Of a stretch of DNA of 64,000 nt, positions 1 through 64,000 are shown one piece after another. The stretch covers positions 1 to 64,000 of the forward strand of contig JALSRD010000078.1 of assembly GCA_026984935.1 (NCBI GenBank). Reading direction: 5' to 3'. The DNA is from Desulfobacterales bacterium. GTDB taxonomy: Bacteria > Desulfobacterota > Desulfobacteria > Desulfobacterales > JALSRD01. The translations under genes and the position numbers were made by a program. The notes under the pieces are model-generated. The model did not search any database, was not told where the DNA came from, and was given only the letters and a program-made list of their open reading frames with translations. Position 1 is the first letter of the stretch; every line of letters begins with the position of its first letter.

Positions 1-732
1 GAGGCTTTCGGTGAACTGGATACGCTGCTGGCATCCGGTGATACCCAGGCCTCGGAGAAGGGTGCGGCGGGCCAAGCCGTCGACCTGGCTTATTTAAGGG
101 AGGAAATTCCGCCGGCCCTCGAGCAGTCCCTCGAAGGTGTGGCCCAGGTAACGCGCATCGTGCAGATCCTGCGCGATTACGCCGCGCACAAACCCGGCGG
201 CCAGGCCGGCACCGTGGACCTGAACCAGCGCATTGAAAATTCGCTGGCCGTGGCCCGCAATGCCTGGCAGCCGGTGGCGGAGCTGGTCGCCGATCTGGAT
301 CCGCACCTGCCGCCCATACCCGGCTATCCCGACGAGCTGAGCCAGGTGGTACTGAACCTGATTTTAAATGCCGTGGATGCGGTCAAAGAAACCCGGGCCG
401 CGGGCCGCCGCGACAGGGGCACCATCAGGGTGAAGACCTTTGCACGGAGCGGGTGGGTCGAAATGCAGGTTTCCGACAGCGGCTGCGGTATTCCCGAAGC
501 GCATCGGTCCAAGGTTTTCGACCTGTTTTTCACCACCAAGGAAGTGGGCCGGGGTACGGGCCAGGGCCTGGCGTATGTCTATTCGGCGGTTGTGGATCAC
601 CACGGCGGCGTGGTCGATTTCGAGTCGCGTACCGGGGAAGGCACGACCTTCACCATACGCCTGCCGCTGGAACCGGGCGATTCGCTCAAGCGCCATACAG
701 CCGACCGGAGTGCTGGCGGCAATCAGCCATAG
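1..732 (+). CDS. Sensor histidine kinase, C-terminal part (5' end outside window)
   Basis: The frame is open from base 1 and ends with TAG at 730-732, so only the C-terminal ~243 residues are present. A dimerisation helix region carries the motif [16 protein letters not shown]. It is followed by a HATPase_c domain with an N box ([10 protein letters not shown]), a G1 box (DSGCGIP), an F box (FDLFFTTK) and a G2 box ([13 protein letters not shown]). The H box lies upstream of the window. The sequence closely parallels the C-terminus of the next gene (same LEGV-QV-RIV helix, same [16 protein letters not shown] block), so the two are paralogues in tandem. It presumably autophosphorylates and feeds the response regulators downstream. 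A GGGG-type ribosome binding site for the next gene lies just past its stop. The input signal is unknown because the N-terminus is missing. Confidence 0.9.
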
Positions 733-745
733 AAAAGGGGAAGTC

Positions 746-3196
746 ATGGCCAGCGTGCTCATCGTAGACGACGAAAAGCCGGTCCGGCAGCTGCTTACGA
801 GTTATCTGGCTGATCGGGGATACACCTGCGTTGTGGCCGACAGCAGCGCCGCGGCCCGCGATCGGCTGTCGGCCGGATCCTTTGAGCTGGTACTGTGCGA
901 TATCAAGATGCCGGACGAATCCGGGCTCAGCCTGGCGGAGTTCATTCTGGACAGTTTTCCCGGAACAGCGGTGGTGATGATGTCCGGCATCGACGACCTG
1001 GCGGTAGTGGAAGAAGCCGTACAGCTGGGTGTTTACGGTTACCTTGTCAAACCGCTCGAACGCAATGTGGTGCTGATTTGCGTGATCAATGCCCTGCAGC
1101 GCCGGCAGCTGGAAATCGCCGACCGTTTCCACCGCAAGAATCTTTCGGCCATGGTGGAAGCGCGCACCGCCGAACTTAAGCGGTCCATCCAGGCCCTGAA
1201 AAAAGCGCAGGCAGAGCTGCAGCGCAGCCAGGAAAGCTACCGTGCGCTGATGAGCAACCTGCCGTGTGCCGTGTATCGCGGCACGGCGGATTGGTCCTTG
1301 CAGATCCTGAACGGCAGCCTGGAAATCCTGACCGGCTACAGCGCGGCCGACATATCCAGGCTGGGGCTGAAGTGGCCGGACCTGATTGTGCCTGAAGACC
1401 TCGAGGCCGTCAAGGCCGCCACCCGGCTGGCGCTGGCGGGTGACGGCACATTCGTTCGGCAGTACCGCATCCGTACGCACGACGGCCGCATCGTCTGGCT
1501 GGAGGACCGCGGCCGGATCGTTCTCGACGCCGACGGCCGCATTGCGTACATCGACGGCGTTTTTTTCGATATCAGCGCCCAGAAAGAGGCCGAACAGAAA
1601 ATCACCCGCGCCAAGCGGCAGTGGGAAACGACCTTCGATGCCGTACCCGATTTGATCGCCATTATCGACGAGAGGCATTGCATTCAGCAGCTGAACCGCG
1701 CCATGGCGGAGCGCCTGGGGGTTTGCAAGCAAGATGCCATTGGAAAACAGTGCTTCCACCTCGTGCACCGCACGCGGCAGCCCATCACGGGCTGCCCCCA
1801 TGCCGGTACCATGAAAGACAACCGGGAGCACTCCCTGGAACTGACCTTGCCGGAGCTGGACGGCCATTTTCTGGTGAGCACCTCGCCGCTTAGCGACGCG
1901 GCCGGGCACCAGATCGGCTGTGTGCACGTGGCGCGCGATATCAGTACCAGGCACCAGGCCGCCGAAGAGCTGCGGCATGCCCACCGGGAACTGGCGCAGC
2001 TGGTCAATTCCATCACTTCCATCCTGATCGAAGTCGACGCTGCGGGCCGCATCGTGCGCTGGAACCAGGCGGCCCGTGAAACCTTTGATCTCCCAGAAGA
2101 AAAGGTTAAGGGGCAGCTGCTGAAGGACACCGCCGTTCCCTGGTCCCGCGAGGTCGTCCTGCCGGCCGTGTCGGCCTGTTGCCGGCAGGGGCGCCCCACC
2201 GAGCTGTCGGATGTCGGCTTCACGCGTACCGACGGCCGCGACGGTTTCCTGAGTGTATCGCTCAACCCCATTCAGGAGGAGGGCCGCAAATGCCAGGGGG
2301 TGTTGATACTGGCGATGGACATCACCGAGCAACGCATCCTGGAGGCCCAGCTGAGCCAGGCGCAGAAACTGGAGTCCATCGGCCAGCTGGCGGCCGGCAT
2401 TGCCCACGAGATCAATTCGCCCATCCAGTATGTGGGTGACAACCTGCGTTTTCTGCGTGATGCGTTCACCGACATGGCGCGTCTCCAGCGCGCCTGCGAC
2501 CAGGTGGTGCGTGCGGCCCAGTCCGGGACGGTGCCGCCGGAAGTCGTCCAGACTGCAGCCAAAACGGCCGCCGAAGTCGACATTGACTACCTATGCGAAG
2601 AAGTTCCGGTGGCCGTCCGGCAGTCGCTGGAAGGCGTGGAACAGGTCAGCCGCATCGTACGCTCCATGAAGGAGTTTTCCCACCCGGGACAGGAGGAGAA
2701 GACTTTCGTGGACCTCAACCGGGCGCTGGAGAGCACGGTCACCGTGGCCCGCAACGAGTACAAATACGTGGCGGATCTCGAAATGGACCTTTCCGCGGAG
2801 CTGCCGCCGGTGCCCTGCCTGCCGGGGGAGATGAACCAGGTTTTTTTGAACCTGCTGATCAATGCCGCCCACGCCATCGGCGAGGTCGTGTCGCCCGAAA
2901 ACGAACACAGGGGCACTATCCGCATCTGTACCCGGCCGGTGGACGGGGGCGTGGAAGTGCGCATCGGCGACACCGGGCCGGGCATTCCCGAGAAAATCCA
3001 GAACCGCATTTTCGATCCCTTTTTTACCACCAAGGAAGTGGGCCGGGGAACGGGCCAGGGACTGGCCATCTCGCACGCGGTGGTCGTGGAGAAGCACGGC
3101 GGCAGCATTACCTTTGAAACCACGCCGGGGCATGGCACGACGTTCATCGTGCGGCTGCCGGTGGACTCAAAGCAAGGTTCGCACTATGGATCGTAA
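746..3196 (+). CDS. REC-PAS-PAS-PAS sensor histidine kinase
   Basis: 816 residues. I start it at the ATG at 746, preceded by AAAAGGGGAA at 733-742; a longer reading frame upstream is the shadow of the preceding kinase. Order: receiver domain (1-125; acidic pair near residues 8-9, phospho-acceptor Asp52 in CDIKMP, Lys in VKPLE), a coiled-coil linker (~130-165), three PAS domains (~170-285, 290-400 and 405-525), then HisKA with phospho-acceptor His554 (GIAHEINSPIQY) and HATPase_c ([26 protein letters not shown]). The second PAS contains the Cys/His pattern CFHL-H-C-H seen in many deltaproteobacterial PAS kinases. There is no transmembrane segment, so a cytoplasmic sensor is likely. The stop overlaps the next start by 11 bases, which implies co-translation with the HDOD regulator. 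Confidence 0.92.
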   Translation: MASVLIVDDEKPVRQLLTSYLADRGYTCVVADSSAAARDRLSAGSFELVLCDIKMPDESGLSLAEFILDSFPGTAVVMMSGIDDLAVVEEAVQLGVYGYLVKPLERNVVLICVINALQRRQLEIADRFHRKNLSAMVEARTAELKRSIQALKKAQAELQRSQESYRALMSNLPCAVYRGTADWSLQILNGSLEILTGYSAADISRLGLKWPDLIVPEDLEAVKAATRLALAGDGTFVRQYRIRTHDGRIVWLEDRGRIVLDADGRIAYIDGVFFDISAQKEAEQKITRAKRQWETTFDAVPDLIAIIDERHCIQQLNRAMAERLGVCKQDAIGKQCFHLVHRTRQPITGCPHAGTMKDNREHSLELTLPELDGHFLVSTSPLSDAAGHQIGCVHVARDISTRHQAAEELRHAHRELAQLVNSITSILIEVDAAGRIVRWNQAARETFDLPEEKVKGQLLKDTAVPWSREVVLPAVSACCRQGRPTELSDVGFTRTDGRDGFLSVSLNPIQEEGRKCQGVLILAMDITEQRILEAQLSQAQKLESIGQLAAGIAHEINSPIQYVGDNLRFLRDAFTDMARLQRACDQVVRAAQSGTVPPEVVQTAAKTAAEVDIDYLCEEVPVAVRQSLEGVEQVSRIVRSMKEFSHPGQEEKTFVDLNRALESTVTVARNEYKYVADLEMDLSAELPPVPCLPGEMNQVFLNLLINAAHAIGEVVSPENEHRGTIRICTRPVDGGVEVRIGDTGPGIPEKIQNRIFDPFFTTKEVGRGTGQGLAISHAVVVEKHGGSITFETTPGHGTTFIVRLPVDSKQGSHYGS

Positions 3197-4397
3197 ACTC
3201 AGCGTGCTTTTTGTGGATGACGAACCCAGGATTCTGCAGGGGCTGCGGCGCATGCTGCACACAATGCGCCAACAGTGGGACATGGCGTTTGTTTCCGGCG
3301 GCCGCCAGGCCCTGGAGGTCTTTTCGCAAAAAGCCGTTGACGTGGTGGTCACGGACATGCGCATGCCGGGCATGAACGGTGTCGAGCTGTTGTCCGCCGT
3401 CCAGGAGCGCTACCCTAAAACCGTGCGCATCGTCCTCTCCGGTCATTCGGACAAAGAACTGATTTTAAAAGCGGTTTCGCCCACTCACCAGTATCTTTCC
3501 AAGCCCTGCGATGCCGAGCAGCTGATCGCCACCATCACGCGCTCCTGCAACCTGAATGCCCTGCTGACCAAAGATTGTGTCCAACGGATCGTGGCACGCA
3601 TGGACGCTTTGCCGAGTCTGCCGTCACTTTATGCGCAGATCATGGACGAGGTGCAGTCTGCCGATGTGAGCATGCAGAAGATCGGCCACATCGTGGCCCG
3701 GGACCCGGCCATGAGCGCCAAGATCCTGCAACTGGTCAATTCGTCTTTTTTCGGCCTGCCGCGCCGCATTGCCGATCCGCAGCACGCCGTCAACCTGCTG
3801 GGCCTGGAAACCATCAAAGCCTTGGTGCTGACCGCTGAAATTTTTTCGGCTTTCGACAGCCGCAATCTGTCGGACGCCTTCATCGAAGGCCTGTGGCAGC
3901 ACAGCCTGCGCACCGGCGATCTGGCCGCGCGCATCGCCAAGAACGAATCTCTGGACAAGATGGCCCAGGACCACAGCCAGATGGCCGGTCTGCTGCACGA
4001 CGTGGGCAAGCTGGTGCTGGCCGCACGCCTGCCGGATGATTGTGCCGCGCTAGCCAAGCGTCTGGCCGCCCGGCCGGATCAGGGGCGCATTGCGGTTGAA
4101 CAGGAAATTTTCGGTGCCACGCACGCCGAGGTGGGCGCGTACCTGCTGGGATTGTGGGGCCTGCCGGATCCCATCGTGGAAGCCGTGCTGCATCACCATT
4201 CGCCCACCGGCCGGGATTTCGATGCACTGGCGGCGGTCTGCGTGGCCGACATGCTGATCAACGGAAGCCTTTCGGCGGATGACCCGGCGCAGGTTCCGGC
4301 GGATGCGGATGCCGACTATCTGTCCGGCCTCCGGTGGCCCGAAAAGGCGCAGGCGTGGCAGGAATTGTACGCTCAGACGGCAGAGGAGAAAATCTGA
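3186..4397 (+). CDS. Response regulator with HDOD output domain
   Basis: 403 residues from the ATG at 3186, inside the end of the preceding kinase gene. The receiver domain is residues 1-120, with DDE at 11-13, phospho-acceptor Asp57 (VVTDMRMP) and the conserved Lys in LSKPC. The HDOD domain runs roughly 135-340 (PSLPSLY, DPAMSAKILQLVNSSFF, then an HD pair in LLHDVGKLV). HDOD proteins are HD-superfamily relatives used in bacterial signalling; their catalytic activity is generally undemonstrated. The tight overlap with the kinase upstream makes that kinase the likely phosphodonor. The next gene starts 2 bases after this stop, so 746-5545 reads as one transcription unit. The tail after 340 is Asp/Ala-rich and probably disordered. 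Confidence 0.92.
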   Translation: MDRKLSVLFVDDEPRILQGLRRMLHTMRQQWDMAFVSGGRQALEVFSQKAVDVVVTDMRMPGMNGVELLSAVQERYPKTVRIVLSGHSDKELILKAVSPTHQYLSKPCDAEQLIATITRSCNLNALLTKDCVQRIVARMDALPSLPSLYAQIMDEVQSADVSMQKIGHIVARDPAMSAKILQLVNSSFFGLPRRIADPQHAVNLLGLETIKALVLTAEIFSAFDSRNLSDAFIEGLWQHSLRTGDLAARIAKNESLDKMAQDHSQMAGLLHDVGKLVLAARLPDDCAALAKRLAARPDQGRIAVEQEIFGATHAEVGAYLLGLWGLPDPIVEAVLHHHSPTGRDFDALAAVCVADMLINGSLSADDPAQVPADADADYLSGLRWPEKAQAWQELYAQTAEEKI

Positions 4398-4399
4398 AA

Positions 4400-5545
4400 A
4401 TGGATGAAAAGGTGCTGTTCGTCGATGACGAACCCAATGTGTTGAGTTCCATGAAACGCCAGCTGCGCAGCCGCTTTGCCGTCACCACGGCTTTGGGCCC
4501 GGAAAAAGGGCTCGACGCCGTGCTCAACCACGGCCCCTTTGCGGTGATCGTCTCCGATCTGCGCATGCCGGTGATGGACGGGATTGCGTTTCTGGCCCGC
4601 GCGCGCCGGATGTCCCCGGACAGCGTGCGCATGGTGCTGTCGGGAAACGCCGATCTGGCCGATGCCATCCAGGCCGTCAATCAGGGCAACATATTTCGTT
4701 TCCTGGTCAAGCCCTGCGCCAGCGAGGATCTGGTGCAGGTGCTGGAGCAGGGGATCGCCCAGTACCGCCTGGTGACCGCTGAAAAGGAGCTTCTGGAAAA
4801 GACCCTCAAGGGCAGCATCGAGGTGCTCTGCGATATGCTCTCCATGGCCCGTCCGGATGCTTTCGGCCGTTCGTCGCGCATCAAACGCTACGTACGTCAG
4901 ATCGGCGAGCAGTTGGGCCTCGAGGATATCTGGAAACTGGAAACCGGCGCCATGCTCTCGCAGATCGGATGGATCGTCCTGCCCCACGAGGTGCTGGACA
5001 AGGTTTACCAGGGCCAGGAACTCAACGGCGAAGAACGGCAGCTCTTCGCCATGCAGCCCATGATGGCGTCGGAACTGCTCGACCACATCCCGCGCATCGA
5101 GGAGATCTCGCGGATTATCGCCTACCAGGAGAAACACTATGACGGCGGCGGGATACCCAAAGACACCCTCAGCGGAGAGGACATTCCGCTGGGCGCACGT
5201 ATTCTGAAAGCCGTGCTGGATTACGACATCCTGGAGATGCAGGGCGTTCCCAAGGCCAATGCGCTGCTGCGCATGAAAAAACAAAAAGGCGTTTACGATG
5301 CCGGTGTCATCGGGGCTTTCGAAGCGATTTTCGGTGTGGAGTCCAAGTATGAAATCAAGGACCTGCCGGTAGCGGCGCTCACGCCGCACATGGTGCTGGG
5401 GCAGGATGTGCGTACCGCCACCGGCGCACTGCTGGTCACCAAGGGCAATGAAATCAGCGAGGTCCTGGTAAACCGCATCAAGATGATCGCCGAAACGTCG
5501 CAGATCGTCGAGCCGGTGCGGGTGTTCGTGCCGGTGCAGCTCTGA
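4400..5545 (+). CDS. Response regulator with degenerate HD-GYP domain
   Basis: 381 residues from the ATG at 4400 (GAGGAGAAAATCTGAAA upstream). The receiver domain is residues 1-120 (phospho-acceptor Asp53 in VSDLRMP, Lys in LVKPCA). The rest aligns with the HD-GYP phosphodiesterase layout of RpfG-like regulators, but the catalytic residues are replaced. The HD motif position reads SQIGWIVLP instead of HDIGKIGIP. The following conserved His position reads MQPMMASELL. The HHE..DGSGYP block reads YQEKHYDGGGIPK. The usual D-YDAL motif is VLDYDIL. A metal-dependent cyclic-di-GMP phosphodiesterase activity is therefore unlikely; a binding or adaptor role is more plausible. It is translated right behind the HDOD regulator. 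The C-terminal ~60 residues form a small, possibly beta-rich module. Confidence 0.85.
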   Translation: MDEKVLFVDDEPNVLSSMKRQLRSRFAVTTALGPEKGLDAVLNHGPFAVIVSDLRMPVMDGIAFLARARRMSPDSVRMVLSGNADLADAIQAVNQGNIFRFLVKPCASEDLVQVLEQGIAQYRLVTAEKELLEKTLKGSIEVLCDMLSMARPDAFGRSSRIKRYVRQIGEQLGLEDIWKLETGAMLSQIGWIVLPHEVLDKVYQGQELNGEERQLFAMQPMMASELLDHIPRIEEISRIIAYQEKHYDGGGIPKDTLSGEDIPLGARILKAVLDYDILEMQGVPKANALLRMKKQKGVYDAGVIGAFEAIFGVESKYEIKDLPVAALTPHMVLGQDVRTATGALLVTKGNEISEVLVNRIKMIAETSQIVEPVRVFVPVQL

Positions 5546-5613
5546 AGGACCCATTTCGAAAACGGCGGGCACGGGGTTTGCCGAACGACCGGCGGCCGTG
5601 CGCTTTCCGCCCC

Positions 5614-8568
5614 TCAATCCGCCGATGACGCCTTTTCGCGATCCAGCACCCGGCGCACCGTGACAGCCAGTTCGTGCTGGCCCACCGGTTTCATCAGCAG
5701 TGCCGCAAGCCCCATCTGCTGCGCCTTTTCGGCGGACAGCTTTTCGCTGAAGCCGGTGCACAGGATCACCGGCAGATCGGGTCGGAGCTCGCCGATGGCG
5801 GCGGCCAGGCGCGTGCCGCGCATGTGCGGCATGCCCAGGTCGGTAATGACCAGGTCGAAGCGCTGGGGGGCGGCGCGTACCAGTTCCAGCGCCTCGAGGG
5901 GGCTGCTGCGGACCGTCACGCGGTAGCCCAGGCGCTCTAAACGGTGTGCGCCGATGGTGGCCAGGGCCGGTTCGTCATCCACGAACAGGACGGACTCGCG
6001 GCCGTGGGGAAGTTCGGACAGCGACGGCTGCCGGCCTCTTTTTTGCGGGGCCACCGCCGGAAGGTAGATCTCGAACACGGCGCCTTCGCCGGGCCGGGAG
6101 GATACCGTGACCATGCCCCGGCAGCTTTTCACGATGCCGTGCACCACGGCGAGCCCCAGTCCGGTGCCCTTGTCCTTGGGCTTGGTGGTAAAGTAGGGGT
6201 CGAAGATATTGGCGACCACCTCGGACGTCATGCCGCAGCCGCTGTCGGCCACCGTCAGTTTTAAAAAATTCCCCGGGGAAAGGTCCATGAAACGCGCAGC
6301 CGTCTCACTATTTAGCTCTGTTTCCTCGAGTGTTACTTCCAGTATCCCGGATTCCTGGTTTTCCATGGCATGGGCGGCGTTGGTCCCCAGGTTCATCATG
6401 ATCTGGTGGATCTGGACGGGATCGGCCAGCACGTAGGCCAGATCGCTGCCGATGTAGCGGCGGATGGTGATGCCGGCCGGCAGCGATGCCTGCAGCAGTT
6501 TGAGGCTCTCTTTGATAACGGGTGCGATGTCGATGGGTTTGAACTCCTGTTCACTGCGCCGGCTGAATGTCAGGATCTGGCGCACGAGGTCCGTGGCGCG
6601 GCTGCCGGCCGCAAGGACCTCCGCCAGGTTCTGCTGCTGCCGTGAACCGGGCGGGGCGTCGTCGGCGGCAAGTTCCGTAAAACCGATGATGGCCGACAGG
6701 ATGTTGTTGAAGTCGTGGGCGATGCCGCCGGCCAATGTGCCGATGGCCTCCATTTTCTGGGCCTGGCGCAGCTGGGCTTCCATGCGGCGGCGTTCATCTT
6801 CCATCCGGCTGCGGTGGCGCAGCTCGGTGGTCAGGCGGCTGACCAGGCGTGCGTTGTCGATGGCCACCACCGCCAGCTCGGCAAACGGTTCTATATTCTT
6901 AACAATTTCGTTGTCAAGTTGTCTACCGCTGGCATGGTGTGAAAGACCCAGCACGCCCACGATGCGCTTTTCCAGTTTCAGGGGCGTGGCCAGCAGGCAC
7001 TTGACAACGTCCAGCCTCGGGTCGGGAATCCGTTCGGGCCAGTTGGGATAGTCGGTCAGGACGGCGGATTTGCCGCTTTGCCAGACGCGGCCGGAGAGGC
7101 CTTCACCCGGCCGGATTTTCCGGCCGAGCATGTCCGCATAAATCCCGTGGCCGGCCTCCATCACCAGAACGTCGGCCTGCGGTTCGTAGAGCAAAAGAAA
7201 ACCATTGGGGACCTCGGTGAGTTTGACCGCCTGGCGTACGATGGACTGCAGCAGCTTTTGCAGATCGCGGCGCTGCAGGATGCCGATGGTGATTTCGTGC
7301 AGGGCGTTCAGGTAGACGTTCTTGCGCTTCAGCTGTTCCTTGCTGCGGACCAGTTCGGTGATGTCGCGGGCCGTTTCGATCACCTGCAGGATGCTCCCAT
7401 GCGCGTCTTTCACGGCGGAAAAAGAGATGTCCATCCACAGCTCCGTACCGTCTTTTTTACGGTGGCGGTGCGTGCAGCGGACCGGACGGCCCGTGGCAAA
7501 GACCGTTTCCAGTTCGCAGGGCTCGCCGTGCTCCCGGCACGGCAGGGACGATCCGTGCAGCACTTCGTAGCAGTGGCGGCCGACCACCTCTTCGCGCGTA
7601 AACCCGGAGGCTGCCAGTACGCCGTCGTTGAGGTCGACGATGCGGTAGTCGCGGTCGATGACCACGACGTCCTCCTGCAGGCTGTTTAAAATGCTGCGGT
7701 AGTAGCGCCGGCTGCGGCGCAGCGCGGCCTGCGCGCGTTTGTGGGCGCCGATGTCCAGCGCCGTGAAAATGACGCCCTTGCCCGGGGCGGTTTTGTCCAG
7801 GGCCGTCGAGCGCAGCAGCACCTCGATGAGCGTGCCGTTTTTGCAAAGCATGCGCGTCTCGATCTCGCCGATACCCTTGGCGGCGATCTGGCGGTATTTT
7901 TCACGCCCCACGCGTTCGAACTCGGCATCGTTGGGATAGACCAGGCGGGCGTTTTGGCCGATGAGGTCTTCAGCGGCAAGTCCGAGCATTTCTGAAAAGC
8001 CGGGGCTGACCCACTGAAACACGCGGTCTTTGACCAGGCCGATGCCCACCGGTGCCGCCTTCAGGATGCCGTCCAGGCGGGCCTGCGCGGAAACCAGCTG
8101 GCTTTTGGCCTGCTCGTGTGCGGTAACGTCGATGGCGTAGTGCAGGTAGAGATTATCTTCGAGGGGCACCCAGTGGGTGTCCCAGAGTCTGCCGAAAGCC
8201 GCCACCGCCGGTGCCATGGTCGGCCGGCCCGCGGCAAAGGCCTCGTCGCAGCGGCAGAAGGTGCATTTTGTGCCGCCCGGCGGGATGCTGCCGGCATGTG
8301 CATTGATGTAGTGCTTGTCGTCTCCGGGGATGAACTCGCTGCAGCCGAAGCTGCGCCAGCACAGATCGCCGACCACAGCCCCCACGGCCACCGCCATGCG
8401 GTTGGCCGCCACGATGGTCTGGTTGCGGTGGATGAGCATGGCCGGATGGGGCAGGCCGTCGAGCAGCAGCTTGGTGAGATGCCGCCCGTTTGATGCGTCC
8501 GTTGGTTCCTTGGCGGGCCCGGACGTCTGGCGGCTGTCGGTACCCGATGGATCGTTTGCGGGGCTCAT
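5614..8568 (-). CDS. PAS-PAS-PAS-GAF hybrid sensor histidine kinase with C-terminal REC
   Basis: 984 residues. I start at the ATG at 8568, which follows AGGAGGT with ideal spacing; an in-frame ATG 24 bases upstream lacks a site. Three PAS domains (~40-150, 160-285 and 290-410) are followed by a GAF domain (~425-575), HisKA with the H box [12 protein letters not shown], HATPase_c ([28 protein letters not shown]) and a receiver domain beginning near residue 860 with phospho-acceptor Asp910 (ITDLGMP). The first PAS holds a Cys-rich insert (CTFCRCDE) and the third has the C-YEVLHG-C-C pattern. There are no membrane segments. The family usually relays phosphate from the C-terminal REC to a separate Hpt or regulator, and none is adjacent. 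It is convergent with the plus-strand signalling operon, 68 bases away. Confidence 0.92.
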
Positions 8569-8888
8569 GGCCAAAACCTCCTGTGGTTGCATCCGTTCCG
8601 GTGCGGCTCGGCAGCCGGTAGAGACGCTTTAATCTATAGCGAATAACAGGCTATAATGTAAAGCGATATATTTGCCGTTTTTTTTTTGGGCTGAGGGTCG
8701 CTGCGGTCGCTTTTGCAAAGGGGGCTGCATCCGCTTGAAAAGGGCTCCCGCCCGTCGCTAAAGGTGCCGGGGACAAACTGGCGCCTTGCCATCGAACCCC
8801 CATCTGTGCTACTGGAGACGCCCCCCGCCGGCGCACCGCCGCGCGGTGCCGGGATTCGATATCGACGCATTTATGGAGAATTTTTCCC
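8569..8888. other. Divergent intergenic region between hybrid kinase and tex
   Basis: These 320 bases hold the ribosome binding site of the kinase (minus), a long dyad at 8625-8665 listed separately, and a T-rich tract near 8690. A GGAG at 8875-8878 sits at suitable distance from the tex start. No credible gene or RNA was seen. A TATAAT at 8652-8657 lies inside the dyad, but I found no convincing -35 box with it. Confidence 0.6.
8625..8665. promoter_or_regulatory. 41-bp interrupted dyad, candidate operator
   Basis: CGCTTTA (8625-8631), then ATC, TATAGC (8635-8640), a 9-base centre, GCTATA (8650-8655), ATG, then TAAAGCG (8659-8665). The arms match over 13 of 16 positions and the mismatched triplets are symmetric. 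The dyad contains a TATAAT hexamer at 8652-8657, so a repressor bound here could control either divergent gene. It is not followed by a T-tract in a terminator arrangement. The function is inferred from symmetry only. Confidence 0.4.
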
Positions 8889-11144
<2,256 letters not shown>

Positions 11145-11145
11145 G

Positions 11146-11167
11146 GCCCTGACGGTCTTTTCAGGGC
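11146..11167. terminator. Short hairpin between convergent tex and ArsA-like genes
   Basis: GCCCTGA (11146-11152) and TCAGGGC (11161-11167) form a 7-bp stem around an 8-base loop containing TTTT. It lies exactly between two convergent stop codons and includes the stop of the minus-strand gene. No clear T-tract follows on either strand, so termination activity is uncertain. Confidence 0.35.
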
Positions 11168-12126
11168 TGCCGGGCAGCAACCGGCCGGCCGAGGTGTGGG
11201 CGGTGGGCGGCGGCAAAGGTGAGGTGCCGAGCAAACATTTCTTCGCGGGATGCCAGGTAACGGTCGAGGTTGTCGACGCCGATGAGCGCTGTGGTGGATA
11301 AGGACAGGGTCATCTGCGGAATCCTGGAAAATGCCGGGTCCAGCGGCTTGCCGTCATTCTCCGGCGTGACCTTGTTCAACACGATGCGGTTTACCGGGAT
11401 GTTGATCTCCTCGAGCCCGTTCAAGATGCGCAGCGATTCTGCCCGTGACAATGGATCAGGATTTAATACCAAGTATATCCGTGTGTTGTCATGATCTTCG
11501 AAGATATGCTTTAAGGTTTGATACTCCCGCATGGACGTATGGATGTGGTTGACGATTTTGTCCTGTTCGATTTCTCTTTTGACCAGTTTGATTTTGGTGA
11601 TCAGTTCGCGTTTTTTGATGATCTCCCGCCGCAGCGCCAGCAGATGTTCGACCCAGATCAGCGACAGGCGCGGCAGGTTGAAAAATTTCAGCGACAGGGC
11701 CGTGGGCGCCATGTCGAAAATCAGGACGTCGTGATCGGCATAGCGCCGCAGGATTTCCTGATACGCCAGGATCAGGGCGTACTCTTCCAGCCCCGGTGAA
11801 TACTTGATGACCTTGAAGTATTTTTCCAGGTTAAACGCCGTCAGGTAGGTGTAGGTATGCTGAATCTGGCGCTGGATGTCTTTCAGGTAACGGCGGATCC
11901 AGTATGCCTGGTCGACCTCGATGCCCCGGAGGCCCGGCACGATGCGGTGCGGTTTGTCGGAAAGGCGGGTTTCGAAGATATCCGCCTGGTTGTGGGCCGG
12001 ATCCAGGGAAACGACCAGGGTGCGCAGCCCCCGGCGGGCCAGAAAAAGGGCCGTCAGGGCCGCTGAGGTCGATTTTCCGACGCCGCCCTTGCCCAGGAAA
12101 AATATGTTTTTGGCCTTTGCATCCAT
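11161..12126 (-). CDS. ArsA/GET3-type P-loop ATPase
   Basis: 321 residues from the ATG at 12126, preceded by GGAG; the reading frame extends 15 codons further up, overlapping the neighbour's stop. The deviant Walker A motif of the SIMIBI class, GKGGVGKST, is at about residues 9-17. It is followed by the switch-I-like DPAHNQADIF and a DMAPTALSLKFF motif (the D-APTG-TL region of ArsA). The C-terminal half has the nucleotide-specificity region VLNPDPLSRAESLRIL and NKVTPEN. ArsA relatives act either as arsenite pump ATPases or as GET3-like chaperones. There is no ArsB or ArsR next to it, so arsenic resistance is not supported. It is adjacent and same-strand downstream of a 98-residue protein that may be its partner. 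It lacks the second ATPase half of enterobacterial ArsA. Confidence 0.85.
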   Translation of the reverse strand: MDAKAKNIFFLGKGGVGKSTSAALTALFLARRGLRTLVVSLDPAHNQADIFETRLSDKPHRIVPGLRGIEVDQAYWIRRYLKDIQRQIQHTYTYLTAFNLEKYFKVIKYSPGLEEYALILAYQEILRRYADHDVLIFDMAPTALSLKFFNLPRLSLIWVEHLLALRREIIKKRELITKIKLVKREIEQDKIVNHIHTSMREYQTLKHIFEDHDNTRIYLVLNPDPLSRAESLRILNGLEEINIPVNRIVLNKVTPENDGKPLDPAFSRIPQMTLSLSTTALIGVDNLDRYLASREEMFARHLTFAAAHRPHLGRPVAARQP

Positions 12127-12171
12127 CACGGCTCCATTGCACATCGACCCACCTTGAGCGCTGGCCGGCAT

Positions 12172-12468
12172 TCAGTCAATATCAAAAACCGAAAAAAGTT
12201 CGGCCAGCGGTGCGTTGGCGGTATCGACTTTCTGCAGCATCAAGATCAGTTCACGCTCCATGTAGGGCATCAGGTCCAGGGACACCTGCATGGGCGGCGA
12301 CGGCATGCCGATAAAAGATCCCAGTACCAGGATGCCGAAGATGTTTACCATCTCTTCCAGTTCGTTTTCGATGGTGTCCACGGCCTTGCCGCGGGCCATT
12401 TCGTCGCCGGTTTTCCAGGCGCGGAGCAGCTTTTTTTTCAAACCGGTCCATGCTGAACGCAGATCCAT
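12172..12468 (-). CDS. Conserved-looking 98-residue protein paired with ArsA-like ATPase
   Basis: 98 residues; I do not recognise the family. It has a basic N-terminus (WTGLKKKLLRAWK), an acidic helix (TIENELEEMVNIFGI), a hydrophobic stretch with Pro residues (LGSFIGMPSPPMQVS), then LMPYMERELILMLQKV. There is no signal peptide and no clear transmembrane helix; the middle could be a short amphipathic or re-entrant segment. GGAGG lies upstream of the ATG at 12468. The stop is 45 bases from the chosen ATPase start, and the ATPase frame itself reaches across it, so the two are very likely co-transcribed. A role as substrate or partner of the ATPase is inference from position. Confidence 0.7.
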   Translation of the reverse strand: MDLRSAWTGLKKKLLRAWKTGDEMARGKAVDTIENELEEMVNIFGILVLGSFIGMPSPPMQVSLDLMPYMERELILMLQKVDTANAPLAELFSVFDID

Positions 12469-12510
12469 TGGAATTCCTCCACCCTGATGACGCTGCCGCC
12501 TTACTGCGGG

Positions 12511-12942
12511 TCAGCTGACGCGAAACAGCCGTTTTTCATGGCGCAGTTTTTGGCGCGACGGATAATGGTAATAGGCGGCATAGAGTGCCGCCAGCATGCT
12601 GCCGGCGGCGTAGAAACAGGGTACCTGCAGGGCGTAGGCCAAAAGGGCCAGATAGGGTGCCGCCAGCGCGGTCAGGATCAGGCGTCGCGGCAGGTCCAGC
12701 AGGGCGGATTCTGAAATCTGCCGGCAGCCCTTTTGGCGGTAGGCGAAAACGGCGCGCCACAAAACCGGCAGTGCCGCGGCGCAGGCCGCGGCCAGTACGA
12801 AGAGCACCAGCCCGGTCTGAGAGCGGCCGGCGGCCGTGCCGGCTGCCATCCACCCGGACTGAAGGGCCCCGGCCGCCAGAACAAATCCGGCCATGGCCGG
12901 GGCCAGTACGATCCAGTAGGTTTTTCGCAAGCTGCGATCCAC
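12511..12942 (-). CDS. Small integral membrane protein downstream of cstA
   Basis: 143 residues from a GTG at 12942 with AAGGA just upstream; a TTG start 18 codons earlier is possible but has no site. Four hydrophobic segments are visible (roughly 12-32, 44-66, 84-104 and 106-122), with a basic loop after the second (WRAVFAYRQKG) and a basic C-terminus (RQKLRHEKRLF). The family is not recognised. It follows cstA by 76 bases on the same strand and may be part of the CstA unit, or it may belong with the ArsA pair that follows 42 bases later. Confidence 0.6.
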   Translation of the reverse strand: MDRSLRKTYWIVLAPAMAGFVLAAGALQSGWMAAGTAAGRSQTGLVLFVLAAACAAALPVLWRAVFAYRQKGCRQISESALLDLPRRLILTALAAPYLALLAYALQVPCFYAAGSMLAALYAAYYHYPSRQKLRHEKRLFRVS

Positions 12943-13018
12943 GATGGTTTCCTTGAAATTTGCAGCGCGCGGCGCATGGGCCGGATCTTTGCGCAAGATA
13001 CGCCGCGCGCCGGTTGCG

Positions 13019-14761
13019 TTAAACTGCGGCGGGGTGCGGCTGTTGGGAAGCCGCGCCGAAACGGGCGAAAAATTTGATCACGCCTTCGACGAGAATCCAC
13101 ACCGCGATTACCAGAATCAGGATGTTGATCACTTCCAGCAGCAGGTTGTGCGAGTTTAAAAACTTGGTCTGGTTGATGACCAGAGCCCAGATGGTCATAA
13201 AGGACATGAACAGGGCCGGCAGTCCGGCGACCAGCCACTTCAGCCCGCCCTTGCGCTGCAGGTAGAGCGTGGCCACGATCAGAGCCAGGGCCGCCAGCGT
13301 CTGGTTTACGGCACCGAACAGCGGCCACAGCGTCAGCGCCCCCTTGCCGGAAGCGCCGGTGATAAAGGCCAGCGCCAGGGCGCTGGCCACGGCGATGAAG
13401 GTGGCCGTGTACTTGTTGGCCAAAACGTCCAGCCTCAGATCATGGGCCAGCTCGGCGACTACATAGCGCTGCACGCGCGTGGCCGTGTCCAGTGTGGTGC
13501 CCGCGAAAGAAGCCACGAAAACGCCCATGATCACCAGGCAGATGCCTTTGGGAATACCGAGCATGCTCATCATGTTGGCGGAGCCCACCACAAAGGCGGT
13601 AATCTTGGATCCCAACCCCTTGGCCGCCGCCCAGGAGGCGTAATGCGTGGTCCAGGCAGCCGTGCCGGTCAGCAGAGCGCCGCCCTTGGTGGTGTATCCC
13701 ATGCCGATGCCGGCGGCCACGGCGATGATCACCAGCGTCGCCAGCGCCCCTTCCATGAGCATGGAGCCGTAACCCACGAACAGGGCGTCTTGTTCGCTGC
13801 GCACCTGTTTGGAGGAGGTGCCCGAAGAAACCAGGGAATGGAAGCCGGAGATGGCGCCGCAGGCGATGGTGATGAACAAAAAGGGCCACATGGGCGGTGC
13901 CTGGGCCGGGTTGAAATGCACGGCCGGCGCCACGATGCCGAGCCTTCCGGCAAAGGCGGAAAAAACCACCCCCAGCACGAGCAGCGCCATGGCGATGATC
14001 AGTTCATGGGAGTTGATGAAATCGCGCGGCTGCAAGAGGGTGGTGACCGGCAGCACCGAGGCGATAAAGGCATAGATCAAAAGAACGATGGTCCACACGC
14101 CGGTGGGCGGGATCCCCAAGATCGCCGGCATTTTGAGCGGGATGAAATACCCCATGACGACGGTGACATACATGGCGATGATGGCGTAGATCGACCAACT
14201 CATGATGCTTTTGCCTTTTCTGTAGACCATGTACCCCAGTGTCACGGCGATGGGGATCTCCAGCCAGACCGGAAATACCGAAGCCGGGAACATGTGGAAG
14301 ATGATGGCGATGACCAGACCGAAAATGGCGATCACGATCCACAGTTCGAGAAAGACAATGGCGAAAAAGAAAATCTTGGTGCGGTTGTTGATGTACTTGG
14401 CCGTGAATTCGGACAGCGATTTGCCCTGGTTGCGCATGGAGATGATCAGCGCGCCGAAATCGTGCACGGCCCCCATGATGATGCTGCCCAGAAAAACCCA
14501 CAGCATGGCCGGCACCCACCCCCAGATGACGGCGATGGCCGGGCCCACGATGGGGCCCGTTCCGGCAATGGACGTGAAGTGGTGTCCGAAGATGACCTCT
14601 TTTTTGGTGGGCACGTAATCGACGCCGTCTTCCAGCTCCACGGCCGGCGTTTTGGCGTCGGCCCGCAGGTTGAAAATTCTGCGGCCGATGTACTTGCCAT
14701 ACAGCTGGTACATGACGATGTACCCGGCAAAGGCAAAAACCATGATCAGTAAAGCGCTCAT
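13019..14761 (-). CDS. cstA: CstA-family carbon starvation / pyruvate transporter
   Basis: 580 residues, many transmembrane helices. CstA landmarks are present: GKYIGRRIFNL and VPTKKEVIFGHHFTSIAGTGPIVGPA near the N-terminus, the FGALIISMRNQGKSL loop, and CGAISGFHSLVSSGTSSKQ in the middle. The ATG at 14761 follows AAAGGAGGTTGTC. E. coli CstA and BtsT (~700-720 residues) take up peptides/pyruvate; this one is shorter, as in many deltaproteobacterial members. The LytS-type kinase stop lies 11 bases upstream, so kinase and transporter share a transcript. The pairing suggests a pyruvate- or organic-acid-sensing circuit. The substrate is inferred. Confidence 0.95.
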   Translation of the reverse strand: MSALLIMVFAFAGYIVMYQLYGKYIGRRIFNLRADAKTPAVELEDGVDYVPTKKEVIFGHHFTSIAGTGPIVGPAIAVIWGWVPAMLWVFLGSIIMGAVHDFGALIISMRNQGKSLSEFTAKYINNRTKIFFFAIVFLELWIVIAIFGLVIAIIFHMFPASVFPVWLEIPIAVTLGYMVYRKGKSIMSWSIYAIIAMYVTVVMGYFIPLKMPAILGIPPTGVWTIVLLIYAFIASVLPVTTLLQPRDFINSHELIIAMALLVLGVVFSAFAGRLGIVAPAVHFNPAQAPPMWPFLFITIACGAISGFHSLVSSGTSSKQVRSEQDALFVGYGSMLMEGALATLVIIAVAAGIGMGYTTKGGALLTGTAAWTTHYASWAAAKGLGSKITAFVVGSANMMSMLGIPKGICLVIMGVFVASFAGTTLDTATRVQRYVVAELAHDLRLDVLANKYTATFIAVASALALAFITGASGKGALTLWPLFGAVNQTLAALALIVATLYLQRKGGLKWLVAGLPALFMSFMTIWALVINQTKFLNSHNLLLEVINILILVIAVWILVEGVIKFFARFGAASQQPHPAAV

Positions 14762-14772
14762 GACAACCTCCT

Positions 14773-16653
14773 TTAAGTGGGTTGGATGAATACGAGCGGC
14801 TGTTGATCCGCCGCTAAATGGCCGCCATCCGCCGTTGGAATAACGGTCGGCACTGAATCCTGATGGGGACCGCCTGCATTTTGCCGCCCTGCATCGTTGC
14901 TCTTCGGTACCGTGACGGCCGTCTGTCGCTTACGGGGCAGGGCGGGCCGGCCGGGGATTGACAAACGCACCGTTGTTCCGCGCTTTGGCCGGCCATTGAC
15001 CTTAAGCCTGCAGCCCGGCCCGTAAATATGCGCCAGGCGCTGGCGGATATTGGCCAGCCCGATGCCGCCTTTTCCCTCCGGCTGACGGAGGCTTGTACCA
15101 GTCGGGTCTGCCGGCATACCGACGCCGTTGTCGCTGACAAGGACCTGCAGCAGGCCGTTGCACTGTTTGGCTTCAACCCACACGGCACCACCGCTTTCCA
15201 GTCCGCCGAGACCGTGCTTGACGGCATTTTCGACTAGAGGCTGGATGACCAGCGGCGGGATGGGCCAGTCTTCACATCCCTTCTGGACATCAATGAAGGC
15301 TTTGATGCGATCGCCGAAACGAGCCCGTGCAATGGAGAGATACGACCGGACTTGCTGCAGTTCCTCGGCCAGGCTCACGAAGTGGTCGCCGTGGTCCAGG
15401 TTTTTGCGCAGGTAGGTGGACAGCTCCAGGATCAGCTGGCGCGCCTTTTCCGAATTGGTGCGGCAAAAAGAGCCGATGGTATTGAGGGCGTTAAACAGGA
15501 AGTGCGGGTTGATCTGGGATTGCAGCCGTTTGATCTCGGCGCAGGCCAGCAGTTCGGATTGGATCTGGATGTCTTCGAGCTCCAGCTGTGTTGAAAAGAG
15601 CCGCGCCAGGCCCAGGGCAATCTGGAAGTCGATCGAACTTAAAACGCAGCGGCGGCTGCCGTAAAATGTCAGGGTGCCCACGGTGAACCCCCTTTTGGTC
15701 AGCGGGACGATGATGGCGGACTGCGGACGGCAGCCGTCGGTCCGATAGGCGGTCATCTGCTTTTTCTTCAAAAAGAGCGGCTTGGCGGAGGCGATGAGCT
15801 TTTGGGTCAAACGGGCCTGAATTTTTTCCAAAGCCGGATGATGATCCCGGCCGGCGCCGACCAGGGCCAGGATGCGAGCGGTGTCGGTGATGGCCACGGC
15901 GGCCACCGCGGTGCGCTCAAAGATGATGCGGGCGCTGGCGGCGGCGGATTCAGGTGTCAGGCCGGATCGCAGATGACTGACCGTTTCGTTGGCGATGGCC
16001 AGGGCCTTGCGGGCCTGGATGGCAGCGTGCCGCAAGCGGTCCCTTTGAACAAAATGGATCATCTGTACAAAAAGAGCGGCGCCGCTGGAATTGACCAGGA
16101 TCATGGGCAGAGCAATCACCCTGACCAGCATCCAGCCCTGGGCCAGGGGCCTGGTACTGGACAGAATCAGCAGCATGTGCAGGCATTCCCCCAGAAATGC
16201 GGCTGCAAAAGCCACCTGCCAATTGAGCACGGCGGCTTTCAGGCGCAGCGATAGCAGGCCGGCTGCCAGGCCTTCCAAGAGGGTGGCCAGGGCCGATGAA
16301 GCGGCCGTGAATCCATGAATATCCATGAGCATACGGTGCCCGCCGGCGATCAGACCGGCGGCCGTCCCCACCAGTGGACCGCCCAGCAGCCCGCCGGCGA
16401 TGACGCCGATGGCGCGCAGGTTGGCAATGGCGCCCCTGACCGGTGTGCCGGCGTAGGTGCCGAGAATTCCCAGGGCACCGAAAAAGAGAATCAACACCAC
16501 TTTTTCGGACAAACTGGTGTCTTTGTGAATCAGTTTGGGAAGAGGGCTCCAGCTCAGGAGCAGGAAAGCGGCCGCCACGATCAGGCCGTAGTGTTCCGCC
16601 AGGGTCAGCAGAACATTGAGGGTGTTCATCAGTTGTGTGAAAAAAGGCGCCAT
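14773..16653 (-). CDS. LytS/BtsS-type membrane sensor histidine kinase
   Basis: 626 residues from the ATG at 16653 (GGAAG five bases upstream; a GTG four codons earlier is the alternative). The N-terminal 5TM-5TMR_LYT sensor (~1-190) is marked by NLRAIGVIAGGLLGGPLVG and IAGGHR. A GAF domain follows (~225-350). The histidine kinase region has the H box QSQINPHFLFNALNTI and a HATPase_c (QPLVENAVKHGL, NGVGMP, GIGLANIRQRL). This is the architecture of BtsS/YpdA/LytS. The C-terminal ~45 residues after the ATPase fold are low in conservation and may be disordered. It lies between its likely cognate LytTR regulator upstream (138 bases) and cstA downstream (11 bases). Confidence 0.93.
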   Translation of the reverse strand: MAPFFTQLMNTLNVLLTLAEHYGLIVAAAFLLLSWSPLPKLIHKDTSLSEKVVLILFFGALGILGTYAGTPVRGAIANLRAIGVIAGGLLGGPLVGTAAGLIAGGHRMLMDIHGFTAASSALATLLEGLAAGLLSLRLKAAVLNWQVAFAAAFLGECLHMLLILSSTRPLAQGWMLVRVIALPMILVNSSGAALFVQMIHFVQRDRLRHAAIQARKALAIANETVSHLRSGLTPESAAASARIIFERTAVAAVAITDTARILALVGAGRDHHPALEKIQARLTQKLIASAKPLFLKKKQMTAYRTDGCRPQSAIIVPLTKRGFTVGTLTFYGSRRCVLSSIDFQIALGLARLFSTQLELEDIQIQSELLACAEIKRLQSQINPHFLFNALNTIGSFCRTNSEKARQLILELSTYLRKNLDHGDHFVSLAEELQQVRSYLSIARARFGDRIKAFIDVQKGCEDWPIPPLVIQPLVENAVKHGLGGLESGGAVWVEAKQCNGLLQVLVSDNGVGMPADPTGTSLRQPEGKGGIGLANIRQRLAHIYGPGCRLKVNGRPKRGTTVRLSIPGRPALPRKRQTAVTVPKSNDAGRQNAGGPHQDSVPTVIPTADGGHLAADQQPLVFIQPT

Positions 16654-16791
16654 GCCGGCTTCCACTCTGTTGATTTAACAAAAAATAAGCAAGACAGTCG
16701 GTGCCGGCAAGGGAATCGGCATGAACGGTATATTTTGGGGTATCAGCGGCCGGGTTGCCGTTATGAGAGGATGCGCAAAACCTGGAGGGGG

Positions 16792-17580
16792 TTAAGGAAG
16801 ATGGTACAGGCCCAGCTGTTGCCGGACGGTTTTGGCGCGCCGGCGGCTGACCGGAATCTCGCTGGCGGCGCTGTCGGCCATTTTCAGCACGTAGCGTCCG
16901 TGGAACCAGGGGATGACTTCAGTAACATGCGCCGGGTTGACCAGGTAGGCCCGGTGGGTGCGCAGGAAGGCGAAAGGCTGCAGTTTTTCTTCGAGTTCGT
17001 CCAGGCTGCTGGGTGCGTGGCGGGTAAAAGTCTCATCGTGGGCGAAGATCAGCACCTTGCCTTCTGTGGCCTTGCAGTAGACGATATCGGCAGGGTTTAA
17101 AAGGATAATGTGGCCCTGCCTTTCGGCGGGCAGGCGGGTGAGGGGGTGTTCGCGCTCTTGGATGAGTGCCAGCAGGTCCTGCAGCCGGCCGGCAGCGACG
17201 CCCCTGTCCCGGTTGCGGATCCTTTCCCGGACACGCTGCAGGCTTTTGCGGACACGGTCTTCGGAAAAAGGCTTCAGAATGTAGTCCACGGCACCCTGAT
17301 CAAAAGCGCGCACGGCATACTGATCGTAAGCCGTGGCAAAAACGATGCAGGGCGGCCTGGAAAGGGAGGCAACCTGTTCGGCTACGTGGAATCCGCTGCG
17401 GCCGGGCATCCGGATATCGAGGAAAATCAGGTCGGGTTCGAGTTTGCGGGCGGTTGCAACGGCTTTGGATGCAGATTCTGCCGTGGCAACGACCTCGACG
17501 TTCCCGATTCGAGAGAGGATGTAGCGCAGTTCGTCCACAGCCGGGGGCTCGTCATCGACGATCATGCATCGGATCAGCAT
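16792..17580 (-). CDS. LytTR-family response regulator
   Basis: 262 residues from the ATG at 17580. The receiver domain (1-120) has DDE at 9-11, phospho-acceptor Asp55 (FLDIRMPG) and Lys in ILKPFSED. After a linker, the C-terminal LytTR DNA-binding domain (~160-260) shows the typical DIVYCKATEGKVLI, FLRTHRAYLVNP and IPVSRRRAK motifs. It resembles BtsR/YpdB, which control CstA-family and related transporters in enterics. First gene of the RR-kinase-cstA set, so it likely autoregulates and drives the operon. I could not pick out a reliable LytTR direct-repeat site in the upstream gap. Confidence 0.93.
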   Translation of the reverse strand: MLIRCMIVDDEPPAVDELRYILSRIGNVEVVATAESASKAVATARKLEPDLIFLDIRMPGRSGFHVAEQVASLSRPPCIVFATAYDQYAVRAFDQGAVDYILKPFSEDRVRKSLQRVRERIRNRDRGVAAGRLQDLLALIQEREHPLTRLPAERQGHIILLNPADIVYCKATEGKVLIFAHDETFTRHAPSSLDELEEKLQPFAFLRTHRAYLVNPAHVTEVIPWFHGRYVLKMADSAASEIPVSRRRAKTVRQQLGLYHLP

Positions 17581-18031
17581 TGGCGGATGCCTCCTTGATA
17601 CTATATGCCCCTAATCAGGTGCAGCCGTCAAGTCCGGGAAGGCAAAGGCGGCAAACCCGTCGTAAAACGGATCCCGGACGGCGCGGCGGCACCGCTCCGC
17701 CCCTTTTTCCGGTTTATCGCTTGACATCTGAAGGCGCTTTTGGCAGATTTCCGCATGCAAGGTTGGCCGCATGGGCCCTGCAACACAACGCACCTTCTCT
17801 CCCTTCGCCGGTATTCCAGGCTTCAAAGCGGAGATTTTTGTTTTCCGGCTCAACTTTTTCTGTCGACACGTTACGGCGGGTTGCAAGCGCGCACTGCCGG
17901 CGGATTGCGGCCGGGGTGGTGTCGCGGCACGGGAACTTTATCGACATGTAGACCGCCCGGAGTCGGCAGCCAGGCAGCTTTCTGTACCGGCGCATCCGAT
18001 GCTTTTAACGGAAAGGGACTGCAGATAAACG
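17581..18031. other. Non-coding gap upstream of LytTR and CheY-like genes
   Basis: 451 bases between divergently transcribed genes. The short open frames here have no ribosome binding sites or recognisable sequence and look spurious. GGAAAGGGA at 18009-18017 may serve the downstream regulator, although its spacing to the ATG is long. No convincing promoter, dyad or RNA was seen. Confidence 0.5.
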
Positions 18032-18418
18032 ATGCAGACAGCAGAGAAAAAAGTGCTGGTGATCGATGACCAGCATGCCCAGCAGGCCCTGTTGCGCGAA
18101 CTTCTGGAAAAGCTGGAGTATGCGGTGACAACACTCGACAACGCCGAAGAGGCGCTCTATCTATTGGAGACCGTCGATATTCCGGTGGTCATTACGGATT
18201 TGAAGATGCCCTGGATGGACGGCGCGCAGTTTTGCCGACAGGTGAAAAGCATCCGGCCGCAGACGGCGGTTTTCCTGCTTTCCGGGTACATCGACCTGTA
18301 TGACCACGAGCAGCTGCAGGCCGCCGGATTTGACGCCATTTTCAAAAAGCCGGTCAAGGCCGCGCAGCTTGAAAAAGCGCTTGACGAGGCTTTCCGGAGT
18401 TCGGGCTGGCAAGGGTGA
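18032..18418 (+). CDS. Single-domain (CheY-like) response regulator
   Basis: 128 residues consisting only of a receiver domain: IDD at 11-13, phospho-acceptor Asp56 (VITDLKMP), Ser in LLSGY and Lys in FKKPVK. There is no output domain, so it acts by protein contact or in a phosphorelay. No kinase is adjacent in the same direction; the hybrid kinase at 5614-8568 is a distant candidate partner. The ATG follows GGAAAGGGA at rather long spacing. Confidence 0.88.
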   Translation: MQTAEKKVLVIDDQHAQQALLRELLEKLEYAVTTLDNAEEALYLLETVDIPVVITDLKMPWMDGAQFCRQVKSIRPQTAVFLLSGYIDLYDHEQLQAAGFDAIFKKPVKAAQLEKALDEAFRSSGWQG

Positions 18419-18684
18419 CGGAGGCTTAAAAGCCGGTTCCGGGCGCACTTCAAGACTTTGCGGTAAAATGCGCTGAGCAAGCTTGCGCGTAAAATCCCGA
18501 GCTCTTAGAGGCGCGTGGCGGGAACGTTGACGGGATTTGGCCAAACGGCGCACAGCTTCCGAAAAAACTTGCGCCAGCGAAAAATCCGGATTTTTGACGA
18601 AATTATACAGGTTGCGACCCTGCACGAGGACCTTTTCACCTGCGTCGGCGGGCGTGCCGCAGAACCGGCGGCGGTTTATAGACC

Positions 18685-19563
18685 ATGATCTATCTCAAAC
18701 TGCTTTTGACGGCCGCCTTCTGGGGCGGCACCTTTGTTTCCGGCAGGATGCTGGCCGCCGATGTTCCGCCCTCATCGGCGGCCTTTTTGCGTTTTGCGGT
18801 AGCTTCCGTTTTCCTGCTGGCACTGACCTTGAAGCAAAAGGGCCGCCTGCCGCGTTTGGCGCGCCGGCAGATCCTGCCCATCGTGCTGCTGGGCCTGACC
18901 GGAGTTTTTGCCTACAACATCCTGTTTTTCAAGGGACTCAAACTGGTTTCGGCGGGACGAGCCGCCTTGATCATCGCCACCAATCCCATTTTCATCACCC
19001 TGCTTTCAGCCGCCATATTCAAGGAGCGCCTGGGCATTGTCCAGGCTGTGGGCATCGTGCTTTCGGTGGCCGGTGCCGTCGTGGTGATTTCAAAAGGGAA
19101 TCTGGCCCTGCTGTTTAACAGCGGCATCGGGTGGGGAGAGGTCCTGATCTTCGGCTGCGTGGCCAGCTGGGTGAGTTTTTCGCTGATCGGCAAGGCGGTG
19201 CTGTCCGGCTTGTCGCCGCTGGTGTCCATTGCCTATTCTTCGGCGGTGGGGGCGGCGGCGCTCTTTGTGCCCGCCTACCTGGAGGGGATTACGCGCGACA
19301 TCGCCCATTACGCCCTGATCGATTGGGGCAATATCGTCTACCTGGCGCTGTTCGGCACGGTGGTCGGCTTTATCTGGTACTACCAGGGCATCCGGGCCAT
19401 CGGGGCCAGCCGGGCCGGGCTCTTCATCAACTTCGTACCGGTTTCCGCGATCATCCTGGCTTTTTTCATTCTCGGGGAAGCGGTCACCGCATCCCTTGTC
19501 CTGGGGGCCCTGCTGGTCAGTGCCGGCGTGTTTTTGACCAACTCCCGCATCGGGCTGGGGTGA
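18685..19563 (+). CDS. EamA-family (DMT) transporter
   Basis: 292 residues with ten predicted helices in two EamA repeats. The first repeat begins AAFWGGTFVSGRML and contains GLTGVFAYNILFFKGLK. The second begins WGEVLIFGCVASWVSFSLIGKAV and ends with GTVVGFIWYYQGIRAIGASRAG and the Pro-Val pair of NFVPVSAIILAF. Members export or import amino acids, purines or nucleotide sugars; the substrate cannot be told. It stands alone, preceded by 266 non-coding bases that include a 16-bp perfect palindrome at 18580-18595. Confidence 0.9.
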   Translation: MIYLKLLLTAAFWGGTFVSGRMLAADVPPSSAAFLRFAVASVFLLALTLKQKGRLPRLARRQILPIVLLGLTGVFAYNILFFKGLKLVSAGRAALIIATNPIFITLLSAAIFKERLGIVQAVGIVLSVAGAVVVISKGNLALLFNSGIGWGEVLIFGCVASWVSFSLIGKAVLSGLSPLVSIAYSSAVGAAALFVPAYLEGITRDIAHYALIDWGNIVYLALFGTVVGFIWYYQGIRAIGASRAGLFINFVPVSAIILAFFILGEAVTASLVLGALLVSAGVFLTNSRIGLG

Positions 19564-19709
19564 AACCAAATTTTCGCTTGCGCCGATGACACCGTCCGGG
19601 GACTGGACAATTCACGGACGGGGCGTTATGGTTTTGCCGGCAGGCGGTGCGGGTTGCATATTGCGGCCGCTGCAGATTTCTTTCTGACTGGATCTGGGAG
19701 ATACCCGAT

Positions 19710-20321
19710 ATGAACGATGCCATTCCCGAAGCGGATGCGCGCGCGGACCGGGCCGCCGACTGCCGTCCGCCGGCCTTGAACTACTGCAGCCGCTGCGGCC
19801 AGAAACTGAGCCGCGCCGTCCCGCCCGGCGATGACCGCCTGCGGTATGTCTGCAGGGCCTGCGGGCAGGTGCACTACCAGAACCCCAAGCTGGTGGTGGG
19901 CACGATTTCCGAATACGACGGCCGCATCCTGTTCTGCCGGCGGGCCATCGAACCCTGTGCCGGCCTGTGGACCCTGCCGGCCGGGTTTTTGGAAAACGGC
20001 GAAACCGTGGCCATGGGCGCGCTGCGTGAAACGCGCGAAGAAACCGGTGCCCAAGTGGACATCATCGCCCCCTATGCCCTGTACAACATCTGCCATGTGG
20101 GCCAGATCTATCTGATGTTCCGCGCCCGCATGCGCAGCCCGCAGGTTTCCCCCGGCCCGGAGAGCAGCGATGTCCGCCTGTTCAGGGAGGCCGAAATCCC
20201 CTGGGGGAAGCTGGCCTTCTCTGTTATCGAAGCCACCTTAAAACGGTACGTGTCCGACCGCCGGTCGAAAGACTTTACCTTTTCCATGGGGGATATCGTC
20301 CCGGGCAAGGGGCGCTTTTAA
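19710..20321 (+). CDS. Nudix hydrolase with N-terminal zinc ribbon
   Basis: 203 residues from the ATG at 19710 (CTGGGAG upstream); the open frame extends 21 codons further but without a site. Residues 22-58 form a zinc ribbon (NYCSRCGQKL ... YVCRACGQVHYQNPK). The Nudix fold follows, with a complete Nudix box GFLENGETVAMGALRETREETGA matching G-x5-E-x7-RE-x-x-EE-x-G. The Arg/Glu set for metal binding is intact. The domain order is that of NudC-like NAD(H)/nucleotide pyrophosphohydrolases, but the protein is shorter than NudC (~257) and lacks its SQPWPFPxS motif, so substrate is open. Confidence 0.9.
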   Translation: MNDAIPEADARADRAADCRPPALNYCSRCGQKLSRAVPPGDDRLRYVCRACGQVHYQNPKLVVGTISEYDGRILFCRRAIEPCAGLWTLPAGFLENGETVAMGALRETREETGAQVDIIAPYALYNICHVGQIYLMFRARMRSPQVSPGPESSDVRLFREAEIPWGKLAFSVIEATLKRYVSDRRSKDFTFSMGDIVPGKGRF

Positions 20322-20599
20322 AGCCATACCGCAACCCAACTCGCACCGGTCAAGTGTTCCGGGAGTTGAACGCTTTTACCGGCAGCCGCAGGCCGGAACG
20401 GTTCCAAAAAGGTTGTTGGGCGGCAGCCGGATGTATACGCTTTGGGCCACTGCCGTTGCCCGCCACACCGAATTTCGGATTGCCGCGGGTGCATGTGCCG
20501 AAAAAGGGATTATACTATGCAAAAGCGGTGCGGGCGCGGCGTGCGTCCGCAATGATTCCGATTGACCCGATCACTGGCCCCACAACCGGAGGTGACACG

Positions 20600-20755
20600 A
20601 TGGAAAAAGATGCAACCAGAAACCAAACCGAAGGCGGCCGCTTGGCCGACGAACTGTACCGCAAAGACCCCTGGGCATGTTATGAAGACGATGCCGAGGC
20701 CTGCGCCGAAGCGCCCGAGCCGGAAGAGCCCTGCTGCTGTGAGTGCTGCTGCTGA
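20600..20755 (+). CDS. 51-residue acidic peptide with Cys-cluster tail
   Basis: Starts at the ATG at 20600 behind an excellent site, GGAGGTGACAC. The sequence is hydrophilic and acidic, with ELYRKDPWACYEDD in the middle and a Glu/Pro-rich stretch (APEPEEP) leading to a C-terminal CCCECCC immediately before TGA. There is no signal peptide or hydrophobic segment. I do not recognise a family. The cysteine cluster suggests metal binding or thiol chemistry, by analogy only. It sits between a Nudix hydrolase and an Mth938-like protein, all on the plus strand but with gaps of 165-280 bases, so it may have its own promoter. A longer frame upstream of this ATG lacks a site. Confidence 0.65.
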   Translation: MEKDATRNQTEGGRLADELYRKDPWACYEDDAEACAEAPEPEEPCCCECCC

Positions 20756-20920
20756 TCGCTGACCCTGAATGCGGCCGGGGTAAAGTTGCGGTTCACGGCC
20801 GGGTTTGCCCACGACGGTCCCTTAATGCGGGGCTTTGGATTCCGGGCAGCGCCGATATGAAAGGATGCCTTGGCAGACACGTATATGACGCAACCGAGGG
20901 GAAACGGAGGCGTGGCGGAG

Positions 20921-21262
20921 ATGATCGACAGATTTGCCTTCGGCAGTATCGTGGTCCACGGCAGGCGCTATACCCACGACATCAAGATCGTGGCGGGCCG
21001 TGTGGTGCCGGACTGGTGGCGCGCCAGCGGCCACCTGGTGGCCGTTTCGGACGTACAGGATATTTTGGAGAGCCGACCGGACGTGGTGGTCATCGGCCGC
21101 GGCGAACCCGGGTACATGCGCGTCTCGGACGCCCTGCGGCGGCATTTCGAAAAAAGCGGTATTGAAGTAATCGAAGAGAAGACGGCCCGGGCCGTTCACG
21201 CTTTCAACCGGTTGTTCAAAGCCGGGCGGAACGTGGCCGCCGGCTTTCACTTGACCTGCTGA
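20921..21262 (+). CDS. Mth938-like domain protein (DUF498 family)
   Basis: 113 residues. I start at the ATG at 20921, where the family's conserved beginning IDRFAFGSIVVHG lies and GGAGG is 10 bases upstream; in-frame ATG at 20885 and TTG at 20870 are alternatives. Conserved features are TYxHDIKI-like YTHDIKI, VVPDWWRASGHLV, the DILE-RPDVVVIGRGEPG block and EVIEEKTARAVHAFN. The fold is that of the archaeal Mth938 protein and mitochondrial assembly factor NDUFAF3. The bacterial role is not established. Single gene, with no obvious partners. Confidence 0.85.
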   Translation: MIDRFAFGSIVVHGRRYTHDIKIVAGRVVPDWWRASGHLVAVSDVQDILESRPDVVVIGRGEPGYMRVSDALRRHFEKSGIEVIEEKTARAVHAFNRLFKAGRNVAAGFHLTC

Positions 21263-21472
21263 CGGCTGCTGAACCGCACCGATGACGACGGGTGCCCGGG
21301 TGTCTGCGCCCGGCACATCCCATGTCCACCCTCCCGTTGACCCTACCACGATACTTATTCATTTATGGGCGATATACTGAACTTCAATCCCTCGCAGCGT
21401 ACCGTATATCGAGCCTGAAATGACAAACGGCGTTGTCGGATTAACCCGCCGCCGCAGCCGCGGTGGACGGAT

Positions 21473-21757
21473 TCAATTTTCGACCGTGCCGGCCAGGGTG
21501 CGGGTGCAGGCTTCCAGGCGCATCATCTGGGCTTTGAGCTCGTTGAGCTTGGCGCCCATCATCAGGCCCAGGGCGGCCATGCGGTTTTCCTGGGTCACGG
21601 CGGCAGCCAATACGCGGTCGATCTCCCGCTGGTAGGCCTGCAGGTGCGGATGCGCCGCCAGCAGGCGGTCGCGTTCCCTGCGCGCGGCTTCGCCCATGGC
21701 GGCAAGTTCCCTGGCTGTCGGAAGGGTCGTCCCTGTTTTTCGATAAGCTGTGCCCAT
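21473..21757 (-). CDS. DUF3135-like small helical protein
   Basis: 94 residues from the ATG at 21757 with GGAG six bases upstream. It is rich in charged helices (ARELAAMGEAARRERDRLL), with the sequence HPHLQAYQREIDRVL and NRMAALGLMMGAKLNEL resembling DUF3135 proteins of deltaproteobacteria. The function is unknown. There is no membrane segment or Cys. Its leader contains three AGCGGAG copies (see findings), which may pair with or compete for the ribosome binding site. A longer overlapping frame on the same strand is an out-of-frame shadow. Confidence 0.7.
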   Translation of the reverse strand: MGTAYRKTGTTLPTARELAAMGEAARRERDRLLAAHPHLQAYQREIDRVLAAAVTQENRMAALGLMMGAKLNELKAQMMRLEACTRTLAGTVEN

Positions 21758-22052
21758 TTTTCACTCCGCTTGAAGCTCCGCTGACCTCCGCTGCCGGAGC
21801 GCAAGCGGAGCTTTTCTTGTCTTGGGTTGTCCTATCAACCTGTGCAGACAGGCTTATGCAAAAATGGTGCAAGCAGCGCGCATTTTGCCTCGATACGCAA
21901 AATCAGGCGGTTACGTACCCTTCCGGCAGCCGCCCGGCTGCAGGATGTGAAAGGAATCTCCCAGTTTTATACCCTGCTTTACATAATTTTTAGGGAATAG
22001 GGGTAACAGCCGGACCCGGTTTTGCCGCCGTCGGCCAGCAGGCCTTGCGCAT

Positions 22053-23021
22053 TTACATCAGTTTCAGCTGACTGCCGGTAAGCTGGTTGTAGTTTCGGAT
22101 GAAAAGCTCAACCTGGGTTTTCAGCGTATCCACGCGGCTCTGGTGGGCTAATTCCCAGGAGTAGAGTTCACGGTGCAAAAGGCGCGCTTCTTCCGCCAGC
22201 GCTTCTTTCACCTGCGCTTTGGCCGGTTCCCAGAGCAGGTGCGCTTCTGCGGCCGGCAGACCGATTTTCCGAAAGCGCCAGTCCAAGTGGCGTGACCACC
22301 AGGGGGAGGGTCCCAGTTCATTGGCCGCGGCGCCCGCGAAGAAAAAGCAGCACCACTCCAGCTGATCCGGCGGAATGTGGAGGTCGCGGGCGATGTCGTT
22401 GAGCACACGTTTTCCTTCGGCCGTGTGCCGGTCCAGGGCCGCCCAGTACGGGAAGGGGTCCGGTTTGTGCGCCGATTCGGCGGTGACCGGCGGCAATTTG
22501 CCGGCCGTTGCCAGGTAGGCGGCCGCCAGGATGACGGCGCTGTCCTGGGGCCGGCCTGTGCGCCTGAAGCGAAAGGCGCTGTCGATCAGCGCCCTGCCGG
22601 CGGGAGATACCGGGCGGGATTTCGCCCAGCTCCAGAAAGCATCGGGTCGCCGGATGGCCTGGGCCACGATTTTAAGGTGGCGGTCGTCCGTGCCGCCGTC
22701 GAGTACCGAACGGTCGCCCAGAGACAGGGCCTGTGCCAGGCAGCCCAGGCCGGTGGCATCCTTGGCCTTGACGGCACGGCACACCCGGATGAGCGCCGCC
22801 ACCTTGCTGTGAAACCTGGGGTTGAAACCCAGTTGGGCCCCCAGCGGCCAGCACTCTTCAAAGGTGATGACCGCCGCGCGCATGCGGTACCAGTTGCGCT
22901 GCTTCTGGCCGCGCGCCTGCATCCAGGCACTGGCCGTGTAGACCAGTTCGGTGTTGCCGCGGCGCACGGCCTTCTGCAGCAGCGAACGGTAACGGGCTTC
23001 GGTGGCGGTGGCTGTTTTCAT
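22053..23021 (-). CDS. RarA/MgsA C-terminal-like helical protein
   Basis: 322 residues if it starts at the ATG at 23021; the open frame extends upstream to 23357 over the divergent gene, and the ATG at ~23072 (MVFAKGRL) is a second option. The start RYRSLLQKAVRRGNTELVYTASAWM resembles the helical C-terminal region of RarA/MgsA-type AAA+ ATPases, where a similar LxKAIRRGD-E-A-Y-A stretch occurs, but no ATPase domain is present. The similarity is from memory and weak. The rest is helical with many Trp residues (FWSWAKSR, PSPWWSRHLDW). No signal peptide or transmembrane helix. It is divergent from the glycosyltransferase gene. Confidence 0.6.
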   Translation of the reverse strand: MKTATATEARYRSLLQKAVRRGNTELVYTASAWMQARGQKQRNWYRMRAAVITFEECWPLGAQLGFNPRFHSKVAALIRVCRAVKAKDATGLGCLAQALSLGDRSVLDGGTDDRHLKIVAQAIRRPDAFWSWAKSRPVSPAGRALIDSAFRFRRTGRPQDSAVILAAAYLATAGKLPPVTAESAHKPDPFPYWAALDRHTAEGKRVLNDIARDLHIPPDQLEWCCFFFAGAAANELGPSPWWSRHLDWRFRKIGLPAAEAHLLWEPAKAQVKEALAEEARLLHRELYSWELAHQSRVDTLKTQVELFIRNYNQLTGSQLKLM

Positions 23022-23244
23022 GGGCTGCAGGCTATCCTGTTGGGTGAGCCGTCCTTTTGCAAAAACCATATACCCTAATGTAAGCGCTTTCAGAAAAAAA
23101 TAAAACAGCCGATACTCCTTACAGGCAATCTGTGCGTATACGGCTTGAAAAACAGCCGGGAGTTGCGTATAAGTCAGCTTCCTGCAAACTTTCCGGAAAC
23201 CTTGCGGGCCTTCCGGCGACAGGTACAGTGAAAGGCGGTTTGCC

Positions 23245-24519
23245 ATGAACATCTGGGAACGCGAGAAACTCTCATTCGGTTTTGTTTCAACGCGCTTTGC
23301 CGGCCTCGACGGGGTCTCGCTGGAAGCCCAGAAATGGGTGGATGTCCTGACCTCCAAGGGGTGCCGCGTCTGCTACATGGCCGGCGAGCTGGACACGGAC
23401 GCGGAAATTTCGCATTACGTACCCCAGGCGCATTTTGAAGACCCTGAGATTCTCGAGATCCAGCGGCAACTGTTTGTGGCCAAAAAGCGTACGCCGGCTT
23501 TGAGCCGCCGCATCCAGGAGATCAAGGAGACGCTGAAGAGCGAAATTTACAGCTTTTGGAAGAAATTTAATTTCGACATCATGGTGGTGCAAAACGCATT
23601 GGCCATACCCGTCAACATTCCGTTGGGACTGGCGCTGGCGGAATTCATCTTCGAAACCCGCATGCCCACCATCGCCCACCATCACGACTTTTACTGGGAG
23701 AGGGAGCGCTTTCACAGTGAAGTGGCCGCGGACTACCTGCGCGCGGCCTTTCCGCCTTTTCATCCCAGCATTCAGCACGTGGTGATCAATTCCATCGCCG
23801 GAAATGAACTGGCGCGTTACACCGGCGCCAGCTGGACGCTGATTCCCAACGTGCTGGATTTTAAAATCCTGCCCTCCGGGGTCGACGATTTCGGCCGTGA
23901 TTTCCGGGTCGACTGCGGCCTGGACCCCGATGCCCTGCTGGTGCTGCAGCCCACCCGCGTGGTGTCCCGCAAAGGCATCGAGACGTCGGCCGAGCTGGTC
24001 AAACGCCTCAACCACCCCAAGGCCTCTCTGGTCATCACCCACAAGTCCGGCGACGAGGGCGATGAATACCTGGAGCGCATCCGGGAGTTCGTCGAGTTTA
24101 TCGGCGTGGATCTCAAAGTGATCTCCGAGCACATCGGTGCCCGGCGCAGCATCGACGGTCAGGGAAACAAGACCTATACACTGGCCGATGCCTACCTGAA
24201 TGCCGATCTGGTGACCTATCCCTCCATCTACGAGGGGTACGGCAATGCTTTCGTGGAAACCATCTATTTCCGAAGACCCATCGTGATCAACCGCTATCCG
24301 ATTTTCGTGGCCGACATCGAACCCAAGGGGTTTGACGTGATTTCCTTCAACGGCTATCTGACCAACGACATCGTCCGGCGCATCGAAGCCATGATCGGTG
24401 ATCCGGAGCGTATCGCGCGCATGGTGGAAACCAATTACATGCTCGGCTGGCGCTACCTTTCCTACGAGATGCTGGAGGAAAAGCTCGAACAGCTGCTGCT
24501 GAACTTTTACGGCGCCTGA
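23245..24519 (+). CDS. GT4-type glycosyltransferase
   Basis: 424 residues, GT-B fold. The N-terminal part has the nucleotide-fold opening FGFVSTRFAGLDGVSLEAQKW and HHHDFYWERERF near residue 150. The C-terminal donor-binding domain has LQPTRVVSRKGIETSAELV and the ADLVTYPSIYEGYGNAFVE motif with the E-x7-E-like glutamates of retaining GT4 enzymes. The donor and acceptor are unknown. Its stop is 25 bases before the start of a BT1-like MFS transporter, so the two are a two-gene operon; this pairing suggests synthesis and handling of one small glycoside or lipid-linked sugar. AAAGGCGG precedes the ATG. Confidence 0.88.
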   Translation: MNIWEREKLSFGFVSTRFAGLDGVSLEAQKWVDVLTSKGCRVCYMAGELDTDAEISHYVPQAHFEDPEILEIQRQLFVAKKRTPALSRRIQEIKETLKSEIYSFWKKFNFDIMVVQNALAIPVNIPLGLALAEFIFETRMPTIAHHHDFYWERERFHSEVAADYLRAAFPPFHPSIQHVVINSIAGNELARYTGASWTLIPNVLDFKILPSGVDDFGRDFRVDCGLDPDALLVLQPTRVVSRKGIETSAELVKRLNHPKASLVITHKSGDEGDEYLERIREFVEFIGVDLKVISEHIGARRSIDGQGNKTYTLADAYLNADLVTYPSIYEGYGNAFVETIYFRRPIVINRYPIFVADIEPKGFDVISFNGYLTNDIVRRIEAMIGDPERIARMVETNYMLGWRYLSYEMLEEKLEQLLLNFYGA

Positions 24520-24544
24520 AGGGCCGCCGCTTCACCTTTTCTGC

Positions 24545-26125
24545 ATGTCATTCCCCGAAACTTTGCATACCGTCCACGCACTGCCTGCACGCCTGTTGCG
24601 CTGGCTCAAACGTGATTTTCTGGGTCTGGTGCGCGAGATGCGCATCAGCTACCTGCCGCCCCTGATGGTCTACTCGGCGGCCGGAGTGTCCGGCTTTACT
24701 GGAATTATCGAGGCCTTTTTCGTCAAAAAGAGTCTGGGGCTTTCGCCGGCTTTCCTGGCCAGCCTGGGCTTCTGGGCGGGCCTGCCCTGGGCTATGAAGA
24801 TGCCGCTGGGGCACCTGGTGGACCTGTTCTGGCGCCGCAAATCGCTGTTCGTGTACGCCGGAGCGGCCCTGATGGCCGTCAGCCTGCTGATCATGGTCGG
24901 CCTGACCGGCTACACCCGCTGGATGACCGGCATGCTGCCGGCCGAGACCTGGTATATCATCTCGGTGCTGGTGGCCCCGGTGGGCTACGTGATGCAGGAT
25001 GTCGTAGCCGATGCCATGACCGTCGAAGCCGTTCCCACTCATTTTGCGGACGGCCGTCCGATTCCCGAGGACGAACTTCAGCGCATGCATGTGACCATGC
25101 AGACCCTGGGGCGCATCGCCATCGTCGGCGGAGGCGCCCTGGTGGCCGGTGCCGGCGGCTGGCTGGCCAAGACCTTTTCCTATGCGACCATGTACGAGAT
25201 TGCGCTGGTGATTCCCGTCATCTCGGTGGCGGGCGTCTTGACGGCCACTGTGATCCGGCTGCGGCAGCGCCGCCGGGGCCTTTTCGAAAACGGGGCGCAC
25301 CAGTCCGATCAGGTGCCGGAAACGACCGTCAACCTCTACATTCTGGGCGGCGGCGCGGCCTTCGTGGCCATCAGCCTGGTGTTGGGGCTGTCGAAGATCC
25401 CGCTCAAGGAAGAGATCATCTTCGGCGTTTCGCTGGCCATCATTCTCTTTCTCATGCACCAGCTGCTCAAAGACCTGGACCCTGAAAAGCGCCGCGAAAT
25501 CATCGGCATCGCCGTGATCATTTTCGTGTTTCGCGCCATGCCCACGTACGGAGCCGGCGCCTCCTGGTGGCAGATCGACGTGCTGGGCTTTGACGAAGCT
25601 TTTTTCGGCACGCTGCGTCAGGTGGCATCCATTTTGGCCATCGTGGGCATGTTCATGCTGCGGGGCTGGATGGGGAAACGCTCGGTGCCCTACCTGATCG
25701 CTTTTCTGGCCGTCTACAACGCGGTCATGACGACGCCCTTCATCGGAATGTACTACGGCCTGCACCACTGGACCGAGGCCCATTTCGGATTCGGGGCACG
25801 GGCCATTGCCATCATCGACACCATGGCCGATTCACCCCTGGGCCAGGTCGCCATGATTCCCATGCTGGCCTGGATCGCCCGGGAGGCACCCCAGCAGCAG
25901 AAAGCCACCTATTTTGCCGTCATGGCGGCGTTCACCAACCTGGCACTCTCGGCCAGCCAGCTGGGCACCGACTATTTGAACCGGGTTTTTCTCATCCAGC
26001 GCGGCAAATATGACCAGCTGGGCATGCTGATGATCACCGTTTCGGTGATCAGCCTGGTGGTGCCGGTGACCGTCGTGGCCCTGTTTGCCCCCCGCAAGAA
26101 ACCGGACAGTTTGCCGCCGCATTAG
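24545..26125 (+). CDS. BT1/FBT-like MFS transporter
   Basis: 526 residues with about 12 transmembrane helices. The motif YVMQDVVADAMTVEAVP near residue 145-160 is the hallmark of the folate-biopterin transporter (BT1) branch of the MFS, and the first cytoplasmic loop region carries MPLGHLVDLFWRRK. The ATG at 24545 lacks a good ribosome binding site; translational coupling to the glycosyltransferase 25 bases upstream would explain that. The substrate is unknown, and coupling to the glycosyltransferase makes a sugar conjugate at least as likely as a folate. Confidence 0.82.
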   Translation: MSFPETLHTVHALPARLLRWLKRDFLGLVREMRISYLPPLMVYSAAGVSGFTGIIEAFFVKKSLGLSPAFLASLGFWAGLPWAMKMPLGHLVDLFWRRKSLFVYAGAALMAVSLLIMVGLTGYTRWMTGMLPAETWYIISVLVAPVGYVMQDVVADAMTVEAVPTHFADGRPIPEDELQRMHVTMQTLGRIAIVGGGALVAGAGGWLAKTFSYATMYEIALVIPVISVAGVLTATVIRLRQRRRGLFENGAHQSDQVPETTVNLYILGGGAAFVAISLVLGLSKIPLKEEIIFGVSLAIILFLMHQLLKDLDPEKRREIIGIAVIIFVFRAMPTYGAGASWWQIDVLGFDEAFFGTLRQVASILAIVGMFMLRGWMGKRSVPYLIAFLAVYNAVMTTPFIGMYYGLHHWTEAHFGFGARAIAIIDTMADSPLGQVAMIPMLAWIAREAPQQQKATYFAVMAAFTNLALSASQLGTDYLNRVFLIQRGKYDQLGMLMITVSVISLVVPVTVVALFAPRKKPDSLPPH

Positions 26126-26317
26126 CGCATCGTTGCGGCACCCTGCGATGACCGACCGACCGAGAATCTTGCCGGGGAAAGAGCAGGCGGAGCAGGTGCG
26201 GCGCAAACGGCATGACGGCCGAACAGGTGCCGCAAGCCGGCATCGTCGAACGGGTGTTCGGCTTCACCTGTGAAAAACCGGCCTTGGATATCGTCGACTC
26301 CAAAAGTCTACGGCGCT

Positions 26318-27622
26318 TCATGCCTTCTTGCCTTTCTCCCGGGCGGCGAACTTGGGGGGTCCTGCGAAAAGGGCCATGAGAACGAGATAAATCATTCCCG
26401 CCGCAACAAGGCTGGGAATAGATGAACCCCAGGTCGTTTGCCGCTGCAAAAGGAGATAGAGACCGAACCCTATGCCCCAGGCCACGAATGCCGACGGATT
26501 AAACCCGTTGAGGTACCAGTAGGTGCCTTTACCGCCGAGGCCGGATTCAAAGTACCGTTGCTTCCGAAGAAAAAAGTAGTCTGCCAACACCACCCCGAAC
26601 AAGGGGCAGAACACGGATCCGATGAGAAGCAGGAAATCTTCGTACGCGGCGGCCGGAAAGAGAAGGGCCAGGGCTGTCCCGAGCATGCCGCAGGCGAGGC
26701 TTCCCCGTCGTTCACCGAGTCCCGGCCAGATATTCAGGGCGGAAACGGCCGTGGAGTAGATGTCCAGGAAAGTCGTGGTGAACGTGGAGAAGAGCACGAT
26801 GATGAGGGCGGGGAGGAGAAGGCCGAGATCCACCATCAACTTGAGCACCATACTGTCCGGGGTGGCTGTTTTTGTGGCGAGCGCCGCCCCGAGTCCGATA
26901 ACATACATCCAGGAGCTCACGAGGAAATAGCCGACCCATGTGCCCCAGAACGCCGATCGGGTTCCTTTTCCATACCTGGAATAGTCACACACCAGGGGGA
27001 GCCAGGAAATGGGCATGGCGATGACCAGGTCCAGCCCAAGCATAACGGGCATGGAACCCTTTGAGGAAGCGGCCATGAGGCGGTTTAACCCGTATTTGTG
27101 GAGAATCACAAAGGTCATGACGCAACACAGGACCAAAAGGGCCGTGACAGCGATTCTTTGGAGCCATTTCCAGTACCGGTGCCCGACGAGTGCCCAGACG
27201 GTTGTGGCCACACCCGCAATGAGGATCCACCCTTTAGTCCCCATGCCCGGAAACGGCCACACCGCCTGGGCCGCCTGTCCGCCGATCCAGAGCATCACGC
27301 CGGTCCAGCCCACGAGTTGGACGAGATTGAGCACCGTCGGGAAATAGGACCCCCGGACGCCGAAGGACGGCCTGACCGCCACCATGGTGGGAATGCCGGT
27401 CCTGCTCCCGATCATGCCGCCGATGGCCAGCGGGGTGTTTCCGATGACGTGCCCGATGATAATCACCAGGGAACCGGATAGAAACCCGAGCGGAACCAGG
27501 AGCCCTCCGGCCCAGATCTCCGCGAGGGAAACCGCCGCCCCGGCCCAGAGAAGAAAAAAGTCCATCCCGTTCAGGTTTCGAGCCTCTTTTCCGATAGGTT
27601 CAATTCCTCTGTCGTTTTCCAT
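26318..27622 (-). CDS. cytX: NCS1-family hydroxymethylpyrimidine transporter CytX
   Basis: 434 residues from the ATG at 27622, preceded by GGAGG with seven-base spacing; the longer frame upstream is leader RNA. About 12 helices. NCS1 landmarks include FFLLWAGAAVSLAEIWAGG in helix 1, IGSRTGIPTMVAVRPSFGVRGS, and WLPLVCDYSRYGKG (the cytosine-permease-like D-SRY motif). It lies behind a TPP riboswitch and terminator, which fits a thiamin-precursor importer of the CytX type. No thi genes are adjacent on either side, so it is a stand-alone salvage transporter. Its C-terminal tail is basic (AAREKGKKA). Confidence 0.9.
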   Translation of the reverse strand: MENDRGIEPIGKEARNLNGMDFFLLWAGAAVSLAEIWAGGLLVPLGFLSGSLVIIIGHVIGNTPLAIGGMIGSRTGIPTMVAVRPSFGVRGSYFPTVLNLVQLVGWTGVMLWIGGQAAQAVWPFPGMGTKGWILIAGVATTVWALVGHRYWKWLQRIAVTALLVLCCVMTFVILHKYGLNRLMAASSKGSMPVMLGLDLVIAMPISWLPLVCDYSRYGKGTRSAFWGTWVGYFLVSSWMYVIGLGAALATKTATPDSMVLKLMVDLGLLLPALIIVLFSTFTTTFLDIYSTAVSALNIWPGLGERRGSLACGMLGTALALLFPAAAYEDFLLLIGSVFCPLFGVVLADYFFLRKQRYFESGLGGKGTYWYLNGFNPSAFVAWGIGFGLYLLLQRQTTWGSSIPSLVAAGMIYLVLMALFAGPPKFAAREKGKKA

Positions 27623-27748
27623 GAAAAGCCTCCGTTTCCAGGCTCCCGGCGGGGTTCCTGTCTGTTTTTGGGATGGATCTGGCCGAAACCGGATAAGGCG
27701 GGGAAAAGGGGCGGTACGGGCGCGGTGGCGGTGCCGGCGCCTTCCACA

Positions 27749-27780
27749 GAAAAAGCCACTTTTTCGACAAGAAAGCGGCC
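27749..27780 (-). terminator. Intrinsic terminator in the cytX leader (riboswitch platform)
   Basis: On the minus strand GCCGCTTT (27779-27772) pairs with AAAGTGGC (27762-27755) through eight pairs including one G-T, followed by TTTTT at 27754-27750. It lies about 50 bases downstream of the TPP aptamer and 130 bases before the cytX start. It is well placed to stop transcription when thiamin pyrophosphate is bound. An alternative hairpin, GAAAAAG/CTTTTTC, overlaps it and could be part of the switching. Confidence 0.65.
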
Positions 27781-27830
27781 CATGAATAGGATTGAACGTA
27801 ACTAGTGGAAAACCACTGCATAATTTCACC

Positions 27831-27912
27831 GCTTCCCTCCGCTGGTATTACCCAGTTCAGGTTCTAAGGGTTGCCGGGCATATCCGGCTCTCAGAAAAAC
27901 CACCCCTAGCGA
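27831..27912 (-). promoter_or_regulatory. TPP riboswitch (THI element)
   Basis: Minus-strand RNA reads GCTAGGGGTGG, then TTTTTCTGAGAG with the conserved CUGAGA core, a variable P3 arm (CCGGATATGCCCGG), ACCCTTAGAACCTGA with the conserved ACCCUU-GAACCUGA, then CTGGGTAATACCAGCG and GAGGGAAGC. All THI-box core elements are present in order. It precedes cytX, in keeping with control by thiamin pyrophosphate. A start codon-like ATG directly after it opens a short frame that I do not regard as a gene. Confidence 0.95.
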
Positions 27913-28034
27913 TTTATGAGATAGTAACGGCTCCTCCCGGTTAAAACGCGGTAAGGTATAGATGTGGGCATGGCATCGATATTCTTTGCGATCCGGCGGT
28001 TGCAAGCGGAATCATTTTGTCGTCCCCGCTTTTT

Positions 28035-28880
28035 TTATGCCGGTTTCTCAGGTGCCCGGGTCCCCGAAGAACCTTGTTGTTTGGCACCTACCGTGGCGGC
28101 CTTGTACTGCCGTACGCGGTCGGCCAGTATCGCCGCGAGGTCTTCGCGGCCCAGATGCTCTTCGATGAGGCGCTCGAAGGCGCTGCCGATGACCACACCG
28201 TCGGCCGCCGCGGCCACCGCGGCCACGTCATCGGTCGTGGAAATGCCGAAGCCTACGCATACCGGCAGATTTGCCAGCGCGCGCAGTTTGTCCGCGTGAC
28301 GGCCGATGGCGCCAAAGTCCAGCCCGCCGCTGCCGGTGACGCCGGTCATGGAAACCAGGTACAGAAAACCCGAGGCCGAGGCAGCGATACGCGCCATGCG
28401 TTCGTCGGGGGTCGTGGGCGCCACCAGGCGGATCAGGGCCAGGTCTTGGCCGGGCCAGCGGGTGGTCATTTCATCCGACTCTTCCGGGGGCAGATCGACC
28501 ACCAGTACCCCGTCGGCGCCGGCGGCCACCGCATCCGCATAGAAGCGCGTGAGGCCGTAAACGAAAATGGGGTTGTAGTAGCTGAAGAGGATGATGGGCA
28601 CATCGCTGTCCTGCCGCAGGCGTGCGGTCACTGCCAGCACGTCCTGCAGGCGGGTTCCGCCGGCCAGGGAGCGCGCCGAGGCGCGCTGGATCACCGGCCC
28701 GTCGGCCGTGGGGTCCGAGAAGGGCACGCCCAGCTCCAGGATGTCCAGGCCGGCGGCGCACATGGCCGACACGATTTCGAACGAACGCGGTCCGTCGGGG
28801 TCGCCGGCGGTGACGAAGCCCACCAGGGCTTTGCGGTTCTCGGTTTTCAGGCGCCGGAAGGTGTCTTGAATGCGGCTCAT
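28035..28880 (-). CDS. trpA: Tryptophan synthase alpha subunit
   Basis: 281 residues. TIM barrel that cleaves indole-3-glycerol phosphate. Catalytic Glu in [21 protein letters not shown] (Glu49 equivalent), Asp in [10 protein letters not shown], and the phosphate-binding VCVGFGIST. Its ATG overlaps the trpB stop as ATGA, so translation is coupled. Last gene of the trp operon. The C-terminus has a short Gln/Ser/Gly-rich extension ([17 protein letters not shown]) beyond the usual end. Confidence 0.98.
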
Positions 28881-30094
28881 GATGGTTTTGGCTCCTTTTG
28901 CAGTCTGTCGGATACGATGTCCAGGTCCTTGTCGCCGCGGCCCGAGAGATTGACCAGGATAATCTCATTGGCCGCATGCCGGCGCGCTTCCGCCATGGCA
29001 TAGGCCAGCGCGTGGGCGCTTTCCAGGGCCGGAATGATGCCTTCCAGGCGGCTCAAGGTTTTAAAGGCCGCCAGGGCCTCGGTGTCGGTAATCGATGCGT
29101 AGCGCACCCGGCCGGTGTCTTTGAACAGGGCGTGCTCGGGACCCACGCCGGGGTAGTCCAGGCCGGCGGAGATGGAATGCGCTTCTTTGATCTGGCCGTT
29201 TTCGTCCTGCAGCAGGTAGGACTTGGAACCGTGCAGCACACCCACGCTGCCGGCCGTCAGGGTGGCGGCGTGTTTGCCGGTGGCGATGCCGCTGCCGGCG
29301 GCCTCGACACCCACCATGGCAATGTCGTCGTCCACAAAGGGGTAGAAGAGTCCCATGGCGTTGCTGCCGCCGCCCACGCAGGCCACCAGCAGATCCGGCA
29401 GTCGTCCGGCGGCTTCCAGGATCTGCCGGCGCGCCTCGATGCCGATGACCTGCTGGAAATCACGCACCATGGCCGGGTAGGGGTGCGGGCCGGCCACGGA
29501 GCCGATGACGTAGAAGGTGTCCCGCACGCGGGTCACCCAGCTGCGCATGGCCTCGTTCATGGCGTCCTTGAGCGTACCGGTACCGGCATCGACGGCAACG
29601 ACCTCGGCGCCAAGGAGCTTCATGCGCTGGACGTTGGGCGCCTGGCGGCGGATGTCCTCGATCCCCATGAAGATGTGGCACTGCATGCCGAAAAGCGCCG
29701 CCGTGGTGGCCGTGGCCACCCCGTGCTGGCCGGCGCCGGTCTCGGCGATCAGTTTCCGTTTGCCCATCCAGTGCGCCAGCAGCCCCTGGCCCAGCGTGTT
29801 GTTGATCTTGTGCGCGCCGGTGTGGGCCAGGTCTTCGCGTTTGAGGTAAATGCGCGCGCCGCCGACGTGATCACTCAGGCGCTTGGCCGCATACAGCGGT
29901 GTGGGGCGGCCGGCGTAATGCGTCAAAAGCGCCGCCAGTTCTTTTTGGAAACCCGGCTTGGGTGTGATCTGCCGGTAGGCCGTTTCCAGCTCCAGCAGGG
30001 CCGGCATCAGCGTTTCGGCCACGTACCGTCCGCCGTAGGGTCCGAAATGTCCGTGGTCGTCGGGAAGGGTGCCGGCGGTGGGCTCTGCATTCAT
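28877..30094 (-). CDS. trpB: Tryptophan synthase beta subunit
   Basis: 405 residues, normal for TrpB1. PLP-dependent condensation of indole with serine. The PLP lysine is in [10 protein letters not shown], with GRPTPLY upstream, [11 protein letters not shown] (catalytic Glu) and the phosphate-binding GGGSNAMG. It overlaps trpF by ATGA at its start and trpA by ATGA at its end. The channel-forming alpha-beta complex with TrpA is expected. Confidence 0.98.
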
Positions 30095-30783
30095 GAAAAG
30101 ATCCTCCTTGGTTGATTATGGAGTGAAATCTCTGCCAGCGCCGCCATCAGCGCTTTGACGCGCGCCAGGTCCTTGACACCGGGCTGTTTCTCTACCCCCG
30201 AGCTGACATCCACACCGTCCGGTCGGGCCGCGGCCACGGCGGCGGCGATGTTGCGCGGTGTGATGCCGCCGGCCAGGATCAGCGGCGCCCCGAGATCAAA
30301 TTCGCGGGCCTGTGACCAGTTCCAGGCCATGGCGTTGCCGCCCGGCAGCGGGCCCCGGCCGCATTCGACCAGAAAAGCATGCGGCGCATAGTCGGCGGCG
30401 GCGCCGAAGTGCGGGCTGCGGTCGGCAAACAGGGCCTTGATCACCGTGAGCCCTGTGCGGCGCAGGCGCGCGACGAGGTCAGGCGTTTCACTGCCGTGAA
30501 GTTGGACCGCGGTCAGGCCGCAGGCATCTGCCGTTGCCATGATGCGCTCGAAATTAGCATCCACGAAAACCCCCACGCTGCTCACCGCTGCCGGCAGCAC
30601 CCGGGTGATGGACCGCGCCTGGGTGAGGCTCACATGGCGTGGACTCTGGGCATAAAAGACCAGGCCGATGGCATCAGCCCCCAGGGCGGCGCAGACCCGG
30701 GCTTCCGCCGCGCGGGTGAGCCCGCAGATCTTCAACTGGGGCCGGCTGTGCGTGTGATTTTCGGGTATTCGGTGGTCTTGCAC
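30091..30783 (-). CDS. trpF: Phosphoribosylanthranilate isomerase
   Basis: 230 residues from a GTG at 30783, one base after the trpC stop. The (beta-alpha)8 barrel begins [12 protein letters not shown] (catalytic Cys in KICG), with [20 protein letters not shown], and the phosphate-gripping [12 protein letters not shown] and [14 protein letters not shown] (catalytic Asp). The first ~15 residues are a non-conserved lead-in; no better start codon lies before the KICGLT block. Amadori rearrangement of PRA to CdRP. Co-translated with trpB through an ATGA overlap. Confidence 0.97.
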
Positions 30784-30784
30784 G

Positions 30785-31603
30785 TCACGTTCCGCTTTCA
30801 GGCGGTGTCCGCCGGCATCCGGCGGCGGACAGTGTTTTGATGAAAGCCGCCGGATCCGCGGCGCGCACCAGACTTTCGCCGATCAGGAAATTAAAAATGC
30901 CGGCATCCAGGTTCGCCCGGATGTCCAGAGGACTGCCGATGCCGCTGGCCGCCACCGGGACCTGTCCGGGCGCCAGGTGCGACACGAGTTCAACGGCATT
31001 GCCGATGTCGGTGGCAAAGTTCGTCAGGTTGCGGTTGTTGATGCCGATAAGCTGCGCACCGGCCGCCGAGGCCTTTTCCAGGTCCGCCGGGCTGTGGATC
31101 TCAACCAGCGCGTCGATGGCAAGCGCGCGGCACAGGTCGAGGTAGTCTTCGAGCTGCCGGGCGGAAAGTACGCGTACGATGAGCAGCACGGCATCGGCGC
31201 CCATGGCAGCGGATTCGTAGATCTGGTAGGACGCCACCATGAAATCCTTGCGCAGCACCGGTAGCCGCGTGGCGTTGCGGGCCGCCTGCAGGTCGCCGGG
31301 CCGGGCGTCGAAAAAAGGGCCGTCGGTAAGGACCGAGAGGGCGGCGGCGCCGCCGCGTTCGTACTGCACGGCCAGGTGAACGGGGTCCAGGTCCGGGCAG
31401 ATGGGGCCTTTGGACGGCGAGGCGCGCTTGATCTCGGCGATGATGTTGACGCCCGTTTGCCCCGGCTGCTTCAGGGCCTTGAAAAACGGGCGCTGGTCAC
31501 GGCGTGCGGCCGCGATGCGCTGCAGGGCCGCCGGCGGGTTTTCGGCGGCGGCGCGGGCCACGTCCTGTTTCTTGCGGGCGATGATTCTCGTCAGAAAATC
31601 CAC
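30785..31603 (-). CDS. trpC: Indole-3-glycerol phosphate synthase
   Basis: 272 residues, stand-alone (not fused to TrpF). Catalytic motifs: IIAEIKRASPSKG (two lysines), LRKDFMV, the catalytic Glu in ALVEIHS, GINNRNL, VAASGIG, and FLIGESLVRA. Four bases separate it from trpD. Uses CdRP to make indole-3-glycerol phosphate for TrpA. Confidence 0.98.
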   Translation of the reverse strand: MDFLTRIIARKKQDVARAAAENPPAALQRIAAARRDQRPFFKALKQPGQTGVNIIAEIKRASPSKGPICPDLDPVHLAVQYERGGAAALSVLTDGPFFDARPGDLQAARNATRLPVLRKDFMVASYQIYESAAMGADAVLLIVRVLSARQLEDYLDLCRALAIDALVEIHSPADLEKASAAGAQLIGINNRNLTNFATDIGNAVELVSHLAPGQVPVAASGIGSPLDIRANLDAGIFNFLIGESLVRAADPAAFIKTLSAAGCRRTPPESGT

Positions 31604-31607
31604 GGGT

Positions 31608-32624
31608 TCATCCGTTTTCGCAGGTGTAAGCGATGAGCGCCTGCAGTTTCTCCAGGGCGCGGCCGGAATCGATGGATTCCGCGGCCAGGGCCATGCCCTG
31701 GACCAGGCCGCCCACCCGGCCGGCGGCGGTCAGTGCGGCCGCGGCGTTGATCAGCACGACATCCCGACGGGGGCTCTTTTCGCCGCCCAGGACGGCACGC
31801 GTGATGGCGGCGTTTTCAGCGGGGGTGCCGCCTTTGAGGTCCTCGGGCGCCGCCACGTGGTCGAAGAACTGCAGCGGTTCGATATCGTAGGTGCGGATAT
31901 GGCCGCCCTTGAGCTCCGAGATGCGCGTGGGCGCGCAGATGCTGATCTCGTCCAGCCCCTCCTGGCCGTGCACCACGAAGGCCCGCCGGGTGCCCAGCAG
32001 CTGCAGGGCGGCGGCGAACATCTCGGTGAGCTGGGGGGCATAGACCCCCAGCAGCTGGCAGTTGGCCCCGGCCGGGTTGGTCAGCGGCCCCAGCATGTTG
32101 AAGATGGAGCGCAGGCCGACCTCCTTGCGCGCACGCGCGGCAAAGCGCATGGCGCCGTGGAAGCGCGGCGCAAACAAAAAACCGATGCCGATCCGCTCCA
32201 GGCACTCCTCGACGATTTCGGGGTCGGCGTCGATTTTAACCCCCAGCGCCTCCAGCAGGTCGGCGCTGCCGCACTGGCTGGAGACCGAGCGGTTGCCGTG
32301 CTTGGCCACGGTGACATCGCAGCCGGCCACCACGAAGGCGGTGGTGGTGGAGATGTTGAAGGTATCGGCGCGGTCGCCGCCGGTACCGCAGGTGTCCACC
32401 ACCACCGAACCGGCGGCCTGGATGCGGGCGGCCTTGCGCCGCATGGCGGTGGCGGCGCCGGCCAGCTCTTCAAAGGTTTCGCCCTTGGTGGCCAGCGCGC
32501 CCATGAAGGCCCCGATCTGGGCGTCGGTAATGTTGCCTGAGAAAATGGCTTCGACGACGTCCGCCATCTGTTCGCCGGTCAGGTCCTGGCCCGCGATGAT
32601 GCGGGCTAAATTTTCGGTAAACAT
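31608..32624 (-). CDS. trpD: Anthranilate phosphoribosyltransferase
   Basis: 338 residues, unfused. It shows the PRPP/anthranilate site motifs VVDTCGTGGDRADTFNISTT, AKHGNRSVSSQCGSAD and RSIFNMLGPLTNPA, and the late acidic metal-binding stretch GQEGLDEIS. The ATG at 32624 lies 27 bases after the secreted-protein gene. Confidence 0.98.
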   Translation of the reverse strand: MFTENLARIIAGQDLTGEQMADVVEAIFSGNITDAQIGAFMGALATKGETFEELAGAATAMRRKAARIQAAGSVVVDTCGTGGDRADTFNISTTTAFVVAGCDVTVAKHGNRSVSSQCGSADLLEALGVKIDADPEIVEECLERIGIGFLFAPRFHGAMRFAARARKEVGLRSIFNMLGPLTNPAGANCQLLGVYAPQLTEMFAAALQLLGTRRAFVVHGQEGLDEISICAPTRISELKGGHIRTYDIEPLQFFDHVAAPEDLKGGTPAENAAITRAVLGGEKSPRRDVVLINAAAALTAAGRVGGLVQGMALAAESIDSGRALEKLQALIAYTCENG

Positions 32625-32651
32625 CCGGTGTTCTCCTGCAATTGTGACGGG

Positions 32652-33131
32652 TTAGTGAATATCCGAAAGAAGAATGCGGGCGATTTTCTCCTGCTGCGCC
32701 CGCTTGCGGGGGCTTCGGATGTCGATGAAAATGCTGCCTTTGATCAAGGCCAGGCGCTTTACACGGTCATCGCCGGCCCAGAAGGCCGCATCCCCCAGGC
32801 CGGGTACGGTTTCGATTTTCGAAAGAATCCCCAGGGTCTGCCGCATCTTATCGAAATCTCTTTTGGCTTCGGCGGCGCCCCCTTCGTGGTAAACGGAAAA
32901 AGAGATCGATTTCAAGAAGTTGCTTTTGGACCGGATGACGCACCGGCTCGGAAGGTCATCAAAGGTCTGTACCAGAAGATCGGACTGCCGGACGCCCAGA
33001 ATATCGGCGGCCTGTGCTTTCGATACGGCCTGGCAGGGGCCGCGGCCTTTCGACGCGGCCGCAGCGGCCGTGGTGGCGTAACCCAAAAAAAAGGCGCACA
33101 GAAAAAACAGCAAAACCTTGCGTTCATGCAT
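32652..33131 (-). CDS. Secreted protein of unknown function inside the trp operon
   Basis: 159 residues with a Sec signal peptide (MHERKVLLFFLCAFFLGYATTAAAAA, cleavage near residue 25). The mature part has two cysteines (GPCQAVSKAQA and SRCVIRS) that could form a disulfide, and a central VPGLGDAAFW motif as in proteins of the DUF3558-like or putative periplasmic sensor type; I cannot assign a family. Its ATG at 33131 overlaps the trpG stop by 8 bases and follows AGAGGA with eight-base spacing, so it is translated with trpG and transcribed with trpD. A secreted protein within a cytoplasmic biosynthetic operon is unusual. Confidence 0.82.
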   Translation of the reverse strand: MHERKVLLFFLCAFFLGYATTAAAAASKGRGPCQAVSKAQAADILGVRQSDLLVQTFDDLPSRCVIRSKSNFLKSISFSVYHEGGAAEAKRDFDKMRQTLGILSKIETVPGLGDAAFWAGDDRVKRLALIKGSIFIDIRSPRKRAQQEKIARILLSDIH

Positions 33132-33707
33132 CTTTTCGTTCCTCTCTGGTCAATTTCAAAAAATTTCTGAGAATGCGCTTTCCCACCGTGGTCATGATGG
33201 ACTCCGGGTGAAACTGGATGCCCTCGGTGGGATGTTTGCAGTGCCGCAGCCCCATGATCTCGCCGTCGTCGGATTCGGCGCTGATCTGCAAAGCAGCGGG
33301 GAAGTCCTCGTGTGCCACCGCCAGCGAGTGGTAGCGCATGGCCTCGAAGGGCGACGGGATGTTGTGAAAGATCGTTTTGCCGTCGCAGGTGACCGGCGAG
33401 GTCTTGCCGTGCATCAGTTTCTTGGCGGGGATGATCTGAGCGCCGAAAGCGGCGGCAATGGCCTGGTGGCCCAGGCAGACGCCCAGCATCGGCAGTTTGC
33501 CGGAAAAATGCCGGATGACGTCAAGGGAAATCCCGGCCGACTCGGGCCGGCCGGGGCCCGGCGAAATGACGATGCCGGCCGGCGCCAGCTTCACCAGTGC
33601 GTCGACGCCTATGGCATCGTTGCGCACCACGCGGACTTCAGCGCCCATCTGGCGCAGGTACTGCACCAGGTTGTAGGTAAAGGAATCGTAGTTGTCGATG
33701 GTGACAA

Positions 33708-33711
<4 letters not shown>
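33124..33711 (-). CDS. trpG: Anthranilate synthase glutamine amidotransferase subunit
   Basis: 195 residues. The ATG at 33711 overlaps the trpE stop as ATGA; an in-frame TTG three codons earlier is less likely. Class I amidotransferase: oxyanion strand ISPGPGRPESAG, nucleophile Cys in LGVCLGHQAI, and the His/Glu pair in GIQFHPESI. Supplies ammonia to TrpE; may also serve p-aminobenzoate synthesis as in other bacteria, which the sequence cannot decide. Confidence 0.97.
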
Positions 33712-35210
<1,499 letters not shown>

Positions 35211-35330
35211 GCTGCGGGTTTCCTTTTGCGGGATCTTGCCGACCCCGCTGTCAGGGTTTTTCAGGTGCCAACAGTTGCGCTCGAGCCGCGCCATATGCAT
35301 TTCTGCCAGGCTCGGGATTCCGGCCCCCGG

Positions 35331-35367
35331 AAAAAAAGAGGCCGCGGAAAAATGTCCGCGGCCCCTC
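35331..35367 (-). terminator. trp operon attenuator (intrinsic terminator)
   Basis: On the minus strand GGCCGCGGA (35363-35355) pairs perfectly with TCCGCGGCC (35348-35340) around CATTTT, and the transcript continues TCTTTTTTT (35339-35331 region). This is a strong GC stem plus U-tract, 120 bases before trpE and 65 bases after the leader-peptide stop. An upstream stretch GCCGCCCGCGG can pair with the CCGCGG arm and could serve as antiterminator; that alternative is inferred. Confidence 0.85.
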
Positions 35368-35431
35368 CTGAAATTCAAAAACCGCGGGCGGCGTCTTGCC
35401 TGCGGTTTACGGTGTTTTCGGTTTTACAAAA

Positions 35432-35527
35432 TCAGTCCGGCATCTTTCCGCTGACAGGCGCCTGTAAAATAACAGGCCACCACCAGTGGCCGGGTAGCAT
35501 ATCGCTTGGTTTGCAGTTGGCCGCCAT
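35432..35527 (-). CDS. trpL: trp leader peptide with three consecutive Trp codons
   Basis: 31 residues. ATG at 35527 follows GAGG with six-base spacing, and TGA ends at 35432. Residues 14-18 read HWWWP, encoded by three TGG codons in a row at 35485-35477, an arrangement that stalls ribosomes when charged tRNA-Trp is scarce. The Trp codons lie in GGCCAC-TGGTG-GTGGCC, itself a hairpin, and the following GCCTGT/ACAGGC can form a competing stem. Promoter upstream and intrinsic terminator downstream are in the right order for classical attenuation of trpE. Confidence 0.9.
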   Translation of the reverse strand: MAANCKPSDMLPGHWWWPVILQAPVSGKMPD

Positions 35528-35567
35528 GAATCGCCTCTAAAAACTCTTCTAAAATGTATTGCCGCTA

Positions 35568-35596
35568 AAATAAACGCAAGCCGCCGCGCTTGTCAA
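35568..35596 (-). promoter_or_regulatory. trp operon promoter (sigma-70 type)
   Basis: Minus strand TTGACA (35596-35591), a 17-base spacer and TTATTT (35573-35568); shifting one base gives TATTTT with 18. Expected start is near 35560, about 35 bases before the leader peptide ATG. The -35 box is a perfect match. I see no clear TrpR-like operator around it. Confidence 0.75.
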
Positions 35597-35886
35597 GCAA
35601 AATCAGGAAAAATTCGCGCCTTTCCGAGAAATGTCAACCAGGACTGCGGGATATGCAGGTCCGGCTTTTGTTTTTGCCGGCAGCCTGGCTGCATAGATAC
35701 GCTGATGTATTGTAATTTGAAATGTGGTATAGGTGACATCGGCGAGCGCAATTTTTGCCTGTCCGCCAGGAACATGGCCTGACGGCCGCCTTGGCAAGCA
35801 GGCTGCAGTGCGGCGGGTGCCTCAACGCTGACAATCTGCGGGCTCATGGTTTGCGCGCACCCTGAAGAAAAAGAAAGGAGATGATG
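35597..35886. other. Non-coding gap between trp promoter and DUF4412-like gene
   Basis: 290 bases. The short minus-strand open frames here have no ribosome binding site or recognisable content. AAGAAAGGAG at 35871-35880 serves the next gene. No convincing plus-strand promoter was found, although it should lie here. Confidence 0.5.
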
Positions 35887-36624
35887 ATGTTTGCAAAAGG
35901 GAAAATCGCATGGGGGATCGTCATGTTGTCTGCCGGGATTTTGGTGTTGACGGGTGTCACGGGCGCGTTTGGGGGGAAGATCAGGGAATTTTCAGCAGAC
36001 AATGTGACGTTGGACGCCAACGGTCACGTTAAGCAACGAAGCAGGATTTATATGCGGCGTGACATGATGCGCAGTGACATGCCCCTACCCGCTGGCAGGC
36101 TGATGATCATTTACCGCCGCGACAAGGGGGAAATGTGGGCGCTCAATCCGGACAGGAAAATCTACGTTCAAATGCCCATGGACGAGAAGAAATGGGAGCA
36201 GCAAGCCAAGAGCGTGGTAAAATCAAAGGATGCCAGCGTAATCGGCCATGAAACCATAAACGGCTACCGCTGCGTTAAAAAAAAGGTGACCCGCACCTTA
36301 GAGTTCATGGGCCGGAAAATGAAGAGCACCCAGACCATCTGGGTTGCAGACGAGCTGGACATTCCCATCCGTACCCGCTCGCATGGTGTGACCAGAGAAC
36401 TGCGCCATATCAAAAAAGGGCGGCCTGCTGCCAAGTACTTTCAGGTTCCGGCCGGCTATAAAAAGGTCGGCAACGATATGGGTGCCCTGTTCATGGCGAT
36501 GCATGGCGGTGCCCCGCAGCAGGGGCATGCGGCCGCTCAGGGACACGCCGCCGGTCCGCAGGGCTTCAAACTGCCCTTCAAGATGCCAAAGGGGCTTAAA
36601 TTCCCCTTTGGCAGCACCAACTGA
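35887..36624 (+). CDS. Secreted DUF4412-like protein
   Basis: 245 residues from the third of three consecutive ATGs (35887), which has the best spacing to AAGGAG; the first ATG abuts the site. A signal peptide (GKIAWGIVMLSAGILVLTGVTGAFG) is followed by a domain with IYMRRDMMRSD, MIIYRRDKGEMWALNPDRKIYVQMPM and a VIGHETINGYRCVKKKVT motif, as in DUF4412/LolA-like periplasmic proteins. The C-terminus is low complexity: two QGHAA repeats then FKLPFKMPKG and LKFPFG. Monocistronic. Likely periplasmic; function unknown. Confidence 0.75.
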   Translation: MFAKGKIAWGIVMLSAGILVLTGVTGAFGGKIREFSADNVTLDANGHVKQRSRIYMRRDMMRSDMPLPAGRLMIIYRRDKGEMWALNPDRKIYVQMPMDEKKWEQQAKSVVKSKDASVIGHETINGYRCVKKKVTRTLEFMGRKMKSTQTIWVADELDIPIRTRSHGVTRELRHIKKGRPAAKYFQVPAGYKKVGNDMGALFMAMHGGAPQQGHAAAQGHAAGPQGFKLPFKMPKGLKFPFGSTN

Positions 36625-36673
36625 GCGCGTCCGGGTTTTCCGGCATATGCTCCTGTGGGCCGCGGCGGGGGCC

Positions 36674-37708
36674 TTAAACGTTGAAGCGGAAGTTGATGAT
36701 ATCGCCGTCCTTGACGCGGTAAGTCTTGCCTTCCAGACGCAGCGTGCCGCGTCTGCGTGCCTCGGCGGTGCTGCCGGCGTCCATCAGGTCGCCGTAGGAG
36801 ACCACTTCGGCGCGGATGAAACCCTTCCTGATGTCCGAGTGGATCACCTCGGCGGCGGCCACGGCGACGGTGTCCTGCCGCACGGTCCAGGCGCGCACCT
36901 CGTCGTCTCCCACCGTGAAAAAGGAAATCAGCCCCAGCAGGTCGTAGGCTTCCCGGATCACACGATCCCGGGCCGATGCGCGGATGCCAAACTCGGCCAG
37001 AAACTCGGCGGCGTCGGCCTCGTTCATCTGGGACAGCTCCCACTCCAGTTTTCCGCGGATCACCAGGCGCTTTTCGGCGGGGCCGCCTTCGGCCATGTCC
37101 GGCAGGCGGTCGTCATCGTCGGGGTTGTTGAACAGGATCATCACCGGTTTGGCCGTGAGAAAGGCGTATCCGCGCAGCAGCTTGGCGCTGGCAAGTTCCG
37201 GGAAACGCCGCAGCGGCTGTTCATCTTCCAGGTGCCGGCGGCAGGCTTCGAGCAGTGACAGCTCTTCGGGGTTGGGCTTTTTGCCGCGCTTGGCGTCGGC
37301 CGCCAGGCGCTCGATGCGCTTCTCGGCCACGATCAGATCGGCCAGGATCATCTCCTGCAAAAGCGCCAGGTGGTCTTTTTGCGGCCGGGGCGGCGCACCG
37401 CCGGCATCCGTGAAGTTGCGCACCACGTGGATCAGGGCATCGGCATCGCGCACCCTGCTCCACAGGGCCTGCTCGCGATGGGGCTGGCCGCCGTAAGCGG
37501 CGCTGTCCGGCAGCAGAAATTCCACCTGGGCATAGATGGTTTTGCGGGGACGGTACAGGCGGCTTAAGACATCGATGCGTTCATCCGGTACTTTGATCGC
37601 GGCGATGCGGTCTTCAGCCTTGGCGGCCTGGTCCGCCGGCAGGCCGGTGAGGGCTTCGAAAACCGACTGCCGGCCGGAGCCCGGCAGCCCGATGATAGCG
37701 GATTTCAT
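36674..37708 (-). CDS. YchF/OLA1-like protein with degenerate GTPase motifs
   Basis: 344 residues. The C-terminal TGS domain is intact and typical of YchF (LISFFTVGDDEVRAWTV, VIHSDIRKGFIRAEVVSY, LEGKTYRVKDGDIINFRFNV). The N-terminal G domain keeps IIGLPGSGRQSVFEALTG, but the Walker A lysine is replaced (GRQS for GKST), the DxxG switch motif is gone (VEFLLPDSAAYGG where YchF has VDIAGLV), and the NxxE base motif reads FNNPDDD. It retains HVVRNFTD as in YchF. Nucleotide hydrolysis is therefore doubtful. Probably a second, divergent YchF paralogue; the canonical one is not in the window. Separated from ridA by 63 bases on the same strand. Confidence 0.85.
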   Translation of the reverse strand: MKSAIIGLPGSGRQSVFEALTGLPADQAAKAEDRIAAIKVPDERIDVLSRLYRPRKTIYAQVEFLLPDSAAYGGQPHREQALWSRVRDADALIHVVRNFTDAGGAPPRPQKDHLALLQEMILADLIVAEKRIERLAADAKRGKKPNPEELSLLEACRRHLEDEQPLRRFPELASAKLLRGYAFLTAKPVMILFNNPDDDDRLPDMAEGGPAEKRLVIRGKLEWELSQMNEADAAEFLAEFGIRASARDRVIREAYDLLGLISFFTVGDDEVRAWTVRQDTVAVAAAEVIHSDIRKGFIRAEVVSYGDLMDAGSTAEARRRGTLRLEGKTYRVKDGDIINFRFNV

Positions 37709-37771
37709 AGCGGTATGGCTCCTTGCGGCTTCGTGGAAAAAACAGTTTTGTGGTGGCGGCCACCGGGATTT

Positions 37772-38167
37772 TCAGGGCAGCAGGACAACGGCCTCGATCT
37801 CGACGGCGGCGCCTCTGGGCAAAGCGGCCACCTGGACCGTGGCACGCGCCGGCAGGCTGGACTGGAAATATTGGGCGTAGACCTGGTTTACCGCCGGAAA
37901 GTCGTGCATGTCCGCCAGGTAAATGGTGGTTTTGACCACATGTTCAAGGTCGGCGCCGGCAGCCCGGGCGACGGCGCGCAGATTCTGAATCACGCGGTGG
38001 GTCTGGTCTTCGATGCCGCCGTCCACCATTTCGCCGGTTTGCGGGTCCAGCGGAATCTGGCCGGAGATAAAGAGAAAATTCTGTGCAACGACTCCCTGGG
38101 CGTAAGGTCCGATGGCGGCCGGCGCCTGCGCGGTGGAAACGGTGTGGATGTTGCGCGGATCTGCCAT
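37772..38167 (-). CDS. ridA: RidA family enamine/imine deaminase
   Basis: 131 residues, full length. Conserved features: AIGPYAQGVVAQNFLFISGQIPLDP, the trimer-forming core NLRAVARAAGADLEHVVKTTIYLADM, and the catalytic Arg in LPARATVQVAALPRGAAVEIE. RidA hydrolyses reactive 2-aminoacrylate-type intermediates released by PLP enzymes. It is divergent from pdxS, which makes PLP, across 239 bases. Confidence 0.96.
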   Translation of the reverse strand: MADPRNIHTVSTAQAPAAIGPYAQGVVAQNFLFISGQIPLDPQTGEMVDGGIEDQTHRVIQNLRAVARAAGADLEHVVKTTIYLADMHDFPAVNQVYAQYFQSSLPARATVQVAALPRGAAVEIEAVVLLP

Positions 38168-38291
38168 TGGCGGTCTCCTGTTTGGGTGGAAGAGATAATG
38201 CAGGTAACCTACAGCAGCCGGCGGGCTTTTTCAAGGGCTGTGCCGGACGACATTTTATTTGACTTTACGGCCGACTTCTTTCATAGAGCCA

Positions 38292-38319
38292 TTGACAGAC
38301 AGGCGCTGTTCATTATCTT
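38292..38319 (+). promoter_or_regulatory. Candidate promoter for pdxST
   Basis: TTGACA at 38292-38297, a 16-base spacer and TATCTT at 38314-38319, about 90 bases before the pdxS ATG. The -35 box is perfect and the -10 is fair. Assigned by consensus only. Confidence 0.4.
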
Positions 38320-38406
38320 CTTTTATGGCTTTATGGCGTATCGGGCGGCCCGGGCGGGGTGCGGACTCGGGCGCTGCCGTGACAATCATACAGGAAAGGC
38401 GGGAAA

Positions 38407-39327
38407 ATGGAAGCGACAGACAGCAAGGCGGAAAAAAACGGCGACCGGAAGGCCGGCACCTGGCGGGTGAAGGTCGGACTGGCGCAGATGCTGAAGGGCG
38501 GCGTGATCATGGACGTGGTGACCCCCGAACATGCCAAGATTGCCGAGGCGGCCGGCGCCTGTGCCGTCATGGCCCTGGAACGGGTTCCGGCCGATATCCG
38601 CGCTGATGGCGGCGTGGCGCGCATGAGCGATCCCGGGCTGATTCAGCGCATCATGGACACCGTCTCCATTCCGGTCATGGCCAAGGCGCGCATCGGCCAC
38701 TTCGTGGAGGCCCAGATCCTGCAGGCCATCGGCGTGGATTACATCGACGAGAGCGAGGTGCTCACGCCGGCCGACGAGGCGCACCACATCAACAAGCACG
38801 ACTTTACGGTGCCCTTTGTCTGCGGCTGCCGCAACCTGGGCGAGGCCCTGCGGCGTATCGGCGAAGGGGCCGCCATGATCCGCACCAAGGGGGAAGCCGG
38901 CACCGGTGACGTGGTCGAGGCCGTACGCCACGCCCGTGCGGTCATGGGCGAAATCCGCCGCCTGCAGAACATGCCCGCTGAAGAGCTGATGGCCTACGCC
39001 AAGAGCATCGGCGCACCCTATGATCTGGTCAAAGAAACCCGCGCGCTGGGGCGCATGCCGGTGGTCAACTTCGCCGCCGGCGGCGTGGCCACGCCGGCGG
39101 ATGCCGCCTTGATGATGCAGTTGGGGGTGGACGGTGTTTTCGTGGGATCGGGTATTTTCAAGAGCGGCGACCCGGCCAAACGCGGCAAGGCCATCGTGGC
39201 GGCGGTGACGCACTACAACGACCCCCAGGTGCTGGCCGAAGTCAGCCGTGACCTGGGCGAACCCATGGTCGGCATCCAGGTCAGCGAACTGCCCAAGGAA
39301 GACCTGCTGGCCGGGCGCGGATGGTAG
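38407..39327 (+). CDS. pdxS: Pyridoxal 5'-phosphate synthase subunit PdxS
   Basis: 306 residues. DXP-independent vitamin B6 synthesis from ribose 5-phosphate, glyceraldehyde 3-phosphate and ammonia. Motifs: [14 protein letters not shown] (Asp), the substrate Lys in [22 protein letters not shown], and [20 protein letters not shown] with the second active-site region. GAAAGGCGGG precedes the ATG. A charged ~18-residue N-terminal lead ([15 protein letters not shown]) is longer than usual. It overlaps pdxT by 7 bases. Confidence 0.98.
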
Positions 39328-40013
39328 GATCCCGGCCCGTGGCGGTCCATCCGCAAAACCTGGTGTTTAACGGCGGTCGCCGTCAGCCGAAGGTACAGAA
39401 GGCACGTGTGGGGTTGCTGGCCCTGCAGGGGGATTTCGAAGAGCATGCCAACATGCTGCGCCGGCTGGGCGTTCAGGCCGTGGAAACCCGCCGCCCGGCG
39501 CAGCTGAAAACGCTGGATGCACTGATCGTGCCGGGCGGCGAGAGCACCACCATCGGCAAGCTGGCACAGCAGTTCGGTTTGATGGCGCCGCTGAAAGACT
39601 TTATCCGCAGGGGCCGCCCGGTGTGGGGAACCTGCGCCGGGCTGATTTTCCTTTCGCGGCACATCCATGCCGCCGGCAGCGGTGCCGATGTGGTGCCGCC
39701 CCGCCTGGCGGTCATGGACATTTCCGTCAACCGCAATGCTTTCGGCCGCCAGGTGGACAGTTTTGAGGCCGACCTGGCGGTACCGTCATTGGAGCAGGGC
39801 GTCCGCCGGCCGTTTCGCGCCGTGTTCATCCGTGCGCCGCGCATCGAGAAGGTGGGCCCGGCAGTCGAGGTGCTGGCAACGCTCCCCGACGGGCAGACCA
39901 TCGTAGCGGCCCGGCAGGGCAACCTGCTGGCCACCTCTTTTCATCCCGAACTGACCGCCGACACCCGCTTTCACGCCTACTTTCTCGGCATGCTGCGCAA
40001 AGCCCGGCTTTAG
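39321..40013 (+). CDS. pdxT: Pyridoxal 5'-phosphate synthase glutaminase PdxT
   Basis: 230 residues from the ATG at 39321, which overlaps pdxS. The family normally begins at the strand [13 protein letters not shown], ~29 residues in; a GTG at 39408 with AAGG five bases upstream would give a 201-residue protein of usual size, so the start is uncertain. Catalytic Cys in [10 protein letters not shown], His/Glu pair in TSFHPELT, and [13 protein letters not shown] for glutamine binding. Delivers ammonia to PdxS. Confidence 0.95.
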
Positions 40014-40200
40014 CCGCCCGTGTTGGCGGCATTGTGCCGACGCTACGCGCCCGCCGAATTTATGACCTGAATCTTGCACAGGCAATTTTGAAAACTTATA
40101 AAATTGCAATGTTATCTCATGGTTGTCTACGGATGCAGCGCGATATTTTTCAGCGTCATTGGTATGTTCGGAAACCTTCCATTTTGACTTCAAAATTGTC

Positions 40201-40281
40201 TGCCCTGCGGGAGCGCCGATTTTACCGCCTCTACTGTGTTGCAGGGCAGTTGCGGTAGTATACTACAGCTGCATGCCCTGC
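40201..40281. repeat. Alternating TGCCCTGC / GCAGGGCA repeats with nested palindrome
   Basis: TGCCCTGC at 40201-40208, its inverse GCAGGGCA at 40241-40248, and TGCCCTGC again at 40274-40281. The second and third copies enclose TAGTATACTA (40257-40266), a perfect palindrome, giving a 41-bp structure that could fold as a hairpin; the first and second could form an alternative hairpin. It lies about 190 bases after pdxT and has no U-tract. Function unknown. Confidence 0.5.
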
Positions 40282-40330
40282 GCCTTGTATAGGCGGCAAA
40301 CGCGACGCTTGTAAAAATTCAGGTATTTCC

Positions 40331-40378
40331 TTGACAGGCGGCCCGCCTGTATTATATATACCCATATAGTTATATATA
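40331..40378 (+). promoter_or_regulatory. Promoter overlapped by a 26-bp AT-rich palindrome
   Basis: TTGACA at 40331-40336, 17 bases, then ATATAT at 40354-40359 (or TATATA with 18). The -10 lies inside a palindrome at 40353-40378: TATATATA at both ends with a partly symmetric 10-base centre, 22 of 26 positions matching the inverse. AT-rich dyads of this kind over the -10 box are typical operators of ArsR/SmtB repressors, which often control ArsP-type permeases. No repressor gene is in the window. Confidence 0.6.
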
Positions 40379-40480
40379 GAAGCCGGATGTTGACGTCCCC
40401 AACTTGATCCGCCGGGCCTGGGGGTGCCGGCGGCTGACCCAAAGCGGGGTTTTCCCGCCAGACGAGGTGAACGACCCAAA

Positions 40481-41599
40481 ATGAAACCCATGCAAACATT
40501 GCCCATGGCTGACTGCGGCTGTTCAGCCAAAACTGAAGTACAGGCCGCAACCCTATCTTCTGAAAAACAGGGCGGCATTTTGCCGGCCGGCAAAATCGCC
40601 CTGGGTGTGGCCGGCCTGGCCCTGTGGGTCGTGGTTTACATGCAGCTTCTGCCGCTGTCGCGCCTGCTGACCTATTCCCTGTTCGGCATTCAGACCGGCA
40701 CGCACCTGGGTGAAGCCGTCCAGTTTTTTCTCTACGACACCCCCAAGGTCCTGATGCTGCTGACGCTGGTGGTTTACGGGGTGGGGATTCTGCGCAGCTT
40801 TTTCACACCCGAACGCGCGCGCGCGGCCCTGGCCGGAAAACGGGAATCGGTGGGCAACGGGCTGGCTGCCCTGCTGGGCATCGCCACGCCCTTTTGTTCC
40901 TGTTCGGCGGTGCCGTTGTTCATCGGTTTTGTCACCGCCGGCGTCCCTCTGGGGGTCACCTTTTCCTTTCTGATCGCCTCGCCCATGATCAACGAGGTGG
41001 CCGTGGTGCTGCTGTACGGCCTCTTGGGCTGGAAAGTCATGGCCCTTTACGTGGGCACCGGCCTTATCGTAGCCATCGTGGCCGGCTGGGTCATCGGGCG
41101 CCTGAAAATGGAGGCGCACATCGAAAAGTGGGTGCGGGAAATGCGTGTGGGCACCCCGCTGACCCTGGACCGCAAGCTGACCTGGGCCGACCGTTTCGGC
41201 CAGGGGTGGCAGTCGGTGAAAGAGATCGTCGGCAAGGTGTGGATTTATGTCGTGCTCGGCATTGTCGTGGGCGGGGCCATCCACGGCTACGTGCCCGAAG
41301 GCATGATGGCGGCCATCATGGGCAAGGGCGCCTGGTGGTCGGTGCCGGCCGCCGTGCTCATGGGCATTCCCATGTACTCCAATGCCGCCGGCGTTGTTCC
41401 CATCCTGGAGGCCCTGATCGGCAAGGGCGCCGCCCTGGGGACGGCCCTGGCCTTCATGATGTCGGTCATCGCCCTGTCGCTGCCGGAAATGGTTATTTTG
41501 CGCAAGGTGCTCAAACCGCGCCTGATCGCAACCTTTATCGCCGTGGTGGGCGGCGGCATCCTGCTGGTGGGCTACCTGTTCAATGCCGTAATCGGGTAG
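40481..41599 (+). CDS. ArsP-type permease (DUF318 family)
   Basis: 372 residues from the ATG at 40481 with GAGGTGA ten bases upstream. About eight to ten helices in two repeats; the hallmark ATPFCSCSAVPLFIGFV near residue 145 and the second-repeat counterpart MGIPMYSNAAGVVPILEAL are present. The cytoplasmic N-terminus carries ADCGCSAK, a Cys pair not part of the membrane domain. Family members export organoarsenicals or are linked to redox-active small proteins; the specific substrate is not shown. It has its own palindromic promoter and a strong hairpin after the stop, so it is monocistronic. Confidence 0.88.
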   Translation: MKPMQTLPMADCGCSAKTEVQAATLSSEKQGGILPAGKIALGVAGLALWVVVYMQLLPLSRLLTYSLFGIQTGTHLGEAVQFFLYDTPKVLMLLTLVVYGVGILRSFFTPERARAALAGKRESVGNGLAALLGIATPFCSCSAVPLFIGFVTAGVPLGVTFSFLIASPMINEVAVVLLYGLLGWKVMALYVGTGLIVAIVAGWVIGRLKMEAHIEKWVREMRVGTPLTLDRKLTWADRFGQGWQSVKEIVGKVWIYVVLGIVVGGAIHGYVPEGMMAAIMGKGAWWSVPAAVLMGIPMYSNAAGVVPILEALIGKGAALGTALAFMMSVIALSLPEMVILRKVLKPRLIATFIAVVGGGILLVGYLFNAVIG

Positions 41600-41641
41600 G
41601 GCCCCCCAGAGGCTTCTATTTTCAGATTCCTTCTGATACGA

Positions 41642-41682
41642 CGACAGCCGGTGCGCCGGATGCGAGGGCGCACCGGCTGTCG
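41642..41682 (+). terminator. Strong hairpin after the permease gene
   Basis: A perfect 16-bp stem, CGACAGCCGGTGCGCC (41642-41657) with GGCGCACCGGCTGTCG (41667-41682), and a 9-base loop, 43 bases after the stop. It is followed by CTATTTTC, a poor U-tract, so termination may be incomplete; it could also protect the mRNA 3' end. Confidence 0.65.
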
Positions 41683-41980
41683 CTATTTTCGACCGCCGGC
41701 CCGCACCTGACGGCTGCAGGTCGCCCCCCCTGCTTTTTCCGTCCCCGCGCACGGCCGCGCTTCCCGGTATTTGCCTTCCCGCCGCTCTGGTTGTGAAACG
41801 GCCGGGTGAAACCGTAAGGAACCAGGGTGCCTGCACGACTGTATAATTGACGGCTCGCTGCAGGGCGCTATGGCTGGCGGAGCAAAGCGGGGCGCACATG
41901 ATCTGGCACTGGGGGCGACGAGTGCGATTTGATGACGGCAGGCAGCGGCCCCGGATCAACTCCAGGCAAGAGGTGAAACC
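41683..41980. other. Non-coding gap before the lipoprotein gene
   Basis: 298 bases. It holds TATAAT at 41842-41847 without a good -35 box, and AAGAGGTGAAACC just before the next ATG. Nothing else was recognised. Confidence 0.5.
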
Positions 41981-42481
41981 ATGAATACGAAAAGCATGAC
42001 TTTAAAAATAGACGCGCTATCTTTCAGGTGGCTATCGGGGAGCCTGATTTTGCTGGTCGCGGCGTTGTTGGTTGTCGGATGTGCAGGCACTTACGGCCGC
42101 TTGAAAACCAGCCCCGAAGTTTCGGGCGCCTTTGCCGCCAAACGCATGCTTGCGGACTACCATTACTTCTATGACGGGCGCGAAACACTGCCCTATGCGA
42201 TTATCGGGATAAAAGACGGATATACGCTGGCCTCGAAATTCTGGACGGCGATTCCGCGCGGTGACGCGAAATTTGCAAAACTGGTGGAAGGTATTTCGGC
42301 ATCCAGCCTGGCCTATGCGCATGGCTCCTACATCCTGGATCCTGATGGAAACTCCGTGGGAATCTGGTTTTCCACCGTGCCGCATGCAACGGTCGAGTTT
42401 CTGGCGGACAGGCGCGTGCGGGTTTACTCGCCCTATTCGCCGGCCAGCCGTTCTTCTTTCGTGGGCCACGGACGGTATTGA
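41981..42481 (+). CDS. Putative lipoprotein
   Basis: 166 residues. Signal sequence with a lipobox (LLVAALLVVGC, Cys35) placing it as a lipid-anchored envelope protein; the N-terminal region before the hydrophobic core is unusually long (~17 residues). The mature part contains YHYFYDGRETLPYAIIGIKDGYTL and WFSTVPHATVEF; I do not recognise the family. Ribosome binding site AAGAGGTGA. Confidence 0.78.
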   Translation: MNTKSMTLKIDALSFRWLSGSLILLVAALLVVGCAGTYGRLKTSPEVSGAFAAKRMLADYHYFYDGRETLPYAIIGIKDGYTLASKFWTAIPRGDAKFAKLVEGISASSLAYAHGSYILDPDGNSVGIWFSTVPHATVEFLADRRVRVYSPYSPASRSSFVGHGRY

Positions 42482-42550
42482 TGCCGCGCAGAGCGTATGG
42501 CCACCTTGCGCAACGTGCCCGCGGCAGGTGCCTGGCGTACTGCCGGGCGC

Positions 42551-42754
42551 CTACACTTTCCCCCGGCTGACCAGCCCGGCGAAGTGCTCGAAGGAGCGGT
42601 CGAAGGTGCGCTCGGCGGCGTCCGGGAAGCAGCAGGCCGGCAGCTGGCGCATTTTCAGATGATAGCGGATGCACTCGCAGCAGATGCCCTTGCGCGGGCA
42701 CGGTTCGTAGCTGCAGTTGCATCCGGCGAGGTTGTCTTCCTTCCGGCATTCCAT
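42551..42754 (-). CDS. DUF6485-type Cys-rich protein
   Basis: 67 residues from the ATG at 42754 with GAGGAGGGACATGCC upstream. Nine cysteines, mostly in [28 protein letters not shown] and PACCF, the typical DUF6485 pattern. Small putative metal-binding (zinc or iron-sulfur) protein common in anaerobes; function unknown. A longer frame starting at 42817 includes an extra 21 residues without a better site. Convergent with the lipoprotein gene. Confidence 0.85.
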
Positions 42755-42961
42755 GGCATGTCCCTCCTCAAGGTTGTAATGATGGGACATTATACCAGCA
42801 GTGCGGCCAAAAGGCAAAAGCTTGCCGGTGCGCGCCGCCCGATTTGTTTCCGGCGTTGCCAGTTATCCTGGAATCGGCTATAGAAAGGATGGACCGCCGG
42901 CGCAGCATGCCGCGAAACGGCCGGACAGGAAGGCTTGCACAGTACCTGCGAAGGAGGAAAG

Positions 42962-43759
42962 ATGACTTCACGCTTGCGTCCCGATAGTTATGCCCGCCAG
43001 ACCCTCGAACGCTACACCGGCTCCAGCCTGGAGGATTTCGGCGCCTACATCCTCTTGTGCAATTTCCGGCGCTATGTGGATGCTTTTTCACAGCAGAGCG
43101 GAGCAGCGGTGCAGTCCGCCAACTGGCACGTCGTGCATGACACCAAGAGAAGCATCAGCCTGATCAACTTCGGCGTGGGGTCGCCGTCGGCCGGTATCGT
43201 GATGCACTGCCTCTCCTACCTGGACCGCGTGGAGTGCGTGCTGATGCTCGGCATGTGCGGCGGCATCGACGACAGCCTCGAGGTCGGCGACCTGCTGATC
43301 CCCACGGCCAGCGTGCGCGATGAAGGCACCAGCAGGCACTATCTGCCCCAGGATGTGCCGGCACAGCCCAGTTTCTGGATCAACCGGGTCAGCGAGGAAG
43401 TCATTGCCCGGGCCCAGGGGCGCCTGCCCAAATCGGGCATCATGATCACCACCGATTTCCGCATGTGGGAGTTCGACCGTGAGTTTATCGATTACCTGCT
43501 CGACCACCGCATTCTGGCCGTGGACATGGAGATCGCCACCTTGTTTGCGGTGGGCTACGCGTTAAACGTGCCGGTGGGGGCGATCATGCTGATCTCTGAT
43601 CTGCCGCTGCGCAAGGGCGGCATCAAGGACAAGCAGCACGCCGCCGAGATCTTCGAAAAATACACCGGGCTGCACCTGGACCTGGGCGTTCAGACGCTGG
43701 CTGAAATTGCCCGCCGCAATCACATCTCCAAAAAGCAGCGCTCCAAGTGCCAGTGGTAG
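42962..43759 (+). CDS. AMP nucleosidase / purine-nucleoside phosphorylase family enzyme
   Basis: 265 residues from the ATG at 42962 after AAGGAGGAAAG. PNP/UDP-family fold: FGVGSPSAGIVMHCL, LMLGMCGGIDDSLEVGDLLIP (phosphate/ribose site), and AVDMEIATLFAVGYALNVPVGAIMLISDLPL with the substrate-binding Glu and the catalytic Asp. The short form lacking the N-terminal regulatory domain of E. coli Amn is found in many bacteria as AMP nucleosidase; the exact substrate cannot be settled from sequence. The C-terminus is basic. Confidence 0.85.
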   Translation: MTSRLRPDSYARQTLERYTGSSLEDFGAYILLCNFRRYVDAFSQQSGAAVQSANWHVVHDTKRSISLINFGVGSPSAGIVMHCLSYLDRVECVLMLGMCGGIDDSLEVGDLLIPTASVRDEGTSRHYLPQDVPAQPSFWINRVSEEVIARAQGRLPKSGIMITTDFRMWEFDREFIDYLLDHRILAVDMEIATLFAVGYALNVPVGAIMLISDLPLRKGGIKDKQHAAEIFEKYTGLHLDLGVQTLAEIARRNHISKKQRSKCQW

Positions 43760-43800
43760 CATTGCGCGCGGACTTTTAAGACCACCGTGCCCGTCCGCCT

Positions 43801-45186
43801 TTACCCGCCGATGAACCGCTGCCAGAGAAAGCGCGGCACGTCGATGACGTTCTGGTAAATGACCTGCGACCACGGCATGGCGCCGTCGCGCGACACCATC
43901 CGGGTGGCGTACTGGACCAGCAGGCCGCCGTTCCAGAAAATCAGCATTCCCACCAGCGCAAACCGCCAGCCAATGGATTTGACCGGCCGGCGCTCCAGCC
44001 AGTATGCCAGGCCCAAGGCCAGAAAGGGCAGGGTGCCGATGAAATAGCGGTTGCCGAAAGAGGCCCCGGCCCACCAGGCGGACCAACTTCCCACGATCAG
44101 CAGCTGGGCTGTAAATCCGGACAGGCCCACCCAGGCCAGAACATGAGGCGGCTGTTTGTCGCGGAGAGAGCCGATCAGACCGGCCAGGCAGAGGATGAAC
44201 AGCGGGTGCCAGGCCAGTACGCCGCCGCGCTCGCTGAAAAGCGTTTTCACGGCAAAGCGCGGCCAGGGTGCGAAAGCGGCCACCGATCCGTTCAGGTAAG
44301 GCGCCGGTCCGCTCAACCAGCTGCCGTACAGGTACTTCCAGACAGCGATCTGGGGCAAGAGCACCGCCAGGGCGGCGGCTGCAAAAATGATGGCGTGTGC
44401 GGCGGCCGGAACCACGCGCCGTCGCAAAGGGGCCGCTTCTGCTGCCGGACGCAGCAGCCGCCACAGCAGGGCCGTGCCGACGATGGCCAGCCAGGCCCCT
44501 TCCTGGATGCGCACCAGCACCAGCAGCCCGCCGGCGGCGCCCAGCACGGCACTTTTATAAAAAGATGGCCTGTGCCAGGCGCTCTCGAAGGCCAGCATCA
44601 CCAGTGTGGCGGCGAAAAATTCAGCACCGTGGGACATGGAACCGTGCGCCAGGGCGTAAAAACCCAGCGGCGTTGCAAGCAACAGACCCGCCAGCGTGAC
44701 ACCGCAGATCAGAGGGCCGTGCATGCGTCGCAGCCTTTTGTACAAAAGCAGCAGGGCCAGGCTGACCCAGAAATAGGTCCCCAGCCCCACGGCCCAGGCG
44801 TAGGGACGCGTGAGCGCCATCAGGTTCGGGTCTGCCGGGCGTCCCGCGGGCAGGATGCGCACAGCGGCCACAAAGGGCGACCACAAAAGGGCCGCACCGA
44901 TGCCGTAGCGATTGCTGTAGTGGCCGGTCCGAGATGACCGGGGCAGATCCACGAAATGGTAGGGATACTGCTTGATGCGGTCGAAGGCACGGTAATCGTC
45001 GGCAAAATCGAGATCGCCGCCGCGCAGCAGCGACGCCAGGTAGACGTAGTTGCCCACACCGTCGTTGCCGCGGATGGAAGGCCGCAGCGCCGCCAGGCCC
45101 AGCAGCGCCAGCAGGGCCGCCAGCACTGCGAGTTCACGGCAGCCGGCGGATGGCGGGTGGCGGGTGGTCAGGGCTCTGGAAAGCAT
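43801..45186 (-). CDS. Polytopic membrane protein, glycosyltransferase-39-like
   Basis: 461 residues if starting at the ATG at 45186; the ribosome binding site is weak and the frame extends to 45285. About ten to twelve helices. The first periplasmic loop carries IRGNDGVGNYVYLASLLRGGD, then DLPRSSRTGHYSNRYGIG, an arrangement like the acidic first loop of GT-C enzymes (ArnT/PMT family), and the last third is a smaller loop plus helices. A lipid-linked sugar transferase is possible but unproven. Last gene on a minus-strand set with the thioesterase and methyltransferase upstream (50-base gap). Confidence 0.75.
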   Translation of the reverse strand: MLSRALTTRHPPSAGCRELAVLAALLALLGLAALRPSIRGNDGVGNYVYLASLLRGGDLDFADDYRAFDRIKQYPYHFVDLPRSSRTGHYSNRYGIGAALLWSPFVAAVRILPAGRPADPNLMALTRPYAWAVGLGTYFWVSLALLLLYKRLRRMHGPLICGVTLAGLLLATPLGFYALAHGSMSHGAEFFAATLVMLAFESAWHRPSFYKSAVLGAAGGLLVLVRIQEGAWLAIVGTALLWRLLRPAAEAAPLRRRVVPAAAHAIIFAAAALAVLLPQIAVWKYLYGSWLSGPAPYLNGSVAAFAPWPRFAVKTLFSERGGVLAWHPLFILCLAGLIGSLRDKQPPHVLAWVGLSGFTAQLLIVGSWSAWWAGASFGNRYFIGTLPFLALGLAYWLERRPVKSIGWRFALVGMLIFWNGGLLVQYATRMVSRDGAMPWSQVIYQNVIDVPRFLWQRFIGG

Positions 45187-45235
45187 GAGACGGTCTTGTG
45201 TTCCGCAGCGGGCGGCGGCTGGCAAGCCGGGCGCA

Positions 45236-45745
45236 TCACTTCTGGGCGTCGAGTATCTGCATGAAGCCCGCCAGGGCCTTTTCACTCATGATGGACTTGC
45301 GGCGGGCGACTTCCGTTGTCAGCAGGACGTAAATCCCTTCCGAACGGGCGCAGAGCTGCTTGCGGTCGTTGTAAAGCCGGCCCAGGATAGTGGCCTCGCG
45401 GTTACGCCGCACTGCGCCGATACGGCCCTTAATGGTCAGCTCGCTCCCGGTGTACACCGGCCGCACGAAATCCACGCGCATGCTTTTGGTCAGGATGAAA
45501 CGCTTCAAAAAGCGGATGGCGGTCCAGCTCATGATCTCGTCGAGCAGTGTGGAAACCACGCCCCCGTGAACCAGGTTGTCCCAACCGCACAGGTGGGCGC
45601 CCACCGTAACCCGGGAAATCACCGTGGTCTCATCGGCGCAAAACCGCATGTGAAGCCCGACGGGATTCTGCGGACCGCAGGCGAAGCAGCGGTGGTCGCC
45701 GCGGTTGGGAACCGGACGGTATCGTTGGTCGTCGATGGCGGTCAT
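45236..45745 (-). CDS. PaaI-type thioesterase (hotdog fold)
   Basis: 169 residues from the ATG at 45745, five bases after the methyltransferase stop. The first 25 residues carry HRCFACGPQNPVGLHMRF, a CxxC-like start typical of one PaaI subgroup. The hotdog core has WDNLVHGGVVSTLLDEIMSWTA with catalytic Asp/Glu region, then MRVDFVRPVYTGSELTIKGRI. Hydrolyses acyl-CoA thioesters by family; the substrate is unknown. The C-terminal 25 residues (RKSIMSEKALAGFMQIL) form a helix. Confidence 0.9.
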   Translation of the reverse strand: MTAIDDQRYRPVPNRGDHRCFACGPQNPVGLHMRFCADETTVISRVTVGAHLCGWDNLVHGGVVSTLLDEIMSWTAIRFLKRFILTKSMRVDFVRPVYTGSELTIKGRIGAVRRNREATILGRLYNDRKQLCARSEGIYVLLTTEVARRKSIMSEKALAGFMQILDAQK

Positions 45746-45750
45746 GGCGG

Positions 45751-46746
45751 CTAGATCTCTCCCATGATGACGTCGGAGTCGTTGGGCGTTTTCAGGTGCA
45801 GGCGACGCAGATTCTTGGCGCCGGCGGCCGAGAGCCATTTTTTGATCCGGGACTCGGAATAGGAGCGCCCCGCCTCCGTGCCCAGCAGCATGTTGAGCGA
45901 AAAAAGAGCCGGGAAAAGCGGTCCGTCCAGGCTGTCATCGAGCACGAATTCATGCACCATGAGCAGGCCGCCGGGCTCGGTCGCGGCCGCTGTCTTTTCG
46001 ACGATCCGCGCGCAGTCCGCCGGGCTTTCGGCATGCAGGATGTGCGACAGCCAGGCCGCATCGTAGCGGCCGGGCACGGGCTGCTCCAGAAAATCGAGCG
46101 GCTTGAAAGCGATGCGCTCTGCGAGGCCGTATGCCTGAATGGTTTTTTCCGCAAAGGGCTGCGTGGTGGCCAGGTCGCATACCGTGGCCTTCAGGCCGGG
46201 GTTGTGACGGCAGAAATAGATGGCCCAGGTGCCGGGTCCGCCGCCCAGATCGAGCAGGTGGCGGCGGCCGGATAGGTCGATCTCGGGGACCACCTGCGGG
46301 GCCAGGTTGCGTGCGATGTTGAACATGCCCATCAGGAAGTTTTCCCGCTGACTGTCTGATGCCCGCGCGACCTGGTTGCGTTGCGGTTTTCCCGTTGTAA
46401 CGGCGCGGTCCAGGTGTGCCCAGGATTCGATGAGGTGCCGGTGGTGCCCTACGATGTAGCCCAGGTACTCAGACGACTCCCGGTTCAGATAGGTTTTGGC
46501 GGCCGGGCTGTTGCCAAAACGGTCGCCGTTTTTTTCCAGCAGCCCCATGGCCGCAAGGGCGTTGAGCAGAACCTCTGTGGCGCGTCTGTGCGTGCCCATG
46601 GCCCGGGCCATGTCGACGGCGGTCAGCTGCCGGTCGCCGATGTGCGTGAACAGGTCGAGGCCCACGGCGGCGTGCAGGGTGCAGCTCTGCCAGTAACTGC
46701 TGGCCGTTTCCATAATCTTGGGTGCGCTCCAGGGTGAATTTTGCAT
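45751..46746 (-). CDS. SAM-dependent O-methyltransferase (family 2-like)
   Basis: 331 residues from the ATG at 46746 (AGGAG with nine-base spacing). N-terminal winged-helix dimerisation domain (~1-95: YWQSCTLHAAVGLDLFTHIGD, AMGTHRRATEVLLNALAAMGLLEK) followed by a Rossmann methyltransferase domain with SAM motif I HLLDLGGGPGTWAIYFC, motif II VCDLATTQP and the DAAWLSHILHAESP region. This is the layout of hydroxyneurosporene-type and plant-type small-molecule O-methyltransferases. The acceptor is unknown. Same strand as the thioesterase (downstream) and 62 bases after the selenoprotein. Confidence 0.9.
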   Translation of the reverse strand: MQNSPWSAPKIMETASSYWQSCTLHAAVGLDLFTHIGDRQLTAVDMARAMGTHRRATEVLLNALAAMGLLEKNGDRFGNSPAAKTYLNRESSEYLGYIVGHHRHLIESWAHLDRAVTTGKPQRNQVARASDSQRENFLMGMFNIARNLAPQVVPEIDLSGRRHLLDLGGGPGTWAIYFCRHNPGLKATVCDLATTQPFAEKTIQAYGLAERIAFKPLDFLEQPVPGRYDAAWLSHILHAESPADCARIVEKTAAATEPGGLLMVHEFVLDDSLDGPLFPALFSLNMLLGTEAGRSYSESRIKKWLSAAGAKNLRRLHLKTPNDSDVIMGEI

Positions 46747-46808
46747 GGTGTCTGGCTCCTGCAAAGGTGAAGGCGGCCGTTGGATTACCGGTGCCGCCTT
46801 GCCGGTTT

Positions 46809-47444
46809 TCAGAAAAGTCCCTGCGCCGAAGTCTCTGCCGGGGGCTCTCCGGTGACCAGTTGTTTCAGGGCCGGGTACGACTGCGCGCCCACCAGGCGGC
46901 GGTCGGCATATATAAAAGTCGGTACGGCGGTGACCCGCTTGTCAGCGGCTTTTTGCCAGTCCCGGTCCACGGCGGCCCGATAGCGCCGCTGTTCAATGAC
47001 CCTGCGGGCCTCGTCGCGGGGCAGCTGCACGCTGGCGGCCAGGTCCAGCAGGACGGGAAGGCGCGCCAGGTTCAGTCCCCCGGCGAAGTAAGCGTCAAAG
47101 GCCGCCCGGTGAAACGCATCTCCCCGCCCGCGATCTTCCGCCCACTTCCCCAGCTCCTGGGCCAGACGGCTGTTGAAGGTCTTGCGCCGGTCGCCGAAGG
47201 CCAGGCCCAGCTCTGCCGCGGTGCGCGCCAGGCGGGCGCACAGCCGGTCGACGGCGGCCGTCGGTATATCGAAAAGCGCTTCTAAGGTCAGGCCTTCGGC
47301 CGGGGTCTGCGGATGCAGGGGAAACGCCACCCAGCGGACGTTCACAGACAGTTCAGCGTGCAGTTTTTCGATGCGCCCGGCACTGAAATAGCACCAGGGT
47401 CAGATATAGTCTGAAAATACTTCCAGTTGCTCACGTACCTCCAC
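46809..47444 (-). CDS. DsbA/FrnE-like selenoprotein with in-frame UGA (Sec) in UxxC
   Basis: 211 residues when UGA at 47402-47400 is read as selenocysteine (residue 15). Start GTG at 47444 follows TGAGGA with six-base spacing. The reading is LEVFSDYI-Sec-PWCYFSAGRIEKL, exactly the DsbA-family FSDYICPWCY active site with its first Cys replaced by Sec. The rest is FrnE-like: RWVAFPLHPQTPAEGLTLE, the helical insertion, and the cis-Pro loop TAVPTFIYADRRLVG. Without the UGA read-through a conventional gene call begins at the GTG at 47345 and loses the catalytic motif. A cytoplasmic thiol-disulfide or isomerase role is expected by family. A nonsense mutation is the alternative, but the position on the catalytic Cys and the intact frame on both sides argue for Sec. 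Confidence 0.85.
47366..47388 (-). promoter_or_regulatory. Candidate bacterial SECIS hairpin
   Basis: Starting 12 bases after the UGA, UUUC pairs with GAAA, then GUGC with GCGC (one G-U) around the apical loop CGG, which begins 21 bases after the UGA. The distance and a G-containing tip fit bacterial SECIS rules of thumb. Competing fold: CCC(U)GGUGC with GUGCCGGG closer to the UGA. Hand-folded only. Confidence 0.3.
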
Positions 47445-47486
47445 GGCAGTTCCTCAGTGTGGGTGCATAAATTTTAATATTTTCAT

Positions 47487-47515
47487 ATCATAATGCAAAG
47501 GCGTTGCCGGCGCAA
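47487..47515 (-). promoter_or_regulatory. Candidate promoter of the selenoprotein gene
   Basis: Minus strand TTGCGC (47515-47510), 17 bases, TATGAT (47492-47487), 43 bases before the GTG start. The -10 is a near-consensus match. Points to a separate transcription start, possibly continuing into the methyltransferase and thioesterase genes. Confidence 0.55.
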
Positions 47516-47553
47516 TTGCTTTTTAGGCGCCCACCGGGCCCGTGGAATTTTGC

Positions 47554-47583
47554 TTGCCAAAGGAAAAAGCCTTATTGTATACA
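47554..47583 (+). promoter_or_regulatory. Candidate promoter of aapJQMP
   Basis: TTGCCA (47554-47559), 18 bases, TATACA (47578-47583), about 85 bases before the aapJ ATG. Consensus-based assignment; it lies back-to-back with the selenoprotein promoter. Confidence 0.45.
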
Positions 47584-47667
47584 GGTTGAGGTCGAATGGC
47601 TGAAGGATTGAGGCAGCCGTGTGGGCGCGGCTGATGGAAAATCAACTCAAAGGAAGGAGGACCGGAA

Positions 47668-48684
47668 ATGAAAATGACGAAACTGTGTGTTCTTGCGTTG
47701 GCAGCCGTCTTTATGTTGTCAACCGTGGCCCTTGCCGGCACGCTGCAGGATGTGCGCGCCAAGGGCTTTATCCAGGCGGGCGTCAACGGCGGCGTTTTCG
47801 GTTTCAGCATGCCCGACAAGAAGGGCGTCTGGAAGGGATTGGACGTGGATACGGCCAGGGCCATTGCCGCCGCGGTGTTCGGCGATGCCAGTAAGGTTAA
47901 GTATGTGGCCTTGACGGCGGTCCAGCGTCTGCCCGCACTGCAGTCCGGGGAGATCGATGTATTGTGCCGCAACACCACCCAGACCCTGACCCGTGATACT
48001 GTCAACGGGCTGAATTTTGCACATGTCAACTTCTACGACGGTCAGGGATTCCTGGTACCCAAGAAACTGGGCGTCAAAAGCGCCAAGGAGCTCGACGGGG
48101 CTACGGTCTGTGTTCTGCCGGGAACCACCACCGAGCTCAACGCCGCCGACTTTTTCCGTTCCCACGGCATGAAGTGGAAACCGGTGGTGATCGAGAACAC
48201 TTCCGAACTGAACAAGGCCTTTTTCGCCGGCCGCTGTGACGTCCTGACTTCGGACTCCTCGCAGCTGGCGGCCCAGCGCAGCGTTTCGCCCAATCCGGCG
48301 AACTATGTGCTGCTGCCTGAAATCATCTCCAAAGAACCCCTGGCGCCGGTGGTGCGCCACGGTGATGACCAGTGGTATGACGTCGTCAACTGGACGGTCA
48401 TGGCGCTGATCCAGGCCGAGGAACTGGGGATTACCTCCAAAAATGTGGACCAGATGCTCAAGAGCAAGGATCCGCGCATCAAACGCTTTCTGGGCGTGAC
48501 GCCCGGCCTTGGGAAGGCCCTGGGGCTGGACAATAAGTGGGCCTACAACATCGTTAAACAGGTGGGCAACTACGGCGAGATCTTTGACCGCAATGTGGGA
48601 CCCAAGACCAAGCTGGGGCTGCAGCGCGGCCTGAACGCCCTCTGGACCAAGGGCGGCCTGATGTATGCCGCACCGTTCAGGTAA
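47668..48684 (+). CDS. aapJ: General L-amino acid ABC transporter, periplasmic binding protein
   Basis: 338 residues with a Sec signal peptide (LCVLALAAVFMLSTVALAG, cleavage near 23). SBP family 3 of the AapJ/BztA type: DVRAKGFIQAGVNGGVFGFS, GVWKGLDVDTARAIAAAVFGD, LPALQSGEIDVLCRNTTQTL, and DQWYDVVNWTVMALIQAEELG. AAGGAGG precedes the ATG. A terminator-like hairpin after the gene fits the usual excess of binding protein over permeases. Confidence 0.96.
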   Translation: MKMTKLCVLALAAVFMLSTVALAGTLQDVRAKGFIQAGVNGGVFGFSMPDKKGVWKGLDVDTARAIAAAVFGDASKVKYVALTAVQRLPALQSGEIDVLCRNTTQTLTRDTVNGLNFAHVNFYDGQGFLVPKKLGVKSAKELDGATVCVLPGTTTELNAADFFRSHGMKWKPVVIENTSELNKAFFAGRCDVLTSDSSQLAAQRSVSPNPANYVLLPEIISKEPLAPVVRHGDDQWYDVVNWTVMALIQAEELGITSKNVDQMLKSKDPRIKRFLGVTPGLGKALGLDNKWAYNIVKQVGNYGEIFDRNVGPKTKLGLQRGLNALWTKGGLMYAAPFR

Positions 48685-48791
48685 TCGGTAAGCGGCGCAT
48701 CACGCGGGAATTTTTCGCAAAAGCGCCGTTGAAATGACGGTTTGCACGTTATGTGCGCTAACTTTTTACAAGCCGTGCGACAGTTGAAATG

Positions 48792-48834
48792 CGAGGCGCT
48801 CCTTTTTTAAGGGGGCGCCTCGAGGCTCCTTTTT
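48792..48834 (+). terminator. Intercistronic terminator/attenuator between aapJ and aapQ
   Basis: CGAGGCGCTCC (48792-48802) pairs with GGGGCGCCTCG (48812-48822, one G-T) over 11 bp with a T-rich loop. TTTTT follows at 48830-48834 after a 7-base gap. It probably reduces read-through into the permease genes. Confidence 0.65.
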
Positions 48835-48872
48835 AAAGCCGGTTGATGCCGGCCGTATGTTGCTGCAAACCC

Positions 48873-50045
48873 ATGGCGGATACCACAACCGAAAAGATAC
48901 CCTTCTGGCTCGATCCCAAAAAACGGGCCATTTTATTCCAGATCGGCGTCTTCTGCCTGGTGGCGCTGCTGGCCTACTACCTGGTTTCCAACACGCTGAC
49001 CAACCTGAAGAGACAGCACATCGCCACGGGCTGGGGGTTTTTGCACAAGGAATCCGCCTTCGAGATCGGCGAGTCCATGATTCCCTACTCGTCGGCCAAC
49101 ACCTATGCCCGGGCACTGCTGGTCGGCGCGCTGAACACCGTCAAGGTGTCGTTCATCGGGATTGTGCTTTCCGTTTTTTTCGGCACGCTGATCGGCGTGG
49201 CGCGCCTGTCTTCCAACTGGCTGGTTTCAAAGCTGGCCGGCATTTTCATCGAGGTCATGCAGGACATCCCGGTTTTGCTGCAGCTCTTTTTCTGGTACGC
49301 TATTTTTTACGAAACCTTTCCGTCTCCCAGGCAGGCCCTGCACCCCATGGCCGGGCTTTATCTGTGCAACCGGGGTGTGGCCATGGCTTTCCTGTCTCCC
49401 CACCCGGCGCACAAATACATGCTGCTGGCTTTTCTGGCGGCGCTGGTCCTGTCTTACGCCGTGTATCGCTGGGCCCGTCAGCGCCAGGCCCGCAAAGGCC
49501 TGCCTTTTCCGGTCTTCTGGACCTCGCTGGCGCTGATCATCGGGCTGCCGCTGGCCGTGTGGCTGGCATTCGGTGCGCCCATGCAAATGGATGTGCCCAA
49601 GCTGGTGGGCTTCAATTTCAAGGGCGGCATCTCGTTTTCGCCCGAGTTCATTGCGCTGCTGCTGGGCTTGGTGCTCTACACGTCGGCGTTCGTCGCCGAA
49701 GTCGTGCGTGCCGGTATCCAGTCCGTGGGCAAGGGCCAGACCGAAGCGGCCAAGGCCATCGGCCTGAAGCAGGGCCAGATTCTGAACCTGGTGATTCTGC
49801 CCCAGGCGCTGCGCGTGATCATCCCGCCGTTGACCAGCCAGATGCTCAACCTGACCAAGAACAGTTCTCTGGCCGTGGCCATCGGGTTTCCGGACTTCGT
49901 GTCGGTGGCCAACACCACCATCAACCAGACCGGACAGTCCATCGAGGGCGTGGCCCTGATCATGGCGGTTTACCTGATTTTCAGCCTCTCGACCTCGGTG
50001 TTCATGAACTGGTACAACAAAAGAGCCGCACTGGTGGAAAGGTAG
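48873..50045 (+). CDS. aapQ: General L-amino acid ABC transporter permease AapQ
   Basis: 390 residues from the ATG at 48873; the ribosome binding site is weak and a start 10 codons earlier is open. HisM-type permease: the first membrane segment (KRAILFQIGVFCLVALLAYYLV), the long periplasmic insertion typical of AapQ, and the EAA-like loop AKAIGLKQGQILNLVILPQALRVIIPPLTSQ that contacts the ATPase. Pairs with AapM downstream (10-base gap). Confidence 0.95.
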   Translation: MADTTTEKIPFWLDPKKRAILFQIGVFCLVALLAYYLVSNTLTNLKRQHIATGWGFLHKESAFEIGESMIPYSSANTYARALLVGALNTVKVSFIGIVLSVFFGTLIGVARLSSNWLVSKLAGIFIEVMQDIPVLLQLFFWYAIFYETFPSPRQALHPMAGLYLCNRGVAMAFLSPHPAHKYMLLAFLAALVLSYAVYRWARQRQARKGLPFPVFWTSLALIIGLPLAVWLAFGAPMQMDVPKLVGFNFKGGISFSPEFIALLLGLVLYTSAFVAEVVRAGIQSVGKGQTEAAKAIGLKQGQILNLVILPQALRVIIPPLTSQMLNLTKNSSLAVAIGFPDFVSVANTTINQTGQSIEGVALIMAVYLIFSLSTSVFMNWYNKRAALVER

Positions 50046-50055
50046 GGACAAGACC

Positions 50056-51156
50056 ATGGCCGGCGACGCCACATCCATTGCAGCGGCAGACACCCTCAAG
50101 CCGCCATCGACGCGCAAGGGCGTGGTCGGATGGGTGCGCGCCAACCTGTTCAACGGTGTTTTCAATTCCATCCTGACACTGGTCACGCTCTGGATGCTCT
50201 ACAAGCTCGTCCCGCCGCTGGTGCGCTGGGCCTTTATCGACAGCGCCTGGCATACGGGCGGTGCAGCCTGCCACAAGGTGTCCGGCGCCTGCTGGTCGGT
50301 GGTCACGCAGAACTTCCGTTTCATCATCTTCGGGTTTTTCCCCTACGACATGCAGTGGCGGCCGCTGGTGGCCATGCTGATTCTGTTTGCCCTGCTGTTT
50401 TTCAGCCAGAACCGCAAATATTGGAACCGGTTCCTGCTCTACGCCTGGATCGCCGGCCTTTTCGCCATGGGGCTGCTGATGAAAGGCGGCCTTTTCGGCC
50501 TGGCACCGGTTGACAGCACCCAGTGGGGCGGACTGCCGCTGACGTTGCTGCTGTCGGTGTTCGGGCTCACCGCCGCCTATCCGCTGGGCGTGATCCTGGC
50601 CCTGGGGCGGCAGTCCCAGATGTCCGGCCTCAGGACCCTGTGTATTCTGTACATCGAACTGATCCGGGGTGTGCCTCTGATCAGCCTGCTTTTCATGGCT
50701 TCGATCATCTTTCCCCTCTTTCTTCCCGAAGGGGTGACCATCAACAAGATCCTGCGGGCCCAGGTGGCCATTATCCTCTTTACGGCCGCCTATATTGCCG
50801 AAGTCGTGCGCGGCGGGTTGCAGGGTATGGCGCGCGGGCAGTACGAGGCCGCCGAATCCCTGGGGCTGAATTACTACCTGACCATGCGGCTGATCATTTT
50901 GCCCCAGGCCCTGAAGATCGTGATTCCACCCACCGTGAGCATCCTGATTTCCGCTTTCAAGGATACTTCGCTGGTGGCGATTATCGCGCTGTTCGACCTG
51001 CTCAAGACCTCCCAGTCGGTCCTGTCCAACCCGGAATGGATGGGCTTTAGCCCGGAGGTCTACGTGTTCATTGCGGTTATTTACTTTCTGGGATGCTTTT
51101 CCATGTCCAACTACAGCCGGAAGCTGGAGAGGGAGCTGTCCACGGAAGAGTACTAG
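50056..51156 (+). CDS. aapM: General L-amino acid ABC transporter permease AapM
   Basis: 366 residues. HisM-type permease with the extended N-terminal half of AapM, a transmembrane core from ~170 (LPLTLLLSVFGLTAAYPLGVILALG), the RGVPLISLLFMASIIFPLF region and the EAA loop AAESLGLNYYLTMRLIILPQALKIVIPPTVSI. GGTAGGGACAAGACC precedes the ATG. Forms the membrane heterodimer with AapQ. Confidence 0.95.
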   Translation: MAGDATSIAAADTLKPPSTRKGVVGWVRANLFNGVFNSILTLVTLWMLYKLVPPLVRWAFIDSAWHTGGAACHKVSGACWSVVTQNFRFIIFGFFPYDMQWRPLVAMLILFALLFFSQNRKYWNRFLLYAWIAGLFAMGLLMKGGLFGLAPVDSTQWGGLPLTLLLSVFGLTAAYPLGVILALGRQSQMSGLRTLCILYIELIRGVPLISLLFMASIIFPLFLPEGVTINKILRAQVAIILFTAAYIAEVVRGGLQGMARGQYEAAESLGLNYYLTMRLIILPQALKIVIPPTVSILISAFKDTSLVAIIALFDLLKTSQSVLSNPEWMGFSPEVYVFIAVIYFLGCFSMSNYSRKLERELSTEEY

Positions 51157-51188
51157 TGCTTCCTGCAGATTGAAGAACGAGGTTTTCA

Positions 51189-51965
51189 ATGAACGAAAAG
51201 GCCGTGCAGCCGTCGGAAGATCCAGACACAGACGAAATCATGATCCAGATGATCGACATGCACAAGTGGTTCGGCGAGTTCCACGTGCTGCAGGGTATCA
51301 ATCTGACGGTCAGGAAGAAGGAGCGCATCGTGATCTGCGGCCCGTCGGGATCGGGAAAGTCCACCCTGATTCGCTGTATCAACCGTCTGGAGGTGCATCA
51401 GCGCGGTAAGATCATCGTCAACGGCATTGAACTGACCAACAACATCCGCAACATCGAAAAAATCCGCGCGGAAGTGGGCATGGTTTTCCAGCATTTCAAT
51501 CTCTTTCCGCACTTGACGATTCTCGAGAACCTGACCCTGGGGCCTGTGTGGGTGCGCAAGACCCCCAAGAAGGAAGCCGAGGAAACGGCCATGTACTTTC
51601 TAGAGAAGGTTCACATCGCCGAGCAGGCCCAGAAATATCCGGGCCAACTTTCCGGCGGGCAGCAACAGCGCGTGGCCATCGCCCGCAGCCTGTGCATGGC
51701 ACCCCGGGTGATGCTGTTCGACGAGCCGACCTCGGCGCTCGACCCGGAGATGATCAAGGAGGTGCTGGACGTGATGATCGACCTGGCCCGGGAGGGCATG
51801 ACCATGATCGTGGTGACCCATGAAATGGGCTTTGCCAAAAGCGTGGCGCACCGGGTGCTCTTCATGGACTATGGGCAGATCGTGGAAGAAAATACACCCC
51901 AGGCCTTTTTTGAAAATCCCCAGCACGAGCGCACCAAACTCTTCCTCAGCCAGATCCTGCACTGA
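51189..51965 (+). CDS. aapP: General L-amino acid ABC transporter ATP-binding protein
   Basis: 258 residues. Complete ABC ATPase: Walker [11 protein letters not shown] loop [13 protein letters not shown], signature [16 protein letters not shown], Walker [14 protein letters not shown], and switch His in VVTHEMGF. The ~18-residue acidic N-terminal lead ([14 protein letters not shown]) is slightly longer than usual. Last gene of aapJQMP. Confidence 0.97.
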
Positions 51966-52013
51966 TTTGACCACACCGAAAAGTATGCATGCGCCTGAGG
52001 GGCACAACCAGCG

Positions 52014-53351
52014 ATGAAACCGATTGTTGTCATGGTGGGCCGGCCCAACGTGGGCAAGTCGACTTTCTTCAACCGCCTGACGCGCACCAGGGACGCCCTG
52101 GTGGACGATATCCCCGGCGTGACGCGCGACCGTCATTACGGCGATGCCACCTGGCAGGAAAGTGCATTCACCCTGGTCGATACCGGCGGATTCGTCAGCG
52201 GCGACGACGACCAGTTTGCCGGCAAAATCCGCTTCCAGGTCCGACAGGCTGTTGCCGACGCCGACGTCATCCTGCTGATGCTCGACGGCAAGACCGGCCT
52301 GTCACCCTATGACCGGGATCTTGTCCAGCTGGTGCGCCCGCTGGAAAAGCCGGTATTTTACGTCGTCAACAAGATCGACGGCCCCGAGCAGGAGGAAAAG
52401 CTCTTCGAATTCTATCAATTGGGAACCGGATCGCTGTACCCCGTTTCAGCCGAGCATGGCTATGGAATATCGGATCTGCTCAACGATCTGGCCGCCCTGC
52501 TGCCGCGCAAAAGCGCCCCCGCCGACCACACGGCCTCTGTGCGCCTGGCCGTGGTGGGCCGGCCCAACGTGGGCAAGTCATCGCTGATCAACCGCGTGCT
52601 GGGGGAGCAGCGCCTGTTGGTCAGCGACGTGCCGGGAACCACGCGCGACGCCGTAGATACGCTTTGCCGCGTGGAAGGCCGCACGTATCTGCTGGTCGAT
52701 ACGGCCGGCATCCGCCGAAAGGGCCGCGTATCGCGCAGGATCGAAAAATTCTCCATCGTCAAAGCCCTGCGCAGCCTGGACCGCTGCGATGTGGCCCTGA
52801 TTGTACTCGATGCCGCCGAAGGCATTACCGAACAGGATATCACGGTGGCGGGGTACGCCTTCGAACGCGGCTGCGGCTGCATTCTGTTGCTCAACAAGTG
52901 GGATCTTGTGGAAAAAGACCGGCACACCGCGGGGCAGTATCTGGAGCGTCTGCGCATGGATGCCAAGTTTTTGAATTTTGCACCGGTTTTGACGATCTCG
53001 GCATTGACCGGGCAGCGGGTTTTCAGGATCTTCAGGCTGGCACAGGAGGTTTACGGACAGTACAGCACGCGCATCGCCACCGGCCCGCTCAACCGAATTT
53101 TGTCCGGCGCGGTCAGCCACCACGAGCCGCCGCTTTACCGCGGCCGGCGCCTGAAGTTCTTCTACGCCTCCCAGGTTTCGGCCATGCCGCCCACCGTGGT
53201 GTGCTTCGTCAACTACCCGGAAGCGGTTCATTTTTCCTATCGCCGCTATCTGATCAATCAGATCCGCGCGCAGACCGGGCTCGACAAAACGCCCCTGCGG
53301 CTGGTGTTCCGCAAGCGCACCGGACGCGGGCAGGGCCCAAAGCGTCGGTAA
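52014..53351 (+). CDS. der: Ribosome-associated double GTPase Der (EngA)
   Basis: 445 residues. Two tandem G domains, each with GRPNVGKS (residues ~8-15 and ~180-187), the DxxG motifs DTGG and DTAG, and base motifs NKID and NKWD. A KH-like C-terminal domain follows (RRLKFFYASQVSAMPPTVVCFVN) and a basic tail. Acts in 50S ribosome maturation. 48 bases after aapP. Confidence 0.98.
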   Translation: MKPIVVMVGRPNVGKSTFFNRLTRTRDALVDDIPGVTRDRHYGDATWQESAFTLVDTGGFVSGDDDQFAGKIRFQVRQAVADADVILLMLDGKTGLSPYDRDLVQLVRPLEKPVFYVVNKIDGPEQEEKLFEFYQLGTGSLYPVSAEHGYGISDLLNDLAALLPRKSAPADHTASVRLAVVGRPNVGKSSLINRVLGEQRLLVSDVPGTTRDAVDTLCRVEGRTYLLVDTAGIRRKGRVSRRIEKFSIVKALRSLDRCDVALIVLDAAEGITEQDITVAGYAFERGCGCILLLNKWDLVEKDRHTAGQYLERLRMDAKFLNFAPVLTISALTGQRVFRIFRLAQEVYGQYSTRIATGPLNRILSGAVSHHEPPLYRGRRLKFFYASQVSAMPPTVVCFVNYPEAVHFSYRRYLINQIRAQTGLDKTPLRLVFRKRTGRGQGPKRR

Positions 53352-53396
53352 ACGGCTGATCCGGTAAGCAGCTGAACCAAACGGAAGACGGAATTC

Positions 53397-53867
53397 GTGA
53401 TACGCAAAGCCACCATTACAGACGTGAAAGTCATCCACGGATTACTGCAGTATTACGGGGAGCGCGGCGAACTTCTCGCGCGCCCCCTGACCGAGCTGTA
53501 CGACCACCTGCGGGATTTCTGGGTTTTCGAGAATCCCCGGAACCGGAAAATCCTGGGATGCTGTGCGCTGCAGTTCTGCTGGGAGGACCTGGCGGAAGTC
53601 CGCTCGCTGGCCGTGCGCGAAGGCCATACGGGCCGGCGTATCGGTTCGCAGCTGGTAGACCATGCGCTTTCGGAGGCCGCGGATTATAACATCAACCGGG
53701 TCTTTACGCTTACCTATCGCCCCGCTTTTTTCAAGCGTTTCGGGTTTAGCCAGGTAGACCGCAGCGCGCTCCCCCTGAAAATATGGGGCGGCTGCCTGAA
53801 CTGCGTGAAATTTCCGCACTGTGACGAAACCGCCATGGTCAAAACGCTTAAGCGTAGATCACGTTGA
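53397..53867 (+). CDS. GNAT acetyltransferase, N-acetylglutamate synthase-like
   Basis: 156 residues from the GTG at 53397 (GGAAG upstream). GNAT fold starting IRKATITDVKVIHGLL, acetyl-CoA loop EVRSLAVREGHTGRRIGSQLVDHAL, and the C-terminal LKIWGGCLNCVKFPHCDETAM block typical of short, stand-alone ArgA-type N-acetylglutamate synthases. That would supply the first step of arginine synthesis; the assignment is by family resemblance. Its last 20 bases overlap the end of the convergent minus-strand gene. Confidence 0.85.
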   Translation: MIRKATITDVKVIHGLLQYYGERGELLARPLTELYDHLRDFWVFENPRNRKILGCCALQFCWEDLAEVRSLAVREGHTGRRIGSQLVDHALSEAADYNINRVFTLTYRPAFFKRFGFSQVDRSALPLKIWGGCLNCVKFPHCDETAMVKTLKRRSR

Positions 53868-54909
53868 CCGGCAGCGGCGGATGCCGCCGGGCGCCCGGCT
53901 TGGGAAGCAGGAACTGGGCGTCGACGCGCAGCCAGTTCAGGTCGGGCTTGAGTTCCCGCAGCTTGCCGTCGTCGGGCGGGCGGGCGTGCTCGGTAATGGC
54001 GTAGGCGACCTGCAGGATACATATGTTTGCCTTGCGGTGGCGGCTGACGACATAGACTTTCCTGAATGTGCGGGACGAAATCCCGCGGCTGCGGGCGACG
54101 CCGTCAAGTTCGTCGTCGGAAAATCGCATCAGCACCGATTTGGAGACGCCGCGCTCCGAGATGCGCAAAAGCGCCCTGGACTCACTGCTGCCGGCGTAGA
54201 CCGTGGTGATGCAGGGGATACGCTTCAGGTATTGAATCGCCACCACGGCGGCGGTCCTTCGGCCCCCGGCCATCACCGGCAGACTGTAGTACTCGAAGAA
54301 CTTTTTCTGCAGGTCCTCGGCGTACTTGTCGCCGCGTTCGTAGAGGTCTTTCGAGATGTAGCGCAGGCTGCGCGCCAGGTCTTCAGCCGCGCTGGCAATG
54401 GGCCAGTCCACCTTGACGTGGAAATGGGAGAGCACGTAGCGGTCTTTGGCGTGGCTGGCCGGGTCCCTCTGGATGAGCAGGGCGTAGTCGACGGGAAGCA
54501 GGATCTTCAGAAAATTGAGAAAGTGAACCGACTCGAGGTGCTTCTGGTTCCTGTCGAACTTCTGGGCGAGCGGAATCATCTTGGAGCGCATCAGGTTGGT
54601 CTTGGTGGTTTTACCCACATCCAGAAAGCGGATGTACTTCTTGTGTGTTGCGGGAACTGAATCTTCGACGAACAAAACCAGGAAGGCATTCTGGCATTCA
54701 TATTCCACATCCGGGATGCGTGCGCGCGGTTTCAATTCCCGCTTTTCGACAAACGGGTAGGGCCTTTCCTGCTGCTGGAAGTTCCGGTAGGAATCGATCA
54801 GCGCATATTCGACCATGAACTCATCCAGTTCGTCACGCAGCAGTTCGTAGTAGGAACGCCTCAGGCGGTTGGCCTGGCTCAGCGATTCCCGGACACCCCA
54901 GTACGTCAT
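53848..54909 (-). CDS. Conserved-looking protein of unknown function
   Basis: 353 residues from the ATG at 54909, preceded by GGGAGG with five-base spacing. I do not recognise the family. N-terminal helical part (LSQANRLRRSYYELLRDELDEF), a central mixed region (LVLFVEDSVPATHKKYIRFLDVGKTTKTNLMR), and a C-terminal region with FRKVYVVSRHRKANICILQVAYAITEH. No signal peptide or membrane helix. It has its own strong promoter and 3' overlap with the acetyltransferase gene. Codon use looks similar to neighbours. Confidence 0.8.
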   Translation of the reverse strand: MTYWGVRESLSQANRLRRSYYELLRDELDEFMVEYALIDSYRNFQQQERPYPFVEKRELKPRARIPDVEYECQNAFLVLFVEDSVPATHKKYIRFLDVGKTTKTNLMRSKMIPLAQKFDRNQKHLESVHFLNFLKILLPVDYALLIQRDPASHAKDRYVLSHFHVKVDWPIASAAEDLARSLRYISKDLYERGDKYAEDLQKKFFEYYSLPVMAGGRRTAAVVAIQYLKRIPCITTVYAGSSESRALLRISERGVSKSVLMRFSDDELDGVARSRGISSRTFRKVYVVSRHRKANICILQVAYAITEHARPPDDGKLRELKPDLNWLRVDAQFLLPKPGARRHPPLPVNVIYA

Positions 54910-54967
54910 TCGCGCCTCCCTGTGATAGATTGCCCGCAATCGGGGTAAAAATTTTTAACTATCTAAT

Positions 54968-54996
54968 ATCTAACAAAAATATATACGAAGTGTCAA
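54968..54996 (-). promoter_or_regulatory. Promoter of the unknown 353-residue protein gene
   Basis: Minus strand TTGACA (54996-54991), 17 bases, TTAGAT (54973-54968) in an AT-rich pocket; the -35 overlaps the last codons of the upstream TVP38 gene. The ATG is about 60 bases downstream. Confidence 0.65.
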
Positions 54997-55742
54997 CGTT
55001 TTTCTGCCTGGTTGTCGTGCTTCTCGATCCAGCGGTACAGCGCGTCCCGCCAGCGGTACGCCGGCAAGACGAGCAGCATGCACAGGGCCACCAGTCCCGC
55101 CAGCAGGACATACTGTCCCTGGAAGAGCGACGCCCCCTGGAGGCTGAGAAGCAGTGTGCCCGGCATTCTGCCGACGATCGCGATCAGCAGAAAAACACTT
55201 GTCGGCAAAGCACTCATACCGAGAAAGAGGCACAGGTAGTCCTTGGGAAATCCCGGAAAGACGAACAGCACAAAAAGAACGAAAATCCCCTGGTGCCTGA
55301 CGAAGCGGTCCATCTGGGACAGGCGCCCGGAGGGGATCAGACGGCGCACGAAGCGCTTTCCAAAAAACCGGCCGATGGCGAAGTTGACCAGCGAGCCGAT
55401 GGACAGGCCGATGGTGGAGTAAACAAAGCCCAGGCCGGTGCCGAACAGGTAGCCGCCGATAAAACCCGTGGCTTCACCGGGGATCGGGGCGAAGATGACC
55501 TGCAGGACCTGCAGCCCGATAAAGACTACCGGCGCCCAGTTGCCGAAGGAGGCCAAAAAGGCCTCGGTGCGCTGACGGTCGGTCAGCAAAGCCCAGGCCT
55601 GCCGCAGCAGCAGCCAGAGCGGTTGACGGTAGAAAACTGCGGCGGCTGCAATTGCCAGAAGTAGCACCGCGGCCGTCGGCAGCCAACGCCTGGATGTCCT
55701 GGTGACACCGGGCCGCCTTTCCGGCTGCTGCTTCGGGGCCAC
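54993..55742 (-). CDS. TVP38/TMEM64-family membrane protein
   Basis: 249 residues from a GTG at 55742, three bases after the pgk stop. Five to six helices; the family signature is the FAPIPGEATGFIGGYLFGTGLGFVYSTIG stretch with the following LVNFAIGRFFGKRFV. The SNARE-associated/DedA-like fold is thought to handle lipid or small-molecule scrambling; function here unknown. Probably co-transcribed with pgk. Confidence 0.9.
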   Translation of the reverse strand: MAPKQQPERRPGVTRTSRRWLPTAAVLLLAIAAAAVFYRQPLWLLLRQAWALLTDRQRTEAFLASFGNWAPVVFIGLQVLQVIFAPIPGEATGFIGGYLFGTGLGFVYSTIGLSIGSLVNFAIGRFFGKRFVRRLIPSGRLSQMDRFVRHQGIFVLFVLFVFPGFPKDYLCLFLGMSALPTSVFLLIAIVGRMPGTLLLSLQGASLFQGQYVLLAGLVALCMLLVLPAYRWRDALYRWIEKHDNQAEKR

Positions 55743-55745
55743 GGA

Positions 55746-56942
55746 TTATGCCGCTCTCTGCTGGGCCTCGAGCAGGGCGGAAACGGCCACCAGCGGGCGG
55801 CCCTCCAGCAGGGTCAGGAAGGCCCCTCCGCCGGTGGAAATGTAGCTGACCTTGTCCGCCATGCCGGACTTGTGCACGGCGGCTCCCGTGTCGCCGCCGC
55901 CGACGATGGTGAGCGCATTGGATGCGGCCAGACTTTTCACCACATGCGCCGTTCCGTTGCTGAAGGGCTGCAGCTCGAAGACGCCCATGGGGCCGTTCCA
56001 GATGATGGTCCCGGCATCGGCCAGGGCTTCGGCGTAAAGCATGGCGGTGGCCGGGCCGATGTCCAGCGCCATATAGTCCGCCGGGATCTCGCGTGCCGGC
56101 ACCTTGCGCGTGGCCGATGCCGGATCCATGTGCCGTGCGGCCACCACATCCACCGGTAGGTACAGCCGGATGCCACGGCGGGAAGCGCTTGCCATCAGTT
56201 CCGCCGCCGCCTCGAGCAGATCGTCTTCAACCTTCGAAGTGCCCACGGGGCAGCCGCTGCTCTTGAGAAAGGTGTTGGCCATGGCGCCGCCGATGAACAG
56301 CTTGTCCACATGCTGCAGCATGTTCTGCAGCGCGGCCAGTTTGCTGGAGACCTTGGCGCCGCCGATAATCGCGGCCAGCGGCCGCCGCGGGTCGGTCATG
56401 GCCTTTTCGAAGTAGTTGAGTTCGGTTTCGAGCAAAAGCCCGGCCGCGCATGTTGCGACATGCCGGGTAACGGCCACAACCGAGGCATTGGCGCGGTGGC
56501 AGACGGCAAAGGCGTCGTTGACATACACATCGCACAGCCTGGCCAGGGCGGCGGCGAAGGCGTCGCTGTTCTGCTGCTCGCCGGCATGGAAACGCAGGTT
56601 TTCCAAAAGGACCACGTCTCCATTTTGCATGTGATCCACCAGCGATTCCACGGCACCGCCCACGCAGTCCGGCGCCAGCCGGACCGGCCGGGCGAGCAGC
56701 TCGGCGAGCCGCCGGGCCACGGGCTGCAGGCTCAGCCGCGGAACCGGTTTTCCCTCAGGGCGGCCGAGGTGGGAGGCCAGGACGACTTTGGCGCCGGCCG
56801 CAACGGCGTGCTGCACGGTGGGCAGCGCGCGGCGGATGCGGGCATCGTCGCTGATCTGGCCCGCCTTGTCCAGCGGAACGTTGAAGTCCACACGAATCAG
56901 GGTGCGCTTGCCGGCAAGTTCGATGTCTGTGATGGTTTGCAT
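55746..56942 (-). CDS. pgk: Phosphoglycerate kinase
   Basis: 398 residues from the ATG at 56942 (GGGAGG ten bases upstream); the longer open frame into the neighbour is spurious. Motifs: [32 protein letters not shown], the nucleotide site [33 protein letters not shown] and GGGDTGAAV. Transfers phosphate between 1,3-bisphosphoglycerate and ADP in the glycolysis/gluconeogenesis trunk. Confidence 0.98.
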
Positions 56943-56988
56943 GCTCTTTTGCCTCCCTGGCGCAGCAGCCGAAAGGGGTTTGTGCGGT

Positions 56989-57261
56989 CTATAAACCCTG
57001 CTTCCTGCGGCGGCTGAGCCGTTTTTTGCGTGACCAGCGTTCAAAAAAACTGATGACCCCGGAGCGATAGGCCCGCTGCAGCGCCTCTTCATGGACTTCG
57101 ACGCCGGCTGCACCTTGAACGGCACTGCGCAGGCAGTCGGTTTTGTGGCGGCAGCGCATGCAAGCCGGCGGAGACTGCCGCAGTCCGTCGGCGGTTTTCG
57201 GAAAGACCGTATCGAGGTGCCCGAAGCAGTCCGGGCGTGCATTTTCGGGGCGCTTCTTCAT
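56989..57261 (-). CDS. Small four-Cys basic protein
   Basis: 90 residues. ATG at 57261 overlaps the radC stop as ATGA. Cysteines in [21 protein letters not shown] give a C-x21-C-x2-C-x5-C pattern that could bind zinc, and the C-terminus is strongly basic ([16 protein letters not shown]), suggestive of nucleic-acid contact. Unrecognised family. Sits between radC and pgk in a same-strand run. Confidence 0.7.
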
Positions 57262-57995
57262 AACGGGTTTTCGGCGTGCTGTATTTGACGTTTGATTTTT
57301 GCCATCATACCTTGGTCGGCAAAGCTGAAATAGGCGTTGTGGCCGATGATGATGTGCTCGTGGACCGCGATGTCCAGCAGATTCAAAGCCTGCACCAGAC
57401 GTCGGGTCAGCGCCATATCCTCAGGCGACGGCTGACAATCCCCCGAAGGATGGTTGTGGGCGAAAATAACCGCCGCTGCGTGGTGGCGCAAAGCGGCGGC
57501 GGCCACCTCGCGGGGATAGACGGCGCTGGCGGTCAGCGTGCCGGTAAACAGTGTTTCGGCGGCAATGGGCCGGTTTTTGGCGTCCAGGAAGATGACGCGG
57601 AATTCCTCCTGGGACTTGTTGCCCATGGCGTGGCACAGAAAAGCAAAAAGATCGCCGGAGTTGTTCAGGGGATCTCCGGCCATCAGGCGCTTTTCCAGGT
57701 AGCGGTCGGCCACCGCTTTGATCAGTTTGAGCCCGAAGACGTTTTTGGGCCCGATGCCGTCCACCAGGCACAGCTCTTCCATGGGCGCCTCCATCACGGC
57801 CGGCAGGCTTTTGAACTTCTGCAAGGCCGCCTTGGCGGCCGCCTTGCAGTCCCTGCGGGGAGTCGCCAGCGTCAGCAGCAGCTCGATGACCTCGTAATCG
57901 TGAAATCCCGCCAGGCCGGCTGCCAGGAATTTTTCGCGCAGGCGCCGCCGGTGTCCCTGCCGGTCGTCGTTTCCGGCTCGATCGTTGGCGGTCAC
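57258..57995 (-). CDS. radC: RadC-family JAMM protein
   Basis: 245 residues from a GTG at 57995 overlapping the gpsA stop. N-terminal helix-hairpin-helix region (LCLVDGIGPKNVFGLKLIKAV), then the JAMM metalloprotease-like domain with HNHPSGDCQPSPED (H-x-H-x10-D) and the upstream Glu in FRVIFLDAKNRPI-ETLFTGTL. Despite the name, a DNA repair role is not established. Confidence 0.96.
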   Translation of the reverse strand: MTANDRAGNDDRQGHRRRLREKFLAAGLAGFHDYEVIELLLTLATPRRDCKAAAKAALQKFKSLPAVMEAPMEELCLVDGIGPKNVFGLKLIKAVADRYLEKRLMAGDPLNNSGDLFAFLCHAMGNKSQEEFRVIFLDAKNRPIAAETLFTGTLTASAVYPREVAAAALRHHAAAVIFAHNHPSGDCQPSPEDMALTRRLVQALNLLDIAVHEHIIIGHNAYFSFADQGMMAKIKRQIQHAENPL

Positions 57996-59026
57996 AGTTC
58001 ATCCAGTTCGGGCTTGAGTTCGCGATTCAGGAGGCGCTTGAGCGCTGCGGCCGGCGAATGGCCCTCGTAGAGCACGCCATAGACTCCCCGGCAGATGGGC
58101 ATGTCCACGCCCAGGCGCCGTGAAAGGTTGTAGATCGATTTGGCGGTCTTGATGCCCTCGGCCACCATCTGCATGCCGGAGGTAATTTCCCCGATGGACC
58201 GCCCCTGTCCGATCTTTTCACCTACCGTGTGGTTGCGGCTCTGTTTGCCGGTGCAGGTCAGCACCAGGTCGCCCATGCCCGCCAGACCTGTGAAAGTGCG
58301 GGGGTTGGCGCCCATCTTCAGGCCCAGACGGCGGATTTCGGTCAGCCCGCGGGTGATCAGGGCGGCCTGTGAATTGTGTCCCAGGCCCAGGCCGTCGGCG
58401 ATGCCGGCGGCGATGGCGATGACGTTTTTGACCGCCCCGCCCAGTTCCGTGCCGATGACGTCGTTGTTGGTGTACACCCGGAAAAAAGGCGTGGCAAAGA
58501 CCTGCTGCACGCATGCGGCCACCGCATCGTCGGGACAGGCCACGGTGACGGCGGTGGGAACCCGTCGGGCCACTTCGCGCGCGAAGCTGGGGCCCGACAG
58601 GACGGCCAGATGTTCTGTTGGCACGTGCGGCAGCACGTCGCGCAGCACGCCGGTGACGGGCAGCAGGGTGCCGTTTTCGATGCCCTTGGAGGCGGTGACG
58701 ATAACCGCATCGTCGGCCAAGTGGGCTGCAAAGGCACGGGCCGTCCGGCGGACGGTATGCGAGGGCACCACTACCACGACCAGCTGTTTGCCTCCAATCG
58801 CTGCGGCCAGGTCATTGGAGGGCCGGATGTTGGCGGACAGCCGGATGCCGGGCAGGTAGGTTTCGTTTTCATGTCGGGTTGCGATCTGCTCTTTTACCTG
58901 CTCTTCGTAGACCCACAGGTCCACGCGATACCCCTTTTGCGCCAGCAGGTCCGCCAGCGTGGTGCCCCAGCTGCCGGCACCGATGACGCCGACCGTCAAG
59001 TCTGCCGGATTGGTGTTCAGCTGCAT
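57992..59026 (-). CDS. gpsA: Glycerol-3-phosphate dehydrogenase (NAD(P)+)
   Basis: 344 residues. Rossmann start VGVIGAGSWGTTLA, VVVVPSHTVR, the catalytic Lys in ELGGAVKNVIAIAAGIADGLGLG, and GMGDLVLTCTGKQSRNHTVG. Makes glycerol 3-phosphate for phospholipid synthesis. 15 bases after gyrA on the same strand. Confidence 0.98.
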   Translation of the reverse strand: MQLNTNPADLTVGVIGAGSWGTTLADLLAQKGYRVDLWVYEEQVKEQIATRHENETYLPGIRLSANIRPSNDLAAAIGGKQLVVVVVPSHTVRRTARAFAAHLADDAVIVTASKGIENGTLLPVTGVLRDVLPHVPTEHLAVLSGPSFAREVARRVPTAVTVACPDDAVAACVQQVFATPFFRVYTNNDVIGTELGGAVKNVIAIAAGIADGLGLGHNSQAALITRGLTEIRRLGLKMGANPRTFTGLAGMGDLVLTCTGKQSRNHTVGEKIGQGRSIGEITSGMQMVAEGIKTAKSIYNLSRRLGVDMPICRGVYGVLYEGHSPAAALKRLLNRELKPELDEL

Positions 59027-59041
59027 GTCGGAATATTCTCC

Positions 59042-61468
59042 TTACTCCTTTTCGGCCAGGCGCGCGGCGCCGACGATGCGCTCTCCGGGGTCGAGGTCCA
59101 TCAGCTTGACGCCCTGGGTGTTGCGGCTGATCACCGAAACCCCCTTGACCGGTATGCGGATGATTTTGCCGCCGTCGGTAATCAGCATCAGGTCGTCTTC
59201 TTCTTCCACCAGCAAAATGGCCATCACATGTCCGTTGCGCCGGCTGGTCTTGATGGTGATAACGCCCTTGCCGCCGCGTTTCTGGACCGGGTATTCGTCA
59301 ATCGAGGTGCGCTTGCCATACCCGTTTTCGGTGACGGTGAACAGCATCTGCCCGTGGCTGAGCACCTGCATGCCGACGATGGTGTCGCCGGGTTCCAGCC
59401 GCATGCCGCGCACGCCACGGGCCACGCGGCCGGTGGGCCGGATGTCCGATTCGTGGAAACGGATCGATTTGCCGAAAGTGGAACCCAGAAAAACGTTCAT
59501 CGTGCCGTCGGTGATCCGTGCCATGATCAATTCGTCGCCCGGCATCAGGTCCAGGGCGATGATGCCTCCGGTGCGTGGGCGGCTGTAGGCCATCAGGTCG
59601 GTCTTCTTGACCAGGCCCATCTTGGTGGCCATGAGGATGTGATATCCCGGCTCGAAGGCCGGCACCGCCAGCACCGTCGTCAGCTTCTCCTCTTTTTCCA
59701 GGTTCAGCAGGTTGACGATGGCCTTGCCGCGGCTGGTGCGGCCGGCCTGCGGAATCTGGTAGACCTTGCACCAGTAGACCCGGCCCCGGTTGGTGAAGAA
59801 AAGGAAGGTGTGGTGCGTGGAGGCCACGAACAGGTGCTCGACAAAATCGTCATCCTTGGTGCGCATCCCGGTTTTGCCTTTTCCACCGCGGCGCTGGCTG
59901 TTGTAAATGGTGATGGGGCTGCGCTTGATGTAGCCGCTCTTGGAAAGGGTTACCACCATGTCTTCTTCGACGATCATGTCCTCGATGGTGATTTCGCGGG
60001 TTTCGGTGACGATTTCGGTGCGGCGTTCGTCGCCGAACTGATCCTGCATCGCCGTCAGCTCGTCCTTGACGATCTGCAGCACCAGGCGCGGATTGGCCAG
60101 GATCTCCTTGTAGCGGGCGATATCCTTGATGATGTTGCGGTATTCCTCCAGAATTTTTTCGCGCTCCAGCCCCGTTAGGCGCTGCAGGCGCATATCGAGA
60201 ATCGCCTGGGCCTGAATGGGCGTCAGATCGAACTTGGCGACCAAGCCGGTCTTGGCTTCGGCCGGCGACGCCGACTTGCGAATCAGCGCGACCACGGCGT
60301 CGAGATGGTCCAGGGCGGTCTTGAGGCCCTCCAGGATATGGGCGCGGGCTTCGGCTTTTTTCAGTTTGTAGCGCGTCCGGCGGGTGATGATCTCTTTGCG
60401 GTGCAGGATGAAATGCTGCAGGATTTCCCTCAGCGAGAGCAGCATCGGCCGGTTGTGCACGACGGCCAGCAGGATGACGCCGAAACTGGTCTCCATCTGG
60501 GTGTGCTTGTAAAGCTGGTTGATGATGACGCCGGCCATCTGGTCTTTTTTGACGGCCACGGCGATGCGCAGTCCTTCGCGGTCGGATTCGTCCCGGACGA
60601 AACGGACGCCCTCGATGACTTTGTTGCGCACCAGTTCGGCGATTTTCTCGATCAGCCGGGCCTTGTTGACCTGGTAGGGCAGTTCGGTGACGACCACGGT
60701 TTCACGCCCTGTGCGGCGGTCTTTTTCCACCATCACGCGGGCGCGCAGGCGAATGATGCCGCGTCCGGTCCGGTAGGCGTCCCGGATCCCCTGATCTCCG
60801 TATACGATGGCGGCCGTCGGAAAGTCGGGCCCGGGCAGGATCTCCATAAGCGCCGGCAGCGAAATCTGCGGATCGTCGATCAGGGCCTTGACGGCTTCGG
60901 CGGTTTCGTACAGGTTGTGGGGCGGGATGTTGGTGGCCATGCCCACGGCAATGCCCGAAGATCCGTTGATCAGAAGAGCCGGGATCTTGGCCGGCAGCAG
61001 TGCCGGTTCGCGCAAAGATTCGTCATAGTTGGGGACGAAATCAACGGTTTCCTGGTCGATGTCCTCCAGCATTTCGTGAGCCATGCGCGTCATGCGGATT
61101 TCGGTGTAGCGCATGGCGGCCGGCGGATCGCCGTCCACGGAGCCGAAATTCCCCTGGCCGTCGATCAGCGGGTAGCGCAGTGAAAAATCCTGGGCCATGC
61201 GCACGATGGTGTCATAAACCGCGCTGTCACCGTGGGGGTGGTATTTACCGATGACATCACCGACGATGCGGGCCGATTTCTTGTAGGGCTTGTTCCAGTC
61301 GTTCTTCAGCTCGGACATGGCAAAGAGCACCCGGCGGTGGACCGGTTTCAAGCCATCGCGGACGTCCGGCAGGGCACGGCCGATGATGACGCTCATGGCA
61401 TAGTCCAGGTAGGAGCGTTTCATCTCCTTTTCGATGCTGACTTGGGGAGGCTGTTCTTTGACAATCAT
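59042..61468 (-). CDS. gyrA: DNA gyrase subunit A
   Basis: 808 residues, shorter than E. coli GyrA (875) because it lacks the acidic C-terminal tail. Active-site Tyr in [10 protein letters not shown], the quinolone-pocket segment [11 protein letters not shown] with Ser and Asp at the positions equivalent to 83 and 87 (sensitive-type), and the GyrA box QRRGGKG in the C-terminal beta-pinwheel, with a second QKRGGKG later. ATP-dependent negative supercoiling with GyrB, which is not in the window. Confidence 0.98.
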
Positions 61469-61518
61469 GCGTTACATCCAGTCTGCCTTGATATGCTGCT
61501 TTGCAGCAGAAGTTAATG

Positions 61519-62604
61519 TCAGGTGCGGTTGCCGCTGTCCGGTTCGACCAGCTTCTGGTAGTTGGCATGGTAAATGTCGGTCAACGTCAGAAAAGCCGTT
61601 ACGATCAGGGGGCCGTATATAATTCCCAGAATGCCGAAGACCTTGAGCCCGCCCACGATGGAGAGGAATACCAGCAGGGTGGGCAGCTGCAGGCGGTGCC
61701 CCACCAGGCGGGGTTTGAAGAGGTATTCCACGCCGCCGGAGAGCAGAATGTAAAAGACGATGAAAAAAATGCCGGCGGCAATGCGTGCGTTGAAAAAGAG
61801 ATACAAGGCGGCCGGGATAAAAACCAGCCCGATGCCGAGAATGGGCAGAAAAGCCAGCAGGGCCATGATGACACCCCAGAGGAAAGGGGAATTGATGCCG
61901 AAAAAGTAGAAAACAAATCCGCCCAGGGTTCCCTGGATCAGGCCGCCCAGCCCGTTTCCGATCAGGATGGCACCGGCGATATCCTTGAATTTTGAGATCA
62001 GTTTTTTATCCTGGTCCTCAGGCAGCGGCGAGAGATTGACCACGAAAGAAATCAGTCTGGCACCGTCCATAAGCAGGTAGTACGAAATCAGCAGCATGAA
62101 AAAGAAATACACGATGAAATTCAATACATTGGACGCAATGGCGCTGGCCTGTTGGTAGAGGAACAGGCCCACCACTTTGCCGAGGTCCGAGATGGCCCGG
62201 TTCAGGTCCTGGCCGGTCAGTTTGAAATTGACATTGGCCAGCAGGGCATTGAGGCGGTCCAGCAGGCGGCTGTGCTCGAAAAAGTGCCTGATCTGGTCGC
62301 TGAGCACGGCATTTTTGCCCATCAGATAGAGGCCGTAGGCCTCTTTGGAGAGGATCCCCACGAAGAGCACGATGGGGATGAAGAGCACCAGGAAGATGAC
62401 CAGGCAGGTCAACAGCGAAGCCGGCGATGCGCCGATGCGGGTATTCAGGCGCCTGTACAGGGGTGTGAATATCCCCGTGACCACTGCCGCCAGAAACAGG
62501 GTTGAGACAAAAGGCCACAGCAACCATCCCAGCAGCAGTGCGGACAGCACGAAGAGCAACAGGAAGAACCACAGCATCATGTATGGCGAAGGGTGTTCAT
62601 GCAT
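61519..62604 (-). CDS. AI-2E family transporter (PerM-like)
   Basis: 361 residues from the ATG at 62604 (weak ribosome binding site; the frame begins 11 codons earlier). Eight-helix PerM/AI-2E layout: LLLGWLLWPFVSTLFLAAVV, the long soluble insertion after helix 3, GNGLGGLIQGTLGGFVFYFFGI, and VEYLFKPRLVGHRLQLPTLLVFLSIVGGLKVFGILGIIYGPLI. Family members export quorum signals or act in Na+/H+ exchange; the substrate is unknown. Confidence 0.9.
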   Translation of the reverse strand: MHEHPSPYMMLWFFLLLFVLSALLLGWLLWPFVSTLFLAAVVTGIFTPLYRRLNTRIGASPASLLTCLVIFLVLFIPIVLFVGILSKEAYGLYLMGKNAVLSDQIRHFFEHSRLLDRLNALLANVNFKLTGQDLNRAISDLGKVVGLFLYQQASAIASNVLNFIVYFFFMLLISYYLLMDGARLISFVVNLSPLPEDQDKKLISKFKDIAGAILIGNGLGGLIQGTLGGFVFYFFGINSPFLWGVIMALLAFLPILGIGLVFIPAALYLFFNARIAAGIFFIVFYILLSGGVEYLFKPRLVGHRLQLPTLLVFLSIVGGLKVFGILGIIYGPLIVTAFLTLTDIYHANYQKLVEPDSGNRT

Positions 62605-62781
62605 TGAAATTGCCAAAGCCTTCGGTTGTCGCCGCAAAAGTCAACGGCCCCCGCACGTGCAGACCGCCCGCACGGAAGTTGCGTACGGCCGGCACGGATA
62701 CGTCCGGGGTTGCCGTCGGCCGTTCGGGGCAGACGCCCGGCAGAAGCGGATTTGGAATGTAAGGCGCACTTTCCGGGGCGT

Positions 62782-62937
62782 TTATTTGCTGACCAGCCCG
62801 CCGGCGATCAGCAGTAAGATGACTTCCCAGATCATGACCGGTACCATGCCGCCGAACAGCGCGTAAGTGATACCGCCGCCAACGATCACCGGTACGCCGA
62901 AAACAATCAGAATGCCGAGCTTTCTGCTGGTGTCCAT
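62782..62937 (-). CDS. 51-residue two-helix membrane protein
   Basis: ATG at 62937 follows AGGGG at nine bases. Two hydrophobic segments: LGILIVFGVPVIVGGGITYALFG and VPVMIWEVILLLIAGGLV, joined by a Gly-rich turn. No cysteine and few charges (DTSRK at the start, SK at the end). Too small for family recognition; a small inner-membrane protein is inferred. Placed between the thiolase and the AI-2E transporter on the same strand. Confidence 0.65.
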   Translation of the reverse strand: MDTSRKLGILIVFGVPVIVGGGITYALFGGMVPVMIWEVILLLIAGGLVSK

Positions 62938-63122
62938 ATGAAGCATCCCCTGTTTTTTTGATCATTCATGAAATGTTGTAATTGGAAATTGGAAATTGAA
63001 GCACCGAAACGGCCATCTGGTGTCCGATCGGCGCCCACGCAGGCATAACGTAATGCGTGCCCGGCCAAAAAGTCCTTTCTTCCCCTCCAGATTGCTACTT
63101 TCCAGTCTCAAGTTTGAGGCTG

Positions 63123-64000
63123 TCAGCGTTCGAGGATCATGGCCATGCCCATGCCGCCGCCGATGCACATGCTGATCATGCCGGTGCTGTATCCCTTGCG
63201 CACCATCTGCCCGACGCCGGTGACCACCTGGCGGGCACCGGTGCAGCCGATGGGATGCCCCAGGGAAATTCCGCTGCCCAGCTCGTTGGGTTTTTCCACG
63301 TCGATGCCCAGTTCGCGCATACAGCCGATGGCCTGGGCGGCGAAGGCCTCGTTGAGCTCGATCAAATCGAGATCGTCGATCGTCATGCCCGCGATCTGCA
63401 ACGCCTTGCGGATGGCCGGCACCGGGCCCAGGCCCATGTAGGCAGGATCGACGCCGCCGGCGGCAAAGGCGCGGATCCTGGCCAGCGGCTGCAGACCGAG
63501 GGTTGCGGCTTTGTCCGCGGTCATCAGCAGCACGCAGGCTGCGGCATCGTTGATCCCCGAGGCATTGCCGGCGGTGACGCTGCCGTCTTTCGCAAAAGCC
63601 GGCCGCAGTCTGGACAGTTTCTCCATGCTGGTGTCCATGGGCCGTTCATCGGTGTCGAAAACGACTTCGCCCTTGCGCGTCTTGATGGTCACCGGCACGA
63701 TTTCCTGGGCGAAAATGCCGTCGGCGATGGCCCGGCGGGCGCGCGTATGGCTCAAAAGCGAAAGTTCATCCTGCTCCCGGCGGCTGATATCGTACAGCGA
63801 AACGATATTTTCGGCGGTCAATCCCATGTGGTAGCCGTAGAAAATTTCGTACAGGCCGTCGTAGACCATGAGGTCGTGGATAGCGCCCACACCGGTCAGC
63901 TCCATGCGGTATCCCCAGCGGGCGTTGGGCAGGGCCATGGGCGCGCGGCTCATGTTTTCGTGCCCACCGGCCAGCACGATATCGGCCTGGCCGGTCATGA
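63123..64000 (-). CDS. Thiolase / acetyl-CoA acetyltransferase, C-terminal part
   Basis: The frame runs past base 64000, so the N-terminus with the acyl-accepting Cys is outside. Visible: AGGHENMSRAPMAL, the QDELSLLSH-RARRA region, DAAACVLLM, IELNEAFAAQA, the catalytic His in ISLGHPIGCTGARQV and the second Cys in MISMCIGGGMGMA. About 290 residues. Condenses or cleaves acyl-CoAs; direction unknown. The usual NxxGGAIALGHP reads NELGSGISLGHP, a variant of the loop before the catalytic His. Confidence 0.93.
   Translation of the reverse strand, partial: MTGQADIVLAGGHENMSRAPMALPNARWGYRMELTGVGAIHDLMVYDGLYEIFYGYHMGLTAENIVSLYDISRREQDELSLLSHTRARRAIADGIFAQEIVPVTIKTRKGEVVFDTDERPMDTSMEKLSRLRPAFAKDGSVTAGNASGINDAAACVLLMTADKAATLGLQPLARIRAFAAGGVDPAYMGLGPVPAIRKALQIAGMTIDDLDLIELNEAFAAQAIGCMRELGIDVEKPNELGSGISLGHPIGCTGARQVVTGVGQMVRKGYSTGMISMCIGGGMGMAMILER

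Follow-up and report, generated by a model that had tools for sequence, protein, structure and literature searches.

An in-frame UGA at the active site of a probable FrnE/DsbA-type selenoprotein gene in a Desulfobacterales bacterium

The source is an anaerobe of the sulfate-reducer type. The minus strand of the window (the whole stretch of 64,000 nucleotides that we analysed) very probably carries a genuine selenoprotein gene, as judged from its sequence and those of its relatives. An in-frame TGA occupies the codon of the first active-site residue, and a hairpin of the SECIS type follows it. Our best reading, held with high confidence, is that its product is a Sec-dependent thiol-disulfide oxidoreductase of the FrnE type (DsbA superfamily), located in the cytosol. 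The features of the locus are these:

46809-47444, minus strand: probable selenoprotein gene for a FrnE/DsbA-type thiol-disulfide oxidoreductase of 211 aa; open with TGA read as U; PF01323; FrnE 5cnw by sequence and fold
47445-47456, minus strand: region of the ribosome binding site, TGAGGAACTGCC, adjoining the GTG on its 5' side; from the sequence
47400-47402, minus strand: in-frame TGA, putative selenocysteine codon, residue 15 of a U-P-W-C active site; TGA at 108 of 109 homologous loci
47367-47387, minus strand: SECIS-type hairpin UUCAGUGC-CGGGC-GCAUCGAA, whose start lies 12 nt downstream of the UGA; from pairing, double-sided changes and synonymous constraint
45751-46764, minus strand: O-methyltransferase (Dimerisation + Methyltransf_2), downstream; by Pfam; not a conserved neighbour and not part of the system
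45236-45838, minus strand (same strand as the gene): 4HBT thioesterase, downstream; by Pfam
From 47668, divergent: amino-acid-type ABC transporter, upstream

The frame starts at a GTG (47444-47442, minus strand) and ends at a TGA (46811-46809). Its sole internal stop is the TGA at 47402-47400. In the read-through translation, the N-terminus is VEVREQLEVFSDYI-U-PWCYF..., and selenocysteine would stand in the context FSDYI-U-PWCYF. An in-frame TGA at 47456-47454 closes the frame on the 5' side. Because it sets this limit, the GTG at 47444 is taken as the natural start. The region before it, TGAGGAACTGCC, includes GAGGA, which is Shine-Dalgarno-like. The initial annotation had proposed a minus-strand frame open from this GTG through a single UGA, preceded by a ribosome binding site. 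The frame, start, TGA and coordinates are all confirmed.

We searched for homologues with a query that carried cysteine at position 15, so nothing in the search favoured TGA. Class-wide, there are matches in 176 of 389 genomes, and among the matches listed all but five have the in-frame TGA. At the loci where the aligned codon is readable, it is TGA in 108 of 109 cases and TGC in one (L099). These loci come from two partly overlapping collections. After removal of copies, they amount to 95 gene sequences, with 93 distinct 63-mers of the Sec region. The five TGA-free copies present Cys in four cases (L133, L135, L136, L137) and TGG, for Trp, in one (L134, genome G261). Unrelated stop codons in homologues had been named as evidence against the proposal; what the homologues have at this position is TGA.

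The conserved hairpin downstream of the UGA resembles a bacterial SECIS in form. Its apical loop is CGGGC (47379-47375). The consensus over the relatives is UUCAUUAC-CGGGC-GUAUUGAA, an 8-pair hairpin. One of the eight stem positions is unpaired in most sequences, being U-U in the consensus and G-U in the window. The window also shows an A-C mismatch at another stem position, and a G-C at one pair where most relatives have A-U. A G in the loop is kept in 93/93 distinct sequences. The same set gives 28 double-sided changes in the hairpin, compared with a shuffle mean of 5.3 and a shuffle maximum of 13. Standard pairs fill 90% of the hairpin pair cells, versus 22-58% with the partners slid by 1-3 columns.

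The coding sequence is also constrained here. For pairs of relatives that agree in a residue, we compared the frequency of identical codons with the expected value. Over the seven hairpin codons (+5 to +11), synonymous identity exceeds expectation by a mean of 0.46. Beyond +20, it is 0.04 +/- 0.07 s.d. (169 scored codons). At Arg +9, the same-codon sharing reaches 0.96 versus 0.19 expected. Cys forms keep 5-6 of the 8 pairs, whereas most Sec forms have 7 or 8, and some loss of pairs in the Cys forms is expected from divergence alone. The covariation and the synonymous constraint argue that the hairpin is a SECIS and not a coding by-product, and the fewer pairs in the Cys forms agree with it. 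The initial annotation had pointed to 47340-47402 as the region for a SECIS, and comparative pairing does place a covarying SECIS-type hairpin there.

Single-sequence RNA folding gives a different structure. The minimum-energy fold of the 63 nt of the window is another hairpin, overlapping the codons next to the UGA, and it is no more stable than shuffles (z -0.64). Across the relatives, 92% of its cells are paired. However, it shows only 4 double-sided changes versus the 28 of the SECIS-type hairpin, and the Pro-Trp-Cys codons largely dictate its columns. We rejected it as the SECIS for these reasons. During a pause at the UGA, the ribosome occupies the adjacent bases, so that the SECIS would be able to form.

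The source genome (3.9 Mb, 112 contigs, 99.45% complete) encodes the machinery for Sec. It contains a tRNA-Sec over the cut-off (76 bits; anticodon UCA by ARAGORN), as well as selA (614 bits), selB (387 bits) and selD (362 bits). All four genes on which the initial annotation had made its proposal depend are thus present. The selD gene has one in-frame TGA itself, between ...GLSKTCG on the N-terminal side and AAKVSPVG on the C-terminal side, and a GC-rich hairpin follows it closely. This TGA serves as an internal control for Sec decoding. UGA is also the ordinary stop of genes in the window, namely the selenoprotein gene itself, the thioesterase and the ABC ATPase, which argues that there is no general code change.

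This last observation bears on the possibility that the UGA is read as Trp or Cys and not as Sec, either because the code has changed generally or through a near-cognate tRNA. The relative L134, with TGG at this codon, fits such a reading. Nevertheless, all other non-TGA forms examined carry Cys, which does not agree with Trp. With UGA as an ordinary stop, a dedicated tRNA-Sec with SelA, SelB and SelD, and a SECIS-type hairpin under selection, decoding as a standard amino acid is very improbable.

The protein itself belongs to a known fold family. Pfam assigns PF01323 (DSBA) to residues 6-196 (E=2.1e-28, 99.8 bits versus a gathering cut-off of 25.6). A phmmer match to the Deinococcus FrnE 5cnw (E=8.5e-20) places residue 15 on the catalytic Cys. 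The UGA therefore falls on the first Cys of the CxxC, as had been claimed, and FrnE homologues show Cys at this position. Together with the TGA conserved at the homologous loci, these two matches argue that the frame is not a chance ORF. In the NCBIfam search, no model reaches its cut-off, selenoprotein models included. NF041057 (Rcas_1661 family thioredoxin-like (seleno)lipoprotein) is also a thioredoxin-fold selenoprotein and has a weak C-terminal similarity of 25.8 bits. However, its cut-off of 190 bits is far above this score, and it is a lipoprotein of another family.

The AlphaFold model (input of 27 sequences) has a pLDDT of 91 and a pTM of 0.85. Its top five Foldseek matches are all FrnE structures. 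The best in the PDB are 5cnw, 5co3 and 5xwh, with TM values of 0.84-0.85, and SCO1869, HCCA isomerases and YjbH come next in the ranking. The first strand of the model consists of residues 6-11, with no N-terminal extension ahead of it. This leaves no room for a signal peptide, so the protein is predicted to be cytosolic, as FrnE is.

The active site is U15-P-W-C18, and C/U-PWC is invariant in the 27 aligned members. The invariant residues include D12, Y13, U/C15, P16, W17, C18 and Y19. Likewise, the loop F41-P42-L43-H44-P45, N91-S92, A95-Q96-E97-L98, W101, D160, W163 and V174-P175 show no substitutions. V174-P175 lies at the position of the cis-Pro loop. Thus FSDYI (with its invariant D12 and Y13) and the cis-Pro loop are in frame, as the first description of the gene had it.

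The standard ORF caller gives just 47345-46809, a remainder of 178 aa without the active site; this loss had been foreseen as well. It could be supposed that the functional product starts after the UGA, for example at the GTG at 47345, and that the upstream stretch is untranslated. Such a product would be without the first strand and the active site. Moreover, FSDYI before the UGA and PWCYF after it are conserved, including the invariant residues on both sides, and the Shine-Dalgarno-like GAGGA precedes the GTG at 47444. We consider this start extremely improbable.

The source is a draft assembly of 112 contigs and a Cys codon is one base from TGA, but a pseudogene or base error (a TGC/TGT misread in sequencing or misassembled, or a mutation that inactivates the gene) has a negligible probability: the same TGA recurs in many lineages and about a hundred independent genomes, making a sequencing error very unlikely, and the remaining frame is intact, aligned over its length, with its coding hairpin under synonymous constraint.

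Returning to the Sec-dependent FrnE-type enzyme, the sequences point to actual insertion of Sec. SelB charged with Sec-tRNA-Sec would bind the hairpin just downstream while the ribosome pauses at the UGA, and Sec would be inserted in place of termination. In the fold, Sec15 would be at the N-terminus of the first helix and face V174-P175, the loop where the cis-Pro is usually found. Sec15 would act as the attacking residue on disulfides or oxidised thiols. Then, Cys18 would resolve the selenenylsulfide. By analogy with the Deinococcus FrnE, a redox direction and a function in thiol or oxidative stress may be suggested.

In Deinococcus, FrnE works in the cytoplasm as a disulfide reductase/isomerase; it has a CP(W/F)C site and reduces insulin, and the mutant shows sensitivity to cadmium and diamide (PMC8945050). 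Regeneration of the active site is ascribed to a C-terminal CX4C (PMC8945050). FrnE of Deinococcus radiodurans (DR_0659; 5cnw, 5co3, 5xwh) and the window protein have in common the fold (TM 0.84-0.85), a collinear sequence and the CPWC site. In contrast, the window protein has Sec in place of the first Cys, lacks the C-terminal CX4C, and has 211 residues versus about 260. More precisely, there is no C-terminal Cys in the 211-aa translation, which does not conform to the CXXXXC of FrnE. Some FrnE proteins are also without this motif (PMC8945050), so its loss does not exclude membership of the FrnE subfamily. SCO1869 of Streptomyces coelicolor (PDB 3gl5) is likewise a putative DsbA/FrnE-type oxidoreductase with CPWC. 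However, it is a Cys form and more distant, with 26% identity in the structural alignment.

We made a maximum-likelihood tree of 100 proteins, with the bootstrap not fully settled and no outside root. The Cys forms appear in separate places among the Sec forms; for example, L137 is within family f16 and L136 within f30. Since the Cys forms are nested among Sec forms, Sec looks ancestral in the subfamily in this unrooted tree, and Cys would have replaced it several times. A broader proposal, which might equally hold or fail, is that Sec is ancestral and nearly obligatory in this FrnE subfamily, which is centred on Desulfobacterota, with Cys rare, late and nested. The subfamily would form a cytosolic Sec-dependent disulfide oxidoreductase/isomerase without the C-terminal regenerating Cys, and hence with another, undescribed reductant or substrate.

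We take COG2761 to be the FrnE group. DsbA-like UxxC selenoproteins, assigned to COG2761, were found in Sargasso Sea data in 2005 (PMC1088965). Four DsbA-like selenoproteins are known from sequenced bacteria, including Anaeromyxobacter, Desulfovibrio and Desulfotomaculum (PMC1794560), and ocean samples contain "DsbA 1" selenoproteins (PMC2398784). The count of 2016 is 45 DsbA-like selenoproteins in 41 organisms (PMC5029168). A review of 2026 presents the "DsbA-like protein form 1", with PF01323 and UxxC (PMC13188914).

The published proteins (COG2761/PF01323) and the window protein share PF01323, the U-x-x-C site, a SECIS-type hairpin just after the UGA and a deltaproteobacterial occurrence. 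On this comparison, made by description only, the window protein is likely of the same subfamily as the Sargasso Sea or Desulfovibrio members. We class the window gene as a new member, unannotated as a selenoprotein and probably misannotated, of a family that is itself not new. The term hidden selenoprotein, used in the initial annotation, is correct for the annotation of this gene. It does not apply to the family, with DsbA-like UxxC selenoproteins already described.

Because standard gene calling loses the active site, this redox protein, widespread among anaerobes, has likely entered the records as a shortened piece of DsbA. With no NCBIfam model scoring over its cut-off, automatic pipelines will probably continue to overlook the gene. 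The set of about 95 distinct sequences, with its covarying hairpin and several separate Cys variants, offers a clean test case for asking why some lineages keep Sec and others lose it.

The neighbourhood census of the 95 loci found no recurring neighbour family beyond generic histidine kinases. None of the context of the window gene recurs at the homologues, so its function is not readable from the neighbours. We also considered a frn-like polyketide cluster, given the methyltransferase and the thioesterase downstream. It was rejected, as neither neighbour recurs at the homologues. Further downstream, a 494-aa protein with no Pfam match (window 43801-45285, minus strand) looks like a multi-pass membrane protein.

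Some of the relatives present particular states. The copy L134 (G261:C333) has TGG at the Sec codon, yet retains an intact SECIS-type hairpin, and in three congeners the codon is still TGA. In the G261 assembly (92% complete), tRNA-Sec and selB were not found over the cut-off; selA and a TGA-containing selD are present. This state reflects either assembly gaps plus a base error, or an early loss of Sec decoding. Two other copies have a second in-frame stop besides the TGA, a TAG in G218:C558:861-1445 and a TAA in G032:C118:26362-26958. They are either decaying copies or assembly errors. Two UGA-containing copies labelled outside Desulfobacterota/Nitrospirota, L128 (on a Pseudomonadaceae MAG contig) and L121 (SAR324), group together in the tree, by either horizontal transfer or a binning error. 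Finally, genome G104 (C118 and C144) has a TGA-containing and a Cys-containing paralogue together, a pair that could allow a comparison of Sec and Cys within one host.
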